A stretch of DNA of 64,000 bases from Syntrophomonadaceae bacterium (GTDB lineage: Bacteria; Bacillota; PH28-bin88), in the NCBI GenBank assembly GCA_018333865.1, contig JAGXSE010000009.1:139460-203459 (forward strand), written 5' to 3'. The notes below the pieces were generated by a model. The model saw only the letters and a list, made by a program, of their open reading frames with translations, had not been told where the DNA came from and made no database searches. The number at the start of each line of letters is the position of its first letter. Position 1 is the stretch's first letter. This document shows positions 1 through 64,000 of the stretch, one piece after another. Made by a program: the position numbers and the translations under genes.

Positions 1-1
1 A

Positions 2-1147
2 ACCCCCCAGGAAGAAGAACTTTTTAAAACAGCATATTGCAATCCTGATTACCGGATGTATCCCCACTTATTTAATATTTTGGAAAGAAAAGGCATGCTG
101 TGTTATTCTTTTTTTAAAGACCTGATTAATCCCTACGAGCCTGAGAATTCAGATGTAATGGTTGAAAAAATGCTAAGTGGCCTTAAAATACCATTTTATA
201 CTGGTACGGGCTGGTATGCTTACACTTATAAGAGACACCTGTTTGGCGCACTAAGATGGTGGCAGCATTGCAAGACAAATGTACCGAAAAAAATGCTCCT
301 TACAGGACCTGCGCATCTTCCAAGGCCCTGGACTGGCTTCCATGACGAAGTAATAAGATGGTATGACTACTGGCTTAAAGGAATCGATACAGGGATCATG
401 GATGAGCCAAGAATAAGGTATTGGACAATGGGGGTAAACCGTTGGAACTATGCAGATAATTGGCCTCTGCCGGAAACTAAATGGACTAAGGTTTATTTGG
501 ACTCCTGGGAAAGGTTAAGATGGGAGCCATTTGCCGAAGGCAGCGGCGATGGAATAGATGAGCCCGATTGCTTTGCTCAGATGCCTTTGAAGCAAACCAG
601 AACTGCACAAAAGCTGGTATATCTAACCGAACCACTGCCTGAAGATATTCAAGTGACCGGACCTTTGTCCCTGCACTTCTGGGCTGAGCTGGACCAAGAT
701 GATACTAACTGGATTGTAGTCTTAAAAGATGTGGGGCCTGATTATTCTGTTCAAACCGCAAGAGAAGGTGAAATGGAACGGCCTAAGGTTCTCGAGCGGG
801 AGGTGACCAGAGGCTGGCTGAAGGCATCCCATCGTGTGGTTGATGAAAACAAATCATTACCTGGTCAGCCATATCATCCTTATACCAAGAGTGCGCAAAA
901 ACCAGTTACCCCAGGAGAAATCTGCAAATACGATGTAGAAATAGCGCCTACTTCCAATGTTTTTAAGCGTGATCACCGCATTTGCGTGGAAATTATGTCC
1001 CTTGATGTGCCGTCTGGTATTGGCGGCGACAGTTTGGTGGAATATATCCCCTGGCACATTTGTTCCAGCAAAACGGTGGTGCACAAAGTTTATAGGTGTC
1101 AAAAATATCCTTCGCATTTAATGCTGCCCATCATTTTGAAAAAATAG
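2..1147 (+). CDS. CocE/NonD-family hydrolase, C-terminal part (5' end outside window)
   Basis: The frame is open to the left edge, so this is the 3' part of a longer gene; the ATG at 56 is internal. The protein resembles the C-terminal part of X-Pro dipeptidyl-peptidase / cocaine-esterase-like alpha/beta hydrolases (CocE/NonD). The first part holds the end of the hydrolase fold, with LTGPAH and then a WYDYWLKGIDTGI stretch that normally links to the jelly-roll domain. The rest matches the beta-sandwich lid (PLPEDIQVTGPLSLHFWAEL, HRICVEIMS). The catalytic serine would lie outside the window. At the place where CocE proteins usually have the acidic catalytic residue (GWYD), this one reads GWYAYTY. 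The substrate is unknown. A shared hairpin follows and the TetR-type gene converges on it. Confidence 0.72.
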   Translation, partial: TPQEEELFKTAYCNPDYRMYPHLFNILERKGMLCYSFFKDLINPYEPENSDVMVEKMLSGLKIPFYTGTGWYAYTYKRHLFGALRWWQHCKTNVPKKMLLTGPAHLPRPWTGFHDEVIRWYDYWLKGIDTGIMDEPRIRYWTMGVNRWNYADNWPLPETKWTKVYLDSWERLRWEPFAEGSGDGIDEPDCFAQMPLKQTRTAQKLVYLTEPLPEDIQVTGPLSLHFWAELDQDDTNWIVVLKDVGPDYSVQTAREGEMERPKVLEREVTRGWLKASHRVVDENKSLPGQPYHPYTKSAQKPVTPGEICKYDVEIAPTSNVFKRDHRICVEIMSLDVPSGIGGDSLVEYIPWHICSSKTVVHKVYRCQKYPSHLMLPIILKK

Positions 1148-1148
1148 T

Positions 1149-1196
1149 AAAATGGGGTGTCCCTTAAGTTGTATAACTTATGGGATACCCCGTTTT
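1149..1196. terminator. Bidirectional hairpin between converging genes
   Basis: An A-rich/GGGGTGTCCC arm pairs with GGGATACCCC followed by TTTT, and an inner AAGTT/AACTT stem extends it. It starts one base after the stop of the CocE-like gene and lies 24 bases beyond the stop of the converging TetR-type gene, so it can serve both. Confidence 0.7.
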
Positions 1197-1219
1197 GCAT
1201 AATTAGTTAAAATCCGAGG

Positions 1220-2014
1220 CTATTTTTTCAATCCGTTCAAAAAAATCTCTGTTGCCAGATCAAGCATCTCTTTTTCCGTAAACTCTTTGTCAATACCACT
1301 AATGACTTTAAAAAGAATATTGTAGGACAAAAGCGAACCTAAATATACTAATGCCGCCAGCTTTAGATTAACGTCTTTAATACTGCCTGTATCCCTGAGT
1401 TTTTCCAAGTACGCAGCAATGTCCGAGCAAGCTTGCGCCAACCCCTGGTTATAATAAAGAGAGCCTATTTCCGGAAATTTACCGGAATCACGAATAACTG
1501 AGCGTAAAATAGAGGTGCGTTCAGGTTGGTTCCCCATGGCCAGATAGCTTCTGCCTATACCCTTAACAACATCTTCCCAATTAGCACCAGCTTTGCTAAG
1601 CTTTATTCTTTTTGCATTCATATTCAACTGGCTTTCGTGTAACACCGAAGAGAAAAGCTCTTCTTTGCTGGTGAAATATTGATATAATGCAGCCTTGGTG
1701 AAGCCGATTTCTTTAGCTATCTCATCCATTGTTGTTCCTTCAAAGCCTTTTTCACCAAATAGTATCAATGCTGCGCTTAGAATTTCATTGCGTTTTTTTT
1801 CATATTCCGGTCTGAGAGACTCTAATTCAGGAAGATTAAGGGTGTCAAAGAGTTCCTTTTTGCCGGAAAAATAAATATAGATTGTGGCCGGGGAAACATT
1901 AGCCAATGACGCAATTTCAGAAATTGTTGCTTCAGCATACCCCTTTTCCGAAAACACTTTTTTCCCGGCAGACAGAATTTTTTCTCTTACCTCAGCTCTT
2001 GTATTCTTACGCAT
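1220..2014 (-). CDS. TetR/AcrR-type regulator with two tandem TetR_N domains
   Basis: A 264-residue protein in which two complete TetR-type helix-turn-helix domains lie in tandem. The first spans about residues 5-60 (ATISEIASLANVSPATIYIY) and the second about 72-128 (TTMDEIAKEIGFTKAALYQY). A C-terminal ligand/dimerisation region of about 135 residues follows. An ordinary TetR protein is about 190-210 residues with a single such domain, so the extra length is explained by the duplication. The start is an ATG behind a GGAGT ribosome binding site. It converges on the CocE-like hydrolase, which is a plausible but unproven target. TetR proteins usually repress by binding palindromic operators as dimers; what two domains per subunit would bind is not known. 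Confidence 0.85.
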   Translation of the reverse strand: MRKNTRAEVREKILSAGKKVFSEKGYAEATISEIASLANVSPATIYIYFSGKKELFDTLNLPELESLRPEYEKKRNEILSAALILFGEKGFEGTTMDEIAKEIGFTKAALYQYFTSKEELFSSVLHESQLNMNAKRIKLSKAGANWEDVVKGIGRSYLAMGNQPERTSILRSVIRDSGKFPEIGSLYYNQGLAQACSDIAAYLEKLRDTGSIKDVNLKLAALVYLGSLLSYNILFKVISGIDKEFTEKEMLDLATEIFLNGLKK

Positions 2015-2125
2015 GCGCTACTCCTTAAATAATTGTTGCTTACTGAATAGTAACTTACTTATAAATGCTAATACAAATTGCGTATGTTTGTCAATAGCAT
2101 ATTTTTGTTCTTTACTAAAGTATCA

Positions 2126-2482
2126 AGTGGTCCGGGACGGAGTAGTTCTGTTTGAAAAAGCAGGTATTTTAACCCAGGACTTTGTTGTCCTGAGTTTAAG
2201 AGAATTCATGGATACCAAACACCTCAGGGACATTGCGGAATACTACTTGTTTAAGAGAATAAACTCTAATCAATTTGGACGTTTGATAGATGGCAAGGAG
2301 GCACACCCATGACCCCGCGAGGACTTGACCGTAATGTAATAATTGAACACTTGCAGATGTTAGAGCAAAATCTGTATTAAAGCGCGGGGCAGCATTATAA
2401 AGAGCGTCCGGTCTTGGATCATGCTAAAGTCGTTGAGGAAAAAAAGTATGACGGGTATTACGCGATTGTCACAAGTTTATGA
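2126..2482 (+). pseudogene. Degenerate coding debris, probably IS4/IS1634-type transposase remnant
   Basis: The 560-base stretch between the TetR-type gene and leuD holds no intact gene. From about 2126 one frame runs to a TGA at 2310-2312; I do not recognise it. It overlaps by ATGA a second frame starting at 2309 behind AAGGAGG, which hits a TAA after 23 codons and then stays open to a TGA at about 2480. The last part contains EEKKYDGYYAIVTS, which looks like the pattern in IS1634/IS4-type transposases. The stops and short length indicate a decayed element. The transposase identity is inferred from one motif. Confidence 0.45.
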
Positions 2483-2493
2483 CTAAATACTAA

Positions 2494-2538
2494 GGCCGCT
2501 ATCGCCCTTATACCATGGGTTTGCGGCCATTTTTTTTG
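2494..2538 (+). terminator. Rho-independent terminator
   Basis: GGCCGC (2494-2499) pairs with GCGGCC (2523-2528), and a run of eight or nine T residues follows. It closes the degenerate transposase-like region and separates it from the leuD-like gene arriving from the other strand. Confidence 0.7.
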
Positions 2539-2576
2539 GGTTTGGTGTAAAAGACAGGATTTAACGCCACAGGAGA

Positions 2577-3089
2577 TTATTCCTCTTTGTGCATTTCCGC
2601 CGTTATTTTCCTATAAAGGGGCTTAATGCCCCCGCTAGCGAGTATTTTCAGGGCAAATTCCGATAGCTTCTCTCCTTTTATAGTTGCCCCTGAAGTTAAG
2701 TTTGTAACTTTCCCCTCCAGCAGATTTACTTCAAGTTTATCCCCCTCATTGACTTTTTCCCGTACCCCGGGACAGACCAGTACAGCTAGGCCAAGATTAA
2801 GGGCATTGCGATAAAAGATTCGAGCGAATGATTCAGCAATTACCGCTCCCACTTTAGCATGGACCAGGGTAATAACAGCGTGTTCCCTGCTGGAACCACA
2901 GCCAAAGTTCCTGCCGGCTATAATAATATCACCGGATACAAGTCGCTGGGTTAAGGTAGGATCGGCTCCTTCCAAACAATGGGCGGCTATTTCTTTAGGA
3001 TCCACTAGTTCCAGATAGCGTCCAGGAAATATCTGATCCGTATCGATATTATTACCAAAAACAAAGGCCTTCCCACTTATTTTCTCCAT
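2577..3089 (-). CDS. leuD: Aconitase-superfamily small subunit (LeuD/DmdB/HacB type)
   Basis: A 170-residue swivel-domain subunit of a two-subunit hydro-lyase, partner of the large subunit encoded 4 bases upstream. It shows the N-terminal NNIDTDQIFPGRYLEL block and GRNFGCGSSREHA, which is typical of 3-isopropylmalate dehydratase small subunits and relatives. The loop that helps set substrate choice reads YLEL here. Reported isopropylmalate and homoaconitate enzymes have loops such as YLRM, YLRT or YLVY/M, so the true substrate is open. No leuA or leuB is nearby. 3-Isopropylmalate, 2,3-dimethylmalate, homoaconitate or citramalate-type substrates are all possible. The gene has an ATG behind GGGGGAGGTGA. 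Confidence 0.8.
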   Translation of the reverse strand: MEKISGKAFVFGNNIDTDQIFPGRYLELVDPKEIAAHCLEGADPTLTQRLVSGDIIIAGRNFGCGSSREHAVITLVHAKVGAVIAESFARIFYRNALNLGLAVLVCPGVREKVNEGDKLEVNLLEGKVTNLTSGATIKGEKLSEFALKILASGGIKPLYRKITAEMHKEE

Positions 3090-3093
3090 ATCC

Positions 3094-4353
3094 CTATATC
3101 ACCTCCCCCAGGCTTCTCGGATCAACTAGTTTCCCCGTGAGTGCCGCAGCTGCCGCAGTAGCCGGGGAGGCCAAATAAATCGAGGCTCCCGTACTGCCCA
3201 TTCGACCAGGGAAATTACGGTTAGAAGCTGTAACACAAACCTCACCGGAAGCCAGAACGCCCTCGTGTGCCCCTAGACAAGGACCGCAGCCTGGAGTCGA
3301 GAAAGTAGCTCCGGCCGAAATTAGGTTTTCCACTAGCCCTAGCTTGTTAGCTTCCAGGAACACCTCATTCGAAGCAGGGATAACTATAAGACGGGTATGA
3401 GGGTGGATCTTTTTGCCCCGCAGAATGTCGGCAGCGGCCTTTAGATCCTCTACTCTTCCCCCTGTACAGGCGCCAATAAAAGCCTGATCAACCTTAACCT
3501 GGGGTGCTTCCTGAATGGAAATTACATTATCCACACTGTGGGGGAGAGCTACCTGAGGTGTTAGTTCGTTTATATCGAAAACAAAGCTTTCGGCATAATG
3601 AAAGTCCGGATCAGTTTTATCTAGCACATATTCTCTGCCTGTGCGTCCTTTGACGTATGCCAGAACCTTTTCGTTGGGTATCATGTAAGCAGTTTCAGCG
3701 CCCATTTCCACAGCCATATTGCAGATAACCATCCGGTCTGCTACATCTAAGCCCTCCACATAGGTGCCACAGAATTCAATGGCCTTATTAACTGCTGCAT
3801 CGGCGCCTAGTTGCCCTAAGATATGAAGAATAACGTCCTTGGCTAAAACTCCCCGTTGAAGAGTACCGTTTATCTCCACCTTAATAATCTCCGGTACCCT
3901 AAACCAGAGCTCTCCAGAAATCATAACAACAGCCAAATCCGTAGCCCCTACCCCCGTACCGAAGGCTCCAAAGGCCCCATGTGTAGTGGTGTGGGAGTCA
4001 GTAGCAACAAGAATCATGCCCGGCCAGACTACGCCTGCTTCCGGCATCACTTGGTGACATACACCGGTATTGATATCGAAATGATAAGATAAATTCTGCT
4101 CCTGTACGAATTGGCGCATTTCCTTATGAATTTGGGCTGATTTAATGGTAGGGGCTGGAGCATAGTGATCAAAGACAAAACACAATTTATCCTTATCCCA
4201 AACCTTCTTGCCGCCCATTTCATAAAATGAATAAATAGCCTGGAGGTAAAGATCATTTACTTCAGCAAAATCCACCTTGGCTATCAGTATTTCACCTGTT
4301 ACCACTGTATCTTTCCCGGCATTACGGGCTAAGATTTTTTCCAGGGCATGCAT
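3094..4353 (-). CDS. leuC: Aconitase-superfamily large subunit (LeuC/DmdA/HacA type)
   Basis: A 419-residue large subunit of the shorter (about 420-residue) leuC class. It should carry a [4Fe-4S] cluster and isomerise or dehydrate a branched hydroxy-acid. Visible blocks are VATDSHTTTHGAFGAFGTG near residue 120, GACTGGRVEDLKAA near residue 290, and STPGCGPCLGAHEGV near residue 345, which supplies two cluster cysteines. The third comes from GACTGGR, where most isopropylmalate dehydratases have GSCTNGR. I chose the ATG at 4353 because AAGGAGT lies eight bases upstream; GTG and ATG codons a little further upstream are too close to that site. It forms an operon with the small subunit, behind a promoter and a relic of another gene. 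Confidence 0.82.
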   Translation of the reverse strand: MHALEKILARNAGKDTVVTGEILIAKVDFAEVNDLYLQAIYSFYEMGGKKVWDKDKLCFVFDHYAPAPTIKSAQIHKEMRQFVQEQNLSYHFDINTGVCHQVMPEAGVVWPGMILVATDSHTTTHGAFGAFGTGVGATDLAVVMISGELWFRVPEIIKVEINGTLQRGVLAKDVILHILGQLGADAAVNKAIEFCGTYVEGLDVADRMVICNMAVEMGAETAYMIPNEKVLAYVKGRTGREYVLDKTDPDFHYAESFVFDINELTPQVALPHSVDNVISIQEAPQVKVDQAFIGACTGGRVEDLKAAADILRGKKIHPHTRLIVIPASNEVFLEANKLGLVENLISAGATFSTPGCGPCLGAHEGVLASGEVCVTASNRNFPGRMGSTGASIYLASPATAAAAALTGKLVDPRSLGEVI

Positions 4354-4411
4354 AGTCATCACTCCTTCTTCTTCTGCAAGACCATGCAGATAACCACCGC
4401 TTTATGTGCTC

Positions 4412-4507
4412 CTAAAATAAACTCCTCAGGTTTTTAGTGGGGACTGCTATCGTATGATAATCATGGCCATACTTTAACTTAATTTCGGTGATTTCAGGCA
4501 TAGGCAT
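4412..4507 (-). pseudogene. N-terminal relic of a LarA-like (lactate racemase family) gene
   Basis: A 29-31 codon frame with a good AAGGGGGAG ribosome binding site starts at ATG 4501 or 4507 and stops at TAG 4412-4414, 58 bases before leuC. Its sequence (EIKLKYG, IAVPTKNL) resembles the first beta-hairpin of LarA / DUF2088 proteins, nickel-pincer 2-hydroxyacid racemases, but nothing after it continues the family. It is most likely what remains after an internal deletion; a short leader peptide for leuC is the alternative. The call rests on about 25 residues. Confidence 0.4.
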
Positions 4508-4559
4508 CTCCCCCTTAGCCTTTTTCTCATTTTTCCCCCGTCCCACTTACCCTGAAAAG

Positions 4560-4589
4560 ATTATAACAAATTTGAGTGTTCTGAGTAAA
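4560..4589 (-). promoter_or_regulatory. Sigma-A type promoter for the leuC/leuD operon
   Basis: Read on the minus strand there is TTTACT, an 18-base spacer, and an extended -10 TGTTATAAT. It lies about 50 bases upstream of the LarA-like relic and would transcribe relic, leuC and leuD. Confidence 0.5.
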
Positions 4590-4697
4590 CCAGGCACATG
4601 GAAGATTATGTTTTTTCCTATTTTCTATTAAATATTGTAATCCCATGTTATTTAGACATCTCTCTCATTTTTTTTGCATAGCCATTGAAAGGGAGGG

Positions 4698-5174
4698 ATG
4701 GAAATGGAAATCCGGACACTGGAATTGTTAGCCGAACAGGTCTTTTCAATCAATACTGGAGATAGTTTCGGGATCGAAGTGAAGATTAATCATGAACTGA
4801 TACCGGAGTTATCTGGTTATGATTTCTATGAATATCCGTGCCTTTTAACCAGCGGCCGCAGAATATCAGCCACAGGCCGCAGCAAACGCTATAGCAGCAG
4901 CAACCTGGTTTTGAGCATTGGAGCCTTCGAAGCCGAACCACCGGTACCCCAGGATATACGCCTTACTCCATATGATCATCCCCGGCTTTATATTATTACC
5001 GGCTCGCCCGGCCAAAAAACCGGCATAATCAGCCACGGCTGTATCCGGTGGCGCTATGGGGCCGAAAGGAAAATAACAGATCTCCCCCTACGCTCACCAG
5101 CCGCTGCCGGGGAATGGGTAAGCGAAAACAAATACCTTTTGGACCTGACTCCGTGGCTGCGAATCCTTGGCTAA
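4698..5174 (+). CDS. Hypothetical protein
   Basis: A 158-residue protein I do not recognise. It starts at an ATG behind AAAGGGAGGG. It has no obvious membrane segment, signal peptide or metal motif. It contains a Pro-rich centre (AEPPVPQDIRLTPYDHPR) and a central Arg/Ser-rich stretch, and looks soluble. It is a single + strand gene between minus-strand genes, so it is probably transcribed alone from within 4590-4690. Confidence 0.55.
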   Translation: MEMEIRTLELLAEQVFSINTGDSFGIEVKINHELIPELSGYDFYEYPCLLTSGRRISATGRSKRYSSSNLVLSIGAFEAEPPVPQDIRLTPYDHPRLYIITGSPGQKTGIISHGCIRWRYGAERKITDLPLRSPAAAGEWVSENKYLLDLTPWLRILG

Positions 5175-5255
5175 AGCAAGGTAAACCGAGTGTTTTCAAC
5201 TGGCTCTTCGCGAGCAAGGAAAGCTCAGGACGGAGGACTTCCCGGCGGGAAAGTT

Positions 5256-5294
5256 AAAAAGGGCTAGCAACACGGTTAAACCGCATTGCTAGCC
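5256..5294 (-). terminator. Terminator of the GATE-domain membrane protein gene
   Basis: GGCTAGCAA (5262-5270) pairs with TTGCTAGCC (5286-5294). On the minus strand the stem is followed by CTTTTT, so it terminates the gene ending at 5318. Confidence 0.75.
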
Positions 5295-5317
5295 AGGAAA
5301 TTAGGGTTTCTTTTTTT

Positions 5318-6445
5318 TTAGATAAATAAAGGCGCCATTACCATAGCTACGAAGGCGGCGGTTAATAACCGCATCACTGCGCCCAGCACAGCGGCGCCCA
5401 TAGCTTCCTTTTCATTCAAGTCAGTGCAGCTGGCCCAAACTGCTGGAATCTGCCCAAAAATGATTGAAAGAGGAAACCCGGAGGAAGCCAGCACAAAGGA
5501 GCCAAGCACCAGCTGAGGCGGAATAGCGGCAGGATTTGCGTTTAATGTATTGTTTAGGATACCCATTGCTAGAGTTGGAGAGACCAGAATGGATAGGATG
5601 CCCGTATCAGGGTGAATGGATATAGCGGAAAGCATATTGGTTAACGCTGCCCTGACAGGAGCCCAGAGACCAAGAAAATCCAGGCCACCAATAATGGCAA
5701 AAATCACGACACCGGCTGGAATAATTAGCAGAAACAACAGTTCAGCACCTTCCCTGGCAGCGCCAAACAGCGTGGGCAGAGCCGGGGTATTAGGGGTGAA
5801 GCGGGGGATTTCATCCAGAGATACGGCTTTTGTTTGCCGGTAAATGGTCATCCGCAATAGAGGCGGCACCACTATCAACGGCACAAATAGCACCAGGACT
5901 ATTACCGGAAAGACATTGATCCCTACTGTTGTCATAGCTAGCAATCCCAACATAAATACGGAAAAGGACTGCTGGGATTGAACCATTGTTGCTATAGCAA
6001 TTTTTTGTTCGTCTTTAGTGGCCCCTGCTTTTTTCAGAATAGGACCAGCAATGCGGCCAGCAGCATTGATATCGCCAAGAATGTTGTAGACGGCCGGGAT
6101 GACTACGGCAGAATTGACTCCAAAATACCTGGTGATCGGGACAAAGATCCGCATCAACGCATCGGTAAAACCTAAACGCTCCAAAATTCGCCCAACCATC
6201 ACGCTGACAATAATTGCCACTCCTACGGTGGACGGAGTCCATTGGCCCTGGCTCCAGTTCCCAAAAATGAAAACCCGGAAAATAGTATAGGCATTGGCAA
6301 CCATCGCATCAAATACACCGGCAATAGCGCTCGGCTTATAGAAAAGACCGAACAGGGATAAAACAACCAATCCCAGACCAAAATACTCTATTCCAGTAAT
6401 TACCCTTTTCTTGGACGCTATTTCGGCTTCTAATTTGGCCATCAT
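5318..6445 (-). CDS. GATE-domain (nucleoside recognition, YjiH-like) membrane protein
   Basis: A 375-residue polytopic membrane protein with about eight to ten hydrophobic segments. It resembles the YjiH family and carries the nucleoside-recognition (Gate) domain in its first half (VVIPAVYNILGDINAAGRIA), with a second similar region at the C terminus. Such proteins are presumed transporters of unknown solute. I moved the start to ATG 6445, behind AAAGGGGAG, because the longer frame has no good ribosome binding site and would overlap the upstream gene. The Nif3-like gene lies just upstream (stop at 6471), so the two are probably co-transcribed. Confidence 0.72.
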   Translation of the reverse strand: MMAKLEAEIASKKRVITGIEYFGLGLVVLSLFGLFYKPSAIAGVFDAMVANAYTIFRVFIFGNWSQGQWTPSTVGVAIIVSVMVGRILERLGFTDALMRIFVPITRYFGVNSAVVIPAVYNILGDINAAGRIAGPILKKAGATKDEQKIAIATMVQSQQSFSVFMLGLLAMTTVGINVFPVIVLVLFVPLIVVPPLLRMTIYRQTKAVSLDEIPRFTPNTPALPTLFGAAREGAELLFLLIIPAGVVIFAIIGGLDFLGLWAPVRAALTNMLSAISIHPDTGILSILVSPTLAMGILNNTLNANPAAIPPQLVLGSFVLASSGFPLSIIFGQIPAVWASCTDLNEKEAMGAAVLGAVMRLLTAAFVAMVMAPLFI

Positions 6446-6470
6446 GATCTCCCCTTTCTGATTTTCTTTT

Positions 6471-7487
6471 TTATTTTCCAGCCAACAGGTATCTGTCGGC
6501 AATCTCCTGGGCATAGTCCCGAATAGTCCTGGTTCCGGCTCTATACAGCGGAATGCTGGTAACCCGCTCCCGAAATAGCACTACTTCCACTTCTGGCATC
6601 AGCGATTGGATGGCATAGGCCAAAGGCATGCCGTTTTCCAGGATTTCAAGGGCATGAGTATTGCCAACAACGAAGTTAAGCCCTAATTCTTTCGCCTTAT
6701 CGACCAGCGGACTGTCCCCGCGCACCCGGCTGATGCTGCAGATAACCGTATCTGCTTCTGGGCATTCCCTGGCGGCCCGTTCCAACTGAGCAGGAGTAAG
6801 GCCCCCGTGCGGAGTAATATGAATGACGGTCCTGACTGGGTTTTTAGTCTCGCCGTTTAAAAGAAGAGGTCCGTTGACGGTAATTGCTTCCTTTATATCC
6901 CAGCAATCCCGGATTTCCTGTTCCTTAATCAGCAATTCCTGTTCCTGGGCACAGCCCATAAAGTTTTCCAGACGGTGCATGATATCTTCTACCGTATTGA
7001 TCTCCGGCAAAACCTTGCCGAAGAAAACCACATTCCCCGGCACCCCTCCGTAGGCAACCTCAACCCTGAAGGGCAGATGGCCATGGATATAGGGAATTCC
7101 CGGGTGCAGCCCGTGAAACGCCTCATGCAATTCGAACACCGCCAGGTTGTAAAGAGAAAGATAGGACTTTAATGGTACACCGCCTGAACTGGCGGCATCC
7201 GCAACAGGGTGATGCACTACAATGGCATCAACCCCGGTGCCCCCTGCCAGTTCAATTGCAGATTCTGTAAGGGTCATAGCCACAGCCAATCTGCGCACCG
7301 GCTTTACCGGATCACCAAAAACCAGTCCGGGAGTTTCCATTATTTCTTTCCCCGGAATATTGGAAGACTTAACTACCACAAAAGGATTCTTCCCGGCAGC
7401 CAGATGCCCCACATCTGTGATTACACGCCCGCCGGTAATCCGGTTCAATGCGTTTACAACATCCCCAACAGTCGTCTTTACCAGCAT
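6471..7487 (-). CDS. Nif3-like dinuclear metal-centre protein
   Basis: A 338-residue protein of the Nif3/YbgI family (sometimes annotated GTP cyclohydrolase I type 2), widespread but of uncertain function. Metal-binding signatures are visible: VVHHPVADA near residue 93, HEAFHGLHPG near 122, and the C-terminal GNTHALEILENG near 295. It starts at ATG 7487 behind AAAGGAGG. It lies immediately upstream of the GATE-domain membrane protein. The folded RNA candidate occupies the space before it, so its mRNA leader may carry that structure. Confidence 0.7.
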   Translation of the reverse strand: MLVKTTVGDVVNALNRITGGRVITDVGHLAAGKNPFVVVKSSNIPGKEIMETPGLVFGDPVKPVRRLAVAMTLTESAIELAGGTGVDAIVVHHPVADAASSGGVPLKSYLSLYNLAVFELHEAFHGLHPGIPYIHGHLPFRVEVAYGGVPGNVVFFGKVLPEINTVEDIMHRLENFMGCAQEQELLIKEQEIRDCWDIKEAITVNGPLLLNGETKNPVRTVIHITPHGGLTPAQLERAARECPEADTVICSISRVRGDSPLVDKAKELGLNFVVGNTHALEILENGMPLAYAIQSLMPEVEVVLFRERVTSIPLYRAGTRTIRDYAQEIADRYLLAGK

Positions 7488-7540
7488 TTTCGACCTCCTT
7501 TATGCAAAATTACGATGGAAAAAGCCCCCCACAAAGAACC

Positions 7541-7717
7541 CTTTGCCTCACCTCCCCTACCAGAAGACAAAACGCCGGTTCAAAGCACAGCATATCATGG
7601 CCTACAGCCATGGGATGATGTCTTTTAACCGGCGGTATGGTGGGCTCACCCTGCTGGGAGTTCCCGCAACCTTCTGGTTTTTATTTACAGGCTGCCCCTT
7701 GTCCCATTTCAGGCAAG
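7541..7717 (-). ncRNA. Candidate structured RNA (possibly 6S-like)
   Basis: The 261-base gap between the DUF2294-like gene and the Nif3-like gene folds, on the minus strand, into one long interrupted hairpin with at least four nested helices. Arms (plus coordinates) are 7711-7717 with 7541-7548; 7671-7677 (CTTCTGG) with 7560-7566; 7622-7634 with 7573-7585, a 13-base near-perfect stem; and 7607-7612 with 7597-7602 at the tip. A bulge of two small hairpins lies at about 7636-7668. The rod shape and about 180-200 base length would suit a 6S RNA, but I see no sequence signature that proves this. A long leader regulating the Nif3-like gene is the alternative. Confidence 0.4.
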
Positions 7718-7748
7718 AGACTTGTCCTACAAACCAAAAACAAACAAT

Positions 7749-8111
7749 CTAGCTAAAAATCTCATCAAGGGGTTGTTCAGTCACGATAATAGTTCCAGCT
7801 ATTTCAGTAAAAGGATCATAATCTTTTAATACCGTTTTAATCTTAATATTGGGGTATTGGGCTTCAATAGTGGCCTTAAGCCTGCGTTTATTCTCATCAA
7901 GCAAGGCTACATCCGCCAGACGGGTGACGAAACGGTTTGTTGAATCAAGGGCAGCCAAGCCTGCCAGCCGCTGGTGGTCAGCCAGGATGATAATCCTGGT
8001 GCCAATCACATCGACCCGCAACCGCTTAACCCCTGTTTCAAACATTTCCTGGTTAACAGCATTGTAGATCCGCATGATATTTTTTTTGAGAGCACCAAGG
8101 GTTGCTTCCAT
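7749..8111 (-). CDS. DUF2294 / MpsC-like small protein
   Basis: A 120-residue soluble protein with a helical N terminus (ALKKNIMRIYNAVNQEMF), a VDVIGTRIIILADH strand and a C-terminal VLKDYDPFTEIAGTIIVTE. The layout resembles DUF2294 (Na-translocating system protein MpsC family), whose role is poorly known. It begins at ATG 8111 and is the first minus-strand gene before the divergent hydrogenase promoter region. Confidence 0.5.
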   Translation of the reverse strand: MEATLGALKKNIMRIYNAVNQEMFETGVKRLRVDVIGTRIIILADHQRLAGLAALDSTNRFVTRLADVALLDENKRRLKATIEAQYPNIKIKTVLKDYDPFTEIAGTIIVTEQPLDEIFS

Positions 8112-8237
8112 AAATGCCCCCCAAGCAACGCCATGCTAATTTTTTGATTTATTCGACAGCTTTAGGATAAATTCCTGCTAAAGGTAAAAAAAGTTTATTA
8201 TTCACACCAACACTTCTTACCATTAGCCAAAAAAAAA

Positions 8238-8266
8238 TTGTAGAGGATTTGTCAGCATGTTATAAT
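8238..8266 (+). promoter_or_regulatory. Sigma-A promoter of the first hydrogenase operon
   Basis: TTGTAG (8238-8243), a 17-base spacer, and TATAAT (8261-8266) preceded by TG one base upstream (extended -10). The rest of 8112-8475 is A/T-rich leader with the Rex-like site and the ribosome binding site, and no other gene. Confidence 0.6.
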
Positions 8267-8375
8267 AAATTATAATTTTTTCAAAACATTTGGCCGATGG
8301 TTTTCATGGGCCTGATATATTTTAGCCTGGGCAGGAATACACCTTTGCCAGAGGAGGTGAAGTTTTTTGCTAATT

Positions 8376-8393
8376 TTGTGAACTATTGCACAA
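8376..8393. promoter_or_regulatory. Rex-like operator upstream of the HydCB fusion gene
   Basis: TTGTGAACTATTGCACAA matches the Rex consensus TTGTGAA-N4-TTCACAA at 13 of 14 defined positions. It lies about 83 bases before the start codon and about 110 bases after the -10, so it would act as a downstream block. Rex is the NADH/NAD-sensing repressor of fermentative genes in Gram-positives. Site recognition is direct; use by Rex is inferred. Confidence 0.65.
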
Positions 8394-8475
8394 AGCCAGG
8401 ACGCCTCTGAACAAAAAAGAAACTCCTCAGGCCAATAACATCTCCAGGCATTAAAGAAGGGGGAAAAGCTAACTT

Positions 8476-11028
8476 ATGACTGCTAACCCACAACAAGTAC
8501 AGCCCTTGAGCAAGGTCGAAAAATTAAACGCCATTGTTGCCCGCCACGGGGGCAAGGTATCAAACCTGGTAGCAATGCTCCAGGATATCCAAGGGGAGTA
8601 CCGGTACCTGCCGGAAGAGACCCTGGCTTATGTGGCCAACGCCCTGGATATTCCTCCCTCGGTCGTCTTTGGTGTAGGAACTTTTTATTCCCAGTTTACC
8701 CTAGAACCCCGGGGCCGCTACGTGATCAAAGTATGTGACGGCACTGCCTGTCATGTCCGGGGTTCAGAAAAATTGAACTACGCTATCCGGGAAGCCGCGG
8801 GGCTTTCCCCTACCGCCACAGGCCCTGAGACCACCGCTGACCTTAAGTTTACCGTGGAAAGAGTGGCCTGTGTCGGCGCCTGCGGCCTGGCGCCGGTAGT
8901 GATGGTCAACGACAAGGAGGTATACGGCAACCTCACTCCGGGAGAAGCCACCCAGCTGATGCTCCGGCTGGCAGCGGAAGATGCGCTGGTTCCTTCGACC
9001 AAACCAGAGTCGCCGGCAGCAGAAATACATCAGGCGGTTCTTACTAAACCCTCTCTTCCTGAGAAATTAGCCGGGCGGGCGGATCTGGACCGGGCGGCCG
9101 CTTTGCATCAAGCTGAAATAGAGGCCCAAAAGATTCGCCTATTAGTTTGCATGGAGACCGCCTGCATTGCCAGTGGAGCTAAGGAGGTATATGCCGCCCT
9201 GAGCCAGGCTCTGGACGCCCGGGGTCTTAAAGCCCGTTTAGGCCTCTTGCCTGACCATGTGGATGGACAGCCTGTTCACCCAAAACCAATGCCGGCCTTT
9301 GCCCATCACCGGCCCCAACCGGCCGCAAGTGGAGAGGCAGGGCTCATCAAGGCTGGCTGCCATGGGTATTGCCAGCTGGCACCCATGGTGGTGCTGGAGC
9401 CGGGGCGCATCGTCTATGCCCGGGTCAAGCCGGAGGATGCTAATGAAATTGTTACGGAGACTGTCCTCGGGGGACGGATTATTCCCCGGCTCTTGTACCA
9501 GGGGCCAAACCAGGAGCTTTTGCCTATAGAATCTCAGATCCCTTTTTATGCCCATCAAGAAAAGATTGCCATGTCCACCTGCGGCCGCCTGGACAGCGAG
9601 GATATCCGGGAATACCTGGCCTTTGGCGGCTACCAGGCCCTGGCCCGGGCTCTTTTTGACATGAATCCGGAACAGGCAGTGGCGGAGATCAGGGCCTCCG
9701 GCTTAAGAGGGCGCGGGGGCGGCGGATTTCCGACCGGCGTGAAATGGGACGCCTGCCGCCAGGCCCCGGGAGACAAGAAATACATCGTTTGCAACGCAGA
9801 TGAGGGAGACCCGGGCGCCTTTATGGACAGAAGCCTTCTCGAAGGTGACCCGCACCGGGTATTGGAGGGCATCGCCCTGGCTGCCTATGCGGTGGGTGCT
9901 GATGAGGCCTATGTTTATCTCCGGGCGGAATATCCCCTGGCCGTCAGCCGCACCTACCATGCCATCCAGGAAGCGAAGGACTGGGGCTTACTAGGCGAGA
10001 ACATCCTCGGCAGCAATTTTTCCCTCAATATTCGCCTGAAGGAAGGAGCCGGTGCCTTTGTCTGCGGTGAAGAGACAGCCCTCCTTGCTTCCATCGAAGG
10101 CCAGCGGGGCATGCCCCGTCCCCGGCCTCCCTTCCCGGCTGTTTCCGGTCTCTGGGGCAAACCGACGGTGATCAATAACGTGGAGACCCTGGCACTTGTA
10201 CCTTATATTATTAAAGAAGGCGCTGCGGCTTTCCGCCAGTACGGCACCCCCACTAGCCCAGGGACCAAAACCTTTGCCCTGGCCGGCCAGGTAGCCCGCA
10301 CCGGCCTGGTAGAAGTGCCAATGGGGACACCATTGCGCCGGGTGGTGTTTGATATCGGCGGAGGAATGCGCCGGGAATATCCTTTTAAAGCTGTCCAGAT
10401 CGGCGGCCCTTCCGGGGGATGCCTGACAACGGAACATCTGGAACTGCCGCTTGATTACGAATCCTTAAAAGGAGTAGGGGCCATGGTCGGCTCCGGCGGG
10501 CTGGTGGTAATGGATGAGGGCACCTGCATGGTGGAGATTGCCCGCTTTTTCATGAACTTTATCCAGGAGGAATCTTGCGGCAAGTGTATCCCTTGCCGGG
10601 AAGGCTCGAAAAAAATGCTCGAAATCCTGGAGAGAATTACTACCGGTCAGGGCAAGCCCCAGGACCTGGGAGATCTGGAACGTCTGGCCTCCGTAGTAGC
10701 CAATGCCTCCCTGTGCGGCCTGGGCAAAACGGCCCCCAACCCGGTTTTAAGCACCCTGCGCTACTTCCGGGAAGAATACCGCCAGCACATCGAAGAGAAG
10801 TGCTGTCCGGCGGGAGTTTGTGAAGAACTCTTAGATTATGTGATCCTCCTGGATAAATGTACCGGATGTGGTGTTTGTGTCAAGGCCTGCCGGGTAAACG
10901 CCATCCGGGGCGAACGAAAACAACCCCACACCATCGAGATCGCCTATTGCATTAAATGCGGCGCCTGTGCCGAAAAATGCAAGTTCCAGGCTATTACCAG
11001 AAGCAGCAAGATGAAGGAGGTAGTCTGA
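8476..11028 (+). CDS. hydCB: Fused HydC-HydB subunit of an electron-bifurcating [FeFe] hydrogenase
   Basis: An 850-residue natural fusion. Residues 1-165 are a NuoE/HydC-type thioredoxin-fold domain with a [2Fe-2S] set (CDGTAC at 87-92, ACVGAC at 131-136). An Ala/Pro-rich linker covers about 171-219. From about 220 it is NuoF/HydB-like: a ferredoxin-like domain (CMETAC), the NADH-binding GRGGGGFPTG near 412, the FMN-binding NADEGDPGAF near 440, a [4Fe-4S] motif SCGKCIPC near 700 and a C-terminal two-cluster ferredoxin (CTGCGVCVKAC, CIKCGACAEKC). With HydA it would couple NADH and reduced ferredoxin oxidation to H2. A 30-odd residue insertion near 250-285 is absent from the second copy. It overlaps hydA by one base (TGATG). 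Confidence 0.9.
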   Translation: MTANPQQVQPLSKVEKLNAIVARHGGKVSNLVAMLQDIQGEYRYLPEETLAYVANALDIPPSVVFGVGTFYSQFTLEPRGRYVIKVCDGTACHVRGSEKLNYAIREAAGLSPTATGPETTADLKFTVERVACVGACGLAPVVMVNDKEVYGNLTPGEATQLMLRLAAEDALVPSTKPESPAAEIHQAVLTKPSLPEKLAGRADLDRAAALHQAEIEAQKIRLLVCMETACIASGAKEVYAALSQALDARGLKARLGLLPDHVDGQPVHPKPMPAFAHHRPQPAASGEAGLIKAGCHGYCQLAPMVVLEPGRIVYARVKPEDANEIVTETVLGGRIIPRLLYQGPNQELLPIESQIPFYAHQEKIAMSTCGRLDSEDIREYLAFGGYQALARALFDMNPEQAVAEIRASGLRGRGGGGFPTGVKWDACRQAPGDKKYIVCNADEGDPGAFMDRSLLEGDPHRVLEGIALAAYAVGADEAYVYLRAEYPLAVSRTYHAIQEAKDWGLLGENILGSNFSLNIRLKEGAGAFVCGEETALLASIEGQRGMPRPRPPFPAVSGLWGKPTVINNVETLALVPYIIKEGAAAFRQYGTPTSPGTKTFALAGQVARTGLVEVPMGTPLRRVVFDIGGGMRREYPFKAVQIGGPSGGCLTTEHLELPLDYESLKGVGAMVGSGGLVVMDEGTCMVEIARFFMNFIQEESCGKCIPCREGSKKMLEILERITTGQGKPQDLGDLERLASVVANASLCGLGKTAPNPVLSTLRYFREEYRQHIEEKCCPAGVCEELLDYVILLDKCTGCGVCVKACRVNAIRGERKQPHTIEIAYCIKCGACAEKCKFQAITRSSKMKEVV

Positions 11029-13076
11029 TGACCACTCAGTCCCTTAATCCAGGCAGCGAAAAAATAGCTTTGGGAAAAATAAGCCTTAACGGGCGGGAGG
11101 TTTCCTATTACCCTGGTGAAAGCCTCTTGGAAACTGCCCGCCGGGAAGGCATCGATATCCCGTCTTTTTGTTATCACTCTGAATTAAGCGTTTATGGGGC
11201 TTGCCGCCTCTGCCTGGTAGAAGTGGCAGGCCGGGGGCTGATGGCTTCCTGCTCTACCAAACCGGAAAACGGGATGCAGGTGGTTACAGACAACCCCAAG
11301 TTATTGCAGATGCGCCGGACTATTTTAGAACTGCTCCTCGCTAACCACAAACTGGACTGCCCTACCTGCCCCAAAGGTACGGCCTGCCGATTGCAAGAGC
11401 TCTGCCAGCGTATGGGCCTAAGGGAGGCCCGCTATGGCCAGCGGCAGGAAGAGCTGGCTTTGGATGCTTCCGGTCCTGCTGTGGTGCGGGATCCCAATAA
11501 ATGCATCCTCTGCGGGGATTGTGTGCGCATGTGCCGGGAAGTTCAGGGGCTGGGAGTTTTGGACTTTGCTTTCCGGGGCTCCCGGACAGTAGTCTTGCCG
11601 GCTTTTGGGAAGAACCTGGTCGAAGTGGACTGCGTCCACTGCGGCCAGTGTGCCTCCGTGTGCCCCACCGCCGCCATCACCGTTCGCTCGGAGGTGGACC
11701 GGGTTTGGGAGGCCCTCCAGGACCCGGATGCCTTTGTGGTAGCTCAGTTGGCTCCTGCTGTACGGGTTTCCCTCGGGGAAGAGTTTGGCCTCCCGCCCGG
11801 GGAAGACGGCACCGGCCTCTTGGTGGCCGCCTTAAAAAGATTGGGCTTTGACCGGGTCTATGATACGGTCTTTTCCGCAGATTTAACCACATTGGAAGAG
11901 ACCCATGAGTTTAAAGAAAGGCTGGGCCATGGGGGTCCGTTTCCCCATTTAACCTCCTGCTGTCCGGCCTGGGTCAAGTATACGGAGCAGTACTTTCCCG
12001 ATTATCTCCCCAATATTTCTACCTGCAAATCTCCCCAGCAGATGCTGGGAACCCTGGTGAAAGAACTGCCGAAAACTGACTTGGGAGCAGGAAAAAAGAA
12101 GGTCGTGATGGTCTCTTTGATGCCTTGTACGGCTAAAAAGTTTGAGGCCCAGCGCCCGGAGCACGCCGGCCAGGCAGGTCCCGACGTGGATGTGGTCTTA
12201 TCAACAATAGAAGCAGCTCAACTGGTCCGGCAGGGAGGCATTGTTTTCGCCGAATTGGAGCCGGAAGCCTGCGATAATCCCCTGGGCATGACCACCGGGG
12301 CCGGGGTAATCTTCGGCGCCAGCGGCGGAGTAACCGAAGCAGTCCTGCGGCTGGCCCTGGAAGAGGCCGGCCTGCCTCAGCCCCCTGGTTTTACCTTTAA
12401 AGAGTTAGCCTCAGAAGACCGGGTGAAAACTGCCGATATTTCCTTGGGGGACCTCACCCTCAAAGTAGCCATTGTCAGCGGCTTGAAGGCGGCAGGGGAG
12501 CTGTTGAAGGCAGTGCGCGAAGGAAAGGCCTACTACCATTTGATTGAAGTAATGGCCTGTCCCGGCGGCTGTGTGGGCGGCGGCGGCCAGCCCTATCCGG
12601 GTGAAGGAACCCGGGGCCTCAGAAAAAAAGGGCTCTACCGCATCGACCGCTCCATGCAGCTTAGGATTGCTTCCCATAACCCCTTTGTCAAAGAGATGTA
12701 TCAGCGCTACCTGGGTAAACCCGGCAGCGAACAAGCCCACCACTTGCTGCATACTACCTACAGTCCCCGGCGGAGGATGCCTGGCAGCACTGTCCACCCC
12801 ATTCTGGAGGCCAAGGCTGGAGCACTGGAAGTCTCAGTATGTGTAGGAACCGGCTGTTTCCTGCGCGGGGCCCACGGGGTTTTGGAAAACCTGCTCCAGG
12901 AAATCCGGCAGGCCAATCTGGACCGGCAGGTAAGTATCAGCGCTACCTTCTGCCTGGAGCACTGCGACCAGGGAGTGTCTCTCCGGATTGGCGACCAGCT
13001 GGTTACCGGGGTTACCCCGGCAGGAGTGAAGGACCTGATCGAAAACCGGTTGCGACCCCAATTAAAGACCATTTAA
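11028..13076 (+). CDS. hydA: HydA catalytic subunit of bifurcating [FeFe] hydrogenase (copy 1)
   Basis: A 682-residue catalytic subunit. It has an N-terminal plant-type [2Fe-2S] domain (YGACRLCLVEVAG), a His/Cys-ligated cluster region (NHKLDCPTCPKGTAC), and a two-[4Fe-4S] ferredoxin (CILCGDCVRMC, CVHCGQCASVC). The H-cluster motifs are TSCCPAW near 308, MPCTAKKFE near 364 and MACPGGCVGGGGQP near 508. A C-terminal thioredoxin-like [2Fe-2S] domain follows (CVGTGCFLRG, CLEHCDQG), as in Thermotoga HydA. All residues known to be needed for the H-cluster are present. The start ATG 11028 lies behind AAGGAGG and overlaps the stop of hydCB, so the two are translationally coupled. The GTPase and maturation genes (hydEFG) are not in the window. 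Confidence 0.93.
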   Translation: MTTQSLNPGSEKIALGKISLNGREVSYYPGESLLETARREGIDIPSFCYHSELSVYGACRLCLVEVAGRGLMASCSTKPENGMQVVTDNPKLLQMRRTILELLLANHKLDCPTCPKGTACRLQELCQRMGLREARYGQRQEELALDASGPAVVRDPNKCILCGDCVRMCREVQGLGVLDFAFRGSRTVVLPAFGKNLVEVDCVHCGQCASVCPTAAITVRSEVDRVWEALQDPDAFVVAQLAPAVRVSLGEEFGLPPGEDGTGLLVAALKRLGFDRVYDTVFSADLTTLEETHEFKERLGHGGPFPHLTSCCPAWVKYTEQYFPDYLPNISTCKSPQQMLGTLVKELPKTDLGAGKKKVVMVSLMPCTAKKFEAQRPEHAGQAGPDVDVVLSTIEAAQLVRQGGIVFAELEPEACDNPLGMTTGAGVIFGASGGVTEAVLRLALEEAGLPQPPGFTFKELASEDRVKTADISLGDLTLKVAIVSGLKAAGELLKAVREGKAYYHLIEVMACPGGCVGGGGQPYPGEGTRGLRKKGLYRIDRSMQLRIASHNPFVKEMYQRYLGKPGSEQAHHLLHTTYSPRRRMPGSTVHPILEAKAGALEVSVCVGTGCFLRGAHGVLENLLQEIRQANLDRQVSISATFCLEHCDQGVSLRIGDQLVTGVTPAGVKDLIENRLRPQLKTI

Positions 13077-13107
13077 CGATTGAGATCATGAGCTTCTGAT
13101 TTGCCTT

Positions 13108-13141
13108 CCGTTTACCTCCCTTATGGAAGGGAGGTAAACGG
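13108..13141. repeat. 15-bp perfect inverted repeat after hydA copy 1
   Basis: CCGTTTACCTCCCTT and its exact complement are separated by a four-base loop. No T-run follows on either strand, so it is not a classical terminator. It may trim or stabilise the first hydrogenase mRNA, or be a relic of a small palindromic element. Confidence 0.7.
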
Positions 13142-13155
13142 TTCTCAAACGAAGA

Positions 13156-13173
13156 TAGTGATTGTTTTCACAA
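13156..13173. promoter_or_regulatory. Rex-like operator of the second hydrogenase operon
   Basis: TAGTGATTGTTTTCACAA has one perfect Rex half-site (TTCACAA) and one with two mismatches. It ends 6 bases before the -35 box of the promoter at 13180-13209, a usual place for a repressor site. Confidence 0.55.
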
Positions 13174-13179
13174 TTTATG

Positions 13180-13209
13180 TTGATTTCTAATCTATCCTTA
13201 ACTTATAAT
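13180..13209 (+). promoter_or_regulatory. Sigma-A promoter of the second hydrogenase operon
   Basis: TTGATT (13180-13185), an 18-base spacer, then TATAAT (13204-13209). A leader of about 140 bases runs to the hydC ribosome binding site. Confidence 0.55.
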
Positions 13210-13351
13210 AGAATATATGGTAAGATTTATTATGCGCGAGCTACAACTTGCATTTTATAGCTAATTCGAAGAAAGAGTGGTGATAGCGCTACCTGCAGAA
13301 GCCAGGAAACCGGTTATACAAACTGTACTACCGCAGCAAAGGAGGAAAAAG

Positions 13352-13870
13352 ATGGTTGGTGTGACTGCCTCCCGCCAGGGCCCGGTAAGCCCCCGGCAAT
13401 TTAAAAAAGTAACTGAAATCCTTGATCGCTTTAATGGGGATCCGACACGGCTGATTGCTATCCTGCAAGCTGTTCAGGAGGAATACCGGTATCTGCCAGA
13501 ACCGGTCTTAAGTTATTTGGCCACTAATTTAGGTCTCTCCAGAGCCAAGGTCTTTGGAGTGGCAACTTTTTATGCCCATTTTTCCCTTGCCGCCAAGGGC
13601 AAGTACGTTATCCGCATCTGTGACGGGACCGCTTGCCATGTCAAGCACAGCCAACATTTAATTGACTTGCTGCAAAAAAAGCTGCAGCTAAATGAGCAAA
13701 AACCCACCACTGACGATTACCTTTTTACTATGGAAACAGTTGCCTGTTTGGGAGCCTGCGGCTTAGCACCGGTAGTGGTAATTAATGACCAGGTTTATAG
13801 CCAGGTGACGCCGGAAGAATTGAATCAGATTATCGATCAAATCAAGATCAAGGAGGGGCAGCAAATCTAG
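13352..13870 (+). CDS. hydC: HydC subunit of bifurcating hydrogenase (copy 2)
   Basis: A 172-residue NuoE-like protein with a helical N-terminal part and a thioredoxin-fold [2Fe-2S] domain (CDGTACHVK, ACLGACGLAP). It is clearly paralogous to residues 15-165 of the fusion gene at 8476. I place the start at ATG 13352 behind AAAGGAGG; the frame is open to 13277 but has no ribosome binding site there. The stop overlaps the GTG start of hydB by one base. Confidence 0.9.
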   Translation: MVGVTASRQGPVSPRQFKKVTEILDRFNGDPTRLIAILQAVQEEYRYLPEPVLSYLATNLGLSRAKVFGVATFYAHFSLAAKGKYVIRICDGTACHVKHSQHLIDLLQKKLQLNEQKPTTDDYLFTMETVACLGACGLAPVVVINDQVYSQVTPEELNQIIDQIKIKEGQQI

Positions 13871-15756
13871 TGGAAAACATATCAGAGATTACTGCCAAAA
13901 AGACCGCTGATACAGCCGGCTTAAGTTACCTGGTGCTGGTTTGTTGCGGCACTGGTTGCATCGCCACCGGCGCCCTAAAGGTTTACGAGGAGTTTGCCCG
14001 GCTGACAGATGGTTTAAAGAACCTGGTCCAGGTTGAGCTGACCGGGGAAGACCATTGCGGGTGTCAGAGCAAGATTAAAAAGGTCGGCTGCAAGGGTTTT
14101 TGCCAGATCGGACCTCTGGTTACGGTTAAACCTCTGACCGCAGGAATTAAAGAGCTTTTTTACTGCCATGTCAAGCCGGAAGATGTGGCGGAGATCGTAG
14201 AGACCTCGCTCATCAAGGGTGAGGCCGTGGAAAGATTGCACTATAAGCATCCCCATACCGGCATGCCCTGCCGCAGCACCCAGGAGATCCCCTTTTACAG
14301 CAAGCAAGTGCGTTTGGTCCTGGCCAACTGCGGAAACATCGACCCGGAGGATATCGAGGAATTTATTGCCATCGGGGGCTATACCACAGCCCGGCGGGTA
14401 ATCACCCAGATGACCCCGCAACAGGTCTGTCATGAAGTGCTTCTTTCAGGCCTGCGGGGCCGGGGAGGAGCCGGTTTTCCTACCGGCCGCAAGTGGCTGG
14501 CAACCCTGGAGGCAAAAGGTACCATCAAATACCTGGTGTGCAACGGGGATGAAGGGGACCCCGGCGCCTTCATGAACCGGAGTTTAATGGAAGGTGACCC
14601 CCACCTGGTGCTGGAAGGCGCCATCATTGCCGCCTACGCAACAGGAGCCAGCCACGGCTACTTTTATATCCGCGCGGAATACCCCTTGGCCCTGGCCAGG
14701 ATGAAAAAGGCCATCCAGGATGCCAAGGCCTTGGGCCTGATCGGCAGGCAAATTTTCGGCACCAGGTTTACCTTCGACTGTGAGGTGATCGAGGGTGCCG
14801 GCGCCTTTGTCTGCGGCGAGGAAACAGCCCTCCTGGCCTCCATCGAAGGGGAACGGGGGATGCCGCGGCCAAGGCCGCCCTATCCCGCCCAATCCGGGTT
14901 ATTTGGCAAGCCGACAGTGGTCAATAATGTGGAGACCTTGGGCACAGTCAAGCGGATTTTTGAATTGGGGGTAACAGATTTTCTTAAATACGGCAGCCCC
15001 AAAAATCCTGGCACCAAGACCTTTGCTCTCACCGGCCATGTGCGGAATAACGGTCTCATTGAAGTGCCGCTTGGTACCACCCTGCGGGAAATCATTTATG
15101 ATATCGGCGGCGGGATCCCGGAAGGCCGCAGGTTTAAAGCAGTACAGATCGGCGGGCCTTCCGGCGGTTGCCTAGGCATGGAACACCTGGATCTGCCGGT
15201 GGATTTTGATAGCCTGTCCCGGGCAGGAGCGATGATGGGGTCCGGGGGAATGGTAGTGATGGATGATTCCACCTGCATGGTCAAGATAGCCCGCTTTTTC
15301 ATGCAGTTTAGCCAGAATGAGTCCTGCGGCAAGTGTGTCCTCTGCCGGGAAGGCACCAAGCAGATGCTGGGCATCCTGCAGGATATTACCAAGGGCCAGG
15401 CCCAGCCCGGGGATCTGAACCTGTTGTTGGAAACCGCACTGGCAGTGAAGAAGGCCTCCCTCTGCGGCCTGGGAAAAAGTGCGCCTAACCCTGTTTTAAG
15501 CATGCTGACATCCTTTAAGAGCGAATTCCTGGCCCACACTGAGCGGCTTTACTGCCCGGCAGGCGCTTGCGCCGAGCTTAAGACCTATGTCATCGACCAG
15601 GAAGCCTGCAAAGGCTGCACCCTGTGCGCCCAAAAATGCCCCGTGGGGGCCATTTTAGGAGAGCGGCGCATACCCCACCGCATTGATGTTGCCAAGTGTA
15701 TCAAGTGTGGAGTCTGTGCCAAGATTTGCAAACCGAGGGCCATTTCTGTGGCCTGA
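13870..15756 (+). CDS. hydB: HydB subunit of bifurcating hydrogenase (copy 2)
   Basis: A 628-residue NuoF-like flavoprotein. It has an N-terminal thioredoxin-like domain with four cysteines (CCGTGC, CKGFC), the NADH site GRGGAGFPTG, the FMN site NGDEGDPGAF, [4Fe-4S] ligands SCGKCVLC plus a later Cys, and a C-terminal ferredoxin pair (CKGCTLCAQKC, CIKCGVCAKIC). HydB carries the bifurcating FMN that exchanges electrons between NADH, ferredoxin and HydA. GTG start with AAGGAGG about 14 bases upstream, overlapping hydC. It is not fused to hydC, unlike copy 1. Confidence 0.92.
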   Translation: MENISEITAKKTADTAGLSYLVLVCCGTGCIATGALKVYEEFARLTDGLKNLVQVELTGEDHCGCQSKIKKVGCKGFCQIGPLVTVKPLTAGIKELFYCHVKPEDVAEIVETSLIKGEAVERLHYKHPHTGMPCRSTQEIPFYSKQVRLVLANCGNIDPEDIEEFIAIGGYTTARRVITQMTPQQVCHEVLLSGLRGRGGAGFPTGRKWLATLEAKGTIKYLVCNGDEGDPGAFMNRSLMEGDPHLVLEGAIIAAYATGASHGYFYIRAEYPLALARMKKAIQDAKALGLIGRQIFGTRFTFDCEVIEGAGAFVCGEETALLASIEGERGMPRPRPPYPAQSGLFGKPTVVNNVETLGTVKRIFELGVTDFLKYGSPKNPGTKTFALTGHVRNNGLIEVPLGTTLREIIYDIGGGIPEGRRFKAVQIGGPSGGCLGMEHLDLPVDFDSLSRAGAMMGSGGMVVMDDSTCMVKIARFFMQFSQNESCGKCVLCREGTKQMLGILQDITKGQAQPGDLNLLLETALAVKKASLCGLGKSAPNPVLSMLTSFKSEFLAHTERLYCPAGACAELKTYVIDQEACKGCTLCAQKCPVGAILGERRIPHRIDVAKCIKCGVCAKICKPRAISVA

Positions 15757-15784
15757 AATTCTGATCAACCGGAGGGATCACCAG

Positions 15785-17800
15785 ATGACCGGAACTCAGT
15801 CTTTGACTATCGACGGCCGGATCGTGCAGATAGACGGCCAGCAGAATCTTTTGGAACTTATCCGGGCCAGCGGGATAGACCTGCCGACTTTTTGCTACCA
15901 CAGCGACCTGAGCGTTTACGGCGCCTGCCGGCTATGCTTGGTGGAGGTAGCCGGGAGGGGTCTGGTCACCAGCTGTACCACCAAGCCAGAACCTGGGCTG
16001 GTGGTCAAAACCAATACCGCCGAAATTAGGGGAATCCGCCGGATTACAGTGGAGCTCCTTTTAGCCAACCATGAGGTCAATTGCCCCACCTGTCCCAAGT
16101 CTGGCACCTGCCAGCTTTTGAAGCTGGCAGACCGGCTGGGAGCCAACCCCGTGCGCTACCGCCGCCGGACAGAACTCCGCCCGGTAGACACTTCCAGTCC
16201 CTCGCTGGTAAGAAACCCCAACAAATGTGTCCTGTGTGGGGATTGTGTGCGATTTTGCCAGGAAATCCAAGGGATTGGAGTTTTGGATTTTGCCTATCGG
16301 GGTAACGCAGTCCAGGTCCAGCCGTCCTTCGGGATGAAGCTTGACCAGACGGAATGCGTCAATTGCGGCCAGTGTGCCAGCCTTTGCCCTACAGGTGCTT
16401 TGGCAGTGCAAAGCCATCTGGATCAGGTTTGGCAGGCTATTCATGACCCGGAACGGGTAGTGGTCGCTCAGGTGGCCCCTGCCGTCCGCATTGGGGTGAG
16501 CGAGGCTTTCGGTCTCCCCCCAGGTGAAACCAGCACCGGTCAAATCGTGGCTGCCTTAAAATATATGGGAGTGGAGAAGGTTTACGATACCGCTTTTGCG
16601 GCAGACCTGACGGTGCTTGAAGAAGGCACCGAGTTTCTGGCCCGCTTCCAGGAAGGCCGCAACCTGCCCCAGTTTACCAGCTGCTGCCCGGCCTGGGTCA
16701 AGCTGGTTGAACAGTATTACCCGGAACTATTGGACAACTTAAGCACCTGCAAGAGCCCCCAGCAGATGTTAGGCCGAGTGCTAAAGCGGGAGCTGCCCCT
16801 GGAACTGGGAATCAAACCGGAACAGGTGTTTGTCGTCAGCATTATGCCTTGTACGGCCAAAAAATTCGAGCGGATGCGACCGGAATTCACCAGCAATGGT
16901 GCGCCGGATGTGGATGCTGTGATCACTACCCATGAGCTGACCAAAATGATTAAGGAGGCTGGGCTGGATTTTCCCTCCCTCGAGCCGGAAAGGCTGGATC
17001 TGCCTTTTGGTTTTAAAAGCGGAGCCGGAGTGCTGTTTGGGACCACCGGAGGAGTGGCCGAGGCAGTGCTTCGCTTTGCCAGCCAGGCCCTGGGCGGCTC
17101 CCGGCAGGGGCCGGCGGTCAACTTTCGCCCTTTGAGAGGCTTAAAACCAGTAAAAGAGGCTGAAATAACCCTGGGCGGCAGCACTGTTAAGGTCGCGGCA
17201 GTCCACGGGCTGGGAGCAGCCCAAAGGCTGCTGGAGGATATCCAGCAGGGTAAGAGCCATTACGACCTGGTGGAAGTAATGGCCTGTCCCGGCGGCTGCG
17301 TAGGCGGGGCCGGCCAGCCAATCCCTAAAGACGTCTCCGTGCGAAAAGCCCGGCAGGCAGGCATCTACCAACTGGATACCATGCTCCAGATGCATAACAG
17401 CCAGGATAACCCATACCTGCAGCGCTTTTATGTCGAGGTCTTAGGCAGCCCCAACCAGGGCTTAAGCCATGAACTGTTGCACACAAGTTACCATTCTCGC
17501 CGGCGGATCGAGGCTAAAGAAATGGTGCTCCAGACCGGAACAGAGGCATTGGTGCACCTGGAGATTTGCGTCGGCACCAACTGCCATTTAAAAGGGGGCC
17601 ACGACCTTTTGCGACAGATTTTGGCTCATGTGGAAGAAAACGGACAATCCCACCTGGTGGATATCAGCGCCACTTTTTGCAGCGAAGCCTGTGATAAGGG
17701 CCCCTGTGTCCATATGAATGGCCGGCTCTTAGAGAAATGCACCTTAGCAGATTTAGCCCGGCGCTTGGACCAGGAAATTGGCCAAGCCCAGGATCGCTGA
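15785..17800 (+). CDS. hydA: HydA catalytic subunit of bifurcating [FeFe] hydrogenase (copy 2)
   Basis: A 671-residue paralogue of the protein at 11028 with the same order of parts: [2Fe-2S] (YGACRLCLVEVAG), His/Cys cluster (NHEVNCPTCPKSGTC), two-cluster ferredoxin (CVLCGDCVRFC, CVNCGQCASLC), H-cluster motifs TSCCPAW near 297, MPCTAKKFE near 353 and MACPGGCVGGAGQP near 498, and a C-terminal [2Fe-2S] domain (CVGTNCHLKG, CSEACDKG). The start is ATG 15785 behind CGGAGGGA, 28 bases after hydB. Catalytically complete as far as motifs show. The sensory gene follows 8-20 bases downstream and is probably in the same operon. Confidence 0.93.
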   Translation: MTGTQSLTIDGRIVQIDGQQNLLELIRASGIDLPTFCYHSDLSVYGACRLCLVEVAGRGLVTSCTTKPEPGLVVKTNTAEIRGIRRITVELLLANHEVNCPTCPKSGTCQLLKLADRLGANPVRYRRRTELRPVDTSSPSLVRNPNKCVLCGDCVRFCQEIQGIGVLDFAYRGNAVQVQPSFGMKLDQTECVNCGQCASLCPTGALAVQSHLDQVWQAIHDPERVVVAQVAPAVRIGVSEAFGLPPGETSTGQIVAALKYMGVEKVYDTAFAADLTVLEEGTEFLARFQEGRNLPQFTSCCPAWVKLVEQYYPELLDNLSTCKSPQQMLGRVLKRELPLELGIKPEQVFVVSIMPCTAKKFERMRPEFTSNGAPDVDAVITTHELTKMIKEAGLDFPSLEPERLDLPFGFKSGAGVLFGTTGGVAEAVLRFASQALGGSRQGPAVNFRPLRGLKPVKEAEITLGGSTVKVAAVHGLGAAQRLLEDIQQGKSHYDLVEVMACPGGCVGGAGQPIPKDVSVRKARQAGIYQLDTMLQMHNSQDNPYLQRFYVEVLGSPNQGLSHELLHTSYHSRRRIEAKEMVLQTGTEALVHLEICVGTNCHLKGGHDLLRQILAHVEENGQSHLVDISATFCSEACDKGPCVHMNGRLLEKCTLADLARRLDQEIGQAQDR

Positions 17801-17820
17801 TATGAGAGGTGAATAAAATA

Positions 17821-19581
17821 GTGATCACAGAGAGGCCCCCAGACCTGGCCGGCAGCAAGGTCATCCTCTGGACTAACCCGGCCCGCTGCCGGGACTGTAA
17901 CCGCTGTGTGCGGGGATGTCTGGCCAAAGCTATTCGCAAAGAAGGCCACCAGGCAAAAGTGGTACCTGAAAAGTGCCTGTTGTGCGGCAGGTGTATCAGA
18001 GAGTGCCCCCAAGGGGCCAAGGTTTACCTGGACGAAACCGGACTGGTATCAGCAATGTTCAAGGGTACCAGTCCGGTGATCGTCTCCCTGGCTCCCAGCT
18101 ACCTGGCAGCCTTCAGTCCCGCCGAGATCAGAGGTTTACCCAGTGTATTGCGGCAACTGGGCTTTGCCCTGGTGACTGAAACCGCCGTGGGAGCGGAGCT
18201 TTCTGCACGGGCAGCAAGAGCAATTATGGATAAAAACCCCCAAGGGCGGTATATTTATACCGCTTGCCCGGCTGTAGTCAGTTATATTCAGCAAAGGAAA
18301 CCGGAGCTGTCTCCCCTGCTTTTGCCGGTGGCCTCGCCCATGATCGCCCACGGCAGGTACTTGAAAGCAACCTATGGACAGGATATTAAAGTGGTTTTTA
18401 TCGGCCCCTGCCTGGCCAAGAAGGCGGAAGCCCTGGGAGAAACGCATCCCCCCGGTGTGGACGCGGTCCTGACCTTTGCAGAACTGAAAAAATGGCTCCA
18501 GTTAAAAAAGTTGAACCCTCTCCTGGCGGAGGAGAGCACCTTTAATGATGTCACGTCTTTACCGGCGGCTTACTTCCCCTTAAGCGGGGGATTTGCCAGA
18601 ACAGCCGGGCATACCACGGACCGTTTGGACCAACTGCTGATCGCCGCCAGCGGAACAGAGGCGGTGCGAGAGGCGGTGGAATTCGTGGCTGACTCCCAGG
18701 ATCCCCTGGTCTTGGAGGCCATGATGTGTCCGGAAGGTTGCCTTGGGGGAGTGGGGATGGGCTGCCAGGAGAACCCCCTGGCACTAAGGCGGGCCTTTCT
18801 CAATACCATTGCAGAATTGACTGCTTTCCCTACCCTCCAGGAATCTTTAAAAGCAGAAGAGATCAATCTTGATCTGACCAAGAACTATTATCTTGAGCCG
18901 GCAAGGGTTTCTTTGCCCGATGAAACCCAGATCCGCCAGGTCTTGACCAAAATGGGCAAATATGAGCCACAGGATGAGTTAAACTGCGGCGCCTGCGGCT
19001 ACGATACCTGTAAAGAAAAGGCTTTAGCAGTCCTGGCCGGGATGGCGGAAATTGAGATGTGTTTGCCTTTTATGCGGCACCATGCGGAAATGCAGACCGA
19101 TGCTATTATTATGAACAGCCCCAGTGCGATCGTGATCTTAAACCGGGACTTAAAGATTGTCCACGCCAATCCCAAGTTTCAGGAGATGTTTATGACCAGC
19201 GACTACTGCCGGGGCAAACACATCAATTACTTCATCAACCCCGAACCCTTCCAGCGGGTGCTGCAAGGGCAGGCAGAGATTTATAATGAAACTGTGCATC
19301 ACAACTCCTACGGTCTTTACTGCCAGCAGCTGGTATATAAAATCGGTGTTGAGGAAGGGGTGCAGCTGGTGGGCATCCTGGTCAACCTCACCCGCAGCAA
19401 GAGACAGGAATCGGAACTCGATTTATTGCGGAAAGAGACCCTGATGCGGGCGGAACAGGTGGTAGACCGGCAGGTGGAGATTGCCCAGGAGGTAACCAGG
19501 CTATTAGGTAGATCGGCGGCGGAAACCAGCACGATCCTGGCAGCGCTTACCGATCTGGTGAAAAGAAAGGAGGGAGACTGA
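17821..19581 (+). CDS. Sensory-type [FeFe] hydrogenase homologue with PAS domain (HydS-like)
   Basis: A 586-residue protein that begins with a two-[4Fe-4S] ferredoxin (CRDCNRCVRGC, CLLCGRCIREC). Next is a divergent H-cluster domain: YTACPAVV near 146 instead of TSCCPAW, GPCLAKKAE near 194, and MMCPEGCLGGVGM near 300. A small Fe-S domain follows (NCGACGYDTC near 388), then a PAS domain at about 425-530 and a terminal coiled coil. This is the layout of group C (sensory) [FeFe] hydrogenases. The four cluster cysteines remain, but the proton-relay Cys of the first motif is Ala. It should sense rather than turn over H2. GTG 17821 has GAGAGGTG nine bases upstream; GTG 17809 is the alternative. It overlaps the phosphatase gene by one base. 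Confidence 0.85.
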   Translation: MITERPPDLAGSKVILWTNPARCRDCNRCVRGCLAKAIRKEGHQAKVVPEKCLLCGRCIRECPQGAKVYLDETGLVSAMFKGTSPVIVSLAPSYLAAFSPAEIRGLPSVLRQLGFALVTETAVGAELSARAARAIMDKNPQGRYIYTACPAVVSYIQQRKPELSPLLLPVASPMIAHGRYLKATYGQDIKVVFIGPCLAKKAEALGETHPPGVDAVLTFAELKKWLQLKKLNPLLAEESTFNDVTSLPAAYFPLSGGFARTAGHTTDRLDQLLIAASGTEAVREAVEFVADSQDPLVLEAMMCPEGCLGGVGMGCQENPLALRRAFLNTIAELTAFPTLQESLKAEEINLDLTKNYYLEPARVSLPDETQIRQVLTKMGKYEPQDELNCGACGYDTCKEKALAVLAGMAEIEMCLPFMRHHAEMQTDAIIMNSPSAIVILNRDLKIVHANPKFQEMFMTSDYCRGKHINYFINPEPFQRVLQGQAEIYNETVHHNSYGLYCQQLVYKIGVEEGVQLVGILVNLTRSKRQESELDLLRKETLMRAEQVVDRQVEIAQEVTRLLGRSAAETSTILAALTDLVKRKEGD

Positions 19582-20723
19582 TGCCGCGCCTGTTTGTAGA
19601 AGATTATTTTTACCAGCTATGCAAGACAGGGCATCGCCACTGCGGCGACCTCTGGTTAGTCTCCCGGCGGGAAGAGGCGACCTGGGTAATTCTGGCCGAT
19701 GGTTTGGGCAGCGGGATGCCTGCCAAGGTCAGTGCTACCTTGGCGGCCGAATACTTTCTGGGCTTGATTGAAAACGGCTTTACTCCGGGGGAAGCCATCA
19801 AGGCTGCCTTGCGGACCCTGAAAACAGCAAGGACAAAGGGGAGTTCCTGGGCTGCTTTCCTGGCTACCCGCTTGTCTCCGGATGGAGAAGTGCTGCTCTA
19901 CTGCTACGAGTCCCCTCCTCCCCTCCTGCTGACCCTCAGGGGAATCGAATTGATCGGGTTTCGCCCCCAGTACTGGGAAGGAGAGGTTATTCAGGAAGGC
20001 AGCACCCACTTGAGGCCATATGAGGCCTTGCTTTGTTTTACCGACGGAGTTGTCAATGCGGGCTTAAGCAAGGCCCTGCCCAGGGGCTGGGGCGAAAACG
20101 GCTTAAAAAAGTTTCTTACCACCTCCGGCCTGGCTAAGCGGGGAGACATACCCCGCATTCCCCAAGCCGTCATCAAGGAAGCGGCGGCCGTCAGCCAGCA
20201 CCGTCCGCTTGACGACCTCACCGCCGGCGTAATTTCTTTGCGCCAGCCCCGGGTATTACAGGTGTTGACCGGCCCCCCGGGAAAGAAAGAGCATACTGTC
20301 CAGGTCATGGACCAATTCCTTAAGGCTGAAGGTACCAAAGCAGTTTGCGGCGGCACCACCACCTCCTTGCTGGCCAAGCACCTGGGGGTAACCCCCTTAT
20401 TGCATCCCGGGGAATACGGCGCCCCTGCCTACTATGAGATACCAGGTATCGCCCTGGCTTGTGAAGGTGCCATCACCTTGAACAGGGCCTACAATATTAT
20501 TGAGGAGCCAGAACTGTGGGAGGAGGCCGGCCCTGGGGCTGCCCGCCTCTTGCAGCTCTTTACGGAGGCGGATGAAATCTATTTTTGGCTGGGCCAGGCC
20601 ATCAATCCGGCCCATCACAATACCTTAAAACCGGCGGGGATTCTTTCGCGCCGTGAGATCGTGGCAGCCCTGGCGGAAAAACTAAAACAGGCCGGCAAAA
20701 TGGTCAGCATTCGCCCCACCTAG
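19581..20723 (+). CDS. SpoIIE-type PP2C phosphatase with an extra C-terminal domain
   Basis: A 380-residue protein. Residues about 1-220 are a PPM/SpoIIE-type Ser/Thr phosphatase: LADGLGSGMPA near 38, CFTDGVVNAG near 152 and LDDLTAGVISL near 210 give the metal-binding aspartates. The last 155 residues form a separate domain I cannot name; it has GGTTTSLLAKHLG and an acidic helical end. It is translationally coupled (TGATG) to the sensory hydrogenase. Sensory hydrogenases in other Clostridia also sit beside such phosphatases, as in hfs-type loci, so it is the likely output of an H2-sensing switch acting on an unknown phosphoprotein. Confidence 0.8.
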   Translation: MPRLFVEDYFYQLCKTGHRHCGDLWLVSRREEATWVILADGLGSGMPAKVSATLAAEYFLGLIENGFTPGEAIKAALRTLKTARTKGSSWAAFLATRLSPDGEVLLYCYESPPPLLLTLRGIELIGFRPQYWEGEVIQEGSTHLRPYEALLCFTDGVVNAGLSKALPRGWGENGLKKFLTTSGLAKRGDIPRIPQAVIKEAAAVSQHRPLDDLTAGVISLRQPRVLQVLTGPPGKKEHTVQVMDQFLKAEGTKAVCGGTTTSLLAKHLGVTPLLHPGEYGAPAYYEIPGIALACEGAITLNRAYNIIEEPELWEEAGPGAARLLQLFTEADEIYFWLGQAINPAHHNTLKPAGILSRREIVAALAEKLKQAGKMVSIRPT

Positions 20724-20802
20724 TATAGCGACACAAAAGTCCTTGCATTAGAAAATTCATGTTGGGGACGTTTTGCGTTTAAGGATGAATTGTCAGGCAA
20801 TT

Positions 20803-21294
20803 TTAAGCCGCCCACTGGCGCAGGCGCTTAAGATCAAGGGTCTGCACCAGTGCCAGGCTAATGGCGGTATCCACCAGATGATGCAGACCAGTACCTACAC
20901 CAACTACAACTCCCCAACGGAAGACATCAAAACCAAAGGGAATCACCACCAATGCTTCCAGAGCGGCATGGAGGGGCAGGAGCGCAAGTAACACCTTGTA
21001 ATATGGAATACCTCTTTTAACCATGATAGCCCCGGCCAATCCCACAAACACGTGCATAAAGGCCCTGGCTGCGATCACAGGAGTTGTGGCAATCAGAAAA
21101 CCCAGGGCAGAGGCTAAACCGACCATAATCGCTACCGCCGGGCTGATCAGCATCGACAGAAACAAGGGCACATGGGAGGCCAGGGTGGCCGAAAAGGGAG
21201 GGACATAAATCCTGAGGTACTGGCCAAACACCAGCGGGATCATCAGGGATAGGGCCGTCAAAAGACCTCCAATGGCTAGCTCTTTTGCTTTCAT
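20803..21294 (-). CDS. niaX: ECF-type S component, niacin transporter-like (NiaX)
   Basis: A 163-residue integral membrane protein with five or six hydrophobic segments. The LASHVPLFLSMLISPAVA block resembles NiaX, the substrate-binding S component that works with a shared ECF energising module. The start is ATG 21294 behind AAAGGAGG. A NiaR-type repressor gene about 4.4 kb away supports niacin as substrate, though I found no clear NiaR operator. The energising module is not in the window. Confidence 0.62.
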   Translation of the reverse strand: MKAKELAIGGLLTALSLMIPLVFGQYLRIYVPPFSATLASHVPLFLSMLISPAVAIMVGLASALGFLIATTPVIAARAFMHVFVGLAGAIMVKRGIPYYKVLLALLPLHAALEALVVIPFGFDVFRWGVVVGVGTGLHHLVDTAISLALVQTLDLKRLRQWAA

Positions 21295-21368
21295 CAACTT
21301 ACTCCTCCTTTGTAATGTCAGCTGTCTTGTCACTTAGGATTAAAAAAAAATGGCTGTTTCTTAGCTCT

Positions 21369-21398
21369 ATTTTAAGCAAATCTCAGGGAGTTTGTCAA
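21369..21398 (-). promoter_or_regulatory. Sigma-A promoter of the S-component gene
   Basis: On the minus strand TTGACA (21398-21393), an 18-base spacer, and TAAAAT (21374-21369). It is 75 bases upstream of the start codon. Confidence 0.6.
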
Positions 21399-21555
21399 CG
21401 ATTGGTTTTTCGCTATTTTAGAACTCATTCACCCTCTTTCTTTTTCATAAAATAACCACTATAATATTGGCAGACTAAGTTTCACCCGCAATGCCGGGTT
21501 GTTCTTTTTCTTGTAACCCCTAAGGATCTTCAGGCAAGTAAGGAGGTCTTGACAA

Positions 21556-22929
21556 ATGCATGCCAGCGTGATCAATTCCCTGAAAGAAATTGTGGGCTCC
21601 GCCTCAGTCCTCACTTCCTTGATTGAGCGGGAAGCCTATGCCTTTGATTCTTCCACCTATTTCGGCCTGCCGGAGGTGGTTGTTTTTCCGCATAGCACCG
21701 AAGAGGTAAGCCGGGTGATGCGCCTGGCCCACTCCCGCCGAATTCCGGTCGTGCCCAGGGGAGCCGGGACTAACTTAAGCGGCGGATCTGTACCCATCAA
21801 AGGCGGGATTGCCTTGGTCCTGACAAAAATGAACCGGATCTTAGAGATCGACCTTGAAAATGAAACCGCTTTGGTTGAGCCAGGGGTTGTTAACCTTGAC
21901 CTGCAGCGGGCCCTGGAGCCTTATAAATACATCTTTGCTCCGGATCCCTCCAGCCAAAAGGCTGCAACAATTGGCGGCAATGTAGGGGAATGTGCCGGCG
22001 GGATCCGGGGAGTGAAATACGGTGTGACCAAAAATCACATTCTGGGTCTGGAGGTTGTCTTGCCTGATGGCAGCATCATTACCACCGGCGGACTTCTGGG
22101 CGAGGCTAATCCGGAGATCGACCTCACCTGGCTGTTGGTAGGCTCGGAAGGAACCCTGGGGATTGCCACTAAAATTCTGTGCAAGCTCACCCGCCAGCCG
22201 GAAGCCTACCAGACAGTATTGTCGGTTTTCAACAGCTTGCAAAAGGCCGGTGATGCGGTGTCAGAAATCATCGCCCGGGGCATTGTCCCCCCAACCCTGG
22301 AAATAATGGACCGGGCCCTGACCAGAGCTGTGGATGATTTCATCAAGCTTGGCCTGCCTCGCGACGCGGAAGCTATTTTATTAATTGAGGTTGACGGCTA
22401 TGAGGAAGAAATCCAGCGGCAAATAAATGTGATTATCGAGGTCCTGAAAAAAAACGGCGCCCAAAGCTGGCGTTCCGCCGCCAGCGCTGCCGAACGGGAA
22501 ACCCTGTGGTTGGGACGCCGCTCTGTTAACGGCACCATTGGCCGTTTAAGGCCAGCTTACGTGGTCCAGGATGTAACCGTACCCAGGGACCGCCTGCCGG
22601 AAATGCTGGAGCGGGTAGCAGCTATCGGAACTAAATACGGGATCACCATTGTCCAGGTGGCTCATGCCGGGGATGGCAACCTGCACCCCCATCTTCTGTA
22701 CCAGCCAGGCAACCAGGACGAAATATTAAGGGTGGAACAAGCCGCCGAGGAGCTCTTTCATGAAACCCTTGTCAGTGAAGGTACCCTCACAGGGGAACAT
22801 GGTGTCGGCCTGGAAAAGCGAAGCCACATGAAGGATGCCTTTACACCGGACACCCTGGAGTTTATGCATAAATTGAAAACCGTTTTTGACCCTGCCGGCC
22901 TTCTTAATCCGGCAAAGCTGCTCCCGTAG
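21556..22929 (+). CDS. glcD: FAD-linked glycolate / D-lactate oxidase subunit GlcD
   Basis: A 457-residue FAD-binding (PCMH-type) oxidoreductase. It has the flavin-binding PVVPRGAGTNLSGGSVP near residue 60, DPSSQKAATIGGNVGECAGG near 135, and the C-terminal HAGDGNLHPHL and GEHGVGLEKR that bind the hydroxy-acid. Members oxidise glycolate, D-lactate or other 2-hydroxy acids and pass electrons to partner subunits. ATG behind AAGGAGG. It heads a three-gene operon with glcE-like and glcF-like genes. The exact 2-hydroxy acid cannot be read from the sequence. Confidence 0.88.
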   Translation: MHASVINSLKEIVGSASVLTSLIEREAYAFDSSTYFGLPEVVVFPHSTEEVSRVMRLAHSRRIPVVPRGAGTNLSGGSVPIKGGIALVLTKMNRILEIDLENETALVEPGVVNLDLQRALEPYKYIFAPDPSSQKAATIGGNVGECAGGIRGVKYGVTKNHILGLEVVLPDGSIITTGGLLGEANPEIDLTWLLVGSEGTLGIATKILCKLTRQPEAYQTVLSVFNSLQKAGDAVSEIIARGIVPPTLEIMDRALTRAVDDFIKLGLPRDAEAILLIEVDGYEEEIQRQINVIIEVLKKNGAQSWRSAASAAERETLWLGRRSVNGTIGRLRPAYVVQDVTVPRDRLPEMLERVAAIGTKYGITIVQVAHAGDGNLHPHLLYQPGNQDEILRVEQAAEELFHETLVSEGTLTGEHGVGLEKRSHMKDAFTPDTLEFMHKLKTVFDPAGLLNPAKLLP

Positions 22930-22937
22930 ACAAGGGT

Positions 22938-22962
22938 AGACAAGGGGACGGTTCTCTTGTCT
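22938..22962. repeat. REP-like element, short copy
   Basis: AGACAAG and CTTGTCT form a 7-bp stem around a core that shares GGGGACGGTTCTC with the long palindrome at 34734-34795. It lies between glcD and the glcE-like gene. Confidence 0.55.
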
Positions 22963-23037
22963 GCTCTTGCCACGGAGCATACCCGTATAAGTACAACAGA
23001 TCACGGAATGTCCCCGAATTAGAAAGGTGGTAGCCAG

Positions 23038-24351
23038 GTGGACGCTATACCTAAGCTTGCAAACCAAAATTTACGGCCGTTGTCTTTTGCAATAGATCAG
23101 AATGCCAGCGGCTTAAGTAGCTATGGCCTGCACCCTCCCTTCGCTCCGGAAGCGGTTTTTACCCCTCGGAACACTGACGAAGCCAGAGAATGTGTCTTGT
23201 ACGCCAATGAAAAAAAGGCACCGATCCTCCCAGTAGGAGGAGGGACAAGCCTCTGGCGGGGAATAGAGGCTGTTAAAGGCGGGCTGGCCCTTTCCTTTCA
23301 GTCGATGAATAAGATCCTGGAAATCCGCCCTAATAACCTGACGGCTGTGGTAGAAGCAGGCGTCACCAATGCCCAGTTCCAGGCTGCCCTGCAACCCTAT
23401 GGTCTGCGACTGCCTGTACTGCCTGCCAGCCCGGAAATATCCACCCTTGGCGGCGAAGCCGCCAGAAACCTGGGCAGCCCGAAAAGCCTTCGCTACGGAT
23501 CGTTGCGCCATTTCGTGCTGGGAACAGAATTTATCGCTGCTGATGGGAAAATAGTCCGGGCCGGAGGCAAGAGCGTAAAAAATGTCGCCGGCTATGACCT
23601 CAGTTCTATTGTTGTCGGCAGCTGGGGAACATTAGGGGTAATTACCAGTTTAATTATTCGCCTGATCCCTGAACCGGAGCAGGAGAAGATATTTTTTTCC
23701 ACCTATGCCGGACTGAGCGATGCCTTATTCGCGGCTAAAGAAATGCTGCATTCCGGCCTATCCCCGGCAGCCGTTCATTTGTTGTCTCCCTCCCAAACAG
23801 AAGGCATCCCAGACTTATCCCTCCCGCAGAAATGGGCCCTGGTCATCGCTTGTGACGGAACTGAAGAAAGTCTGAACAGGCATGAAGCAAAGGTCTTAAG
23901 TCTTGGGGGGCAAACCATCTGCACGGACACCCTTCAGGCAACGGATGCCTATTGGCGCCTGTCTGTCAAGGCCTTTGACGGGCGCAGCACGCAAACCGGG
24001 GAGATTGCCGGAACCATCAACGTTCCCAGAAAATTCGCCCCGGAAACGATACGGCTGTTGGCCGGGCTGACGGAGCAAAACGCCACGGCAAGGATCTGGG
24101 CAGACTTGGGAACCGGTTGCCTGCGCTTTACTTTGCCCCTGGCAGGGGAAGCACATCGGAATAGTCTGGAAAGCCAGTTGCTGAATTTGGCTTTGGCCTC
24201 CCAAGGGATCCTGGTGACAGACAATCCGTTTCGAGTCTGGACACCATCCAAACCTCCGGCGCAAATTCACCTCTTAAAGAACTTGAAAGATACGGTAGAT
24301 CCTTTCAGAATTCTTAATCCGCAAGCTATACTCCTTAGGGAGGTGCAGTAA
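23038..24351 (+). CDS. glcE: FAD-binding subunit GlcE-like
   Basis: A 437-residue FAD-binding protein with PVGGGTSLWRGIEAVKGG near residue 65 and GGKSVKNVAGYDLSSIVVG near 185, typical of GlcE. It is longer than the approximately 350-residue E. coli protein and has a full C-terminal half. GTG start behind AAAGGTGG. It is 108 bases after glcD and one base before the TTG of glcF, so the three are an operon. Confidence 0.8.
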   Translation: MDAIPKLANQNLRPLSFAIDQNASGLSSYGLHPPFAPEAVFTPRNTDEARECVLYANEKKAPILPVGGGTSLWRGIEAVKGGLALSFQSMNKILEIRPNNLTAVVEAGVTNAQFQAALQPYGLRLPVLPASPEISTLGGEAARNLGSPKSLRYGSLRHFVLGTEFIAADGKIVRAGGKSVKNVAGYDLSSIVVGSWGTLGVITSLIIRLIPEPEQEKIFFSTYAGLSDALFAAKEMLHSGLSPAAVHLLSPSQTEGIPDLSLPQKWALVIACDGTEESLNRHEAKVLSLGGQTICTDTLQATDAYWRLSVKAFDGRSTQTGEIAGTINVPRKFAPETIRLLAGLTEQNATARIWADLGTGCLRFTLPLAGEAHRNSLESQLLNLALASQGILVTDNPFRVWTPSKPPAQIHLLKNLKDTVDPFRILNPQAILLREVQ

Positions 24352-24352
24352 T

Positions 24353-25690
24353 TTGGGCAACCAGCCGGCAAACGCAATTATCAAGCAAGAAGTTATGCGC
24401 TGCAACCGCTGCGGCCTCTGCCAGGACGCCTGCCCCACCTACAGGGCTACAGGGGAAGAAATGGCTGTTGCCAGGGGACGAAACCGGATGCTCAGGATGG
24501 CTGTTGACGGCCAGATCGAATTTGAAAAAGAGCCCGCTGTTTTTACGATGATTGATGCCTGCCTCTTATGCAAAGCCTGTGTGGTTAATTGCCCTTCCTC
24601 TGTAGCCACCGATAAGATCATACTGGCCGCCAGAGCCGCCTGGCGCCAGATCCACGGGCTATCCTGGCTGCAACGGACACTGTACCGGGGCGTATTTTCC
24701 CACAGCAACCGGGCCAGGTTTTTAAATAAGCTGGCCCGCTTCTATCAAAAATCCGGCGCCCGGTGGCTGGTGAGAAAGTCCGGACTGGCCGGGGCGAGCC
24801 CGGGCCTAAGAGCAGCAGAAGCCCTGCTGCCGGCGGAAGCAAACCCAAATGTTCGCCAAAACATCCTGGAAAGGCCCCTGGCCAAAGGCATGGGTCCCCA
24901 GGTGACCTATTTCCTCGGCTGCGCTGTGGAAAACCTGGTTGGAAATATTGGCCTGGCCACCCTGGACCTCCTGGAAGCCCTGCAATGCCGGATAACGATT
25001 CCGGACACCAATTGCTGCGGGGCCCCTCACTACAACAGCGGCGACCAGACTGAGGCTGTCCGTTTGGCCAAGAAAAATGTATCTCTCCTGGAGCATACTT
25101 CCGGGCCCATCATCTGCGACTGTGCATCCTGCGGCGATTCTCTGAAAGAATACCCCGAATGGCTGCCTGCTCCCGGCGGATCCCCGGCCCAAGGGATGGC
25201 CATGCGGATTACGGACGTAACCGCCTGGCTGACTGAATACGGGCTACCTACCGAGAAAATGGCGCCCCTGCCAATTGCTGTTACCTACCATGATCCGTGT
25301 CATTTGGCCCGGGGACTTAAGGTCAAAGAGGCTCCCCGGAGAGTGCTGGCGGCTATTCCCGGCCTCCGGCTGCTGGAGATGAAAGAATCTGACATGTGTT
25401 GCGGCGGAGCAGGCTCCTTCGGCATCACCCACCCGGAATTATCCCTGCTGGTGTTAAAGCGGAAAATCAATAACATTATAGCTACAGGGGCGCAAGCAGT
25501 GGTTACTTCCTGCCCCTCCTGCACCATGCAGCTGGCTTACGGACTTAAACACTTTAATCTGCCCATACCAGTTCTTCATCCTGTCCAGCTGGCGGTTTTT
25601 AGCCTCTTTTTAAGCGGCAGCCTGATTAAGCCCCGGACTGACTTAGGCCTATTGACAAGACTGATGGCAACCGTAGCGGCTGATAGCTAA
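24353..25690 (+). CDS. glcF: Glycolate oxidase iron-sulfur subunit GlcF
   Basis: A 445-residue Fe-S protein. Residues about 12-85 hold two [4Fe-4S] motifs (CNRCGLCQDACP, CLLCKACVVNCP). Two CCG (cysteine-rich) domains follow (NCCGAPHYNSGD; YHDPCHLARG and MCCGGAGSFG). It should accept electrons from the flavin subunits and pass them on, probably to the quinone pool or another carrier. TTG start at 24353 behind AGGGAGGTG. A terminator shared with the converging niaR-like gene follows. Confidence 0.87.
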   Translation: MGNQPANAIIKQEVMRCNRCGLCQDACPTYRATGEEMAVARGRNRMLRMAVDGQIEFEKEPAVFTMIDACLLCKACVVNCPSSVATDKIILAARAAWRQIHGLSWLQRTLYRGVFSHSNRARFLNKLARFYQKSGARWLVRKSGLAGASPGLRAAEALLPAEANPNVRQNILERPLAKGMGPQVTYFLGCAVENLVGNIGLATLDLLEALQCRITIPDTNCCGAPHYNSGDQTEAVRLAKKNVSLLEHTSGPIICDCASCGDSLKEYPEWLPAPGGSPAQGMAMRITDVTAWLTEYGLPTEKMAPLPIAVTYHDPCHLARGLKVKEAPRRVLAAIPGLRLLEMKESDMCCGGAGSFGITHPELSLLVLKRKINNIIATGAQAVVTSCPSCTMQLAYGLKHFNLPIPVLHPVQLAVFSLFLSGSLIKPRTDLGLLTRLMATVAADS

Positions 25691-25696
25691 AAAAAT

Positions 25697-25716
25697 AAGC
25701 CCGTCAGGGCTTTTTT
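25697..25716. terminator. Bidirectional terminator
   Basis: AAGCCC, GTCA loop, GGGCTT. It has T-runs on both strands and serves glcF (+) and the niaR-like gene (-). Confidence 0.8.
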
Positions 25717-25718
25717 CT

Positions 25719-26240
25719 TTAATTGTCCTCCAGCAGGAGGCCGGCCCTCCTCAGGGCAGCCTGAATTCCGTCCAGGATTTGTTCGGACCTGGCCTGGACG
25801 GTGTGAATATGGGTACCTCCAGTAAGGGCCAACAGGGGCTCTGCCCCGGTTTGGTCCAACCGCACAAGAAAATCTGCGACATCCTGCCGTGAGGAAAGCA
25901 GCAACAATCCTTTAAGTTCCCCGTAAACCGGATGCTCCACTGCCACATCCAAGACCTGACCGCCCTGATCAATAATGATCAGGAGTTCCTCTTCCAGCCT
26001 CCGGCGGTCATGGCAGACGGCAAAGGTCCGGGTTTTACCCTTTGGAAGAGCGGAAGGAACCGTCAGATATCCCTGGGGGGTGGCCCATATTTGTTCGCCC
26101 GAGGCTCGCAGTACGGCCATATCCTGCACAATTACCTGCCGGCTGACCCCCATTCTCCTGGCAAGTTCTGTTCCTGTCACCGGCTCATGCCCATTTTGCA
26201 GCATGTGCAGGATTAGTCTGCGCCGCTCTTTTGCATCCAT
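25719..26240 (-). CDS. niaR: NiaR/YrxA-type niacin-responsive repressor
   Basis: A 173-residue protein with an N-terminal winged helix (HTH_11 type, ELARRMGVSRQVIVQDMAVL) and a C-terminal 3H domain. The three conserved histidine areas appear as VCHDRR, VEHPVYGEL and TGGTHIHT. NiaR binds niacin and represses NAD-salvage and niacin-uptake genes. The start is ATG 26240 behind AAGGAG. Its presence supports the niacin assignment of the S component at 20803. Confidence 0.85.
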   Translation of the reverse strand: MDAKERRRLILHMLQNGHEPVTGTELARRMGVSRQVIVQDMAVLRASGEQIWATPQGYLTVPSALPKGKTRTFAVCHDRRRLEEELLIIIDQGGQVLDVAVEHPVYGELKGLLLLSSRQDVADFLVRLDQTGAEPLLALTGGTHIHTVQARSEQILDGIQAALRRAGLLLEDN

Positions 26241-26269
26241 GCTCCTTCCCTCTCTCAACAGTCGCTCAA

Positions 26270-26662
26270 TTAAAAACAGGATTTAGCCTGAACCCGATCC
26301 ATAAATTTGGCTAAGGAAATAATATAGCGGTGGTGGACGCCCTCCCCAATTTTTTCCCTGGCGTCAAAAGCCTCTACCCTGAAAACGAGCCGCTTGCCGT
26401 CAATTTCGATCAGTTCGGATACTGCTGCCACATCCATCCCCATCGGGGTAGCCGCCAGGTGTTTAATATTCAATTCAACACCCACCGTTGCCATACCTTC
26501 ACCCAGGAGGGGATCGACACTGGTCAGAGCCGCCTTTTCCATCAGACCGATCATGGCAGGAGTTGCAAAGACCAAAACGCTCCCACTGCCAAATCTGACC
26601 GCGGTATTGCTTTCGTCCACCTTAACCCTGGCTTCTCCCCGCAAACCAACATGCAATTCCAA
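26270..26662 (-). CDS. FlK-like hot-dog thioesterase
   Basis: A 130-residue single hot-dog domain protein. RFGSGSVLVFATPAMIGLME near residue 25 resembles fluoroacetyl-CoA thioesterase FlK and relatives, which hydrolyse short acyl-CoAs. I favour the TTG at 26662, eight bases after AGGAGG; the frame runs to 26722 through a repeated element with no ribosome binding site. The gene lies 29 bases upstream of niaR. Substrate unknown. Confidence 0.65.
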   Translation of the reverse strand: MELHVGLRGEARVKVDESNTAVRFGSGSVLVFATPAMIGLMEKAALTSVDPLLGEGMATVGVELNIKHLAATPMGMDVAAVSELIEIDGKRLVFRVEAFDAREKIGEGVHHRYIISLAKFMDRVQAKSCF

Positions 26663-26697
26663 TTTAGAAACCTCCTGCCCTGAAAATAAAGCACTCA

Positions 26698-26780
26698 GTA
26701 CTGTGCACCCACAAGAAAACAACTCCGTACTATTTTCGTTCCCCTGATGGTACCCCTCTTGGTGGGGGCATGGATATCTA
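26698..26780. repeat. Dispersed intergenic element, copy A
   Basis: This 83-base stretch, from the stop of the inositol-phosphatase-family gene towards the thioesterase, aligns with 31838-31902. Shared blocks are GTACTGTG, TTTTCGTT, TGGTACC and GGCATGG-TATCTA, with gaps between. Both copies precede a minus-strand gene. Confidence 0.55.
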
Positions 26781-27689
26781 CCCAGTCCATTGGACCAAGC
26801 CCTTGATCCGGGAGGCCAGGCAGGGGTTTCCGGCTGCCAACATTTGAAACCGCAGGCGCTTCAAGAGGCCTTCGTCCTGCGCCACCTGCCACAAGTAGTA
26901 CTTGAACCCCCCTGGAGAGAACCTTCCCTCCTCGATCGCCAGCAAGTCCACCACCCCGCCGGCATTCCTGACCAGGTGGCTGCTCTGGGCAACATCAGTA
27001 ATTTTTAACCTGCCGGATAAACTTAAATAACCGTCGTACTGGCCGCTGGCTACCTGGCACAGATCCAGGATGGTGCTGCCGAGCCTTCGCTGGATAACCC
27101 GGTTATCCAATACTGCCAGGTAACCAGGAGGCAGGAAAGGAGTATCATCAAGGTCCATCCCCAGCAAGACCCTAGATTTAAGTTCCGTGACAGGAGAAGG
27201 TTTAATCTTTACAGGGTGCTGTCCCCGCTGAAAATAAGCTCCCTGACCGTTAAGAGCCCAATATACATTTCCGCCATACAGATCCCCGTGGACACTTACC
27301 TCAATGGCCCGGTCGTCCCCTAAGCGCTCCAGCTCCGCTAACCGGCCTATACCCAAAGAAACAGCCAATCGTGGTTCCGGCGTTGGGTGGGGGCGCAGGT
27401 TATTGGACCCATCCACCGGGTCGACAACCATAAAAAATTCCGGTACTCCTCTCCCATAAGCCCTGACCCCTGATTCTTCGCTGATTACCAGCATTCCGCC
27501 TCCAGGCTTCAAGGCAGACAAGGAATCCTCCAGCATCTTATCCACCAGCAGGTCCAGCCCGGTCGCCCGATCGCCTGATCTATTCTCGCAGATGTTTTGC
27601 CTGTTGATATCATAGCCCCGTTCGATCTGTTCCGCTACCCGGTAATTGATGTCCCGCAAAAACGCCATGGCCAGCGGCAGCAATTCCAA
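26778..27689 (-). CDS. Inositol monophosphatase / FBPase-like sugar phosphatase
   Basis: A 303-residue protein of the Li-sensitive phosphatase superfamily. Metal-binding motifs are VISEESG near residue 75, DPVDGSNNL near 95 (usual form DPIDGTxNF), and RLKITDVAQSSHLVRNAGG near 230. It would hydrolyse a phosphomonoester such as inositol phosphate, fructose 1,6-bisphosphate or 3'-phosphoadenosine 5'-phosphate; the sequence does not decide. TTG start behind GGAG. It follows ndk on the minus strand after a hairpin. Confidence 0.72.
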   Translation of the reverse strand: MELLPLAMAFLRDINYRVAEQIERGYDINRQNICENRSGDRATGLDLLVDKMLEDSLSALKPGGGMLVISEESGVRAYGRGVPEFFMVVDPVDGSNNLRPHPTPEPRLAVSLGIGRLAELERLGDDRAIEVSVHGDLYGGNVYWALNGQGAYFQRGQHPVKIKPSPVTELKSRVLLGMDLDDTPFLPPGYLAVLDNRVIQRRLGSTILDLCQVASGQYDGYLSLSGRLKITDVAQSSHLVRNAGGVVDLLAIEEGRFSPGGFKYYLWQVAQDEGLLKRLRFQMLAAGNPCLASRIKGLVQWTG

Positions 27690-27720
27690 TTATTTCACTC
27701 CGCATCTTAAGTAATAAACA

Positions 27721-27746
27721 GCCCCTATCACAAGTATGATAAGGGC
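27721..27746 (-). terminator. Hairpin after ndk
   Basis: On the minus strand GCCCTTATCA pairs with TGATAGGGGC (one G-U pair), followed by a moderately T-rich TGTTTATT. Confidence 0.55.
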
Positions 27747-27768
27747 AAAATAGAATTAAAGCTCTTGC

Positions 27769-28218
27769 CTATTCATAGACCCATCTTTCCAGATCTTTCT
27801 GGTAAGCATGGATATCTGTTTCCTGAAAATAGATGCCGATCTCCCTGGCTGCACTTTCTGCAGAGTCGGCTCCATGAATTACATTTCGGCCTACCTCAAC
27901 ACCATAGTCCCCCCGAATAGTACCCGGGGCCGCCTCTGCCGGATTGGTGGCGCCGATCAGCTTCCTGGCACCGGCAACTACCCCCTTACCTTCCCACACC
28001 ATAGCCACCACCGGTCCGCTGGTAATATAATCCACCAAACCAGGATAAAAGGGTTTCCCAAGGTGTTCTTGATAGTGGCTCTCCGCCATTACTCTGGCTA
28101 CCCGCAGCATCCGCAGGGCAACAAGACGCCAGCCTTTGCCTTCAAACCGGCGGACAACTTCACCGACCAAATTCCGCTGCACCCCATCGGGTTTAACCAT
28201 CACGAAGGTTCTTTCCAA
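27769..28218 (-). CDS. ndk: Nucleoside diphosphate kinase
   Basis: A 149-residue protein, the usual length. It transfers the gamma phosphate from ATP to nucleoside diphosphates. [14 protein letters not shown] is at the N terminus and the active-site histidine is in [13 protein letters not shown] chose the TTG at 28218, which gives the usual start (MERTF); a GTG two codons earlier is the alternative. ftsH lies upstream with a gap of about 25 bases. Confidence 0.93.
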
Positions 28219-28243
28219 AATCACAACCCTCCCTAAACGTGTA

Positions 28244-30193
28244 TCACTCCAGCCTTCCTATCGGTATGCGCCCAAATCTGAAAGTTACCCTGGTCTCGGC
28301 CTTTTCAGGGGCAACCCGCCGGGCTTCTGAAGTAACCGGGAGGGGTAAGCCTAAGCCGCCGTCACTCTTTGGCGACGGGCTCTCACTCCTGGCATCAAGC
28401 TCACGCATCAACTGCAGGAATTCTTCCGCTTCCAGGGTTTCTCTTTCCATCAGGGCTTTAGCAACCGCATGCAGGCGGTTCATGTTCTCCTGCAGTATTT
28501 TCTTGGCTCTGGCATAACATTCATCCATAATCCGCCGGGCTTCCTTGTCAATAGAAAAGGCTACCGCCTCGCTGTAATTGCGGTCCCTGGCAATGTCCCG
28601 TCCTAAAAAGACCTGCTCCTGGCGCCGGCCAAAAGTCAATGGGCCCAGCTCCTCAGACATGCCATACTCGGTGATGATCTTCCTCACCATTTCAGTAGCC
28701 CGCTCCAGGTCATTCTGTGCCCCTGTGCTGACTTCCTGCAAAACCATAGCCTCCGACACCCGTCCGCCCAAAAGCATCGTCACCATGTCCAGGATTTGGG
28801 ACCTGGTCATGTAGCGCCGGTCTTCCTTGGGAAGAAGGAGAGTGTAGCCTCCCGCCCGGCCCCTGGGAATAATGGAAACTTTATGCACCGGGTCTGTGTT
28901 GGGCAGCATATGGCCAACAATGGCATGGCCAGCCTCATGGTAGGCTACCAAACGCTTTTCATAATCGCTGATTACCCTGGATTTTTTCTCCGGGCCAGCG
29001 ATTACCCTTTCGACAGAATCTTCCAATTCCTCCATGGTGATCTGCTTAAGGTTCCGGCGGGCAGCCAAAAGAGCCGCTTCGTTAACCAGGTTAGCCAGGT
29101 CAGCGCCGGTAAATCCAGGTGTTCTCCTGGCCAGCACATCCAGATCTACAATTTTTTCAATCGGCTTCCCCTTTATATGAACCTGGAGGATTTCTTTCCT
29201 GCCTTTAACGTCGGGAACATCCACCACGATCTGCCGATCAAACCGGCCGGGTCTGAGGAGAGCCGGATCAAGAATGTCTGGCCGGTTGGTAGCCGCGATA
29301 ATTATTATTCCTTCGTTGGTTGCAAACCCGTCCATTTCCACCAGGAGTTGGTTTAAGGTCTGCTCTCTTTCGTCATGGCCGCCGCCCAATCCGGCTCCGC
29401 GCTGACGCCCGACAGCATCGATCTCATCGATGAAAACGATGCAGGGAGAATTCTTTTTGGCCTGCTCAAATAAATCCCGCACCCTCGAGGCCCCCACGCC
29501 TACAAACATCTCCACAAAGTCCGAACCGCTGATGCTGTAGAAGGGAACACCTGCCTCACCGGCCACCGCCCTGGCTAAGAGGGTCTTACCAGTGCCGGGA
29601 GGGCCAAAAAGGAGCACCCCCTTAGGGATTTTCGCTCCCAGATCGTTGAATTTCCTGGGGTTTTTCAGAAATTCCACGACCTCCTCCAGTTCCTCCTTAA
29701 CCTCGTCAGCCCCTGCCACATCATCAAAGGTGACCTTCTTTTTGTCATCAGTATGCAACCGGGCTCTGGACTTGCCAAACTGCATCACCCGGCTGCCGCC
29801 TCCCTGGGTTTGCTGCATCATGAAAAAGACAAGACCCACCAATAGCAGTATTGGGAGCATAGTCCCCAATAAACCAGTCCACCAAGGGGCGCCTTTGATC
29901 GGCTCAGTTTTTACAGTAACTCCTTTTTCACTTAGGAAGCGCTGGAGACCCGGATCAGGCATTACTTCAAGGAAAAACATCTGACCGGTGGTCAGTGTGC
30001 CGTCAATTCTGATAGTCGCGTCTTTGGGATTAAAGACTACTTCCTTAACCTGTCCTTTTTCCACATGCCCCATAAAGGTGCTGTAATCAATTTCCTGCAC
30101 CTGTTGCTGCGGAGGGGTGGTCATCCTGATTACTGAAACCGCCATTAAAACAATTAATAGATAAATAGCCAAATTTCTAAACACCCGGTTCAA
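28244..30193 (-). CDS. ftsH: ATP-dependent zinc metalloprotease FtsH
   Basis: A 649-residue membrane-anchored AAA protease for quality control of membrane and regulatory proteins. It has two N-terminal membrane segments (about 8-28 and 105-127) around an external domain, Walker A GPPGTGKT near 195, Walker [12 protein letters not shown], the second region of homology [19 protein letters not shown], and the zinc motif HEAGH near 416. TTG 30193 lies behind GGAAGGAGGG; the longer frame to 30247 lacks a site. It follows tilS, but the hpt gene that often lies between the two is absent. Confidence 0.95.
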
Positions 30194-30336
30194 CTTGACC
30201 CTCCTTCCAACCGCCAACAAAGCACTTTCCATATCATAGGAAGTCATTATAACATATTATGCCGGCGGTTTCAAACCAAAGACTGTAAAATTTGCATAAT
30301 AATTTATGATCAATTTTCAATCATTAACTTTCGTTT

Positions 30337-31737
30337 CTAATCGGCTGGATCAACAGGCACCAATTCGATGCATAAGAGTCGTTTTGTTTCAGGTTCAATT
30401 TTGTACCGATTATCGATCCGGTACCCTGCGACCCAAAGGATATCCTTTGCTGTGGCAATTATGGGCACCAGGTCCCTTTTTTCCTTGGGAACCTTTTGGT
30501 CGATAAAAAATTCTTTCAGGCTTTTAAATCCCGGCGCTCCAAGAGGAAAAAACCTGTCCCCCTGCTTGCGCAGACGGACAAATACCGGGCCGCTAACCTT
30601 ATCCCAATCCAGCACGCACTGATTGGTCAACGTACCGGGAGAAAACCGGAGCAGGAATCCTCTTTTTTCTTCAACTCTGGTGCGCACCAGCAGGTTTTGC
30701 CCAGCCAAGGGCGTATCTCCTGGGATTGCAACCTCAATCGCAAAATGTTCCGGCTGCCGTTTTGAAACAGAAAGCCTTAGCAAGAGCCAGTCCTTTTGGC
30801 GCAGGATAGCGACACCGCATGGAAAAGTAATCCCTTTTTTTCTTTCTCCCCTTGCAAGTTCTAGCGCCCCTTCCACATGGGTAAAAGCCAGGCCCTCTTT
30901 ACTTCCGGTCAGTGCGGCATAACACTGCCTGATACCCCGCCCCTGGATGGCTGCCGGCAAAAGATTAAATTCCCTCACCGGAATTTTGATGCCCTCACCG
31001 GTTGATATGACAAGAGGAGCAATGGACATGCTGCACACCTGTTCTAACAGTTCATCCTCTTCCCGCAACACCTTGGACATCCGGTTAATGGTATCCAAAA
31101 TCCTGGGGTTATAACGCTCAAGCTCCGGCAAAAGGTGCTGGCGAACCCGATTGCGCTGGTAATCGGTTTTAAGGTTTGAAGAATCCTCCCGGCTTGGCAG
31201 TCCATGCTGCCGGCAGTACTCCTCAATTTCTTTACGGGTAATCTGCAGCAGGGGACGGATCACCCCCTGGGAAAGAGGCAGCATGCCCTTTAGCCCGCTG
31301 GTGCCTGATCCCCGCAAGAAGTTTAACAGGATTGTCTCCGCCTGATCGTTTGCATGATGGCCGACTGCAATTTTGGCAAGGCCTCTTTGGGATGCAACGC
31401 GGCGCAAAAACCGGTACCTGGCCTGACGGGCAGCCTCCTGCACAGAAAGGCCCTTCTTGCCGGTCAGATTCTTGACGTTAATTTTTTCAATCACTGCCGG
31501 AATTCCCCACTCTTTAGCCAGGTGACTCACGAATTCTGCGTCTTCCTCAGCCTCCCGGCCCCGCAATCCATGATTTAGATGGGCAGCCCAAAGGGTCAAG
31601 GGAAATTCCTCAGTCAGGCATTGCAGTGCATGCAGAAGAGCTACAGAATCTGGTCCTCCGGATACGGCAACCAACACCCCGTCATGTGGCTCCAGCAGTC
31701 TATATTTTATTATGTTTTTAAGGACCTTTTCCAGCAT
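30337..31737 (-). CDS. tilS: tRNA(Ile)-lysidine synthetase TilS
   Basis: A 466-residue enzyme that converts the wobble C of tRNA-Ile(CAU) to lysidine. It has the N-terminal PP-loop SGGPDSVALLHAL at about 26-38, VGHHANDQAETILLNFLRGSG near 125, a central helical region, and the C-terminal TilS domain (FFPLGAPGFKSLKEFFIDQK). It starts at ATG 31737. The gap to spoIIE (31738-32045) holds the spoIIE terminator and copy B of the dispersed repeat, and no gene. Confidence 0.94.
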   Translation of the reverse strand: MLEKVLKNIIKYRLLEPHDGVLVAVSGGPDSVALLHALQCLTEEFPLTLWAAHLNHGLRGREAEEDAEFVSHLAKEWGIPAVIEKINVKNLTGKKGLSVQEAARQARYRFLRRVASQRGLAKIAVGHHANDQAETILLNFLRGSGTSGLKGMLPLSQGVIRPLLQITRKEIEEYCRQHGLPSREDSSNLKTDYQRNRVRQHLLPELERYNPRILDTINRMSKVLREEDELLEQVCSMSIAPLVISTGEGIKIPVREFNLLPAAIQGRGIRQCYAALTGSKEGLAFTHVEGALELARGERKKGITFPCGVAILRQKDWLLLRLSVSKRQPEHFAIEVAIPGDTPLAGQNLLVRTRVEEKRGFLLRFSPGTLTNQCVLDWDKVSGPVFVRLRKQGDRFFPLGAPGFKSLKEFFIDQKVPKEKRDLVPIIATAKDILWVAGYRIDNRYKIEPETKRLLCIELVPVDPAD

Positions 31738-31837
31738 GGTCCCATCATCTCTTCCCTACCCTGAAAATAGCGATTTACGATCTTTGCAACTCTATGATTA
31801 GGCGAATGCTTATAGTATGAAATTGATGTATTAAAGG

Positions 31838-31902
31838 GTACTGTGAACAGCTCAGCACTTTTTTCGTTACTCTGCTGGTACCGCAGGCGGCATGGTTATC
31901 TA
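31838..31902. repeat. Dispersed intergenic element, copy B
   Basis: Counterpart of 26698-26780, 65 bases, between spoIIE and tilS. Both copies are also followed on the minus strand, at different distances, by TATTTTCAGGG and a purine-rich stretch before the next gene. Confidence 0.5.
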
Positions 31903-32015
31903 TTTATGTGCTTTTTCGGCACCGGCTACTCTTTTTCCTGCCAATTACCAACCAATTTCATTTTTCAAGGACGCCTCATTCTACTATAGCTTAACATAAC
32001 CCCTGGCAAAATATA

Positions 32016-32045
32016 CCTAAAAATAGGGCGGGCATTTGCCCACCC
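32016..32045 (-). terminator. Terminator of spoIIE
   Basis: On the minus strand GGGTGGGC, AAAT, GCCCGCCC (one mismatch) is followed by TATTTTTAGG; it begins directly after the spoIIE stop. Confidence 0.7.
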
Positions 32046-34460
32046 CTACACAGCCTGCAGGTCCAGTCTGGCAGCCAGGATGCTGATGTCGTCCCGGGCC
32101 GCCTGATTACACCTTACCAGAGCAGCAGCAAGCAGTCCTTCAGCTATATCCTGAGGTTCCTGTTTACTCATTTTCCTTAAAGCCTCGGCTACCCAATCCT
32201 TATCCTGCCATTCGATGATCCCGTCAGTTACCATTACGATCAGGTCGCCGGATCGTAGCTTCAAACGCTGAATTTCAGGCTCTACCTGGGCCAGGATCCC
32301 AATTGGCAGTGAGCTGGCCTTGATTATTGTTACCTGTTCTCCCCTGACCAGGTAACTGGCAACTGCCCCGATTTTAACCAGCTCAGATTCTCCGCTGTTT
32401 AAATTTATTAATGCCAGATCCAAAGTAGCGAAACTCTCCTCCTCTGAGCGCAGCATTAAAGCCGAATTAACTGTTTTTATTGCCAACAGATATGGAAAAC
32501 CTGCTGCTATCAGTTTGCTCACCAGGTTGATAGCGGCCCGGCTTTCCTCAGCAGCCCTGGGCCCGCTTCCCATCCCATCGCTTAAAGCTAACAGGTGTTG
32601 ACCGCCTCTAATGACCTGGGAGCAATACCAGTCACCACTAGTACCGCTATCTTTCGCTTTCGCCTGGACAAAACTGGCGGAAACATCATAAACCGGTGCG
32701 GAATAGAGACGGAAAAAGCAGCTGCCACCGTTATCCGCCAATGAGCAGCCTGCAAGATCAACCGCTAACCGGCGTCCCGTCATCCGCGCAACAATTGGGG
32801 AGACTATCCTGGCACAATCCATTTCTCCCCGGCAAGCGCTGCTTTTAACCACAACCTCCAGCCAGTCTCCGCTGCCCTGTAAAGCATGGACAGCTATCAA
32901 ATCCATGCCACACCTTTTCGCTTCCCGCAGGATAGACGATTCCATATCCTCATAGAATTTGGCCTCCCGCTGGAGTTCTTGAGAAAGTTCTTGCATCATT
33001 TTGGCTACACCGTTTAGCTGTGCCGCCACTAACAGTCTGCTGTCTTCCAGGCGGCAGAGCAGGTGTCTTTCCTTTTGGAAGGCCCCAGTTAAACAACTGG
33101 CTGCAATAGCCAGCTCCTTGGTTCTGTTGCATCGCCGCTTAATCTCTTCAGGCACGTCCCGGGGACCAGCCCAGCCCTTAGCATCTGCAACAGCAAGCAA
33201 ATCCAGCAGCTGGCGGGAAGTAATATAAAAGTCCTTCTCCCAGCAAGCCTCGTACAGGGAGCAGTTGACACAAACTTTGGCTGAAATATCCTTAAATACA
33301 GAACTCACGGAGAAATCCTGTTTTACTTCGGCGCTGTTGACGGTATGCTGAAATGCTGCTGCCATCTCATGGAACAGGATGCTGATTTCTGTCACCCGCT
33401 GAGCGGCAAGCTGACGTACTTTTTCTGGCCAGACCTTTTCACCAGAACTCTCACCGGGTTTGGACAATTGCCACTCCTTGATTATCTTGAGGGGAACAAA
33501 AAGAAATAGCAGTCCTGCCAGGGCCGCTTCTACCATGTTGTGTCTCCAGGCGGGAAAGTCTTGGGCATACAAGGACAGGACCATTTGCCCTAAACCAAAC
33601 CCCAGGATTATTCCGATTTTGCCGTAACGGCGCACACTCCCTGCAAACAGACCACTCAAAGCGTAGACCCCGATCATGGGGGGATCGGGGTGTCCCAGCA
33701 AATTCGGCATCAAGCCAACTAAAGCGCCGATTGCGGCGCCGGCACCTGATCCCCAGACCAGGGCTGCCATCATGATGACAGCAATACCAGAAACTTGCCG
33801 CAAACTCAGGCCCCAAACCGACGCCTCTCCTAACCCCGCCCAGAAGCCAACCAGGACAAGGCTAAGGCAGGCGGATTCTTCCAGGGACAGGCCCTCCCGC
33901 CATTTCCGCAGATTCAGCACCCTGGCAGACGTTATAAAGGCAATGGCTAGACAAGCTGTCATAATAGCCTCCATCGCCAGCAGAATCTGAGCGTATACCA
34001 AGGGCTTATCCAGGTACAAAAACGCGGTTTTTATGGTTAAGGGGATCAGCGCGGCAAAAAAGGGCAAAAGCCAGCGATGTCTGTTGAAAAGGCCGCCAAA
34101 CAACCAGGAGATAAGCAAGATTACAGGATAGGGGGCAGCTGATGCCAGCGGAATATTCCCTATCAAAACAGGAAGTACGGTCATTTGAATTGCAATAGGC
34201 CACAACAAAAACCTGTGGGTTTGCCCGATGACAGTTAAAAAGGCAGGCCCAAAAGGGGACATCCCCCCCAAGAGTGATGCCTGAGCAAGGACCATGCCTG
34301 TTATCTGAAGGACGAGAGCCTCGGCCGAGAAAAATTGACCAAGCCAGCGGCCCAGAGGCAAGTCCGGTTGGTACGACTTGCTCATTTTATTGGCCGAAAA
34401 AGCCGGCTGCCTGGGCCCACCTGTTATCCGGCGGTAGGGATATACTTCGGGCAAATGCAT
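32046..34460 (-). CDS. spoIIE: Stage II sporulation protein E (SpoIIE)
   Basis: An 804-residue protein, close to the 827 residues of B. subtilis SpoIIE. The first 330 residues contain about ten hydrophobic segments, then a central oligomerisation region with a cysteine motif (CVNCSLYEACW near 405), then a PP2C phosphatase domain (LALSDGMGSGPRAAEE near 622, VMVTDGI, RDDISILAARL). It dephosphorylates SpoIIAA to activate sigma-F in the forespore and works at the asymmetric septum. ATG 34460 was kept as start for lack of a better one. A promoter with a Spo0A-type box lies upstream. Confidence 0.94.
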   Translation of the reverse strand: MHLPEVYPYRRITGGPRQPAFSANKMSKSYQPDLPLGRWLGQFFSAEALVLQITGMVLAQASLLGGMSPFGPAFLTVIGQTHRFLLWPIAIQMTVLPVLIGNIPLASAAPYPVILLISWLFGGLFNRHRWLLPFFAALIPLTIKTAFLYLDKPLVYAQILLAMEAIMTACLAIAFITSARVLNLRKWREGLSLEESACLSLVLVGFWAGLGEASVWGLSLRQVSGIAVIMMAALVWGSGAGAAIGALVGLMPNLLGHPDPPMIGVYALSGLFAGSVRRYGKIGIILGFGLGQMVLSLYAQDFPAWRHNMVEAALAGLLFLFVPLKIIKEWQLSKPGESSGEKVWPEKVRQLAAQRVTEISILFHEMAAAFQHTVNSAEVKQDFSVSSVFKDISAKVCVNCSLYEACWEKDFYITSRQLLDLLAVADAKGWAGPRDVPEEIKRRCNRTKELAIAASCLTGAFQKERHLLCRLEDSRLLVAAQLNGVAKMMQELSQELQREAKFYEDMESSILREAKRCGMDLIAVHALQGSGDWLEVVVKSSACRGEMDCARIVSPIVARMTGRRLAVDLAGCSLADNGGSCFFRLYSAPVYDVSASFVQAKAKDSGTSGDWYCSQVIRGGQHLLALSDGMGSGPRAAEESRAAINLVSKLIAAGFPYLLAIKTVNSALMLRSEEESFATLDLALINLNSGESELVKIGAVASYLVRGEQVTIIKASSLPIGILAQVEPEIQRLKLRSGDLIVMVTDGIIEWQDKDWVAEALRKMSKQEPQDIAEGLLAAALVRCNQAARDDISILAARLDLQAV

Positions 34461-34499
34461 CGGGTCTCACCCGCCTAGTTCTGTACTAACTAGGAGTAT

Positions 34500-34528
34500 A
34501 CTATATCCCCTGTCGCATTTAATGTCAT
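34500..34528 (-). promoter_or_regulatory. spoIIE promoter
   Basis: On the minus strand ATGACA (34528-34523), a 17-base spacer and TATAGT (34505-34500), 40 bases before the start codon. Confidence 0.55.
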
Positions 34529-34554
34529 CTTATGGTATATATTGGCAACAATCT

Positions 34555-34561
34555 TTCGACA
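34555..34561 (-). promoter_or_regulatory. Spo0A-type box upstream of spoIIE
   Basis: TGTCGAA on the minus strand matches the 0A-box core; a 6/7 match (TGTCGCA, plus strand) lies at 34511-34517 inside the promoter. Activation of spoIIE by Spo0A is established in B. subtilis. Confidence 0.5.
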
Positions 34562-34611
34562 GCTAATAAGGAATGGGGATAGATAAAGGGGATCCCTCCT
34601 GCTCACAAATA

Positions 34612-34638
34612 ACAACAAAAAAACCTGCCAGGCAGGTT
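34612..34638 (-). terminator. Terminator of the tRNA cluster
   Basis: On the minus strand AACCTGCC, T, GGCAGGTT is followed by TTTTTGTTGTT, 12 bases after tRNA-Glu. Confidence 0.75.
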
Positions 34639-34650
34639 GCGTTTCGAATA

Positions 34651-34726
34651 TGGTGACCCGTAGGGGATTCGAACCCCTGTTACCGGCGTGAAAGGCCGGT
34701 GTCTTAGACCACTTGACCAACGGGCC
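34651..34726 (-). tRNA. tRNA-Glu (UUC)
   Basis: A 76-base cloverleaf with encoded CCA. The acceptor is GGCCCGT with ACGGGTC, the anticodon loop CTTTCAC gives UUC, and the T-arm contains GGTTCGAATCC. It is last of three tRNAs on this strand. Confidence 0.93.
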
Positions 34727-34733
34727 ATCTTAT

Positions 34734-34795
34734 GGAAGCACGGGGACGGTTCTCCTGCTTCCTTTTGGAAGCAGGAGAACCGTCCCCGTGCTTCC
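34734..34795. repeat. REP-like 29-bp perfect palindrome between two tRNA genes
   Basis: Two exact complementary 29-base arms (34734-34762 and 34767-34795) around TTTT. The arms contain GGGGACGGTTCTC, also present at 22944-22956. It sits between tRNA-Met and tRNA-Glu within the presumed tRNA transcript. Confidence 0.85.
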
Positions 34796-34804
34796 GTCTG
34801 AATA

Positions 34805-34880
34805 TGGTAGCGGTGGTAGGATTTGAACCTACGACACTGCGGGTATGAACCGCATGCTCTGCCAGCTGAGCTACACCGCC
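34805..34880 (-). tRNA. tRNA-Met (CAU), elongator
   Basis: 76 bases with encoded CCA. GGCGGTG pairs with the 3' CACCGCT end, the D-arm is AGCTCAGCTGGCAGAGC, the anticodon loop TTCATAC reads CAU, and the T-arm is normal. G1 and the lack of three consecutive G-C pairs in the anticodon stem mark an elongator; TilS-type modification to an isoleucine tRNA cannot be excluded. Confidence 0.88.
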
Positions 34881-34896
34881 ATCTGAATCTTTTATT

Positions 34897-34972
34897 TGGT
34901 TGCGGGGGATGGATTTGAACCAACGACCTTCGGGTTATGAGCCCGACGAGCTGCCAACTGCTCCACCCCGCA
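34897..34972 (-). tRNA. tRNA-fMet (CAU), initiator-like
   Basis: 76 bases with encoded CCA. The anticodon stem has the three G-C pairs (GGG/CCC) of initiators around CTCATAA. The first base is T, facing A72, where most bacterial initiators have C1-A72. The T-stem (GTTGG/CCATC) has a T-T mismatch at 50-64. Otherwise it looks like a standard initiator. Confidence 0.85.
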
Positions 34973-35056
34973 ACACTCGCCATATCACTACTAGATTATG
35001 CCTGATTAAATCCAAGTTGTCAAGAGTTATGGGCTTGTAAAAAAAGGCTAAAGACC

Positions 35057-35500
35057 TTAGCTTAACATCAGCTTGGCCCCCGCAGCCAAAAGGAACAGCC
35101 CTCCCAGCTTAACCCAGGAAAAAGCAATCTTCTCTAATCCAAAAAGTCCCAGATGATCAATCAACATAGCGGTAGACACCTGGCCAACAATAATCGCTGT
35201 GGTAGCCAGGGTAACTCCGACTTTGGGAATGGAGGCGATCACACCATAGGTGATTAATACTCCCAGCACACCGCCCAGATAGAGGTACCAGGGCACTTGG
35301 CTAATTTTTATCAGATCTCCTTGGCCCATCTGCAAGACAAAAAGCAATACCGCCACCAGCAGTGCTGCTGAAATATGGACAAAAAAAGTTGCTTCAAGCA
35401 GGCCGATAATCTTTGCCAGCCCGGAGTTGATGCCTCCCTGCACAGCCATGGCGACCCCGGAGAAAAGAGCAATCAGCATTGGAATTGTTTTTAGCAGCAT
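35057..35500 (-). CDS. DMT-family YdcZ-like small membrane protein
   Basis: A 147-residue protein with five hydrophobic segments, matching the DUF606/YdcZ branch of drug/metabolite transporters (FSGVAMAVQGGINSGLAK at the N terminus, YLGGVLGVL in the middle). Such proteins often act in pairs as small-molecule exporters; only one copy is present. Its ribosome binding site is buried in a hairpin and a palindrome lies just upstream, suggesting control at both levels. Substrate unknown. Confidence 0.72.
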   Translation of the reverse strand: MLLKTIPMLIALFSGVAMAVQGGINSGLAKIIGLLEATFFVHISAALLVAVLLFVLQMGQGDLIKISQVPWYLYLGGVLGVLITYGVIASIPKVGVTLATTAIIVGQVSTAMLIDHLGLFGLEKIAFSWVKLGGLFLLAAGAKLMLS

Positions 35501-35506
35501 CTCTTA

Positions 35507-35523
35507 TCTCCTTTCAAAGGAGA
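35507..35523 (-). promoter_or_regulatory. Hairpin that buries the YdcZ-like ribosome binding site
   Basis: TCTCCTTT, one base, AAAGGAGA is a perfect 8-bp stem whose 3' arm is the AAAGGAG site for the start codon at 35500. Confidence 0.55.
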
Positions 35524-35535
35524 ATCCTTAATTTG

Positions 35536-35556
35536 GTCCTATCGTTAACGTAGGAC
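35536..35556. promoter_or_regulatory. Palindromic operator-like site
   Basis: GTCCTA, T, CGTTAACG, TAGGAC: 6-bp arms around a self-complementary octamer, about 36 bases upstream of the YdcZ-like gene. It resembles a TetR/MarR-type operator; no regulator gene is adjacent. Confidence 0.4.
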
Positions 35557-35681
35557 AACTTCTAGTTTCACCTTTTCCCAGAGGTAATATGCAAGAGAAT
35601 TGCCTGATTGGGGAGAATAAACTTGTGCCTGCTATCGCAACATAAACATCAGGGAAAATTCAAGATAAGGAGGCTTTAAAT

Positions 35682-36479
35682 TTGCAATCAGCAGTCAGTT
35701 CTTTATTAGTTTTTATCTATTTTTTTCTACTGATCTGCCCTGGATATGCGGCCGAACCTTCCCGGCATTACAGCTGCCATGAACTCAAACTGAAAGCATT
35801 TCAAGCAGACAACAACCTGCCGGTCGCGGGCATTGCCGATAAACTTACTCGGACAGCCCTCGCTGCAGGGGATTTATCCGCAGTCAAGGAAAATACAGCC
35901 GGTCCAACCGGAAAAATTGAGCTGGTCATTGATCTGGAAAAACGGTCTCTAACTATATTGTCTGATGGAGAGGTATTCAATAGATACCCGGTGGCCATCG
36001 GAACCAGCGAAGATCCCTCCCCCATCGGCACATGGAGAATAGTCCACAAAAGCACAGGCTGGGGCGGCGGTTTTGGCACCCGCTGGCTTGGGCTTAATAT
36101 TCCCTGGGGCATCTATGGCATCCACGGCACAAATAAACCCTGGTCTATCGGCAGAGCCGCTTCCCATGGCTGCTTTAGGATGCATAACAGGCATGTGGAG
36201 GAAATTTTTCCGTGGATTCCGGTTGGGACCAAAGTGACGGTGGTCGGAAAACAAAAAAGCTTGCCGGCCGAAAAAAGGCGGGTCATCCGCCCGGGCAGTT
36301 CGGGGCAGGATTTGGTATTCGTTCAGCTGCGCCTGCGGGAAATGGGGTTTTATATCGGCCTACCTGATGCCAGGTATGGTTACATGACTGGAATAGCTAT
36401 CAATTACCTGAAAACCCTCCATGGGCTGCCCGCTGATGGGATTATAGACGAGGAAACCTACCGGATACTGGGTTTCTAA
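35682..36479 (+). CDS. Exported L,D-transpeptidase with peptidoglycan-binding domain
   Basis: A 265-residue protein with an N-terminal signal peptide (hydrophobic 5-20, then PGYAA). A YkuD catalytic domain follows (HGTNKPWSIGRAASHGCFRM near 149, containing the conserved His, Ser-His-Gly-Cys and Arg). A C-terminal peptidoglycan_binding_1 repeat lies at about 205-262 (LRLREMGFY, GLPADGIIDEETYRIL). It would form 3-3 cross-links in cell wall or spore cortex. TTG start behind AAGGAGG. Its stop overlaps the 3' end of the converging ppx gene by four bases. Confidence 0.88.
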   Translation: MQSAVSSLLVFIYFFLLICPGYAAEPSRHYSCHELKLKAFQADNNLPVAGIADKLTRTALAAGDLSAVKENTAGPTGKIELVIDLEKRSLTILSDGEVFNRYPVAIGTSEDPSPIGTWRIVHKSTGWGGGFGTRWLGLNIPWGIYGIHGTNKPWSIGRAASHGCFRMHNRHVEEIFPWIPVGTKVTVVGKQKSLPAEKRRVIRPGSSGQDLVFVQLRLREMGFYIGLPDARYGYMTGIAINYLKTLHGLPADGIIDEETYRILGF

Positions 36480-37357
36480 AAGGAATAGCCTGCCAAACTT
36501 AAGACAAGTCCCTCCAAAAGATCTGCCTCACTCACAGTCACACAATTAACCTGCAAACCATCCATTACTCCTTCTAAAATTGCCAGGCCAGCCGGCATAA
36601 TATCTGCCCTGGCTGGCTGCAGGCCTTTCACCTGCTGCCGGGCTTCCATGGACATTCCCGCCAGCCGGTACCGCCATTTCTTTATTGTCGCTAGCCCGAG
36701 CACGAAGCCATGCACCAGTTCGGGGTCATAACAGGTTAGCTCCTGTTCCATAGCCGCTAAAGAGGTAATGGTTCCCCCCACTCCAACCAGTCCTTGCCGG
36801 GCAGCAAGGTGTTCCAGGCTGGGCCAGAGCTGATCCCGGATCTCCTGGCAGCCCATCCCCAGCTCAGTGCAGCGGACTGCCCCCAGTTTCAGACTGAGGC
36901 TATCAATTGTACCCTCCTTATTCCGATAAACCAGTTCCGTGCTCCCCCCGCCAATGTCCAGCACAACAGGATCGGGTAAACAGCTAAACGAGGAAGTTGC
37001 CCCCAAAAAACTCAACCCGGCCTCCTGATTTCCACTTAAGACCTCCAAAGCGTAACCTGTTTCCTTTTCAATGACCATGGACAATTCTGCCCTATTCAAA
37101 GCATCTCTGGCAGCGCTTGTTGCTACAATAGCAATACCGCTGACCCCAAGGTTTTGCGCCTCCCGGATAAAACGGCTGACAGCGCTAGCTGTCCGGCGCA
37201 GGGCAGGCTGTTTTAAGAGCCAATCATGGTATAGCCCCTCTCCCAGCCGGGTGCTGTCAATTTGCCTGGCAATGGTGATAACTTTTCCATTCCGAACTTC
37301 AGCCACCAATAGACGGACAGAATTAGTACCTACATCGATAACTGCCCATGAATCCAT
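36476..37357 (-). CDS. Ppx/GppA-family phosphatase
   Basis: A 293-residue member of the ASKHA-fold Ppx/GppA family (exopolyphosphatase or pppGpp phosphatase). VIDVGTNSVRLLVAEV is at the N terminus, VVATSAARDALNR near 100, VLDIGGGSTELVY near 135 and GVGGTITSLAAM near 195. It is a single-module form, shorter than E. coli Ppx (513). ATG 37357 behind GGAGGT. It shares the yab/divIC region as in other Clostridia. Confidence 0.88.
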   Translation of the reverse strand: MDSWAVIDVGTNSVRLLVAEVRNGKVITIARQIDSTRLGEGLYHDWLLKQPALRRTASAVSRFIREAQNLGVSGIAIVATSAARDALNRAELSMVIEKETGYALEVLSGNQEAGLSFLGATSSFSCLPDPVVLDIGGGSTELVYRNKEGTIDSLSLKLGAVRCTELGMGCQEIRDQLWPSLEHLAARQGLVGVGGTITSLAAMEQELTCYDPELVHGFVLGLATIKKWRYRLAGMSMEARQQVKGLQPARADIMPAGLAILEGVMDGLQVNCVTVSEADLLEGLVLSLAGYSF

Positions 37358-37402
37358 ATACTTTAACCTCCGGCATCGGATTGCTCAACTGGTATAAAAA
37401 TT

Positions 37403-37427
37403 AAAGCATTCCCTCAGGGAATGCTTT
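37403..37427. terminator. Terminator after the S1-domain gene
   Basis: AAAGCATTCCC, TCA, GGGAATGCTTT; on the minus strand AATTTTTA follows. It lies between the S1 gene and ppx/gppA. Confidence 0.75.
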
Positions 37428-37460
37428 TGCTTGAACGACCAGGTATAAAAATAAAGCCGT

Positions 37461-37856
37461 TTATAGTCTGCTCGCGCCCCGCCCGCCTCTTTTAGAATCG
37501 GTACTCCGGCGCAAGTCTGTCAAGCGCTCATCGCTGTCCTTTAAAAACTTTGCCAGTTTATCTTCAAAACTAACCGAGGAAACCCCCTTTGGACGACGGA
37601 TTCTGGCTTGCGGGTCATAATCGGGACTGGCTTGTTTAATTGAAAGTCCAATTTTTCCACCGGCATCAACATTAATCACCTTTACCCTGACCAGGTCCCG
37701 TTCTTTCAAGTAGTCCTTAACGTCCTTCACATAGGCATCAGCTACCTCGGAGATATGAACCAAACCGGTAACTCCTCCCGGGATCTCCACAAAGGCTCCA
37801 AACTTAGTAATGCCTGTGACCACTCCTTCTACAATGCTGCCAACCGCAATGGCCAT
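37461..37856 (-). CDS. S1 RNA-binding domain protein (YabR-like)
   Basis: A 131-residue protein. Residues 1-72 form one S1 domain (VEGVVTGITKFGAFVEIPGG, GLVHISEVADAYVKDV, GKIGLSIKQ), followed by a basic, Gly/Arg-rich tail (RRSTDSKRGGRGASRL). It is usually found next to divIC, as here. Probable RNA or ribosome-associated role; the exact function is not established. Confidence 0.85.
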   Translation of the reverse strand: MAIAVGSIVEGVVTGITKFGAFVEIPGGVTGLVHISEVADAYVKDVKDYLKERDLVRVKVINVDAGGKIGLSIKQASPDYDPQARIRRPKGVSSVSFEDKLAKFLKDSDERLTDLRRSTDSKRGGRGASRL

Positions 37857-37939
37857 ACTAAAAAAATACCCCCCGTAAATTTTAACACTGTTTTAATTAT
37901 AAATCAGGCCTCCGAGAGGAGTCAATACTTCTAATCCTC

Positions 37940-38332
37940 CTAATCTCCAACATCTGCCGGATTTTCCGCTGCCAAGGGCAAGACGTTACCTGGCTGCCCC
38001 CTCATAAACACAATTTCCCCGGGGTAAATTAACCCCAATTCCTCTCTGGCCACCTTTTCAATGTAACTGCGGGAATTTAAAATTTGTTTTTGTTCCTGCA
38101 GCCCCTGTTTTTCCAGGAGCAAGGCCTCCTTTTGCTGCTGTTCTATAGCTATTTCCCGTTCTATCTGCCAGATCTTCAGCTCTAAGTGGCCAAGAGAAAA
38201 GACCACATAACCGAGAATAATAAGACAAAGCAAAAACCCAGGTTTAAAGCGCCATGTAATCACCCTCCGCCTGCGCTTGACCGGAGCCGGGTGATGGTTC
38301 GGTAACGTATGAAAACGGGGGGCAGGGTACAT
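37940..38332 (-). CDS. divIC: Septum formation initiator DivIC/FtsL-like
   Basis: A 130-residue bitopic protein with a basic cytoplasmic N terminus (VKRRRRVITWRFK), a single membrane helix at about 31-50 and a coiled coil (EREIAIEQQQKEALLLEKQ) ending in ARRELGL-like AREELGLIYPGE. This is the DivIC layout; it joins FtsL and DivIB in the divisome. Ends 84 bases upstream of the S1 gene. Confidence 0.85.
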   Translation of the reverse strand: MYPAPRFHTLPNHHPAPVKRRRRVITWRFKPGFLLCLIILGYVVFSLGHLELKIWQIEREIAIEQQQKEALLLEKQGLQEQKQILNSRSYIEKVAREELGLIYPGEIVFMRGQPGNVLPLAAENPADVGD

Positions 38333-38335
38333 AGT

Positions 38336-38563
38336 TTAATCCTCCTCAGGATTATTATTGAAAAGCCCCATGGCCTGCGCCGGAATCACAATCACGACCT
38401 GGTATCCTTTACTCTTTGCCCGGTGATACAAAGTAGCCACGGTACTAGGGCTAATACCCAGCTGCTTGGCCACTTCCTCATTGGACTTACCTATTTCTTT
38501 TAAGGTAACCACCTGACGCTCCCTGAAACTAAGGTTTTCGGCGCCCCTGATTTCGATCTGCAT
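38336..38563 (-). CDS. Small LuxR/sigma-70 region 4-like HTH protein
   Basis: A 75-residue protein in which residues 9-55 form a helix-turn-helix of the sigma-70 region 4 / GerE type (LSFRERQVVTLKEIGKSNEE, then QLGISPSTVATLYHRAK). The short tail is hydrophobic then acidic. It has no sensor domain. The stop is three bases before divIC, so they are co-transcribed. The DnaA-box cluster lies directly upstream of its start. Function unknown; a small regulator of the divIC region or of the spore genes is a guess. Confidence 0.7.
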   Translation of the reverse strand: MQIEIRGAENLSFRERQVVTLKEIGKSNEEVAKQLGISPSTVATLYHRAKSKGYQVVIVIPAQAMGLFNNNPEED

Positions 38564-38588
38564 TTAAAAATCCGTCCTCGCAAGGCAC

Positions 38589-38754
38589 TTATCCACTCTT
38601 TTATCCACAAACTGTGGACAATATTTGTACAAACTGTGTATAAATCTATTCTAGCCAGCGGCAAAGATTCCTGCTTTCGCCCAATAAAATCTTTGCCGGA
38701 AGCCTATTGTTGCCGATTGTTATACACTCTATTAAAAATTAGGACTTATCCACA
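38589..38754. promoter_or_regulatory. Cluster of six DnaA boxes
   Basis: Perfect TTATCCACA lies at 38601-38609 and 38746-38754. Near matches are TTATCCACT (38589-38597), TGTGGACAA reversed (38613-38621), TGTGTATAA reversed (38635-38643, a TTATNCACA match) and TTATACACT (38720-38728). A 10-bp stem (38660-38669 with 38688-38697) lies between the two groups. No dnaA gene is present, so a titration or regulatory cluster is more likely than oriC. Confidence 0.7.
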
Positions 38755-38798
38755 ATTTTGTATCACAATACAATACCGCAACTAAAAACCTCCTGCTT

Positions 38799-39308
38799 TT
38801 AGTCTCCAGCAGGAGGCTTAGGCCGGCGGCCAAACCGGATGATTTTTTTTACATAGAATCGAAGCGGCCTGGTTATCCATTTTATTCCTCGCCATAGGTG
38901 CCATAAAAATAGGCTGCACAGGCCCAGGAGCCAACGGAGAAAAAAGGCCAATAATCTGAATGGCCAACCCAATACCTTGCCCAGCCATCGATATGCCCTG
39001 CCGATGGCCAGGAGGAACTTTCGCCATATGACAAGCATCCTGCTGCTAAAAAAATGAAGATAGACACCAATACCCAGCAGAACACCTGCAAAAATATAGG
39101 CCCGCAGGTCAGCGCTGTTGCTGATGAGCATAATAGTAAATACCGTGGGTGTGAGGACCAACCAGACCAGCAGGTCGCCTAAAGTGGTTGCAAACCGCCC
39201 TGGTCTGGCTATAGAACGCCATGCCCGGTAAAGGTCGAAGGCAAGCCCAATAAAGAGGCCGGTGGCCATCATTGTCAAAAAAGCTTGGAACTGCTGTAAA
39301 GGAGTCAT
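38799..39308 (-). CDS. yabQ: Spore cortex protein YabQ
   Basis: A 169-residue protein with four hydrophobic segments in the first 130 residues and a basic C terminus. TPLQQFQAFLTMMATGLFIG and GDLLVWLVLTPTVF are typical of YabQ, needed for spore cortex formation in B. subtilis. The yabP gene lies 10 bases upstream. Confidence 0.85.
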   Translation of the reverse strand: MTPLQQFQAFLTMMATGLFIGLAFDLYRAWRSIARPGRFATTLGDLLVWLVLTPTVFTIMLISNSADLRAYIFAGVLLGIGVYLHFFSSRMLVIWRKFLLAIGRAYRWLGKVLGWPFRLLAFFLRWLLGLCSLFLWHLWRGIKWITRPLRFYVKKIIRFGRRPKPPAGD

Positions 39309-39318
39309 CTCGAGCGCC

Positions 39319-39600
39319 CTATTTCAGCAAACGTTGCCAAAGGTTGCTGCGCCTGGAGCGGCTGCTGATTCCTTGGTCACTGTACTGCATACTGGTGATC
39401 AAACCAGATACATGCAAATTACCCCGCTCCACATCCAAATGAGTGATATTTAACCCCTCTCCCTTGAGAGTAAGAGTACCAGAGGCTGTGCTAAGCGAAA
39501 TTTCCCGATCGTCAAAGTTTCCCAGATGAGTAACTCCTGTTACCGTAAGCTTTTCCCGCTGAACCAGCTGCAGTTGATGGCCAACTTTTTGTTCATTCAT
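39319..39600 (-). CDS. yabP: Sporulation protein YabP
   Basis: A 93-residue soluble protein of the YabP/YqfC family. It has REKLTVTGVTHLGNFDDREI and TASGTLTLKGEGLNITHLDV, typical of the coat/cortex assembly family. I chose ATG 39600 behind GGGGGGAGG; the frame could begin at 39618. Likely transcribed with yabQ in the mother cell. Confidence 0.85.
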   Translation of the reverse strand: MNEQKVGHQLQLVQREKLTVTGVTHLGNFDDREISLSTASGTLTLKGEGLNITHLDVERGNLHVSGLITSMQYSDQGISSRSRRSNLWQRLLK

Positions 39601-39617
39601 GGTCCTCCCCCCCATCA

Positions 39618-39656
39618 TAAAAAAACATATTCTCCTGATCAGGAAAATATGTTTTT
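39618..39656. terminator. Long palindromic terminator
   Basis: AAAAACATATT, a CTCCTGATCAGGAA centre, and AATATGTTTTT form a nearly complete palindrome with A/T tails. It terminates the DUF2848 gene and insulates yabP. Confidence 0.7.
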
Positions 39657-39688
39657 CTGCTTGTCAATAAATAAAGACTACCCGTTAT

Positions 39689-40366
39689 TTATAAAATCTC
39701 AATTTCATATTCATGGCTGATTCTTCGGTTAATTACTTCATCGGCTAATTCGTATCTGAATTTTTCACCATAGACAAAACCTCCGTGGGTTGGAACCGTA
39801 CCGCAAAAAACAAGAAGATTTTCCATGCTGTTATACTCTGTGCGGACAACTTCTTTCAGGTCTTCAACCGGCAGAATAGAACTTACTTTGCCTTCTTGAT
39901 AAAGCTGCTCCTGCCCATTGACAGTAATCCAAGACCGCAAAATCAACTCATCCCAATGGTTCTTTACTTGGCTATATTTCCACAGTGTGCTCCCGACTGG
40001 TTTAGCACACATTTGCTTGGATTTGGGGATGCTAACAGTTTCCAGGGAGCGATCCGTGTGGTCACTGCCAAGACCGATATAGGTCTCTCCTTGAGACTCA
40101 AACAGTATAAACTCAACCTCACCACTGGTTTCATTACCCACAACCTGGATCCGATTGGCCTGTGTGGCGAGAATTGCGGAACAGGGATAGATAATAGGTA
40201 TCTTTTCCGGCCTTTTTACGCCTATTTCCTCAAGTTCTATAATATGCTCCATTACCTTTTCCCTATTTCTGCCAGCAAATCCTATGCAAAGCAGTTTTGA
40301 GAAATCAAACTGGGCAATTCTTGTTTCATCCTTTGTTTCGACATTGAAGTTTAATGTATTAATCAT
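39689..40366 (-). CDS. DUF2848 family protein
   Basis: A 225-residue soluble protein of DUF2848, distantly related to fumarylacetoacetate hydrolases. CIGFAGRNREKVMEHIIELE and VEFILFESQGETYIGLGSDHT are the typical central blocks. The role is not established; such genes often accompany amidases or carboxylic acid catabolism, and here a nitrilase-family gene lies 20 bases upstream in the same operon. Confidence 0.7.
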   Translation of the reverse strand: MINTLNFNVETKDETRIAQFDFSKLLCIGFAGRNREKVMEHIIELEEIGVKRPEKIPIIYPCSAILATQANRIQVVGNETSGEVEFILFESQGETYIGLGSDHTDRSLETVSIPKSKQMCAKPVGSTLWKYSQVKNHWDELILRSWITVNGQEQLYQEGKVSSILPVEDLKEVVRTEYNSMENLLVFCGTVPTHGGFVYGEKFRYELADEVINRRISHEYEIEIL

Positions 40367-40386
40367 AAACCCCCACCCGCATCAAT

Positions 40387-41169
40387 TTATATTTGGTACA
40401 TATCCGGTTTGCGATCTCTAAAAACATTAATTCTTGATCTTATGTCGCTAACAATTGCCGGATCAATTTCTTTTACAATGATTTCTTCATTCTCACCGCC
40501 ATGGGCCAAGATCTCGCCCCATGGGTCTATGATCATGGAATTACCACCATACTTTACTTCGTTAGCTACTCCAGCTCCGTTAACCCCCACAACGAACATT
40601 TGATTTTCAATAGCTCTTGCTCTTAGCAATGTCTTCCAATGCTCCACCCTGGCTAACGGCCACTCGGCGGGAATAAACAAAATCTGAATACCTTGTAATG
40701 CCAGACTTCTTACCAGTTCCGGAAACCTTAAGTCATAGCAGATTATGGCTGATGCCTTTAAGCCATCGAGTTCAAATATGTTTACTTTATTTCCGTGCTC
40801 GAAGTATTCATGCTCTCCTGATGGCGAAAACAGGTGTATCTTGTGGTATTTCGAAATTACTTGTCCTTTGCGATCAAAAACATAATTGGTGTTATAGGTT
40901 TTGTTATTCTCATTGTTTACTATAGATCCACCCACTATGTTAATACTGTATTCCTTCGCTAAAGCTGAGAGCAAGCTGCAAGTTGGCTCACCATCATTAT
41001 CGGCCAGGTCTTTTACGTTCTTAGGGAAAAACCCCAGATTCCAAGTCTCTGGTAATACTACTACATCTGGGTTATCTTTGATTGCTGCATCAAATAATCT
41101 TCTTGCTTTATCCCGATTTAAAGGAGCGTTGCTAAACAAGACATCCATCTGTATTATAGAAATCCGCAA
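40387..41169 (-). CDS. Carbon-nitrogen hydrolase (nitrilase superfamily)
   Basis: A 260-residue single-domain amidase. The Glu-Lys-Cys triad is visible in VVLPETWNLGF near 40, YHKIHLFSPSGEHEYF near 107 and AIICYDLRFPEL near 140. It resembles omega-amidase/YafV-type enzymes that hydrolyse carboxylic amides. I chose the TTG at 41169 behind AAGGGAGG. The upstream coding relic reaches into its 5' region, so the native promoter may have been lost when the island arrived. Confidence 0.83.
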   Translation of the reverse strand: MRISIIQMDVLFSNAPLNRDKARRLFDAAIKDNPDVVVLPETWNLGFFPKNVKDLADNDGEPTCSLLSALAKEYSINIVGGSIVNNENNKTYNTNYVFDRKGQVISKYHKIHLFSPSGEHEYFEHGNKVNIFELDGLKASAIICYDLRFPELVRSLALQGIQILFIPAEWPLARVEHWKTLLRARAIENQMFVVGVNGAGVANEVKYGGNSMIIDPWGEILAHGGENEEIIVKEIDPAIVSDIRSRINVFRDRKPDMYQI

Positions 41170-41221
41170 TCCTTTTGCCTCCCTTCTCACTTGTTGTTGT
41201 TTTTAAAAATGAAATCTCACT

Positions 41222-41640
41222 CACCCATTGGCTCACTAGCCCCTTCGGGGCGATAACCAGCGTCCGCTTGACCAGCCCGCGCAGCTTGAACTCCCGCATG
41301 ATGAGCCCGGCCTCGATGGTCTTGCCCAGGCCGACCTTATCGGCCAGGAGATAACGCGCCCGGTTGCCCGCGATGGCGCGAGACAGGGCACGAATCTGGT
41401 ACGGCAGCGGGATGACGGAGGACTCGATGGGCGCAAGTAGAACGTCCTGGGTTAGGGCGTCGGCCACTCGTGCGGCAGCAGCGATGTAAGCGATATTGTC
41501 CGGTGAGCCGGTGCCCGCACACTATCCATGGACTTGAGCCGGGAAGCTGGAATCCGGACCACAGAGTCGCTACAGGGCAGCTAGACGCGGTAGGTCGTCT
41601 CGCCCCAAAGCGTTTGGACTTCGATAAACTGACAGAACTA
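41222..41640 (-). pseudogene. N-terminal relic of a SNF2-family helicase
   Basis: Reading on the minus strand from about 41640, one frame gives LWGETTYRV, then TAG, then LPCSDSVVRIPASRL. A frameshift leads to DALTQDVLLAPIESSVIPLP, the Walker A LADKVGLGKTIEAGL and LVIAPKGLVSQWVSE. These are consecutive blocks of large SNF2-type helicases found in defence loci (DrmD-like). Coding similarity stops at about 41222, where sequence native to the nitrilase gene begins, so most of the gene is deleted. The relation to DrmD is inference. Confidence 0.65.
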
Positions 41641-41674
41641 CCAGTGATCCATGCTGTAGCACCAGTTATTTGCA

Positions 41675-42958
41675 TCAATCGTTTGCATTTGGATAATCCA
41701 TGTCGGCGGCGAACAGTGTAAGCAAAAGCTCCGCATCATCTATTAAACGGTATTCGGGGCGCTTGCCAGACAAACGTTCACTGTTTTCCATGATGATCCG
41801 CACGCCCTCGCCCCGTTTGTCCATTAGGGTGCGGCGGTCCGTGTTGACCCAGGCGATGTCAGTTGGCACAGGACACTTGGCCAGCAAACTGGTCAATGTC
41901 TCGTTGCGGGCCGCCTGCCGGTACAGCAGGCTCTCGACCGTCATGGTATTCGGGATGGTTCCCGGCGAATAAATTTCCAGGCGATCGGCAAACATTTTGA
42001 GCCTGACTTTTGATCCGTAGATCGCATAGTCCCGATGCGCCACGGCGTTAACCATAGCCTCGAAAACCGCCGTCAGGTCAAATTGAGAGATATCCCTTCG
42101 GCCAAGGTCTTTAAACCCGGCCACTTTCATGTTTCTGGCAACAAACCGGCAGGATTCGCGAATCTGCTCATCCAACGGTCCCGAAATATCACGGGTATCC
42201 AACTGGTATGGCAGGCCGCTGTCAGCGGCAGCCGGCGATGTTCCGCGATAGGCTACTGCCTGAACGAATGCATTCGGCAGCCATTCCCGCGGCTCGTGAC
42301 AAGCCATCAGAATACCAGCCACGGAAGGATGAAAAACACCCTCGTCGTCTAAGGCGACCATTCCGATCTTTTGGAGAAAGTCCATTCCTTCATCGCGCGT
42401 ACGCGGCGTTCGAAATCGTTCGTAGAGGGCTGGTTCGATCGCGTTCACGGGTGCCTGCACAACCGGCTGCTCGTCGAAACGGATCATTCGCGTCTGGCTG
42501 CGCTGCTGACCTAACCGAATAATATAATCTGTGGACATTCTTCGTTTGCTGCTGCCGACTCGATGAAAATGACCGTTTGGACTTTCATGAATATATAAGC
42601 TTCGCGGGATATCCACCTTCAAAACAGGCGCCGGATTGCCTGCGGCATCCGACAACTCCCATTTCTCGATCCGGCATAGCGGAGGCGGTTTGATCCGGTC
42701 GTTGCAGATGCCCAGCAACCAATGCTCCAATTCCGTTAACTCCTGGACACTCATCCCTTGTGGCTCCCTCTTCTGCTCGTCGATACCAAGCACAAGTACG
42801 CCGCCAAAGCTGTTGGCAAAGGCTGCAATTTCGTCCGCCAATCCGTCGGGATGCGGCCCCGTTACTCTGTCGCCACGAAAAGTTACGGCCTTCAATTCCA
42901 GGCGGCTATCTTCACCTAGCCGTATCTGCGCCGATAATTCTTCTTTAGTATCGAACAT
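41675..42958 (-). CDS. AlbA_2/Schlafen-type ATP-binding protein with RecG-like C terminus
   Basis: A 427-residue protein. Residues 1-130 are the AlbA_2 (Schlafen-like) domain: LELKAVTFRGDR, ADEIAAFANSFGGVLVLGID. A middle region holds HPSVAGILMACHEP. The C-terminal part resembles the HATPase-like domain of RecG-like transcriptional or defence proteins (AMVNAVAHRDYAIYGSKVRL, EIYSPGTIPNTM). ATG behind AGAGGAGG. It lies upstream of the helicase relic, an order common in defence islands. Its function here, with the helicase broken, is uncertain. Confidence 0.75.
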   Translation of the reverse strand: MFDTKEELSAQIRLGEDSRLELKAVTFRGDRVTGPHPDGLADEIAAFANSFGGVLVLGIDEQKREPQGMSVQELTELEHWLLGICNDRIKPPPLCRIEKWELSDAAGNPAPVLKVDIPRSLYIHESPNGHFHRVGSSKRRMSTDYIIRLGQQRSQTRMIRFDEQPVVQAPVNAIEPALYERFRTPRTRDEGMDFLQKIGMVALDDEGVFHPSVAGILMACHEPREWLPNAFVQAVAYRGTSPAAADSGLPYQLDTRDISGPLDEQIRESCRFVARNMKVAGFKDLGRRDISQFDLTAVFEAMVNAVAHRDYAIYGSKVRLKMFADRLEIYSPGTIPNTMTVESLLYRQAARNETLTSLLAKCPVPTDIAWVNTDRRTLMDKRGEGVRIIMENSERLSGKRPEYRLIDDAELLLTLFAADMDYPNAND

Positions 42959-43059
42959 ACGTTACCTCCTCTCTAAAATATCAGTTCCCGATCTCTGCGG
43001 AGCCTCTTCCGGCCAGCCGGCACACCACATGTTTCTGGCTGCTCAAATGCCTTATCTGT

Positions 43060-43206
43060 CTAAAGCTTCCCCTCTTTAGCTCCCAGGCGTTCTTTTAAGG
43101 CCTTTTGCAGGATAAGGGAGAAATTCAGGCCTTTCGCCTCAGCTATCCTTTCCAGCCACGCGGGCAAATTCACATTCTTCCTTACACTGCTGTTTTCGAT
43201 ACGAGC
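43060..43206 (-). pseudogene. C-terminal relic of a HicB-type antitoxin
   Basis: About 48 codons with RKNVNLPAWLERIAEAKGLN and SLILQKALKERLG, the ribbon-helix-helix end of HicB antitoxins. A TAA stop directly upstream in the same frame and no start codon or hicA gene show it is a fragment. It is the only recognisable item in the 331-base gap between the AlbA_2 gene and hsdR. Confidence 0.6.
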
Positions 43207-43289
43207 TTATTGTAATACGCATTATTATGCGTGTCAAAGCAGCAACAAGACTGGCCGTTCGATACCCGCTTGAGCCATTCAGGCAACAG

Positions 43290-46200
43290 TTAGTTATCCG
43301 CCCACATCTCGCACTGGCTGATGACAGTAGCGATTGCGTCCTCAAGACCTTCGGGCGGGTAATTATATTTTTTAAGCAGCTTTTTCACCATGCGGCGCAT
43401 ACCGGCACGGGCAGATTCTTTCTTCTGCCAGTCAATAGTCCGGTTTTTACGCAGCATATCGGTGAGTTCATGGGTCATCGCCACAAGTTCCTCATTTTGA
43501 TAAAAGTCCTTTACTGCTTCGGGGCGGGTCAGAGCATCGTAGAATGCCAGCTCCTCATCGGTAAGACCGAGGGTTTCGGCCTCGGCCTGGGCGTTTGCCA
43601 TATCTTTTGCAATCTTCAATAGTTCCGCAATGACCTCTTCGTTGGAGAGCATCCCGTTGAGATATGCTTTCATAGCATGGGCAAGCATCTCAGAGAATTT
43701 TTCGGACTTGACGAGGTTTTTCCTGCGGTAAAGTGAAACTTGTTCGGCAAGCAGCTTCTTTAAGATTTCGACTGCAAGGTTGCGTTCCTTCATCTTGGCT
43801 ATTTCATCAAGAAACTTCGGGTCAAACAGGGAGAAGCCCGTGTCTATATCAGAAAAAAGATTAATAACACCCTCGCTCTTAATGCTTTCTTTCAGCAGCT
43901 CATTGATGCGGGCATTAATTTCTTTCAAAGACAGCGGCTTCCCTTCGCCCGTAATACGGGTGAGAAGTGTCCGCACAGCCTCAAAGTACGCCGCTTCATA
44001 ACGCTGTTTGGCGTTCAGAAGCGAACGGCATAGGGATAGCGCTTGCCGCAGGAGCATCGCTTCTTTAATGAAAGCTTCTTTTTTCTTTTCCTTATCCACA
44101 CCGGACAGGAAGTTAACACCGCTGCTGATAGCCTTTGCACGAGTCAGGTCAGTCGCTGTTTCATTTGTAAATTGAGAATAATCGAAGCCATGTAACAGGT
44201 CGCGGCAGACCTCCAATTTTTCAATGAACTTCGGCAGAGCGGTTTTGGCGATGTCGGTATCACCATAGTTTTTCTTGTCGCGAACGGTGTAATCGTTCAT
44301 CGCCTGCTTTAACGCAGAAGCAATTCCGACATAATCGACCACCAAACCGCCCTCTTTATCTTTATAAACCCGATTGACGCGGGCAATAGCCTGCATCAGG
44401 TTGTGTCCTTCCATTGGTTTGTAAACATACATCGTGGCAAGGGACGGCACATCAAAGCCGGTCAGCCACATATCCACCACAATGGCGATTTTCAGCGGGT
44501 CTTCGTTGTCTTTAAATTTTTTGGCCATTTCGTCACGATGGCGTTTGTTGCCGATGACCGAGCGCCATTCTTCGGGATCTTTGTTGCTCTCAGTCATCAC
44601 CGCACCGACCTTTTCTTCCCAAGCGGGGCGTAATTGAAGCAGTTTCAGATATATTTTCATGGCAATGGCGCGGGAGTAGGCAACTATCATTGCCTTTCCC
44701 GTCAGTTCAAATTGACGGTTTTCTTCATAATGCTTGATAATATCCTCACACAATGCAGTTATGGTTTGTTCTGCGCCGAGGATGCTTTCCATTTGACTGA
44801 GTTCACTTTTGCTCTTATCGACCAGATACGGTTCTGCTCTCTCAGCTACTCGATCATACTCAGTATCAATAAGCTGCAGAATATCTTCGTCCAGCTTAAG
44901 GTGAATAACGCGGCTTTCATAGTAAACAGGCCGGGTTGCCCCGTCTTCAACGGACTGGGTCATATCATAAATATCAATGTAATTGCCGAAGACCTCAATT
45001 GTGAAACGGTCTTTACGGGAAATCGGCGTACCCGTGAAGCCGATATATGTAGCATTAGGTAAACTTTCACGGATGATAAGGCCGAATGATTTTTGAATCC
45101 GCCCGGTTGCGGTGTCAATCTTCTCATCAATAAACTGGCTTCGGTGTGCCTCGTCTGCAATGACAACAATATTTCGGCGGGCGGAAAGTTCCTCTTCCGA
45201 TTCTTCAAACTTTTGTGCTGTGGTAAAGATGATACCGTATGCTTGGCGTCCTGCGAGCAGCTCTTTCAAATGAACACGATTTTCAGCTTGTTGTGGTGTC
45301 TGTCGCAGGAAATTGGCACATTTCGCAAATTGCCCGAATAACTGGTCGTCCAGGTCGTTCCGGTCAGTCAGCACTACTATGGTTGGGGAGTTAAGCGCTT
45401 GCTGCAATAGTTGGGCGTAGAATACCATGGAAAGTGACTTGCCGCTTCCCTGGGTATGCCAGAACACACCGCCCTTACCGTCTGTTGAGGTGGCACGCAC
45501 GGTTGATTTTACGGCTTTTCGCACGGCAAAGTATTGGTGATAAGCAGCGAGAATCTTAGTATCTATAGAAAAGCAGATGAAGTTCTTAATAATGTCCAGA
45601 AGTCGAACCTTATCAAACATTCCCTCAATGAAGGTGTCGAATTGGGCATACTGTGTATTTTCGTAGCTTCCATCCTTCGATTTCCACTCCATAAAGCGAT
45701 CTTCTCCCGCTGTGATGGTGCCGGCTTTGGATATGGCAAGGTCGCTCATGACAAGGAAGGCGTTATAAATAAACAGGGATGGAATTTCCAGCATATAGTT
45801 TCGCAGCTGGAGGTAGGCTTCAGAAGCGTCCGTTTCATCGCGAGACGGAGATTTGAGCTCAAACACCACCACGGGCAACCCGTTCAGAAAAATAAGGACA
45901 TCAGGGCGCTTCTCGCTATTTTCAACAATCGTCCACTGATTGGCAACAGTAAAGGTGTTGCGTCCCACGTTTTTAAAATCCACAAGGTACGCCAAGGCGG
46001 ACCGTTGTTCTCCCTTATCAAAATAATTTACGGAAATGCCGTTCTGGAGGTAATCCATAAATCGAGCATTCTTCTGCGAAACCGTAGCGCCTTCGATATG
46101 GCGCAATCTATAGGCCGCTTCAAAAAGCGCAGCTTCCGGCAGCCTTGGGTTGACCCGACGCAGGGCGGGCAAAAGCTCAGCCATATAAAGAGGATCGGTA

Positions 46201-46301
46201 TAGTCACGCATAACGTCAGGGCCATAGACGTAGGCATACCCTAAGGTGTCGCGAAACACCTCAATGACTGCGTTTTCGTAATTGGCTTCGGTGTAAGGCA
46301 T
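43290..46301 (-). CDS. hsdR: Type I restriction enzyme, restriction subunit HsdR
   Basis: A 1003-residue protein with an N-terminal nuclease region (VVVFELKSPSRDETDASEAY near 143), then the SF2 translocase: GSGKSLSMVFYAQLL near 287, ADEAHRSQF near 383, GFTGTPIS and MQAIARVNRVY. The C-terminal helical region is intact. It translocates DNA and cleaves unmethylated DNA with HsdM and HsdS. I placed the start at ATG 46301; ATG 46319 is the alternative. It follows hsdS on the minus strand. Confidence 0.93.
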   Translation of the reverse strand: MPYTEANYENAVIEVFRDTLGYAYVYGPDVMRDYTDPLYMAELLPALRRVNPRLPEAALFEAAYRLRHIEGATVSQKNARFMDYLQNGISVNYFDKGEQRSALAYLVDFKNVGRNTFTVANQWTIVENSEKRPDVLIFLNGLPVVVFELKSPSRDETDASEAYLQLRNYMLEIPSLFIYNAFLVMSDLAISKAGTITAGEDRFMEWKSKDGSYENTQYAQFDTFIEGMFDKVRLLDIIKNFICFSIDTKILAAYHQYFAVRKAVKSTVRATSTDGKGGVFWHTQGSGKSLSMVFYAQLLQQALNSPTIVVLTDRNDLDDQLFGQFAKCANFLRQTPQQAENRVHLKELLAGRQAYGIIFTTAQKFEESEEELSARRNIVVIADEAHRSQFIDEKIDTATGRIQKSFGLIIRESLPNATYIGFTGTPISRKDRFTIEVFGNYIDIYDMTQSVEDGATRPVYYESRVIHLKLDEDILQLIDTEYDRVAERAEPYLVDKSKSELSQMESILGAEQTITALCEDIIKHYEENRQFELTGKAMIVAYSRAIAMKIYLKLLQLRPAWEEKVGAVMTESNKDPEEWRSVIGNKRHRDEMAKKFKDNEDPLKIAIVVDMWLTGFDVPSLATMYVYKPMEGHNLMQAIARVNRVYKDKEGGLVVDYVGIASALKQAMNDYTVRDKKNYGDTDIAKTALPKFIEKLEVCRDLLHGFDYSQFTNETATDLTRAKAISSGVNFLSGVDKEKKKEAFIKEAMLLRQALSLCRSLLNAKQRYEAAYFEAVRTLLTRITGEGKPLSLKEINARINELLKESIKSEGVINLFSDIDTGFSLFDPKFLDEIAKMKERNLAVEILKKLLAEQVSLYRRKNLVKSEKFSEMLAHAMKAYLNGMLSNEEVIAELLKIAKDMANAQAEAETLGLTDEELAFYDALTRPEAVKDFYQNEELVAMTHELTDMLRKNRTIDWQKKESARAGMRRMVKKLLKKYNYPPEGLEDAIATVISQCEMWADN

Positions 46302-46359
46302 AGTAGAACATCCTCGCATGTATAATCTTATCGAAGCGCCTGTAGGCGATAAATCATCA

Positions 46360-47553
46360 TTAAGCGTCGCCGAGGTCGGAAATGGATAGCTCGCCGGATA
46401 TCAGGCGGGGTAGAAGCAAATCTCGTATTGCTGCGAGGTGTTCACTTTGACAATGGTTTGTGTATACTTCCTCTGTAATTGGCTGAACTGCTTCGTTAAA
46501 CTTTTGCAATACGTCAGCTGTTGGCACTAGTATGGGGTGCTTGATAATATGAGTAACCTTAATACTCGGCTGAACAGATCCAATGTTATACGAAACCAAA
46601 TCATCCTTGATGTATTGGAGATATTGGTACAAATACAGCGGTATTTTCGAGCGAAATCCGACAACATTTTGAGCAATACAGCCACGGTTGCCGATAAACA
46701 GCTTCATCTCTGCGAGGCTACCGACTGTGGATAGCAAGATGTCATAAGGTGCGAGGTGTACGCTCCTAAACCACGAATTATAAGTTTCGGCTTCGACAAA
46801 TTTTGTACAGTTATTGAAGTCGATGATACGCTGGCTACCTGAAAGTGCTTTAACATCAATAATCGGGTAATCAGTCGGTCGCTGAGCAAGCGGAGGCGTT
46901 TTTCCTCTGTTATCTATACTCTGGACAAGAGATCCAAATGGAACTTCACGCCAATCATCCGGCATCACGCCGCCCCACGGCTCAAAGTCCACAAACCAAG
47001 ACTTGAATATGGCCTGAGCTATCTGCTCTAAATGATGATTTATCTTAGTATTGTTTTCGATTTTGTCGTCCAACGCCCGAAGGGTGCGTCCGATTTTGAT
47101 TTGCTCCTCCAAAGGCGGCGCGAAGAACTCGGTATCGTTCAAAACGCCCTGCTGAACACGCTGACGCCCCGAACTTCCCACCATCGACTTAATCGCTTTA
47201 TCCCGCAGGAGCGGACAAATTGCTAAGTAGTAAATGAAGTCCTTGTCGCTCACGCCAGGTTTCGCCCGAAGCACAATGAACTCTGTCGAGCCGAAACCAA
47301 CCTCACTGTTTTCAAGAATGCTTACTTGGGCGGTTTTACCGTTTTCAAGGCACGGCGTAATCCGCGCCATCAGCGTATCACCATTACGGAACTTCGAGCC
47401 ACCGTTAAAAGACGCGACTTCGTAAGCTGGAATATCTCGCGTGTAAGGCTGCAACTGGTCCATTGCCACTTTTTTCGCCATTGCGCCTTTAGGGATGCTC
47501 TCGCGAGGGTTAAATTCTATAAAATCTGCGGCTTTTACTAGTTTCCAGTTCAC
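46360..47553 (-). CDS. hsdS: Type I restriction-modification specificity subunit HsdS
   Basis: A 397-residue protein with two target-recognition domains, each followed by a helical spacer (FFAPPLEEQIKIGRTLRALD near 145; HPILVPTADVLQKFNEAVQP near 350). It directs HsdM and HsdR to the recognition sequence, which cannot be predicted here. GTG start behind AAGGGGG. A short frameshifted hsdS fragment lies directly upstream. Confidence 0.9.
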   Translation of the reverse strand: MNWKLVKAADFIEFNPRESIPKGAMAKKVAMDQLQPYTRDIPAYEVASFNGGSKFRNGDTLMARITPCLENGKTAQVSILENSEVGFGSTEFIVLRAKPGVSDKDFIYYLAICPLLRDKAIKSMVGSSGRQRVQQGVLNDTEFFAPPLEEQIKIGRTLRALDDKIENNTKINHHLEQIAQAIFKSWFVDFEPWGGVMPDDWREVPFGSLVQSIDNRGKTPPLAQRPTDYPIIDVKALSGSQRIIDFNNCTKFVEAETYNSWFRSVHLAPYDILLSTVGSLAEMKLFIGNRGCIAQNVVGFRSKIPLYLYQYLQYIKDDLVSYNIGSVQPSIKVTHIIKHPILVPTADVLQKFNEAVQPITEEVYTNHCQSEHLAAIRDLLLPRLISGELSISDLGDA

Positions 47554-47594
47554 CTGACCGCCCCCTTATCCAATAAAATTCCCATACGAATTTT

Positions 47595-47701
47595 TCACAT
47601 TCGCAGCCATGGAATATTCCCACATAACAGGCAGGATTTGTGCTTTTTAATGTACCTCCAGAGGTTATTTTTTCACAAACTTCAGCCAATCTGCATTTCA
47701 T
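47595..47701 (-). pseudogene. Frameshifted hsdS N-terminal fragment
   Basis: Starts with an ATG at 47701, three bases after rhuM. It reads VCEKITSGGTLKSTNPACY, then in the next frame NIPWLRM and a TGA. This matches the start of a target-recognition domain (typical pattern GGTPxxxNPxYYxGxIPWL). It is the relic of another or earlier hsdS allele. Confidence 0.7.
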
Positions 47702-47703
47702 AT

Positions 47704-48702
47704 CTAATCGCCATCTTTACTTTTTAACCTTTTTTGCATATTGCGCAAAGTGATCAAATACGCCTTTTCCACGTCAGACAGGTCATCGGGTAGTTGGGCG
47801 CGATAAGAGGCGTATTCGCGGTGTGCTTTTTCCTCGGCTTCAATTGCTTTCACGCGTCCCGGCCCCTTCAACACGCCAAACCCAAAATCGCGCGTGAAAT
47901 TATCCAGCGTTTCCAACCAATCGCGCATGTACATTGGCTCGTGTCTCTCAGCTTTAAGCTCTGCCATATCAAAAAATGCGTTGACCATCCGACGCAGGGC
48001 AAAAAGTTCCTTTTCGGTCATATAGTTTTTAGCAACGGTAACTTCGCTTTTTACTGGACGCTTGCCCTTGAAAACAGTTAACCCCATAAAGGGGAGTCCT
48101 GCATTGGCGCGGTCAAACACAATCTCGCTCGCCGTGTTTCCGCTAACGGCGTAATGCAGCTTGTTTTGCACTATTTTGAAAAACTCCAATGTTTCCGGCA
48201 TAGAAGCGTTATAATCCAAACTGGTGGCGTAAAGGTCGAGAACCTGACGATACAAGACCTTCTCGCTCGAACGGATGTCGCGGATACGCTCCAGCAGTTC
48301 TTTCCAGTAAACGCCGCCACCCATGTTTTTAAGAAAGTCGTCATTCATGGCGAAGCCCTTTTGCAAATACTCGTGCAGTACCTGTGTCGCCCATTTTCTG
48401 AACTGCGTACCACGCGGCGACTTCACACGGTAACCGACTGCGAGGATAACATCAAGCGAATAAAACACTACCTGCTTGTCAGAATTTGGAATGTGCAAAT
48501 TTTGCACATTGCTTTTTTCGTCAAGCTCGCCTTCGGCGAAAATGTTGCGGATATGCTTTGTGATGACGGAACGCTCTCGCCCGAACAGTTGCGCGATTTG
48601 TGACTGTGAGAGCCATATTGTTTCACCCTGAAAGCGGCAATCAATCTTAATTTTCCCGTCTGCGGATTGAAAGATGATGATTTCTGGATTATCAAATCTC
48701 AT
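47704..48702 (-). CDS. RhuM-family protein
   Basis: A 332-residue protein of the RhuM (virulence protein) family, often embedded in type I restriction loci. It shows TIWLSQSQIAQLFGRERSVI near 25, YSLDVILAVGYRVKSPRGTQ near 80 and FRKWATQVLHEYLQKGF. Its role is not established; the N terminus resembles phage-type Bro/ORF6N regulators, so regulation or toxicity has been suggested. ATG 48702 overlaps the end of hsdM; a TTG at 48708 is possible. Confidence 0.85.
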   Translation of the reverse strand: MRFDNPEIIIFQSADGKIKIDCRFQGETIWLSQSQIAQLFGRERSVITKHIRNIFAEGELDEKSNVQNLHIPNSDKQVVFYSLDVILAVGYRVKSPRGTQFRKWATQVLHEYLQKGFAMNDDFLKNMGGGVYWKELLERIRDIRSSEKVLYRQVLDLYATSLDYNASMPETLEFFKIVQNKLHYAVSGNTASEIVFDRANAGLPFMGLTVFKGKRPVKSEVTVAKNYMTEKELFALRRMVNAFFDMAELKAERHEPMYMRDWLETLDNFTRDFGFGVLKGPGRVKAIEAEEKAHREYASYRAQLPDDLSDVEKAYLITLRNMQKRLKSKDGD

Positions 48703-50194
48703 ACCCAATCGCCCCCAGTCTTTTGCGGATTTCGTCCTCCAATTTACGAGAGCGATTAAACATCTCAGACAGCTCGGCGGTCAGCCGTGCCATTTTTTCC
48801 TTAAAGGGTTCGCCGTCATCCTTCTGCTCCTCAATTCCGACGTACCGACCTGGAGTGAGGATGTGGTCATGCCTGGCGATTTCCTCTGTTGTTACGGCGG
48901 CGCAATAGCCTTTTACATCTTCAAGTTCCCCGTTTTGGAATGACTCAAATGTTGAAGCTATTTTAGCGATATCCTCATCCGTCATTTCGCGCAGGCGGCG
49001 ATTGACCATCGTACCCATCTTCCGGGCGTCGATAAACAGCGTCTTGCCTTTCTGTTTCTTGTTCCTGCTGATAAACCAGAGCGAGACGGGAATCTGCGTG
49101 GTATAAAAAAGCTGCGTAGGCATCGCAATGATGCCCTCGACAAGGTCATCCTCAATAATTTTGCGCCGAATCTCTCCCTCCCCGCTGCTTTGAGAGGAAA
49201 GTGAACCGTTTGCCAGGATCACGCCGATTTTACCGTTTGGCGCCAGGTGATGGATCATATGCTGAAGCCAGGCGAAGTTGGCGTTGCCTGTGGGCGGCAA
49301 GCCGTATTTCCAACGCGGGTCGTCGTTAAGGGAGCCGTCATTCCAATCTGAAAGATTGAATGGCGGATTGGCAAGGATGAAGTCTGCTTTTAATTGCGGG
49401 TGCAGGTCATTGTGGAACGTATCTGCGTTGTATCCGCCGAGGTCGGCCTCGATGCCATGGATAGCAAGGTTCATCATCGCCATCTTGCGCGTTGTTGGGT
49501 TGGCCTCCTGTCCAAACACAGATAGGCTGTTTATATTCCCGGCGTGATGTTTTACGAAGTTCGCCGACTGCACAAACATTCCGCCCGAACCGCAGCAGGG
49601 GTCGTACACCCGACCTCTGAATGGTTGCAATACTTCAATGAGTGTGCGCACCACGCAAGATGGCGTAAAGAATTCGCCGGCACGTTTCCCTTCCTGTTCG
49701 GCAAATTTTGCTAGGCAGTATTCATAGGTGCGGCCAAGGATGTCCTTGTCGCTTCCGTGCTCGATCATCTTGATATTGGTGAAAAGGTCAACCACGTTTC
49801 CGAGGCGGCGTTTGTCCAATTCGCTGCGGGAATAGTTCTTGGGGAGAATATCTTTCAGCCGCTTGTTTTCTTTTTCGATGGCCCGCATTGCATCATCAAT
49901 GACCGTACCGATTTCCTCCTTGTGGGCGGCTTCGGAGATAACCCTCCAGCGGGCGGCTGGCGGTACGAAAAACACGTTTGCTTCCGCGTAGGCGTCTTTA
50001 TCCTCCACATCGTCGTCATCGGCTTCCAGCTGGCGGTACCTTTCTTCGAACTTGTCCGAGATGTACTTAAGAAAGATCAGCCCAAGAACGACGTGCTTAT
50101 ATTCTGCCGCATCCATATTGCCGCGCAGGATGTCTGCCGCAGCCCAGATTTGCTGTTCAAAGCCGATTGAGGCGGTATTGTTTCCGTTAGGCAC
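48692..50194 (-). CDS. hsdM: Type I DNA methyltransferase subunit HsdM
   Basis: A 500-residue N6-adenine methyltransferase. It has the N-terminal HsdM domain (AADILRGNMDAAEYKHVVLG, KYISDKFEERY), the AdoMet-binding DPCCGSGGM near 201 and the catalytic NPPFNLSDW near 278. I chose GTG 50194 behind CAGGAGG; the frame extends to 50230. First gene of the restriction operon (hsdM-rhuM-hsdS-hsdR). Confidence 0.93.
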   Translation of the reverse strand: MPNGNNTASIGFEQQIWAAADILRGNMDAAEYKHVVLGLIFLKYISDKFEERYRQLEADDDDVEDKDAYAEANVFFVPPAARWRVISEAAHKEEIGTVIDDAMRAIEKENKRLKDILPKNYSRSELDKRRLGNVVDLFTNIKMIEHGSDKDILGRTYEYCLAKFAEQEGKRAGEFFTPSCVVRTLIEVLQPFRGRVYDPCCGSGGMFVQSANFVKHHAGNINSLSVFGQEANPTTRKMAMMNLAIHGIEADLGGYNADTFHNDLHPQLKADFILANPPFNLSDWNDGSLNDDPRWKYGLPPTGNANFAWLQHMIHHLAPNGKIGVILANGSLSSQSSGEGEIRRKIIEDDLVEGIIAMPTQLFYTTQIPVSLWFISRNKKQKGKTLFIDARKMGTMVNRRLREMTDEDIAKIASTFESFQNGELEDVKGYCAAVTTEEIARHDHILTPGRYVGIEEQKDDGEPFKEKMARLTAELSEMFNRSRKLEDEIRKRLGAIGYEI

Positions 50195-50246
50195 AATTTT
50201 TTCCTCCTGCCCTGCTGGTTCAATTACCATAAATCTTGGTTTCCAT

Positions 50247-50281
50247 TGCCTGTGATTTATGAATCAATAAAAACACAGGCA
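50247..50281. promoter_or_regulatory. Inverted repeat upstream of hsdM
   Basis: TGCCTGTG (50247-50254) and CACAGGCA (50274-50281) are separated by 19 A/T-rich bases, about 53 bases before the hsdM start. Possible operator or hairpin. Confidence 0.4.
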
Positions 50282-50832
50282 CATTCTAGTGGATCTCTGT
50301 AGTTTCCGTACGAACTCTCGCACTACTATGCTTGGGTGGCAAGCGAAGCTGCTCTTATCTTCTTGTCTTCAAAACAGAGCCAAGCTGCCACAGGTAGAAG
50401 TCTATTTCTTTTAAGTTGAAGGTTTAGAAATATCATACACAAATATGCAAGATATGTAAATTGTTAATGGCATTTACGCCAAGGTTCCCGGGAACGCGGA
50501 GAGGTGAGGCCGTGCTGAAAAATTTGAGAGCAATTTCTGTGACGGTATTTGGTTTTCCATGACGATTGCATGCAGCAAATGGCTACCCTGCCGGTGATTA
50601 TTAAATTATCCCGTAACTACCCAGACCATCAACCAATAATCCTGCTCACACAAGGAAAGTTTAAAAGTTCATCCTTGATCGCCTGTTCGGTGTTGGCCAG
50701 GGCCTCACGCATGCATATAAAGGACGACCAAATATCTGCGGTTGCCATGAAACCTGATTACGGAGTTAAGGGATAATCCCATTGCCCCCGCTGCAGACCT
50801 GATGTAAAATAGAAACAGGGAGGAGGGGAACC
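50282..50832. other. Gene-poor flank of the defence island
   Basis: I see no gene, RNA or repeat that I can name in this 550-base stretch. A + strand frame at 50549-50776 has no ribosome binding site and no family resemblance. It includes the presumed right boundary of the acquired island. Confidence 0.4.
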
Positions 50833-51851
50833 TTGGAATTAAAAAACTCGGAACAAATCCCGCACGACAAACACGACGAGATGTTCAAGCTACTGCTGGA
50901 AACCTTTTTCGCTGATTTTGTCAACCTATTTTTCCCGCAGGTCAGCCAACTGATGGAGCAAGAACATCTGGAATTCCGGCCCCAGGAAGTAATCACCGAT
51001 GTCTTGGACCAGGAAAAGCACGTGGTGGACATCCTGGTAGAAACCCGCCTCAAAGGCGAAGAAGGCCTGATCCTGATTCACGTGGAGAACCAATCGCAGC
51101 GGCTACCGGACTACAACCGGAAAATGTTCAAATACTTCGCCCGGCTCTACGAAAAGTACCAGCAAAAGATCCTGCCCATTGTAGTGTATGCCCATGACGC
51201 CGCTGTGGAAGAAGAAGATTGCTTCCGGATCGGTTTCTCCTTCCTGGATGTCTTGGAATTTCGCTTTTTCAAAGTACAGCTCATTCAACTGGGTCTTGGC
51301 TTCAGACGAAGGCTGAAGCTTAGAGCCAGTTAATATAGTAGCGTAGCCGCTCTTATCCCGCCGCTTTAAGAAGCGAAGGGTTAGAGCGGGTAGCTATCTA
51401 TGAGAAAGAACCCTGGCGGAAGTACGTCCAAAGCGCCAATCCCGCTGCCGCCGCCCTGATGAGCAAGATGAACTACAGCAAAGCGGAAAGAGTAAACGTG
51501 AAAATTGAATTTACCCGGATGCTGGCCAATATGCGGCTGGACTTGGCCCGGAATACCCTGCTGACTGCCTTTTTTGAAACCTATCTGAAGCTTAGCAAGG
51601 CGGAAGAGGAAGAATACCAGCAACGACTGCCCCGTGAACTAAAACCCGAGGAGGTGAGATATTTCATGGAAATCACCACGTCTTATCATGAAAAAGGCAG
51701 AGAAGAAGGCATAAAGGAAGGTATAAAGGCAAAAGCAAGGGATGTCGCTTTGACAGCTCTAAAAGAAGGTGCGTCCCTGGAGTTTGTCATGAAAATCACC
51801 GGTCTCAGCAAAGAAGAACTGCTGGAGATGCAAAAAGAGCTGCAACAGTAA
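50833..51851 (+). pseudogene. Rpn-family recombination-promoting nuclease, interrupted by a small element
   Basis: The 5' part (TTG start behind GGAGGGG, to about 51289) gives DKHDEMFKLLLETFFADFVN, ITDVLDQEKHVVDILVETR and LILIHVENQSQRLPDYNRKM, the PD-(D/E)XK core of Rpn / transposase_31 proteins. The 3' part is in another frame from 51402 (WRKYVQSANPAAAALMSKM through a coiled-coil end with repeated EGIKEGIKAKA). Removing the shared repeat block between the halves (for example 51290-51396) restores one frame reading LIQLYEKEPWRKY. The gene was therefore intact before the insertion. Downstream 'ORF' starts at 51459 are not real starts. Confidence 0.8.
51284..51403 (+). mobile_element. Small palindromic element (IS200/IS605-like, non-autonomous), copy 1
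   Basis: A 120-base block shared with 55706-55838 in inverted orientation. The left part has a hairpin GCTTCAG...CTGAAGC after TTCAAC. The right part has a damaged CCCGCCGCTT...AAGCG hairpin and ends AGAGCGGGTAGCTATCTATGA. Sub-terminal hairpins, no terminal inverted repeats, no target duplication and insertion next to TTCAAC fit a decayed IS200/IS605-type element or the 3' end of a TnpB guide RNA. No transposase is encoded. Confidence 0.6.
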
Positions 51852-51946
51852 CCTTTGCATTACAATCAAATTTGCATCTTGTGAAATAGTAAAATATCAT
51901 GCTGCAAGACCAGTTGCCCCTATTGCGGTTTGGGAAAGTCGACGCT

Positions 51947-53245
51947 TTAGCCATCGGGTTTCTCCAGGGAATTGATTGTGGACAGCTTTCTTGGGAGGAA
52001 AAAAGCAAGCAAGCCGGCACAGAGCAAGATCCACGCCTTGGCCCGCAAGACCTCTGTGAGCCCCCAGATTTCAGCTAAAATCCCGGTTACTGCAGCGCTT
52101 ACCCCGCCCATGCCAAAAGCCAGGCCAAACATCATGCCGGTTGCCAGCACCGCATTTGCAGAAAGGAGTTCCTGTCCCAATACTACCGTGGCAGGATAGG
52201 TGGCTTCAAGCAGAAAATTCGTCAACAGCAACAGGATTATCGCCACTGGACCTGAGCTGATAAAAAAGCCAAAAAGGGTCGCCGCTGCAATTATATTAGT
52301 CACAATAATCCCCATGCGCCGATCCATAACATCGGAAACCATTCCCCCCAGGAAACTTCCAACCGCCCCGGCAAATAAAAATGCAGATAAAATTTTTCCA
52401 GTGAAAAGGTAGTCGTAACCCTGAAATGTGTAGTAAAAAGGAATATAAACCATCAAGGCGCGGGATACCCATCCTCTCATTACCATTAGCAAATTGAGCA
52501 GGATCAACGGAAAAAGGATCTTCCCGCCCTGGCTTTGTTTTTCCACTGTCTGCCCTTCTGTTGGCCGGGGGCCTGAATGGAAGGACACTTTTTTCATGAT
52601 GAACAATTCCTCGCCTGGCCGGTAAAAGCACATCAGCCCGCCCACAAGCAGCGCTGGAATCAAAAGCAAGGCCAAACTGGGCAACCCGCCTGAACCGGCA
52701 GCTAATGGAATGGTGACAAGCGGCGCCAGGGAAATCCCCAAATAGCCTGCCGCTATATAGATAGACATGAACAGCCCTTTTTTCTCGCCTGCGGTTGCAG
52801 TTGCCGCCACAGCTCCCAACGGATGAAAAACTGCCGATCCGATTCCGCCCATGCACGCCATTAAAACCAGCCAGAAATAGCTTGGAGCAAAGCCAATGAG
52901 ACAAAACCAGCCTCCTAGCCAGATTAAGCTTAGCGGAAGCAACAACCCGCAGTTGTGACGGTTTAATACTAGCCCTAAAATTGGTTGGGTCCAGGCGGAT
53001 AAAATAGAAACAATGGAAACCGCAATGCCAGCCATTGCCATGGAAAAGCCTAGTTTGGCAGAAAGTAATGGCATCAGTGGAGCTAACATTGTTACATATG
53101 CATCAACCAGGAAATGAGCTGCAACAATCAGGGTAAAGCCAGCTACAGGGGACTGAAAACCCCTGGTGCCGCTAAAAACGGCAAGGCTATTCTTTTCCTT
53201 TAAGCCATCCGGCAAGAAAACACCTCGCGATCGATTGCTCTCCAT
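51947..53245 (-). CDS. MFS exporter, fosmidomycin-resistance (Fsr)-like
   Basis: A 432-residue major facilitator with about 12 hydrophobic segments. GGIGSAVFHPLGAVAATAT near 140 is the Fsr-type signature, together with AGSGGLPSLALLLIPALLV and ALMVYIPFYY. It is a likely drug or metabolite exporter; substrate unknown. The frame has an ATG at 53245 with a 35-residue extension before the first membrane segment, so a start further in (near residue 35) is possible. Single gene. Confidence 0.8.
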   Translation of the reverse strand: MESNRSRGVFLPDGLKEKNSLAVFSGTRGFQSPVAGFTLIVAAHFLVDAYVTMLAPLMPLLSAKLGFSMAMAGIAVSIVSILSAWTQPILGLVLNRHNCGLLLPLSLIWLGGWFCLIGFAPSYFWLVLMACMGGIGSAVFHPLGAVAATATAGEKKGLFMSIYIAAGYLGISLAPLVTIPLAAGSGGLPSLALLLIPALLVGGLMCFYRPGEELFIMKKVSFHSGPRPTEGQTVEKQSQGGKILFPLILLNLLMVMRGWVSRALMVYIPFYYTFQGYDYLFTGKILSAFLFAGAVGSFLGGMVSDVMDRRMGIIVTNIIAAATLFGFFISSGPVAIILLLLTNFLLEATYPATVVLGQELLSANAVLATGMMFGLAFGMGGVSAAVTGILAEIWGLTEVLRAKAWILLCAGLLAFFLPRKLSTINSLEKPDG

Positions 53246-53350
53246 ATTATTAAAGACTGCGGCAAATCTCCCTGCTGCCCCTGGCGGGGTGGTGCCAACA
53301 CAAGGTTAAACACCGTAACTACTCAGCAGCATATCTATTGCTAGATATTT

Positions 53351-53515
53351 AGAATTCAGAATTCAGTAGTCAGTAGTCAGAATGTAAAAAGATAAAAAGC
53401 TTTTCGGGGGGCATTCTTTTTTGTTAAGAATTCTTGTTTGTCTTAATTACGATTTCTGCCCATTTGCTTCTCGTTACATAAATCTTTTATTCTGAATTCT
53501 GACTCCTGACTTCTG
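53351..53515. repeat. Inverted pair of GAATTC-rich repeats
   Basis: The 319-base gap between the Fsr-like gene and the sigma54 activator holds no gene. Left arm 53351-53383 (AGAATTCAGAATTCAG, then AGTCAGTAGTCAGAAT) is roughly complementary to the right arm 53489-53515 (ATTCTGAATTCTGACTCC, then TGACTTCT). About 105 A/T-rich bases lie between. It resembles the widespread 'attctgaattctgactcctg' repeats. Confidence 0.55.
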
Positions 53516-53564
53516 GGTATTTACGAAATTAGCTCTAATCATTCCCCTGTTACAAAAGAGCAGT

Positions 53565-55679
53565 CTACTCCCACCTGCGGGAAAAGGTTTTGTATTTATT
53601 CAGCTTCCGCACAACAGTGGATTGGTTGACATTGAGCAGTTCTGCCACCTTGTAGGTTGTATCACAGCTCTCTAAAGCCTTTTCTAAGAGTTGCCGCTCA
53701 ACCTCTTCCACAGCCTTCTTCAGGGGAACCAGTCCGCTGACAGTGATCACTTGCTCAATTCTAATCACTTCATGCACCAGGTGGCGCTTCAGGGCTTCCT
53801 CTGTAATCAGTTCGCCTGGATTGGTTACAAACAGGCGTTCCACAACATTCTCCAACTCCCGCACATTCCCTGGCCAATCGTAATTCACCAGCAATTCCAG
53901 GGCTACCGGTGAAAAATCTTTTGCCTGCTTAAACTTTTCACTGAACTTATCCCGAAAATGAAACAAGAGCGGAATGATATCCTCCTTCCTTTCCCTCAGA
54001 GGAGGAATGTGGATGGGCACCACATTTAAACGGAAGTACAAATCCTCCCGGAAGTTCCCCTGCCGCACCTTCACCAACAAATTTTGGTTGGTGGCAGCTA
54101 CAATGTGGACGTTGATTGAACGGGGCTTTGCTCCCCCCAGGCGAACCAGTTCCTTATCCTGCAAGGCCCGCAGCAGCTTCGCCTGGAGAGAGGCCGGCAG
54201 GTCTCCAATCTCATCAAGGAATAGGGTTCCGTTATGGGCTAGTTCAAACAGGCCAGCCTTGCCGGCCCTGCTTGCACCGGTAAACGCCCCGGCCTCATAG
54301 CCAAAAAGTTCTGACTCCAGCAGGGTTTCCGGAATGGCGCCGCAGTTGATCTTGATAAAAGGCCCCTGCCGCCGCAGGCTGTTACTATGAATGATCTTGG
54401 CTACAATTTCCTTGCCGACACCGGACTCCCCCAAGATCAGCACAGTAGAATCTGACTGAGCTACCCGCATGGCAAGTTCCAGCACTTTTCTCATCGCTGC
54501 GGAATGGGCGACAATTCCCTCTTGCCGCATTAGCTGCAGCCTCAGTTCCTCCAGCTCCGACTTGTATCTTTTAGACTCCTCACTGGTTTTTCCCAGTTGT
54601 CGCTTAACCTTGTTCAATTCGCCGATATCCCTGACATTGATCACTACCCTGACAACCTTGTTCATCTCATTCAGCACCGGGCTGGCAGTGAAAATCAGGC
54701 TCTTGGGGGGTATTTGGTTATTGTAGACAACGCTCACTGTCCCCATCTGCTGCAGGATCGTTTCCAGCAAAGGAATCCCCGCAACTTCGCTGGTTATTAC
54801 ATCCTGCAGCCGCAGGCCAATCACATCCGCCTGCGCTCCCGCAATCCGGATAAAAGCCCGGTTGGCCCGCAGGATCTTCCCCTGGCTGTCAGTGACAACT
54901 ATCCCGTCATAGGAGGACTCCACCACTGTCTCCAATTCTTTATTGAGCTCTTTAACCACGCTTAGTTCTTCATAAATATCCTCCATCTCGGAGATATCCT
55001 GAAATACTCCCACCGCCCCCGCTACCCGCCCATCCTGGACAATTGGGGTCCTGTTGGTAATATATTTGCGCCGGCCCACCTGGTACTTCCTGGCAAATTG
55101 GGGCTGTCCCGTCCGCACAACCTCCAATAACCCGCTTGGCGCCACCACATCGGTGAGGAAACGGCCGATGGCTTCCTCCTTGCTGCGCTTGGCAAGGCGT
55201 TCCGCAGCCGGATTAAAAGAGGTGATCAACCCGTTGGAGTCAATAGCTAAAATACCATTGTGGGCAGAGTTTAAAATGGCGTCCAGCTCTTTTACCCGGT
55301 ACTCCGCCAGCCGGCAATAAGCGGTTTTAAGCTGCTTCTCGCTGACCACCCCGGTAAAAAGCCCTGTTTGATCAAAAACCGGGAAAACACTGCCCGCCAG
55401 GTTCCACATATCCTTAACATAGGCGTCTTCTTTCAGGCAAGCTGCTATCGGTTTTACAAATTGCCAGGCAAAGAGGTTTTCCGTAATCTGTTCCGCATTC
55501 AGCATGGTATCCAAAAGGGATTCCATGGTAACCATTCCCAGCATCCGGCCGAATTCATCCTGAACTGGCAATCCCTCAATCCCATTATCCGCAAGAATTT
55601 TTAAAACGTCTTTCAGGGTATGCCGTACTTGCAGGCAGGTCGAGGTCCTGGTCATCACGTCCTTGATTCTGGTAAACAT
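53565..55679 (-). CDS. Sigma-54-dependent activator with CBS and PAS domains
   Basis: A 704-residue enhancer-binding protein. Residues about 1-115 hold a CBS pair (VMTRTSTCLQVRHTLKDVLK). Two PAS-like domains at about 125-235 and 240-360 follow, then the AAA domain with GESGVGKE near 418 and GAFTGAS near 466, and a C-terminal Fis-type helix-turn-helix (KVAELLNVNQSTVVRKLNKY). GAFTGA contacts sigma54. The CBS pair probably binds an adenine nucleotide or related ligand; PAS may sense an acyl compound or redox state. ATG 55679 behind GGGGGAGGG. It lies at the end of the TRAP/beta-oxidation operon on the same strand and is its likely activator. Confidence 0.88.
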   Translation of the reverse strand: MFTRIKDVMTRTSTCLQVRHTLKDVLKILADNGIEGLPVQDEFGRMLGMVTMESLLDTMLNAEQITENLFAWQFVKPIAACLKEDAYVKDMWNLAGSVFPVFDQTGLFTGVVSEKQLKTAYCRLAEYRVKELDAILNSAHNGILAIDSNGLITSFNPAAERLAKRSKEEAIGRFLTDVVAPSGLLEVVRTGQPQFARKYQVGRRKYITNRTPIVQDGRVAGAVGVFQDISEMEDIYEELSVVKELNKELETVVESSYDGIVVTDSQGKILRANRAFIRIAGAQADVIGLRLQDVITSEVAGIPLLETILQQMGTVSVVYNNQIPPKSLIFTASPVLNEMNKVVRVVINVRDIGELNKVKRQLGKTSEESKRYKSELEELRLQLMRQEGIVAHSAAMRKVLELAMRVAQSDSTVLILGESGVGKEIVAKIIHSNSLRRQGPFIKINCGAIPETLLESELFGYEAGAFTGASRAGKAGLFELAHNGTLFLDEIGDLPASLQAKLLRALQDKELVRLGGAKPRSINVHIVAATNQNLLVKVRQGNFREDLYFRLNVVPIHIPPLRERKEDIIPLLFHFRDKFSEKFKQAKDFSPVALELLVNYDWPGNVRELENVVERLFVTNPGELITEEALKRHLVHEVIRIEQVITVSGLVPLKKAVEEVERQLLEKALESCDTTYKVAELLNVNQSTVVRKLNKYKTFSRRWE

Positions 55680-55705
55680 AGACCCTCCCCCTAAGAACCA
55701 TTTTA

Positions 55706-55838
55706 TCATAGATAGCTACCCGCTCTAATACCCCCGCTTCTTAAAGCGGCGGGATAAGAGCGGCTACGCTACTATATTAACTGGCTCTAAGCTTCAGTGG
55801 GGGTTGCAATCCCCCTCTGAAGCCAAGACCCAGTTGAA
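55706..55838 (-). mobile_element. Small palindromic element (IS200/IS605-like, non-autonomous), copy 2
   Basis: A 133-base inverted copy of 51284-51403, better preserved. Read on the minus strand it starts after TTCAAC. The left hairpin is GCTTCAG, AGGGGGATTGCAACCCCC, CTGAAGC, and the right hairpin is CCCGCCGCTTTAAGAAGCGGGGG, before AGAGCGGGTAGCTATCTATGA. It lies between the SDR gene and the sigma54 activator start. Confidence 0.65.
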
Positions 55839-55905
55839 CATATCCGCAGGCCAGGGTTGTTTAATCTTCGCCTTTTCTTCCAAATATACCTTTTTTTGAC
55901 CGTCC

Positions 55906-56661
55906 CTAAGCAGTAGAACCTCCGTCAACAAATACTGTCTGTCCGGTGATAAAACCTGAAGCTTCCGAGGCCAGGAATATTACTACCCCAGCCAGATCCT
56001 GATCTGTGCCCAGTCTGCCCATAGGTATTCGCCGCAGAATTTCTGCTTTTTTTTCCTTAATAAACCCAGCGGTCATTGGGGTCTCAAAATAGGTTGGGGC
56101 AATGGCATTGACCTGAATATTCTGATCAACCCATTCCAGAGCCATCACCTTGGTTAGTTGGATCACCCCACCCTTACTGGCGCAGTACGGCCCTAACAGG
56201 GGCCTTCCCTTGACTCCTGCAACCGAAGCGATGTTGATAATCTTTCCTTTCTTTTGCCGGACCATCACCCGGCCTACCGCCTGGCCAACCAGGAAAATCC
56301 CTTTCAAATTGGTGTCGATCACCTGATCCCATTCCTCTTCCGCCAATTCCAAAAGCGGTTTGCGAATATTCATGCCGGCATTATTGACCAGGATATCGAT
56401 CCTGCCAAATTTATCGACAACTGAGGCCACCATTTTTTCTACTTCCGCTTTTTCGGTTACGTCGGCCCGGTAAGCTTCGGCACTGATACCAAATGCAGCC
56501 AACTCACCGGCCGCTTTTGCTCCTTCGGCCAGGTTGCGGCTGGTTACTGCCACATTCACCCCTGCCTGAGCCAGGGCCCTGGCCATACCGTAACCAATAC
56601 CCTTGCTGCCACCTGTTACCAGGGCTACTTTCCCTTTTAAATCTGTGCCAGGATAAACCAA
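55906..56661 (-). CDS. Short-chain dehydrogenase/reductase
   Basis: A 251-residue classical SDR. It has the NAD(P)-binding TGGSKGIGYGMARALAQAG, NNAG in DILVNNAGMNIRKP, the Ser/Tyr/Lys set in ASVAGVKGRPLLGPYCASKG, and the C-terminal ASGFITGQTVFVDGG. It is similar to 3-oxoacyl-ACP reductase and gluconate 5-dehydrogenase types; substrate unknown. I favour the TTG at 56661, eight bases after AAAGGAG; GTG 56679 is the alternative. Last structural gene of the operon, 6-24 bases after the TRAP permease. Confidence 0.82.
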   Translation of the reverse strand: MVYPGTDLKGKVALVTGGSKGIGYGMARALAQAGVNVAVTSRNLAEGAKAAGELAAFGISAEAYRADVTEKAEVEKMVASVVDKFGRIDILVNNAGMNIRKPLLELAEEEWDQVIDTNLKGIFLVGQAVGRVMVRQKKGKIINIASVAGVKGRPLLGPYCASKGGVIQLTKVMALEWVDQNIQVNAIAPTYFETPMTAGFIKEKKAEILRRIPMGRLGTDQDLAGVVIFLASEASGFITGQTVFVDGGSTA

Positions 56662-56685
56662 CAGACCATCTCCTTTCACAGGCGA

Positions 56686-58662
56686 TTAATTTTTGGCCAA
56701 CCGCCCTGTTTCCGCTGTTAGGATTTCCTTCCTGTTTTGGACTAACTGCCAGGCAATTGTGAGGCCGATCAGTACCGCTCCTATAAGATCAGTAACCAAC
56801 CCCGGGTCGATTGTTAAGAAGGCTACTACCAACATCAATACTCTTTGCATCCAGTTCATCGATCTTAATAGCCAGCCCTGCAGGACAACAGCAAAACAGG
56901 TGATGCCAATCATCGAAGTAACGGCGATCTGAATAATTTCTGCTGTAGTCCCTTGCAACAGAAGCTCATTGTTGAAAATAAACATATAGGGGACCATAAA
57001 CCCGGCCACACCGATCCTGGCGGCTTCCCAGGCAGTTTTTACGGCATTGCCCCCCGCCATCCCAGCGGCAACATAGGCTGTAATTGCCACCGGCGGAGTA
57101 ATCCCGGAAATAATACCGAAATAGAACACGTACAGGTGGGCGGCAATTGCAGGCACATCAAGTCTTTCTAAGGCCGGAGCCGCCAGCATGGCCAAGACGA
57201 CATAGGCGGCAACAGTCGGCATTCCCATACCGAGAATAAGCGAGGCGATCATCACCAGGAACAGCAGGGGTACCAGTTCACCGCCGGAAAGCTCAATTGC
57301 CAGGCGGGAAAAGCGAATGCCCAGGCCAGTCATGACCACCGATCCTACAATGATTGCGGCCGCAGCAACCGCCATTACAACTGCTATCGAGCTTCTGACT
57401 CCGTCTTCCAGGGCCTCCAGTGCCCCCAACAAACCGATCCTGTTGCTGTAATTAATCCAACTTAAAACAATACAGGAAACAATAGCCCAAAAGCCTGCCA
57501 TCATGGGGCTATAGCCAATAATTAATAGCGCTACGATCAGGATCAAGGGTGTCATCATGTACCAGCCTTTTCGCAGCACTGTCCAAAGGTGAGGCATCTC
57601 GTGGGGCTGCATCCCCTGCATCCCGGTTTTTCGTGCCTCCAAGTACACCACAACCCCCGCCGTAAAGAAGTAGAGGATAGCTGGGATCAGGGCCATCCCG
57701 GCGATCTTGATGTAAGGCACCCCTAAAGTATCGGCCATAATAAAAGCGCTGGCACCCATGATGGGAGGCATAATCTGGCCCCCCTGGGAGGCAACAGCCT
57801 CCACAGCGCCGGCAAATTCTTTGCGATAACCTATTCTTTTCATCAGCGGGATGGTAAAGGCGCCGGTGATGGTGACATTAGCGACACCATTCCCGGTAAC
57901 AGTCCCTATCATCGCACTGGAAACAACAGCCACCAGTGCCGGACCTCCCCGCACCCGGCCCAATAAGGCACAGGCCAGGTCGATAAAGAACCTGCCTATT
58001 CCTGATTTCACCAGAAAGGCCCCAAAGAGGACAAACAAGATCAGAACAGTGGCGGTAATGTTAATCAGGTCGCCAAAGATGCCTAATGAGGTTACAAACA
58101 TGTAATCAATCATTACATCAAAATGAAAGCCCCGGTGGCCTAACAGCCCGGGCAGGTAAGGGCCGATAAAGATATAGCACATAAAAAACCCCGCTACTAT
58201 CGCAACCGGCCAGCCGTTGCTGCGGCGGCACCCTTCGATGATCAAAAAGATCAGGATGCTGCCAAAAACCAGGTCCCACAGGATGGGGAGACCGGCCCGG
58301 TACTCCGTGCCGGGATACTGGAAAAACATATAGGCGGTTGTGGCAAGGGCCAGCAAAAAGGGCACCACATCCATCAACAAGCTCACTTTGCCTTTGCGGA
58401 AAGGATGGTAATAAAAGGTCAGGATCAGCATCAGACCGACGAACAAGGAGCGAAACTGCCAGGCCGGAAAGGGCGGGCCATATCTAGCCGTATAGATTGC
58501 TCCCAGAGCAATCAAGACACCCAGAACCGCGATCAGCCCCCTGCCGATTCGCAGCCAGGTATCCATCTTTTCATCATTATAGAGCACCCGGGTGACCAGT
58601 GGCCGGGAGGCCATTTTGCCAGCGTCTTCTAACGGCCGCTCTATATGGTTAGCTTCTTTCAA
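56686..58662 (-). CDS. TRAP transporter fused permease (DctQM), TAXI type
   Basis: A 658-residue membrane protein with about 16 hydrophobic segments, combining the four-helix small subunit (first 150 residues) and the 12-helix large subunit. The large subunit motifs include GNGVANVTITGAFTIPLMKR, GGQIMPPIMGASAFIMAD and GMGMPTVAAYVVLAMLAAPA. It imports an organic acid using the ion gradient, with the binding protein encoded just upstream. TTG 58662 behind AGGAGGGG. Confidence 0.92.
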   Translation of the reverse strand: MKEANHIERPLEDAGKMASRPLVTRVLYNDEKMDTWLRIGRGLIAVLGVLIALGAIYTARYGPPFPAWQFRSLFVGLMLILTFYYHPFRKGKVSLLMDVVPFLLALATTAYMFFQYPGTEYRAGLPILWDLVFGSILIFLIIEGCRRSNGWPVAIVAGFFMCYIFIGPYLPGLLGHRGFHFDVMIDYMFVTSLGIFGDLINITATVLILFVLFGAFLVKSGIGRFFIDLACALLGRVRGGPALVAVVSSAMIGTVTGNGVANVTITGAFTIPLMKRIGYRKEFAGAVEAVASQGGQIMPPIMGASAFIMADTLGVPYIKIAGMALIPAILYFFTAGVVVYLEARKTGMQGMQPHEMPHLWTVLRKGWYMMTPLILIVALLIIGYSPMMAGFWAIVSCIVLSWINYSNRIGLLGALEALEDGVRSSIAVVMAVAAAAIIVGSVVMTGLGIRFSRLAIELSGGELVPLLFLVMIASLILGMGMPTVAAYVVLAMLAAPALERLDVPAIAAHLYVFYFGIISGITPPVAITAYVAAGMAGGNAVKTAWEAARIGVAGFMVPYMFIFNNELLLQGTTAEIIQIAVTSMIGITCFAVVLQGWLLRSMNWMQRVLMLVVAFLTIDPGLVTDLIGAVLIGLTIAWQLVQNRKEILTAETGRLAKN

Positions 58663-58701
58663 AAAAACCCCTCCTAACGCTAAAAAATCCTGCTGGAACA
58701 A

Positions 58702-58735
58702 GGGATAGCAAGGAACTATAGCTCCTCGCTATCCC
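58702..58735 (-). terminator. Inter-cistronic hairpin between binding protein and permease
   Basis: GGGATAGC (58702-58709) and GCTATCCC (58728-58735), with an inner AGGA/TCCT. No U-run. It probably makes binding-protein mRNA more abundant than permease mRNA, by pausing or RNA stability. Confidence 0.6.
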
Positions 58736-58769
58736 GCAAAACCATTGTTTTTATATTGTTTAGCGGTGA

Positions 58770-60062
58770 TTATTTAACCAAACCCCGTTCCCGGTAAAAT
58801 CTCAGGGCACCCGGGTGGAGATGATTTATATCGGTAACACCCTCCAAAGCATTTTCCATAAACATCATGTTCCCTCTTACCGGCTGCTCCCTACGAATGC
58901 GCTCCAGGTTTTCCCACAGGTGCCTGGTAAGCTGGTAAACCAGATCATCCCCCAGGTCCTTATGCACCACCAGGATGCCAGGCTGAGTGACTGTAGGCAC
59001 TTCATAAGTCTGCGCTCGATATGTCCCTGGCGGCAATGGCCTGTCAACGGAGTAGCCAAAACCTCTGGCCTTTAAACCCCTTAAAACCTCTCCCGGAATT
59101 GGAATTGCCCGCATGGGCACGGTACGGTCAACCTCACTGATGGCCGGCACAGCAGGAGCCCCGCCGAGGAAGACAATATCGAGCAAGCGATCCCTGATCA
59201 TATTAGCCGCATCGGCATAGCTCACATATGATACTCTCATGCCCTCAGCCTTTAACCGGTCATAGGTAGTCCCGCGTTCCCGCACCAGCCTGTCGATAAC
59301 CGTAGGACCAGTGCCGCCCGCAGTGGGACCAGGCGATAACCGTAAGGTACCCGCCGCACCGATGATGTGATCAAAAGTCAGGATCCTGCTGGTATCCGGC
59401 ACCATAAAGTACCACCAGACAGGATAGTTTGCCCCCAGAATCCGGATATTCGCCAGTTTTCCATCCCTCGCAAAAGGTCCGGTGCCATTGACAGCGTCCA
59501 CAAAATCTGGGCCAAACCCCCAGCCAATCTGGGCTGTTCCCCTATTGACCGCCCGCAGGTTGGCCACTGCTCCGCCTTCCAGCACGGACAGATTCACCCC
59601 GGGGATTTTATCCATCCAGATGTCATTAAACAAAACAGCCATGGGGTACCATCCCGAACCCAGCGGCCCGGTGATATGAGTCAAGTGCTCAACTCTAGGT
59701 GCCGGAGCTGGCCTTGGGGCCGGTGCAGGCTTAGGCGCCGGGGCCGGTGCCGGTGTTGGCGCCGGTGCCGGTGTTGGTGCCGGTGCCGGTGTTGGCGCCG
59801 GTGCCGGTGTTGGTGCAGGTGCAGGGGCCGGTGTTGGTGCAGGTGCAGGGGCCGGTGTTGGTGCAGGTACCGGTACCGGCGCCGGAGCCGGGGCAGGCTG
59901 TGGCGCAGGTGTTGGTACAGGTGCTGGCGCAGGGGCCGGTGCCGGTGCCGGAGCCGGAGCCTGGGTGACTGGCTGACCGCAGCCGCTCGCGATTGCCAGC
60001 AACATCAGCAGCATGACGGCTGCTAATGCCAGTATTAGCTTTTTATTCCTTATTCTTAACAT
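58770..60062 (-). CDS. TAXI-family TRAP binding lipoprotein with a long Pro-Ala linker
   Basis: A 430-residue lipoprotein. The signal peptide (LILALAAVMLLMLLAIASGC) ends at the lipobox Cys 28. Residues about 35-122 are almost pure alternating Ala-Pro with some Val, Thr, Gln, Lys and Arg. The TAXI domain follows (ITGPLGSGWYPMAVLFNDIW, GGAVANLRAVNRGTAQIGWG, LSPGPTAGGTG). Ordinary TAXI proteins are about 320-340 residues, so the linker accounts for the excess and may hold the binding domain away from the membrane. I chose ATG 60062, which has AGGAGG seven bases upstream; ATG 60068 is too close. It is the binding partner of the permease. Confidence 0.88.
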   Translation of the reverse strand: MLRIRNKKLILALAAVMLLMLLAIASGCGQPVTQAPAPAPAPAPAPAPVPTPAPQPAPAPAPVPVPAPTPAPAPAPTPAPAPAPTPAPAPTPAPAPTPAPAPTPAPAPAPKPAPAPRPAPAPRVEHLTHITGPLGSGWYPMAVLFNDIWMDKIPGVNLSVLEGGAVANLRAVNRGTAQIGWGFGPDFVDAVNGTGPFARDGKLANIRILGANYPVWWYFMVPDTSRILTFDHIIGAAGTLRLSPGPTAGGTGPTVIDRLVRERGTTYDRLKAEGMRVSYVSYADAANMIRDRLLDIVFLGGAPAVPAISEVDRTVPMRAIPIPGEVLRGLKARGFGYSVDRPLPPGTYRAQTYEVPTVTQPGILVVHKDLGDDLVYQLTRHLWENLERIRREQPVRGNMMFMENALEGVTDINHLHPGALRFYRERGLVK

Positions 60063-60266
60063 TTCCATACCTCCTACGATTTTGTTTTTAGACTGGCGAA
60101 CTCCTGATCGAGTATTTGGGCAAAGCACCTCCTATCCGCGCAAATTTAAAGACAATGCCAGCGCATTTATCAGATAAAACCGAAATTTTTTTAAATTCAG
60201 TCTTTTTGTTAAAGCCCACTGTACTCCGAGCTGCAAATGTCCTTATCCCTTTACTAAGACCGCCTC

Positions 60267-60719
60267 TCACTCTTCCTTTCGCTTAACCATCACAGTTTGC
60301 CTGCCGGTTTGGACCACCTCCCCCCTTTGGTTGAGCAAATCAACATCTTGAACGATAATGCCGCGATCCCGGTGTTTTGTTTCCCGTTTTTCAGCAATAG
60401 TAAACCGCGCATGAATGGTGTCACCGAAAAAGATCGGTTTCTTAAACTCCCAGGTTAATCCCAAAAACGCCACTACCGTTCCGTCAAACAGGCCCACCCG
60501 GGCCTTAAGGCCTGATGTAACGGCAAGGCCTAACAATCCGTGGGCAATCCGCTGCTCAAAAAGGGTGGTCCTGGCAAATTCGGCATCGGTGTGGAGGGGG
60601 TTGTAATCGCCGCTTAACGCGGCAAACATCACCACATCGGTTTCGGTTATTGTCCTGGCTGGTGTAACATGGGTATCGCCGATGTTACAATCTTCAAAAT
60701 AGGTTTTCACCCTGGCCAC
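60267..60719 (-). CDS. MaoC-like (R)-specific enoyl-CoA hydratase
   Basis: A 150-residue hot-dog fold protein. LSGDYNPLHTDAEFA and RIAHGLLGLAV carry the catalytic Asp and His of the MaoC family, which hydrate trans-2-enoyl-CoA to the R-hydroxy form or act in related dehydrations. In this operon it stands beside a crotonase-type hydratase, so it may serve a second hydration step or a branched substrate. ATG 60719; 40 bases after the acyl-CoA dehydrogenase. Confidence 0.83.
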   Translation of the reverse strand: MARVKTYFEDCNIGDTHVTPARTITETDVVMFAALSGDYNPLHTDAEFARTTLFEQRIAHGLLGLAVTSGLKARVGLFDGTVVAFLGLTWEFKKPIFFGDTIHARFTIAEKRETKHRDRGIIVQDVDLLNQRGEVVQTGRQTVMVKRKEE

Positions 60720-60759
60720 CCCCCAAATCCTTTTTTTACCAAATGTTTTTTACCAACGG

Positions 60760-61914
60760 CTATATTTCGAACTCTTTCAGCACCTGGCCAGCTATGATCA
60801 ACCGCTGGATTTCATTTGTTCCCTCATATATCTTGGTAATCCTGGCATCCCGGAAAAACCGCTCAACAGGATACTCTTTCATATAGCCCATTCCCCCATG
60901 GATCTGCACCGCCTGATCTGCCACCCGGTTTAAAACCTCTGAGGCAAACAGTTTAACCATAGCGCTTTCTTTAATCACCGGCATCCCGCTGTCAACCATC
61001 CAGGCCACCTGGTAAGTCAGAGCCCTGGCTGCCGCTGTTTCGGTAGCCATATCGGCCAGCATCCACTGGATCGCCTGAAAGGAGCCGATCGGCTGGCCAA
61101 ACTGCACCCTTTGCTGGGCATAGCGGGCAGACATCTCAATTAACTTATTGCATGCTCCCACACATCTGGCACCAAGGCCGCTGCGGCCCTTGGAAAGGAT
61201 TTTTAATGCGGTGGCATAGCCTCGCCCTTCCTGGCCCAGGAGGTTTTTAGCAGGCACTTCACACTCTTCCATAATTATTTCCGAGGTATGGGATCCCCTG
61301 AGGCCCATCTTTTTTTCGATGGTGCCTACCGAAAAGCCAGGGAAATCTTTTTCCACCAGAAATGCGCTGAAACCTCCCCTGGCGCCCTTTTCCTGGTCGG
61401 TGACGGCGATCACCGTAAATAGATCCGCCACTGGTCCATTGGTGATAAAGTGTTTCCTGCCGTTTAGGATCCACTTGTCGCCATTTTTTACGGCTCTGGT
61501 CTTTAAATTGGTGGCGTCTGACCCTGCGTCGGGCTCTGTCAGCGCAAAGGCTCCAATTTTTTCCCCCCGGGCCATTAATGGGAGGTATTGATTTTTTGTC
61601 TCTTCGCTACCCATCTCAATGATCCCTGTTGACCCGATACCGGTATGGGCCCCGATATAGCTCACAAATCCGCTCTGGGCCCCGCCCATTTCCTCCAAGA
61701 CCACACAGCGGCCGACCATGTTCAGGCCAATGCCGCCATACTTTTCCGGGATACTAAACCCCATCAGGCCCACTTCTTTTGCTTTCTCAATGATATGAGC
61801 GGGAATCCTGTCCTCATCTTCGATTTGTTGGGCATAAGGCTCTACCTCGTTGGCGACGAATTCGCGTACCATTGCCCCTACCTGCCGCAGTTCATCAGAA
61901 ATGCTAAAATCCAT
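60760..61914 (-). CDS. Acyl-CoA dehydrogenase
   Basis: A 384-residue FAD enzyme of the usual length. It has FALTEPDAGSDATNLKTRAV near 125 and the C-terminal YEGTNEIQRLIIAGQVL whose Glu is the catalytic base of short-chain enzymes. It would oxidise an acyl-CoA to the 2-enoyl-CoA, giving electrons to ETF; no etf genes are in the window. ATG 61914 behind GGGGAGG; the frame runs to 62082 through the upstream gene and is not used. Confidence 0.93.
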   Translation of the reverse strand: MDFSISDELRQVGAMVREFVANEVEPYAQQIEDEDRIPAHIIEKAKEVGLMGFSIPEKYGGIGLNMVGRCVVLEEMGGAQSGFVSYIGAHTGIGSTGIIEMGSEETKNQYLPLMARGEKIGAFALTEPDAGSDATNLKTRAVKNGDKWILNGRKHFITNGPVADLFTVIAVTDQEKGARGGFSAFLVEKDFPGFSVGTIEKKMGLRGSHTSEIIMEECEVPAKNLLGQEGRGYATALKILSKGRSGLGARCVGACNKLIEMSARYAQQRVQFGQPIGSFQAIQWMLADMATETAAARALTYQVAWMVDSGMPVIKESAMVKLFASEVLNRVADQAVQIHGGMGYMKEYPVERFFRDARITKIYEGTNEIQRLIIAGQVLKEFEI

Positions 61915-61942
61915 CCCCTTACCTCCCCTATTTCTGTCAATA

Positions 61943-62719
61943 TTATTGATTCTTAAAGTCCGGTTTGCGCTTTTCCAGGAAGGCCGTCGTCCCTTCAATG
62001 CGGTCAGCGGTGGAAAAGGCCACTGTCTGAGCCAACCTTTCCACCAGCATGGCCGTGTAAAAGTCGGTGTTGCTGCCCACATTAATCGCCGCTTTAGCTA
62101 AACTTACCGCTACAGGCCCTTTGGCCAAGATCTTTTCGGCCATCTCCCGGGCAGCAACCATTAATTGTTCCGGCTCCACCACTTTGTTAACCAAGCCGAT
62201 CCGCTGGGCTTCGGCAGCATCCAGGATCTCGCCGGTAAAGATCAGTTCTTTCGCCTTCCCTATTCCCACCAGCCGCTGCAAGCGAAGTGTGCCGCCAGCC
62301 CCAGGAATAATCCCCAGGCCGGCTTCGGGCTGGCCAAACTTGGAGCGGGTGGTGGCAATCCGGATATCACAAGCCATAGCAACCTCACAGCCTCCACCCA
62401 GGGCAAAGCCGTCGATGGCCGCCAGCACCGGCTTGTTTAAATACTCAATCTCGTTTAAGGTCTCACTGGCTTCGCTTTTTAAGACATCCAAGGTTTTTCG
62501 CTCTTTCAGTGACCCGATATCCGCCCCGGAGGCAAAGGCCTTTCCACCGGCCCCGGTGAGGATGACCACCTTTACTTCATCGTCGAATTTCATCTCCCGA
62601 AAAGCCGCCCTTAGCTCAGCCCAGGTCTTTGGGTCCAGGGCATTCCTGACTTCCGGCCGGTTGATGGTGATCACCGCCAGCGGGCCTTCCCTGGAAATCA
62701 ACAGGTTCTGATACGACAC
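61943..62719 (-). CDS. Enoyl-CoA hydratase (crotonase family)
   Basis: A 258-residue crotonase with GGKAFASGADIGSLKERKTL (oxyanion hole) near 60 and GFALGGGCEVAMACDIRIAT near 100. It contains the two Glu positions typical of hydratases (GCEVAM and GQPEAGLGIIPGAGG). It converts enoyl-CoA to (S)-3-hydroxyacyl-CoA. GTG 62719 lies behind GGGAGGAG. Adjacent to the 3-hydroxyacyl-CoA dehydrogenase. Confidence 0.92.
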   Translation of the reverse strand: MSYQNLLISREGPLAVITINRPEVRNALDPKTWAELRAAFREMKFDDEVKVVILTGAGGKAFASGADIGSLKERKTLDVLKSEASETLNEIEYLNKPVLAAIDGFALGGGCEVAMACDIRIATTRSKFGQPEAGLGIIPGAGGTLRLQRLVGIGKAKELIFTGEILDAAEAQRIGLVNKVVEPEQLMVAAREMAEKILAKGPVAVSLAKAAINVGSNTDFYTAMLVERLAQTVAFSTADRIEGTTAFLEKRKPDFKNQ

Positions 62720-62735
62720 GCCATCTCCTCCCTTA

Positions 62736-63596
62736 CTAAGTATGATCCCGGTAATCGTAAACACCCACGCCCACCTTCCGGCCCAGCCGACCGGCCTTTA
62801 CATACTTGATCAGTAACGGACAGGGCCGGAATTTTTCGCCCAGGCTGGCATGCAAATACTCCAGAACCTTCAGCCTGGTGTCCCAGCCCACCAGATCCCC
62901 CATTTCGAAGGGTCCCATCGGGTGATTGAGCCCCAGCTTCAAAGCCTTATCGATATCCCGAGCCGAGGCCACTCCTTCCATTAGCATGTAAAATGCTTCG
63001 TTGCCAATCATGGCATTGATGCGGCTGGTGGCAAAACCAGGAAACTCATTGATCTCGACTGTCTCTTTACCCATGCGGGCAGCAACTTCTTTTGTAATGG
63101 CTACGGCCAAGTCGCAAGTTTCCAGGCCCCGCACAATCTCCACCAACTTCATGATGTGGGCCGGGTTGAAAAAATGCATCCCCACCACCATCTGCGGCCG
63201 TTTGGTTACAGCGGCAATTTCCGTGATGCTTTTAGCCGAGGTATTTGTGCTCAACACTACATGGGGTTGGCAAAGCCGGTCCAGTTCCATAAAAACCTGG
63301 TGTTTTAGCGGGAGGTCTTCCGGTACTGCCTCAATCACGAAATCCGCCGCTTCTACCGCCGCCGGCAAACTCGTCGCCGGGTTAATCCTGTTCAGGGCCT
63401 CTTCCTTGGCCTGGCTTGATAGCTTGCCGATTTCCACTCCTTTTTCCAGGTTTTTTGTGATTGCGCCAATTGCCTTTGTTAAAATTTCCTCGCTGATGTC
63501 CTGCAGGCTTACCTGATAACCCCCCAAGGCAGCCATATGGGCGATACCCCGACCCATTAACCCTGCTCCCAGCACGGCCACTTTCTTAATTGTCAT
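62736..63596 (-). CDS. hbd: 3-hydroxyacyl-CoA dehydrogenase (Hbd type)
   Basis: A 286-residue NAD-dependent enzyme. It has the Rossmann motif LGAGLMGRGIAHMAALGGY at the N terminus, STNTSAKSITEIA and GMHFFNPAHIMKLVEIV with the catalytic His, and the C-terminal helical domain (GLNHPMGPFEMGDLVG). It oxidises (S)-3-hydroxyacyl-CoA such as 3-hydroxybutyryl-CoA. ATG 63596. A related gene lies upstream, cut by the window end. Confidence 0.92.
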   Translation of the reverse strand: MTIKKVAVLGAGLMGRGIAHMAALGGYQVSLQDISEEILTKAIGAITKNLEKGVEIGKLSSQAKEEALNRINPATSLPAAVEAADFVIEAVPEDLPLKHQVFMELDRLCQPHVVLSTNTSAKSITEIAAVTKRPQMVVGMHFFNPAHIMKLVEIVRGLETCDLAVAITKEVAARMGKETVEINEFPGFATSRINAMIGNEAFYMLMEGVASARDIDKALKLGLNHPMGPFEMGDLVGWDTRLKVLEYLHASLGEKFRPCPLLIKYVKAGRLGRKVGVGVYDYRDHT

Positions 63597-63656
63597 CGCT
63601 GTTCCTTGCCCGAAGGCAAGCTCCCCTCCTTTACCTGTGACAGGTTTTTACTGCTA

Positions 63657-64000
63657 TCAAGTATAATCATAGAAACCCTTGCCCGTCTTTTTTCCCCACT
63701 CGCCTTTTTTATACTTTTCCTCAATCACCCTGGGCGGGCGGTCCTCCTCCAGGCCTGTTTCACTGAAGCGTTGTGCCCGCACCAGGTACGAAACATCGAT
63801 ACCATTCAGATCCATCAGCCGGAAAGGTCCCAACGGGTAACGCAAGGCCTTTTCTACGGCCAGATCGATCTCCTCATGGTTAGCAATCCCCTGTTCCAAC
63901 AAGGAGCAGGCTTCCCTGACCACTGCCCCCAAAATCCTGTTGGCCACAAACCCGGAAATCTCTTTTTTTAGTAAAATAGGAATTTTCCCCGTCCGGCGGG
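63657..64000 (-). CDS. 3-hydroxyacyl-CoA dehydrogenase, C-terminal part (5' end outside window)
   Basis: The frame is open to the right edge. Visible residues start in the linker before the C-terminal domain (TGKIPILLKKEISGFVANRI) and contain the helical domain with KALRYPLGPFRLMDLNGIDV. It is a second member of the Hbd family in tandem with the gene at 62736. Two dehydrogenases suggest two different 3-hydroxyacyl substrates. Confidence 0.85.
   Translation of the reverse strand, partial: RRTGKIPILLKKEISGFVANRILGAVVREACSLLEQGIANHEEIDLAVEKALRYPLGPFRLMDLNGIDVSYLVRAQRFSETGLEEDRPPRVIEEKYKKGEWGKKTGKGFYDYT

Follow-up and report, generated by a model that had tools for sequence, protein, structure and literature searches.

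A conserved cluster of DnaA boxes at an apparent sigma-H-type promoter upstream of a small HTH regulator gene and divIC

The locus lies within a 64-kb window, the whole stretch of DNA that was analysed, and reads along the minus strand as yabP, yabQ, a terminator, a promoter with an array of short sites, a gene for a small helix-turn-helix (HTH) protein, divIC and a gene for an S1 protein (Table 1). The hairpin at the yabQ 3' end is strong (-16.4 kcal/mol, z -4.0) and runs into a stretch of T; its loop of 10 is the reason that a scan for consensus terminators missed it. This predicted terminator sets yabQ apart from the HTH-divIC unit. Downstream, divIC follows the HTH gene in 77 of 80 relatives, almost always overlapping it or lying a few bases away, and in nearly all loci whose sequence covers both ends the divIC start falls about -38 to +7 bp from the HTH stop, the exceptions to this tight coupling being L039 (gap of 170 bp) and L113 (gap of 85 bp). 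Beyond the divIC and S1 genes, on the same strand, are genes for a Ppx/GppA-like phosphatase (36476-37357) and a SpoIIE-like protein (32046-34460), both named from sequence, which we take to be the usual spoIIE neighbourhood.

The HTH protein scores above the curated Pfam cut-offs both for Sigma70_r4_2 (1.1e-10, 41.5 bits against 25.7) and for GerE (1.4e-9, 37.9 bits against 23.5), placing it in the LuxR/GerE or sigma-70 region 4 class. Aligned orthologues are 58-78% identical. Its AlphaFold2 model (pLDDT 90) has a strand, three helices and a strand. The fold matches include GerE (1fse), NarL and sigma region 4; they are weak (best E 0.05), and most of them extend over no more than the HTH. 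We rejected the idea that the protein is a sigma factor, as it has 75 residues and a region-4-like domain only, with no region 2. It resembles GerE and other stand-alone LuxR/sigma-4 HTH regulators in size (about 70-75 residues) and in HTH fold, but differs from them in its flanking strands, in forming a conserved family of its own, and in its gene place and promoter.

Table 1. Positions of genes and sequence features at the HTH-divIC locus, numbered from the first letter of the window
Feature	Position	Strand	Remarks
Reverse DnaA box 2, TTATCCACT	38589-38597	+	one mismatch
Reverse DnaA box, perfect TTATCCACA	38601-38609	+	gene strand reads TTGTGGATAA; in 11-bp register
Forward DnaA box, TTGTCCACA	38613-38621	-	register unit 38612-38622
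TTGTA-type unit, TTTGTACAAAT; candidate site of the HTH protein	38623-38633	-	sequence; class A units in relatives
DnaA box TTATACACA, perfect to TTATNCACA	38635-38643	-	array unit 1 (register unit 38634-38644)
Sigma-H-type promoter (predicted), AGGAATC-N14-GAAT (AGGAATCTTTGCCGCTGGCTAGAAT)	38648-38672	-	sequence match; AGGA-N17-GAA in relatives
10-bp inverted repeat spanning the -35 element	38660-38697	none	MFE -19.7 kcal/mol, z -4.8
Distal DnaA box, TTATACACT	38720-38728	+	upstream of promoter
Distal DnaA box, perfect TTATCCACA	38746-38754	+	upstream of promoter
Intrinsic terminator at yabQ 3' end, CCTCCTGC...GCAGGAGG then TTTTT	38784-38816	-	sequence and fold
yabQ (spore cortex protein), upstream neighbour ending before promoter	38799-39308	-	TIGR02893 1.1e-23
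75-residue stand-alone HTH regulator (sigma-70 region 4 / LuxR-GerE type)	38336-38563	-	Pfam, alignments, AlphaFold2
divIC (septum formation initiator)	37940-38332	-	Pfam DivIC 8.3e-15; start 3 bp past HTH stop

An earlier note on this DNA had pointed to six DnaA boxes within 166 bp between yabQ and the HTH gene, two of them perfect and two forming an inverted pair. All of this holds: each of the six boxes at 38589-38754 has at most one mismatch to TTATNCACA, the boxes at 38601 and 38746 are both TTATCCACA on the plus strand, and the pair at 38601(+) and 38613(-) is separated by 3 bp. Allowing one mismatch, the window contains 26 sites for TTATCCACA, whereas shuffled sequences give an expectation of 12.1 (none of 100 shuffles reached 26), and five of the 26 fall in the 166 bp, where about 0.03 would be expected. 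The promoter thus carries at least two boxes above chance, as a DnaA-regulated promoter should. Genome-wide pattern searches, on which our ranking of box sites is based, found TTATCCACA and TTGTCCACA (together TTRTCCACA) only 62 times in 3.2 Mb, and three TTRTCCACA within 170 bp at only two places, the HTH-divIC locus and C39:45149-45298. The note had also described a 10-bp stem in the middle of the cluster. The stem is present (arms 38660-38669 and 38688-38697) but is not conserved: such a repeat recurs over the promoter in 3 of 73 relatives, fewer than the 7 counted at a control position, and we rejected it as a functional element over the promoter.

The boxes flank a sequence that appears to be a sigma-H-type promoter, with an AGGA -35 element, a GAA(T) -10 element and a fixed spacing between them. 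AGGA-N17-GAA is the spacing of the Bacillus subtilis sigma-H consensus. It occurs in 62.5% of the upstream regions of 80 relatives, whereas about 3% of background windows contain it. Other AGGA-GAA spacings stay mostly near that background, rising slightly, to 11-12%, at N18 and N20. The same element precedes spo0A in 10 of 20 relatives, and DnaA boxes are absent there in 19 of the 20. A sigma-70 promoter for HTH-divIC was rejected, as none was found in 38300-38900. Given that the HTH gene and divIC nearly touch, that a sigma-H-type promoter precedes them and that yabQ ends in a terminator, the two genes probably form a single sigma-H operon.

The upstream regions of relatives have a further regularity. 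TGTA(C/G) elements recur in them at 11, 22 and 33 bp, and the reverse boxes, which read TTGTGGATAA on the gene strand, share their register, so that the whole region is a tandem array of 11-bp units. Three unit types can be told apart, namely A (TTGTACTAA, TTGTAGTAA and similar), F (TTGTCCACA) and R (TTGTGGATAA); the usual arrangement is A, F, R, R. An array is detectable in 147 of 171 distinct upstream regions, most often with three or four units, and its first unit lies a median of 13 bp past the GAA element; the array therefore runs from about the predicted transcription start towards the ATG. Read without any filter, the unit that follows the forward box is WTGTG(G/C)A(T/C)AA, and its loosest positions are those that are loose in TTATNCACA, box position 5 (N) and box position 3 (A/G). 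The TTGTA repeats themselves were rejected as DnaA elements, since the origin regions that we looked at have none near dnaA. Upstream of a divergent HTH-divIC locus that has no DnaA boxes, genome G017 carries a long 11-bp tandem repeat, TTGTTTAACCA (C1:92836-92982, about 2.4 kb before the locus).

We examined the conservation of the boxes in two samples. The first came from a scan of the GTDB genome set, which yielded 402 relatives; in the best 80 of these the 200 bp upstream of the ATG contain at least one box in 64, at least two in 54 and at least three in 33, against 6.1%, 0.25% and 0.04% of background 200-bp windows; exact boxes occur there at 3.6 per kb against 0.018 per kb in the background. 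For the second sample 300 genomes were drawn evenly from the phylum, and 112 of them have the HTH gene. Among 114 upstream regions from this draw and a few genomes of the first, 97 have at least one box, 89 at least two and 57 at least three. Relatives share kinship and such counts are not independent events, for which reason we also give families: at least two boxes occur upstream of the HTH gene in 37 of 49. Conservation before the same HTH gene, which the earlier note had named as a check, thus extends across the phylum, and the orthologous promoters keep their boxes as those of a DnaA-regulated operon should. Seventeen of the 114 (about 15%) have no box in 220 bp, some of them retaining the promoter, and DnaA control of HTH-divIC is therefore not universal. 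There is a mild association between presence of the HTH gene and Spo0A (Fisher p 0.007). Six of eight Spo0A-less genomes with the HTH gene keep at least two boxes, although three of the eight are 84-92% complete and Spo0A may simply be missing from their assemblies. We rejected the idea that the array is tied to the ability to sporulate, as loss of Spo0A does not bring with it loss of the boxes or the promoter; a purely sporulation-specific role of the boxes is not proven, since the boxes survive that loss.

Loci without the HTH gene served as natural controls and bear on two other readings of the cluster. We compared 25 genomes in which yabP was found and the HTH gene is missing or divergent. 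Those with yabQ and divIC in place have only stray boxes at most, with the exception of G035 (L280), in which the HTH gene and the TTGTA units are gone and a sigma-H-type promoter with four boxes stands directly before divIC. This one case appears to split the unit classes as our model predicts, the boxes staying with the operon and the TTGTA units going with the HTH gene. It also speaks against the view that the array is an operator of the HTH protein alone, built of TTGT-core units every 11 bp, its likeness to DnaA boxes being incidental. That view is consistent with the TTGT core, the one orientation and the one 11-bp register of all units, with the four genomes (G170, G194, G239 and G027) that keep the HTH gene and TTGTA-type units and lack boxes, and with the otherwise control-level frequency of phased four-unit arrays in the genomes. 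It does not account for the roughly 200-fold enrichment of exact TTATCCACA, nor for the finding that most variation among forward and reverse boxes is at positions where DnaA is tolerant, and we consider it unlikely. A wider regulon of the HTH protein through phased arrays elsewhere was rejected, tandem TTGTA pairs and four-unit arrays both being at control level outside the HTH promoter. In L055, L073, L075 and L105 an insertion of 1.2-2.4 kb, carrying a divergent spoIIR-like gene (named from sequence), separates yabQ from the HTH operon; DnaA boxes are absent there and TTGTA-type units are kept.

The cluster could instead be a titration site (datA-like or a DnaA-box cluster), buffering the pool of free DnaA in the neighbourhood of oriC and exerting no control on the genes downstream. 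The locus does lie about 60-190 kb from dnaA or the contig start in several complete relatives, and another conserved cluster resembles such a site. This is the one on C39 noted above (G000 C39:45149-45298; L120 1650-1799; L227), just downstream of tsaD (gcp). In 20 of 30 relatives at least two boxes lie there within 400 bp, and in 15 of 30 two boxes abut, with starts 9 bp apart. In B. subtilis a DnaA region of top affinity, one of the strongest, is likewise downstream of gcp (PMC4447404), so the tsaD cluster may be a conserved titration site, and it is the better candidate of the two. At HTH-divIC the position of the cluster is locked to the promoter and the ATG, which argues against titration as the sole role, and HTH-less loci with the same gene order have no cluster. 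Titration could do without a set register relative to a promoter and without any particular gene downstream, and it leaves the promoter geometry unexplained; as an account of this locus it seems to us decidedly improbable. A hairpin in the 5' UTR is harder still to sustain. The inverted boxes, TTGTCCACA-N3-TGTGGATAA, fold as a hairpin of 9 bp (-9.8 kcal/mol, z -4.7) beyond the predicted start, but the arms do not covary, box position 5 being paired in 44 of 101 cases against 51 expected if the arms were independent, and their variation tracks the DnaA consensus. We have rejected this reading as very improbable. To a chromosomal or secondary replication origin we give next to no credence, despite the density of boxes and the proximity of the region to dnaA in several relatives. 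As the earlier note had said, there is no dnaA near the cluster; that of this genome is on contig C38, with dnaN and boxes of its own. The GC skew, for which the note had proposed that a switch would make the cluster an origin, is negative on both sides (about -0.14 to -0.15 at 36-40 kb) with no switch, and in complete relatives dnaA sits at an end of the record, with at least tens of kb between it and the HTH locus. The cluster, with neither a skew switch nor dnaA or dnaN nearby, is therefore not an origin.

We consider it likely that the cluster belongs to a DnaA-controlled sigma-H-type promoter driving a two-gene operon for a small HTH regulator and the septum protein DivIC. The start site, predicted at about 38635-38642, would lie at the head of the array, which runs towards the ATG with one unit per helical turn of 11 bp, so that a DnaA oligomer could form along one DNA face on the forward and reverse boxes. 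Because these sites lie downstream of the promoter, between start and ATG, we infer that DnaA represses it. In B. subtilis, DnaA represses several promoters directly and activates sda (PMC4447404), and by analogy the latter case would be a counterpoint to repression here. The TTGTA units nearer the promoter would probably be an autoregulatory site through which the HTH protein tunes its own operon.

Sigma-H acts at the onset of sporulation and DivIC acts in septation. Free DnaA may hold the operon down, and its titration or inactivation would release the operon for polar septation; the operon would then come on at sporulation onset, when sigma-H is active, only if DnaA is scarce or titrated. 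This would couple both the HTH regulon and polar septation to replication status. A link of this kind to septation or sporulation had been raised in the earlier note, which recognised the boxes and passed over the promoter, the yabQ terminator, the 11-bp phased array, the second unit class and the evidence from HTH-less loci. The sigma-H-type promoter and the tight HTH-divIC operon strengthen the link, in which binding by DnaA and its regulatory effect are what we infer. More tentatively, and with some doubt on our part, the locus might be a phylum-wide sporulation replication checkpoint that stands in for Sda, with DnaA and its HTH partner gating DivIC-dependent asymmetric septation from a helically phased composite operator. 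What makes the locus of interest is that sites for the initiator are fixed to a promoter from which, it appears, a regulator and a septum protein are both made as sporulation begins, a candidate for a conserved route by which spore formers without Sda could avoid sporulating with unfinished chromosomes or the wrong number of them.

Sigma-H drive of a division gene has a parallel in B. subtilis, where a sigma-H promoter of ftsAZ raises division gene expression at the onset of sporulation; we know of no DnaA array at that promoter. DnaA-regulated promoters are themselves already known, and in B. subtilis the action of DnaA as a repressor or activator of promoters, including that of sda, is established (PMC8203912, PMC4447404). 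The target and architecture of HTH-divIC are not described in the literature that we searched, where we found nothing joining DnaA boxes, divIC and sporulation, nothing on DnaA boxes in Moorella thermoacetica and no text on the sigma-H consensus. Box clusters mark the DnaA-repressed B. subtilis promoters of ywlC, vpr, yyzF-yydD, trmE-noc and ywcI-sacT (PMC4447404). These share such clusters at promoters with our locus, and their genes are unrelated to HTH-divIC. To our knowledge, none of them has a sigma-H link or a second class of units. The ftsL promoter of B. subtilis, according to a passage in PMC8203912 that cites Goranov 2005, is bound by DnaA, which likewise places DnaA at the promoter of a gene for a divisome membrane protein; the HTH locus differs in having divIC and in a site conserved across the phylum with a fixed architecture. 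Sda (PF08970) is missing here and in 59 of the 60 other genomes searched (found in 1 of 61; the B. subtilis control was positive), and the HTH-divIC locus is therefore not an Sda system. It would nevertheless work like the sda promoter of B. subtilis, where multiple DnaA boxes also precede the gene of a small sporulation-linked protein (PMC4447404, PMC8203912). From sda the present locus differs in its sigma-H-type promoter, in boxes that lie downstream of the start in an 11-bp phased register, and in its products, an HTH regulator and DivIC in place of a kinase inhibitor.
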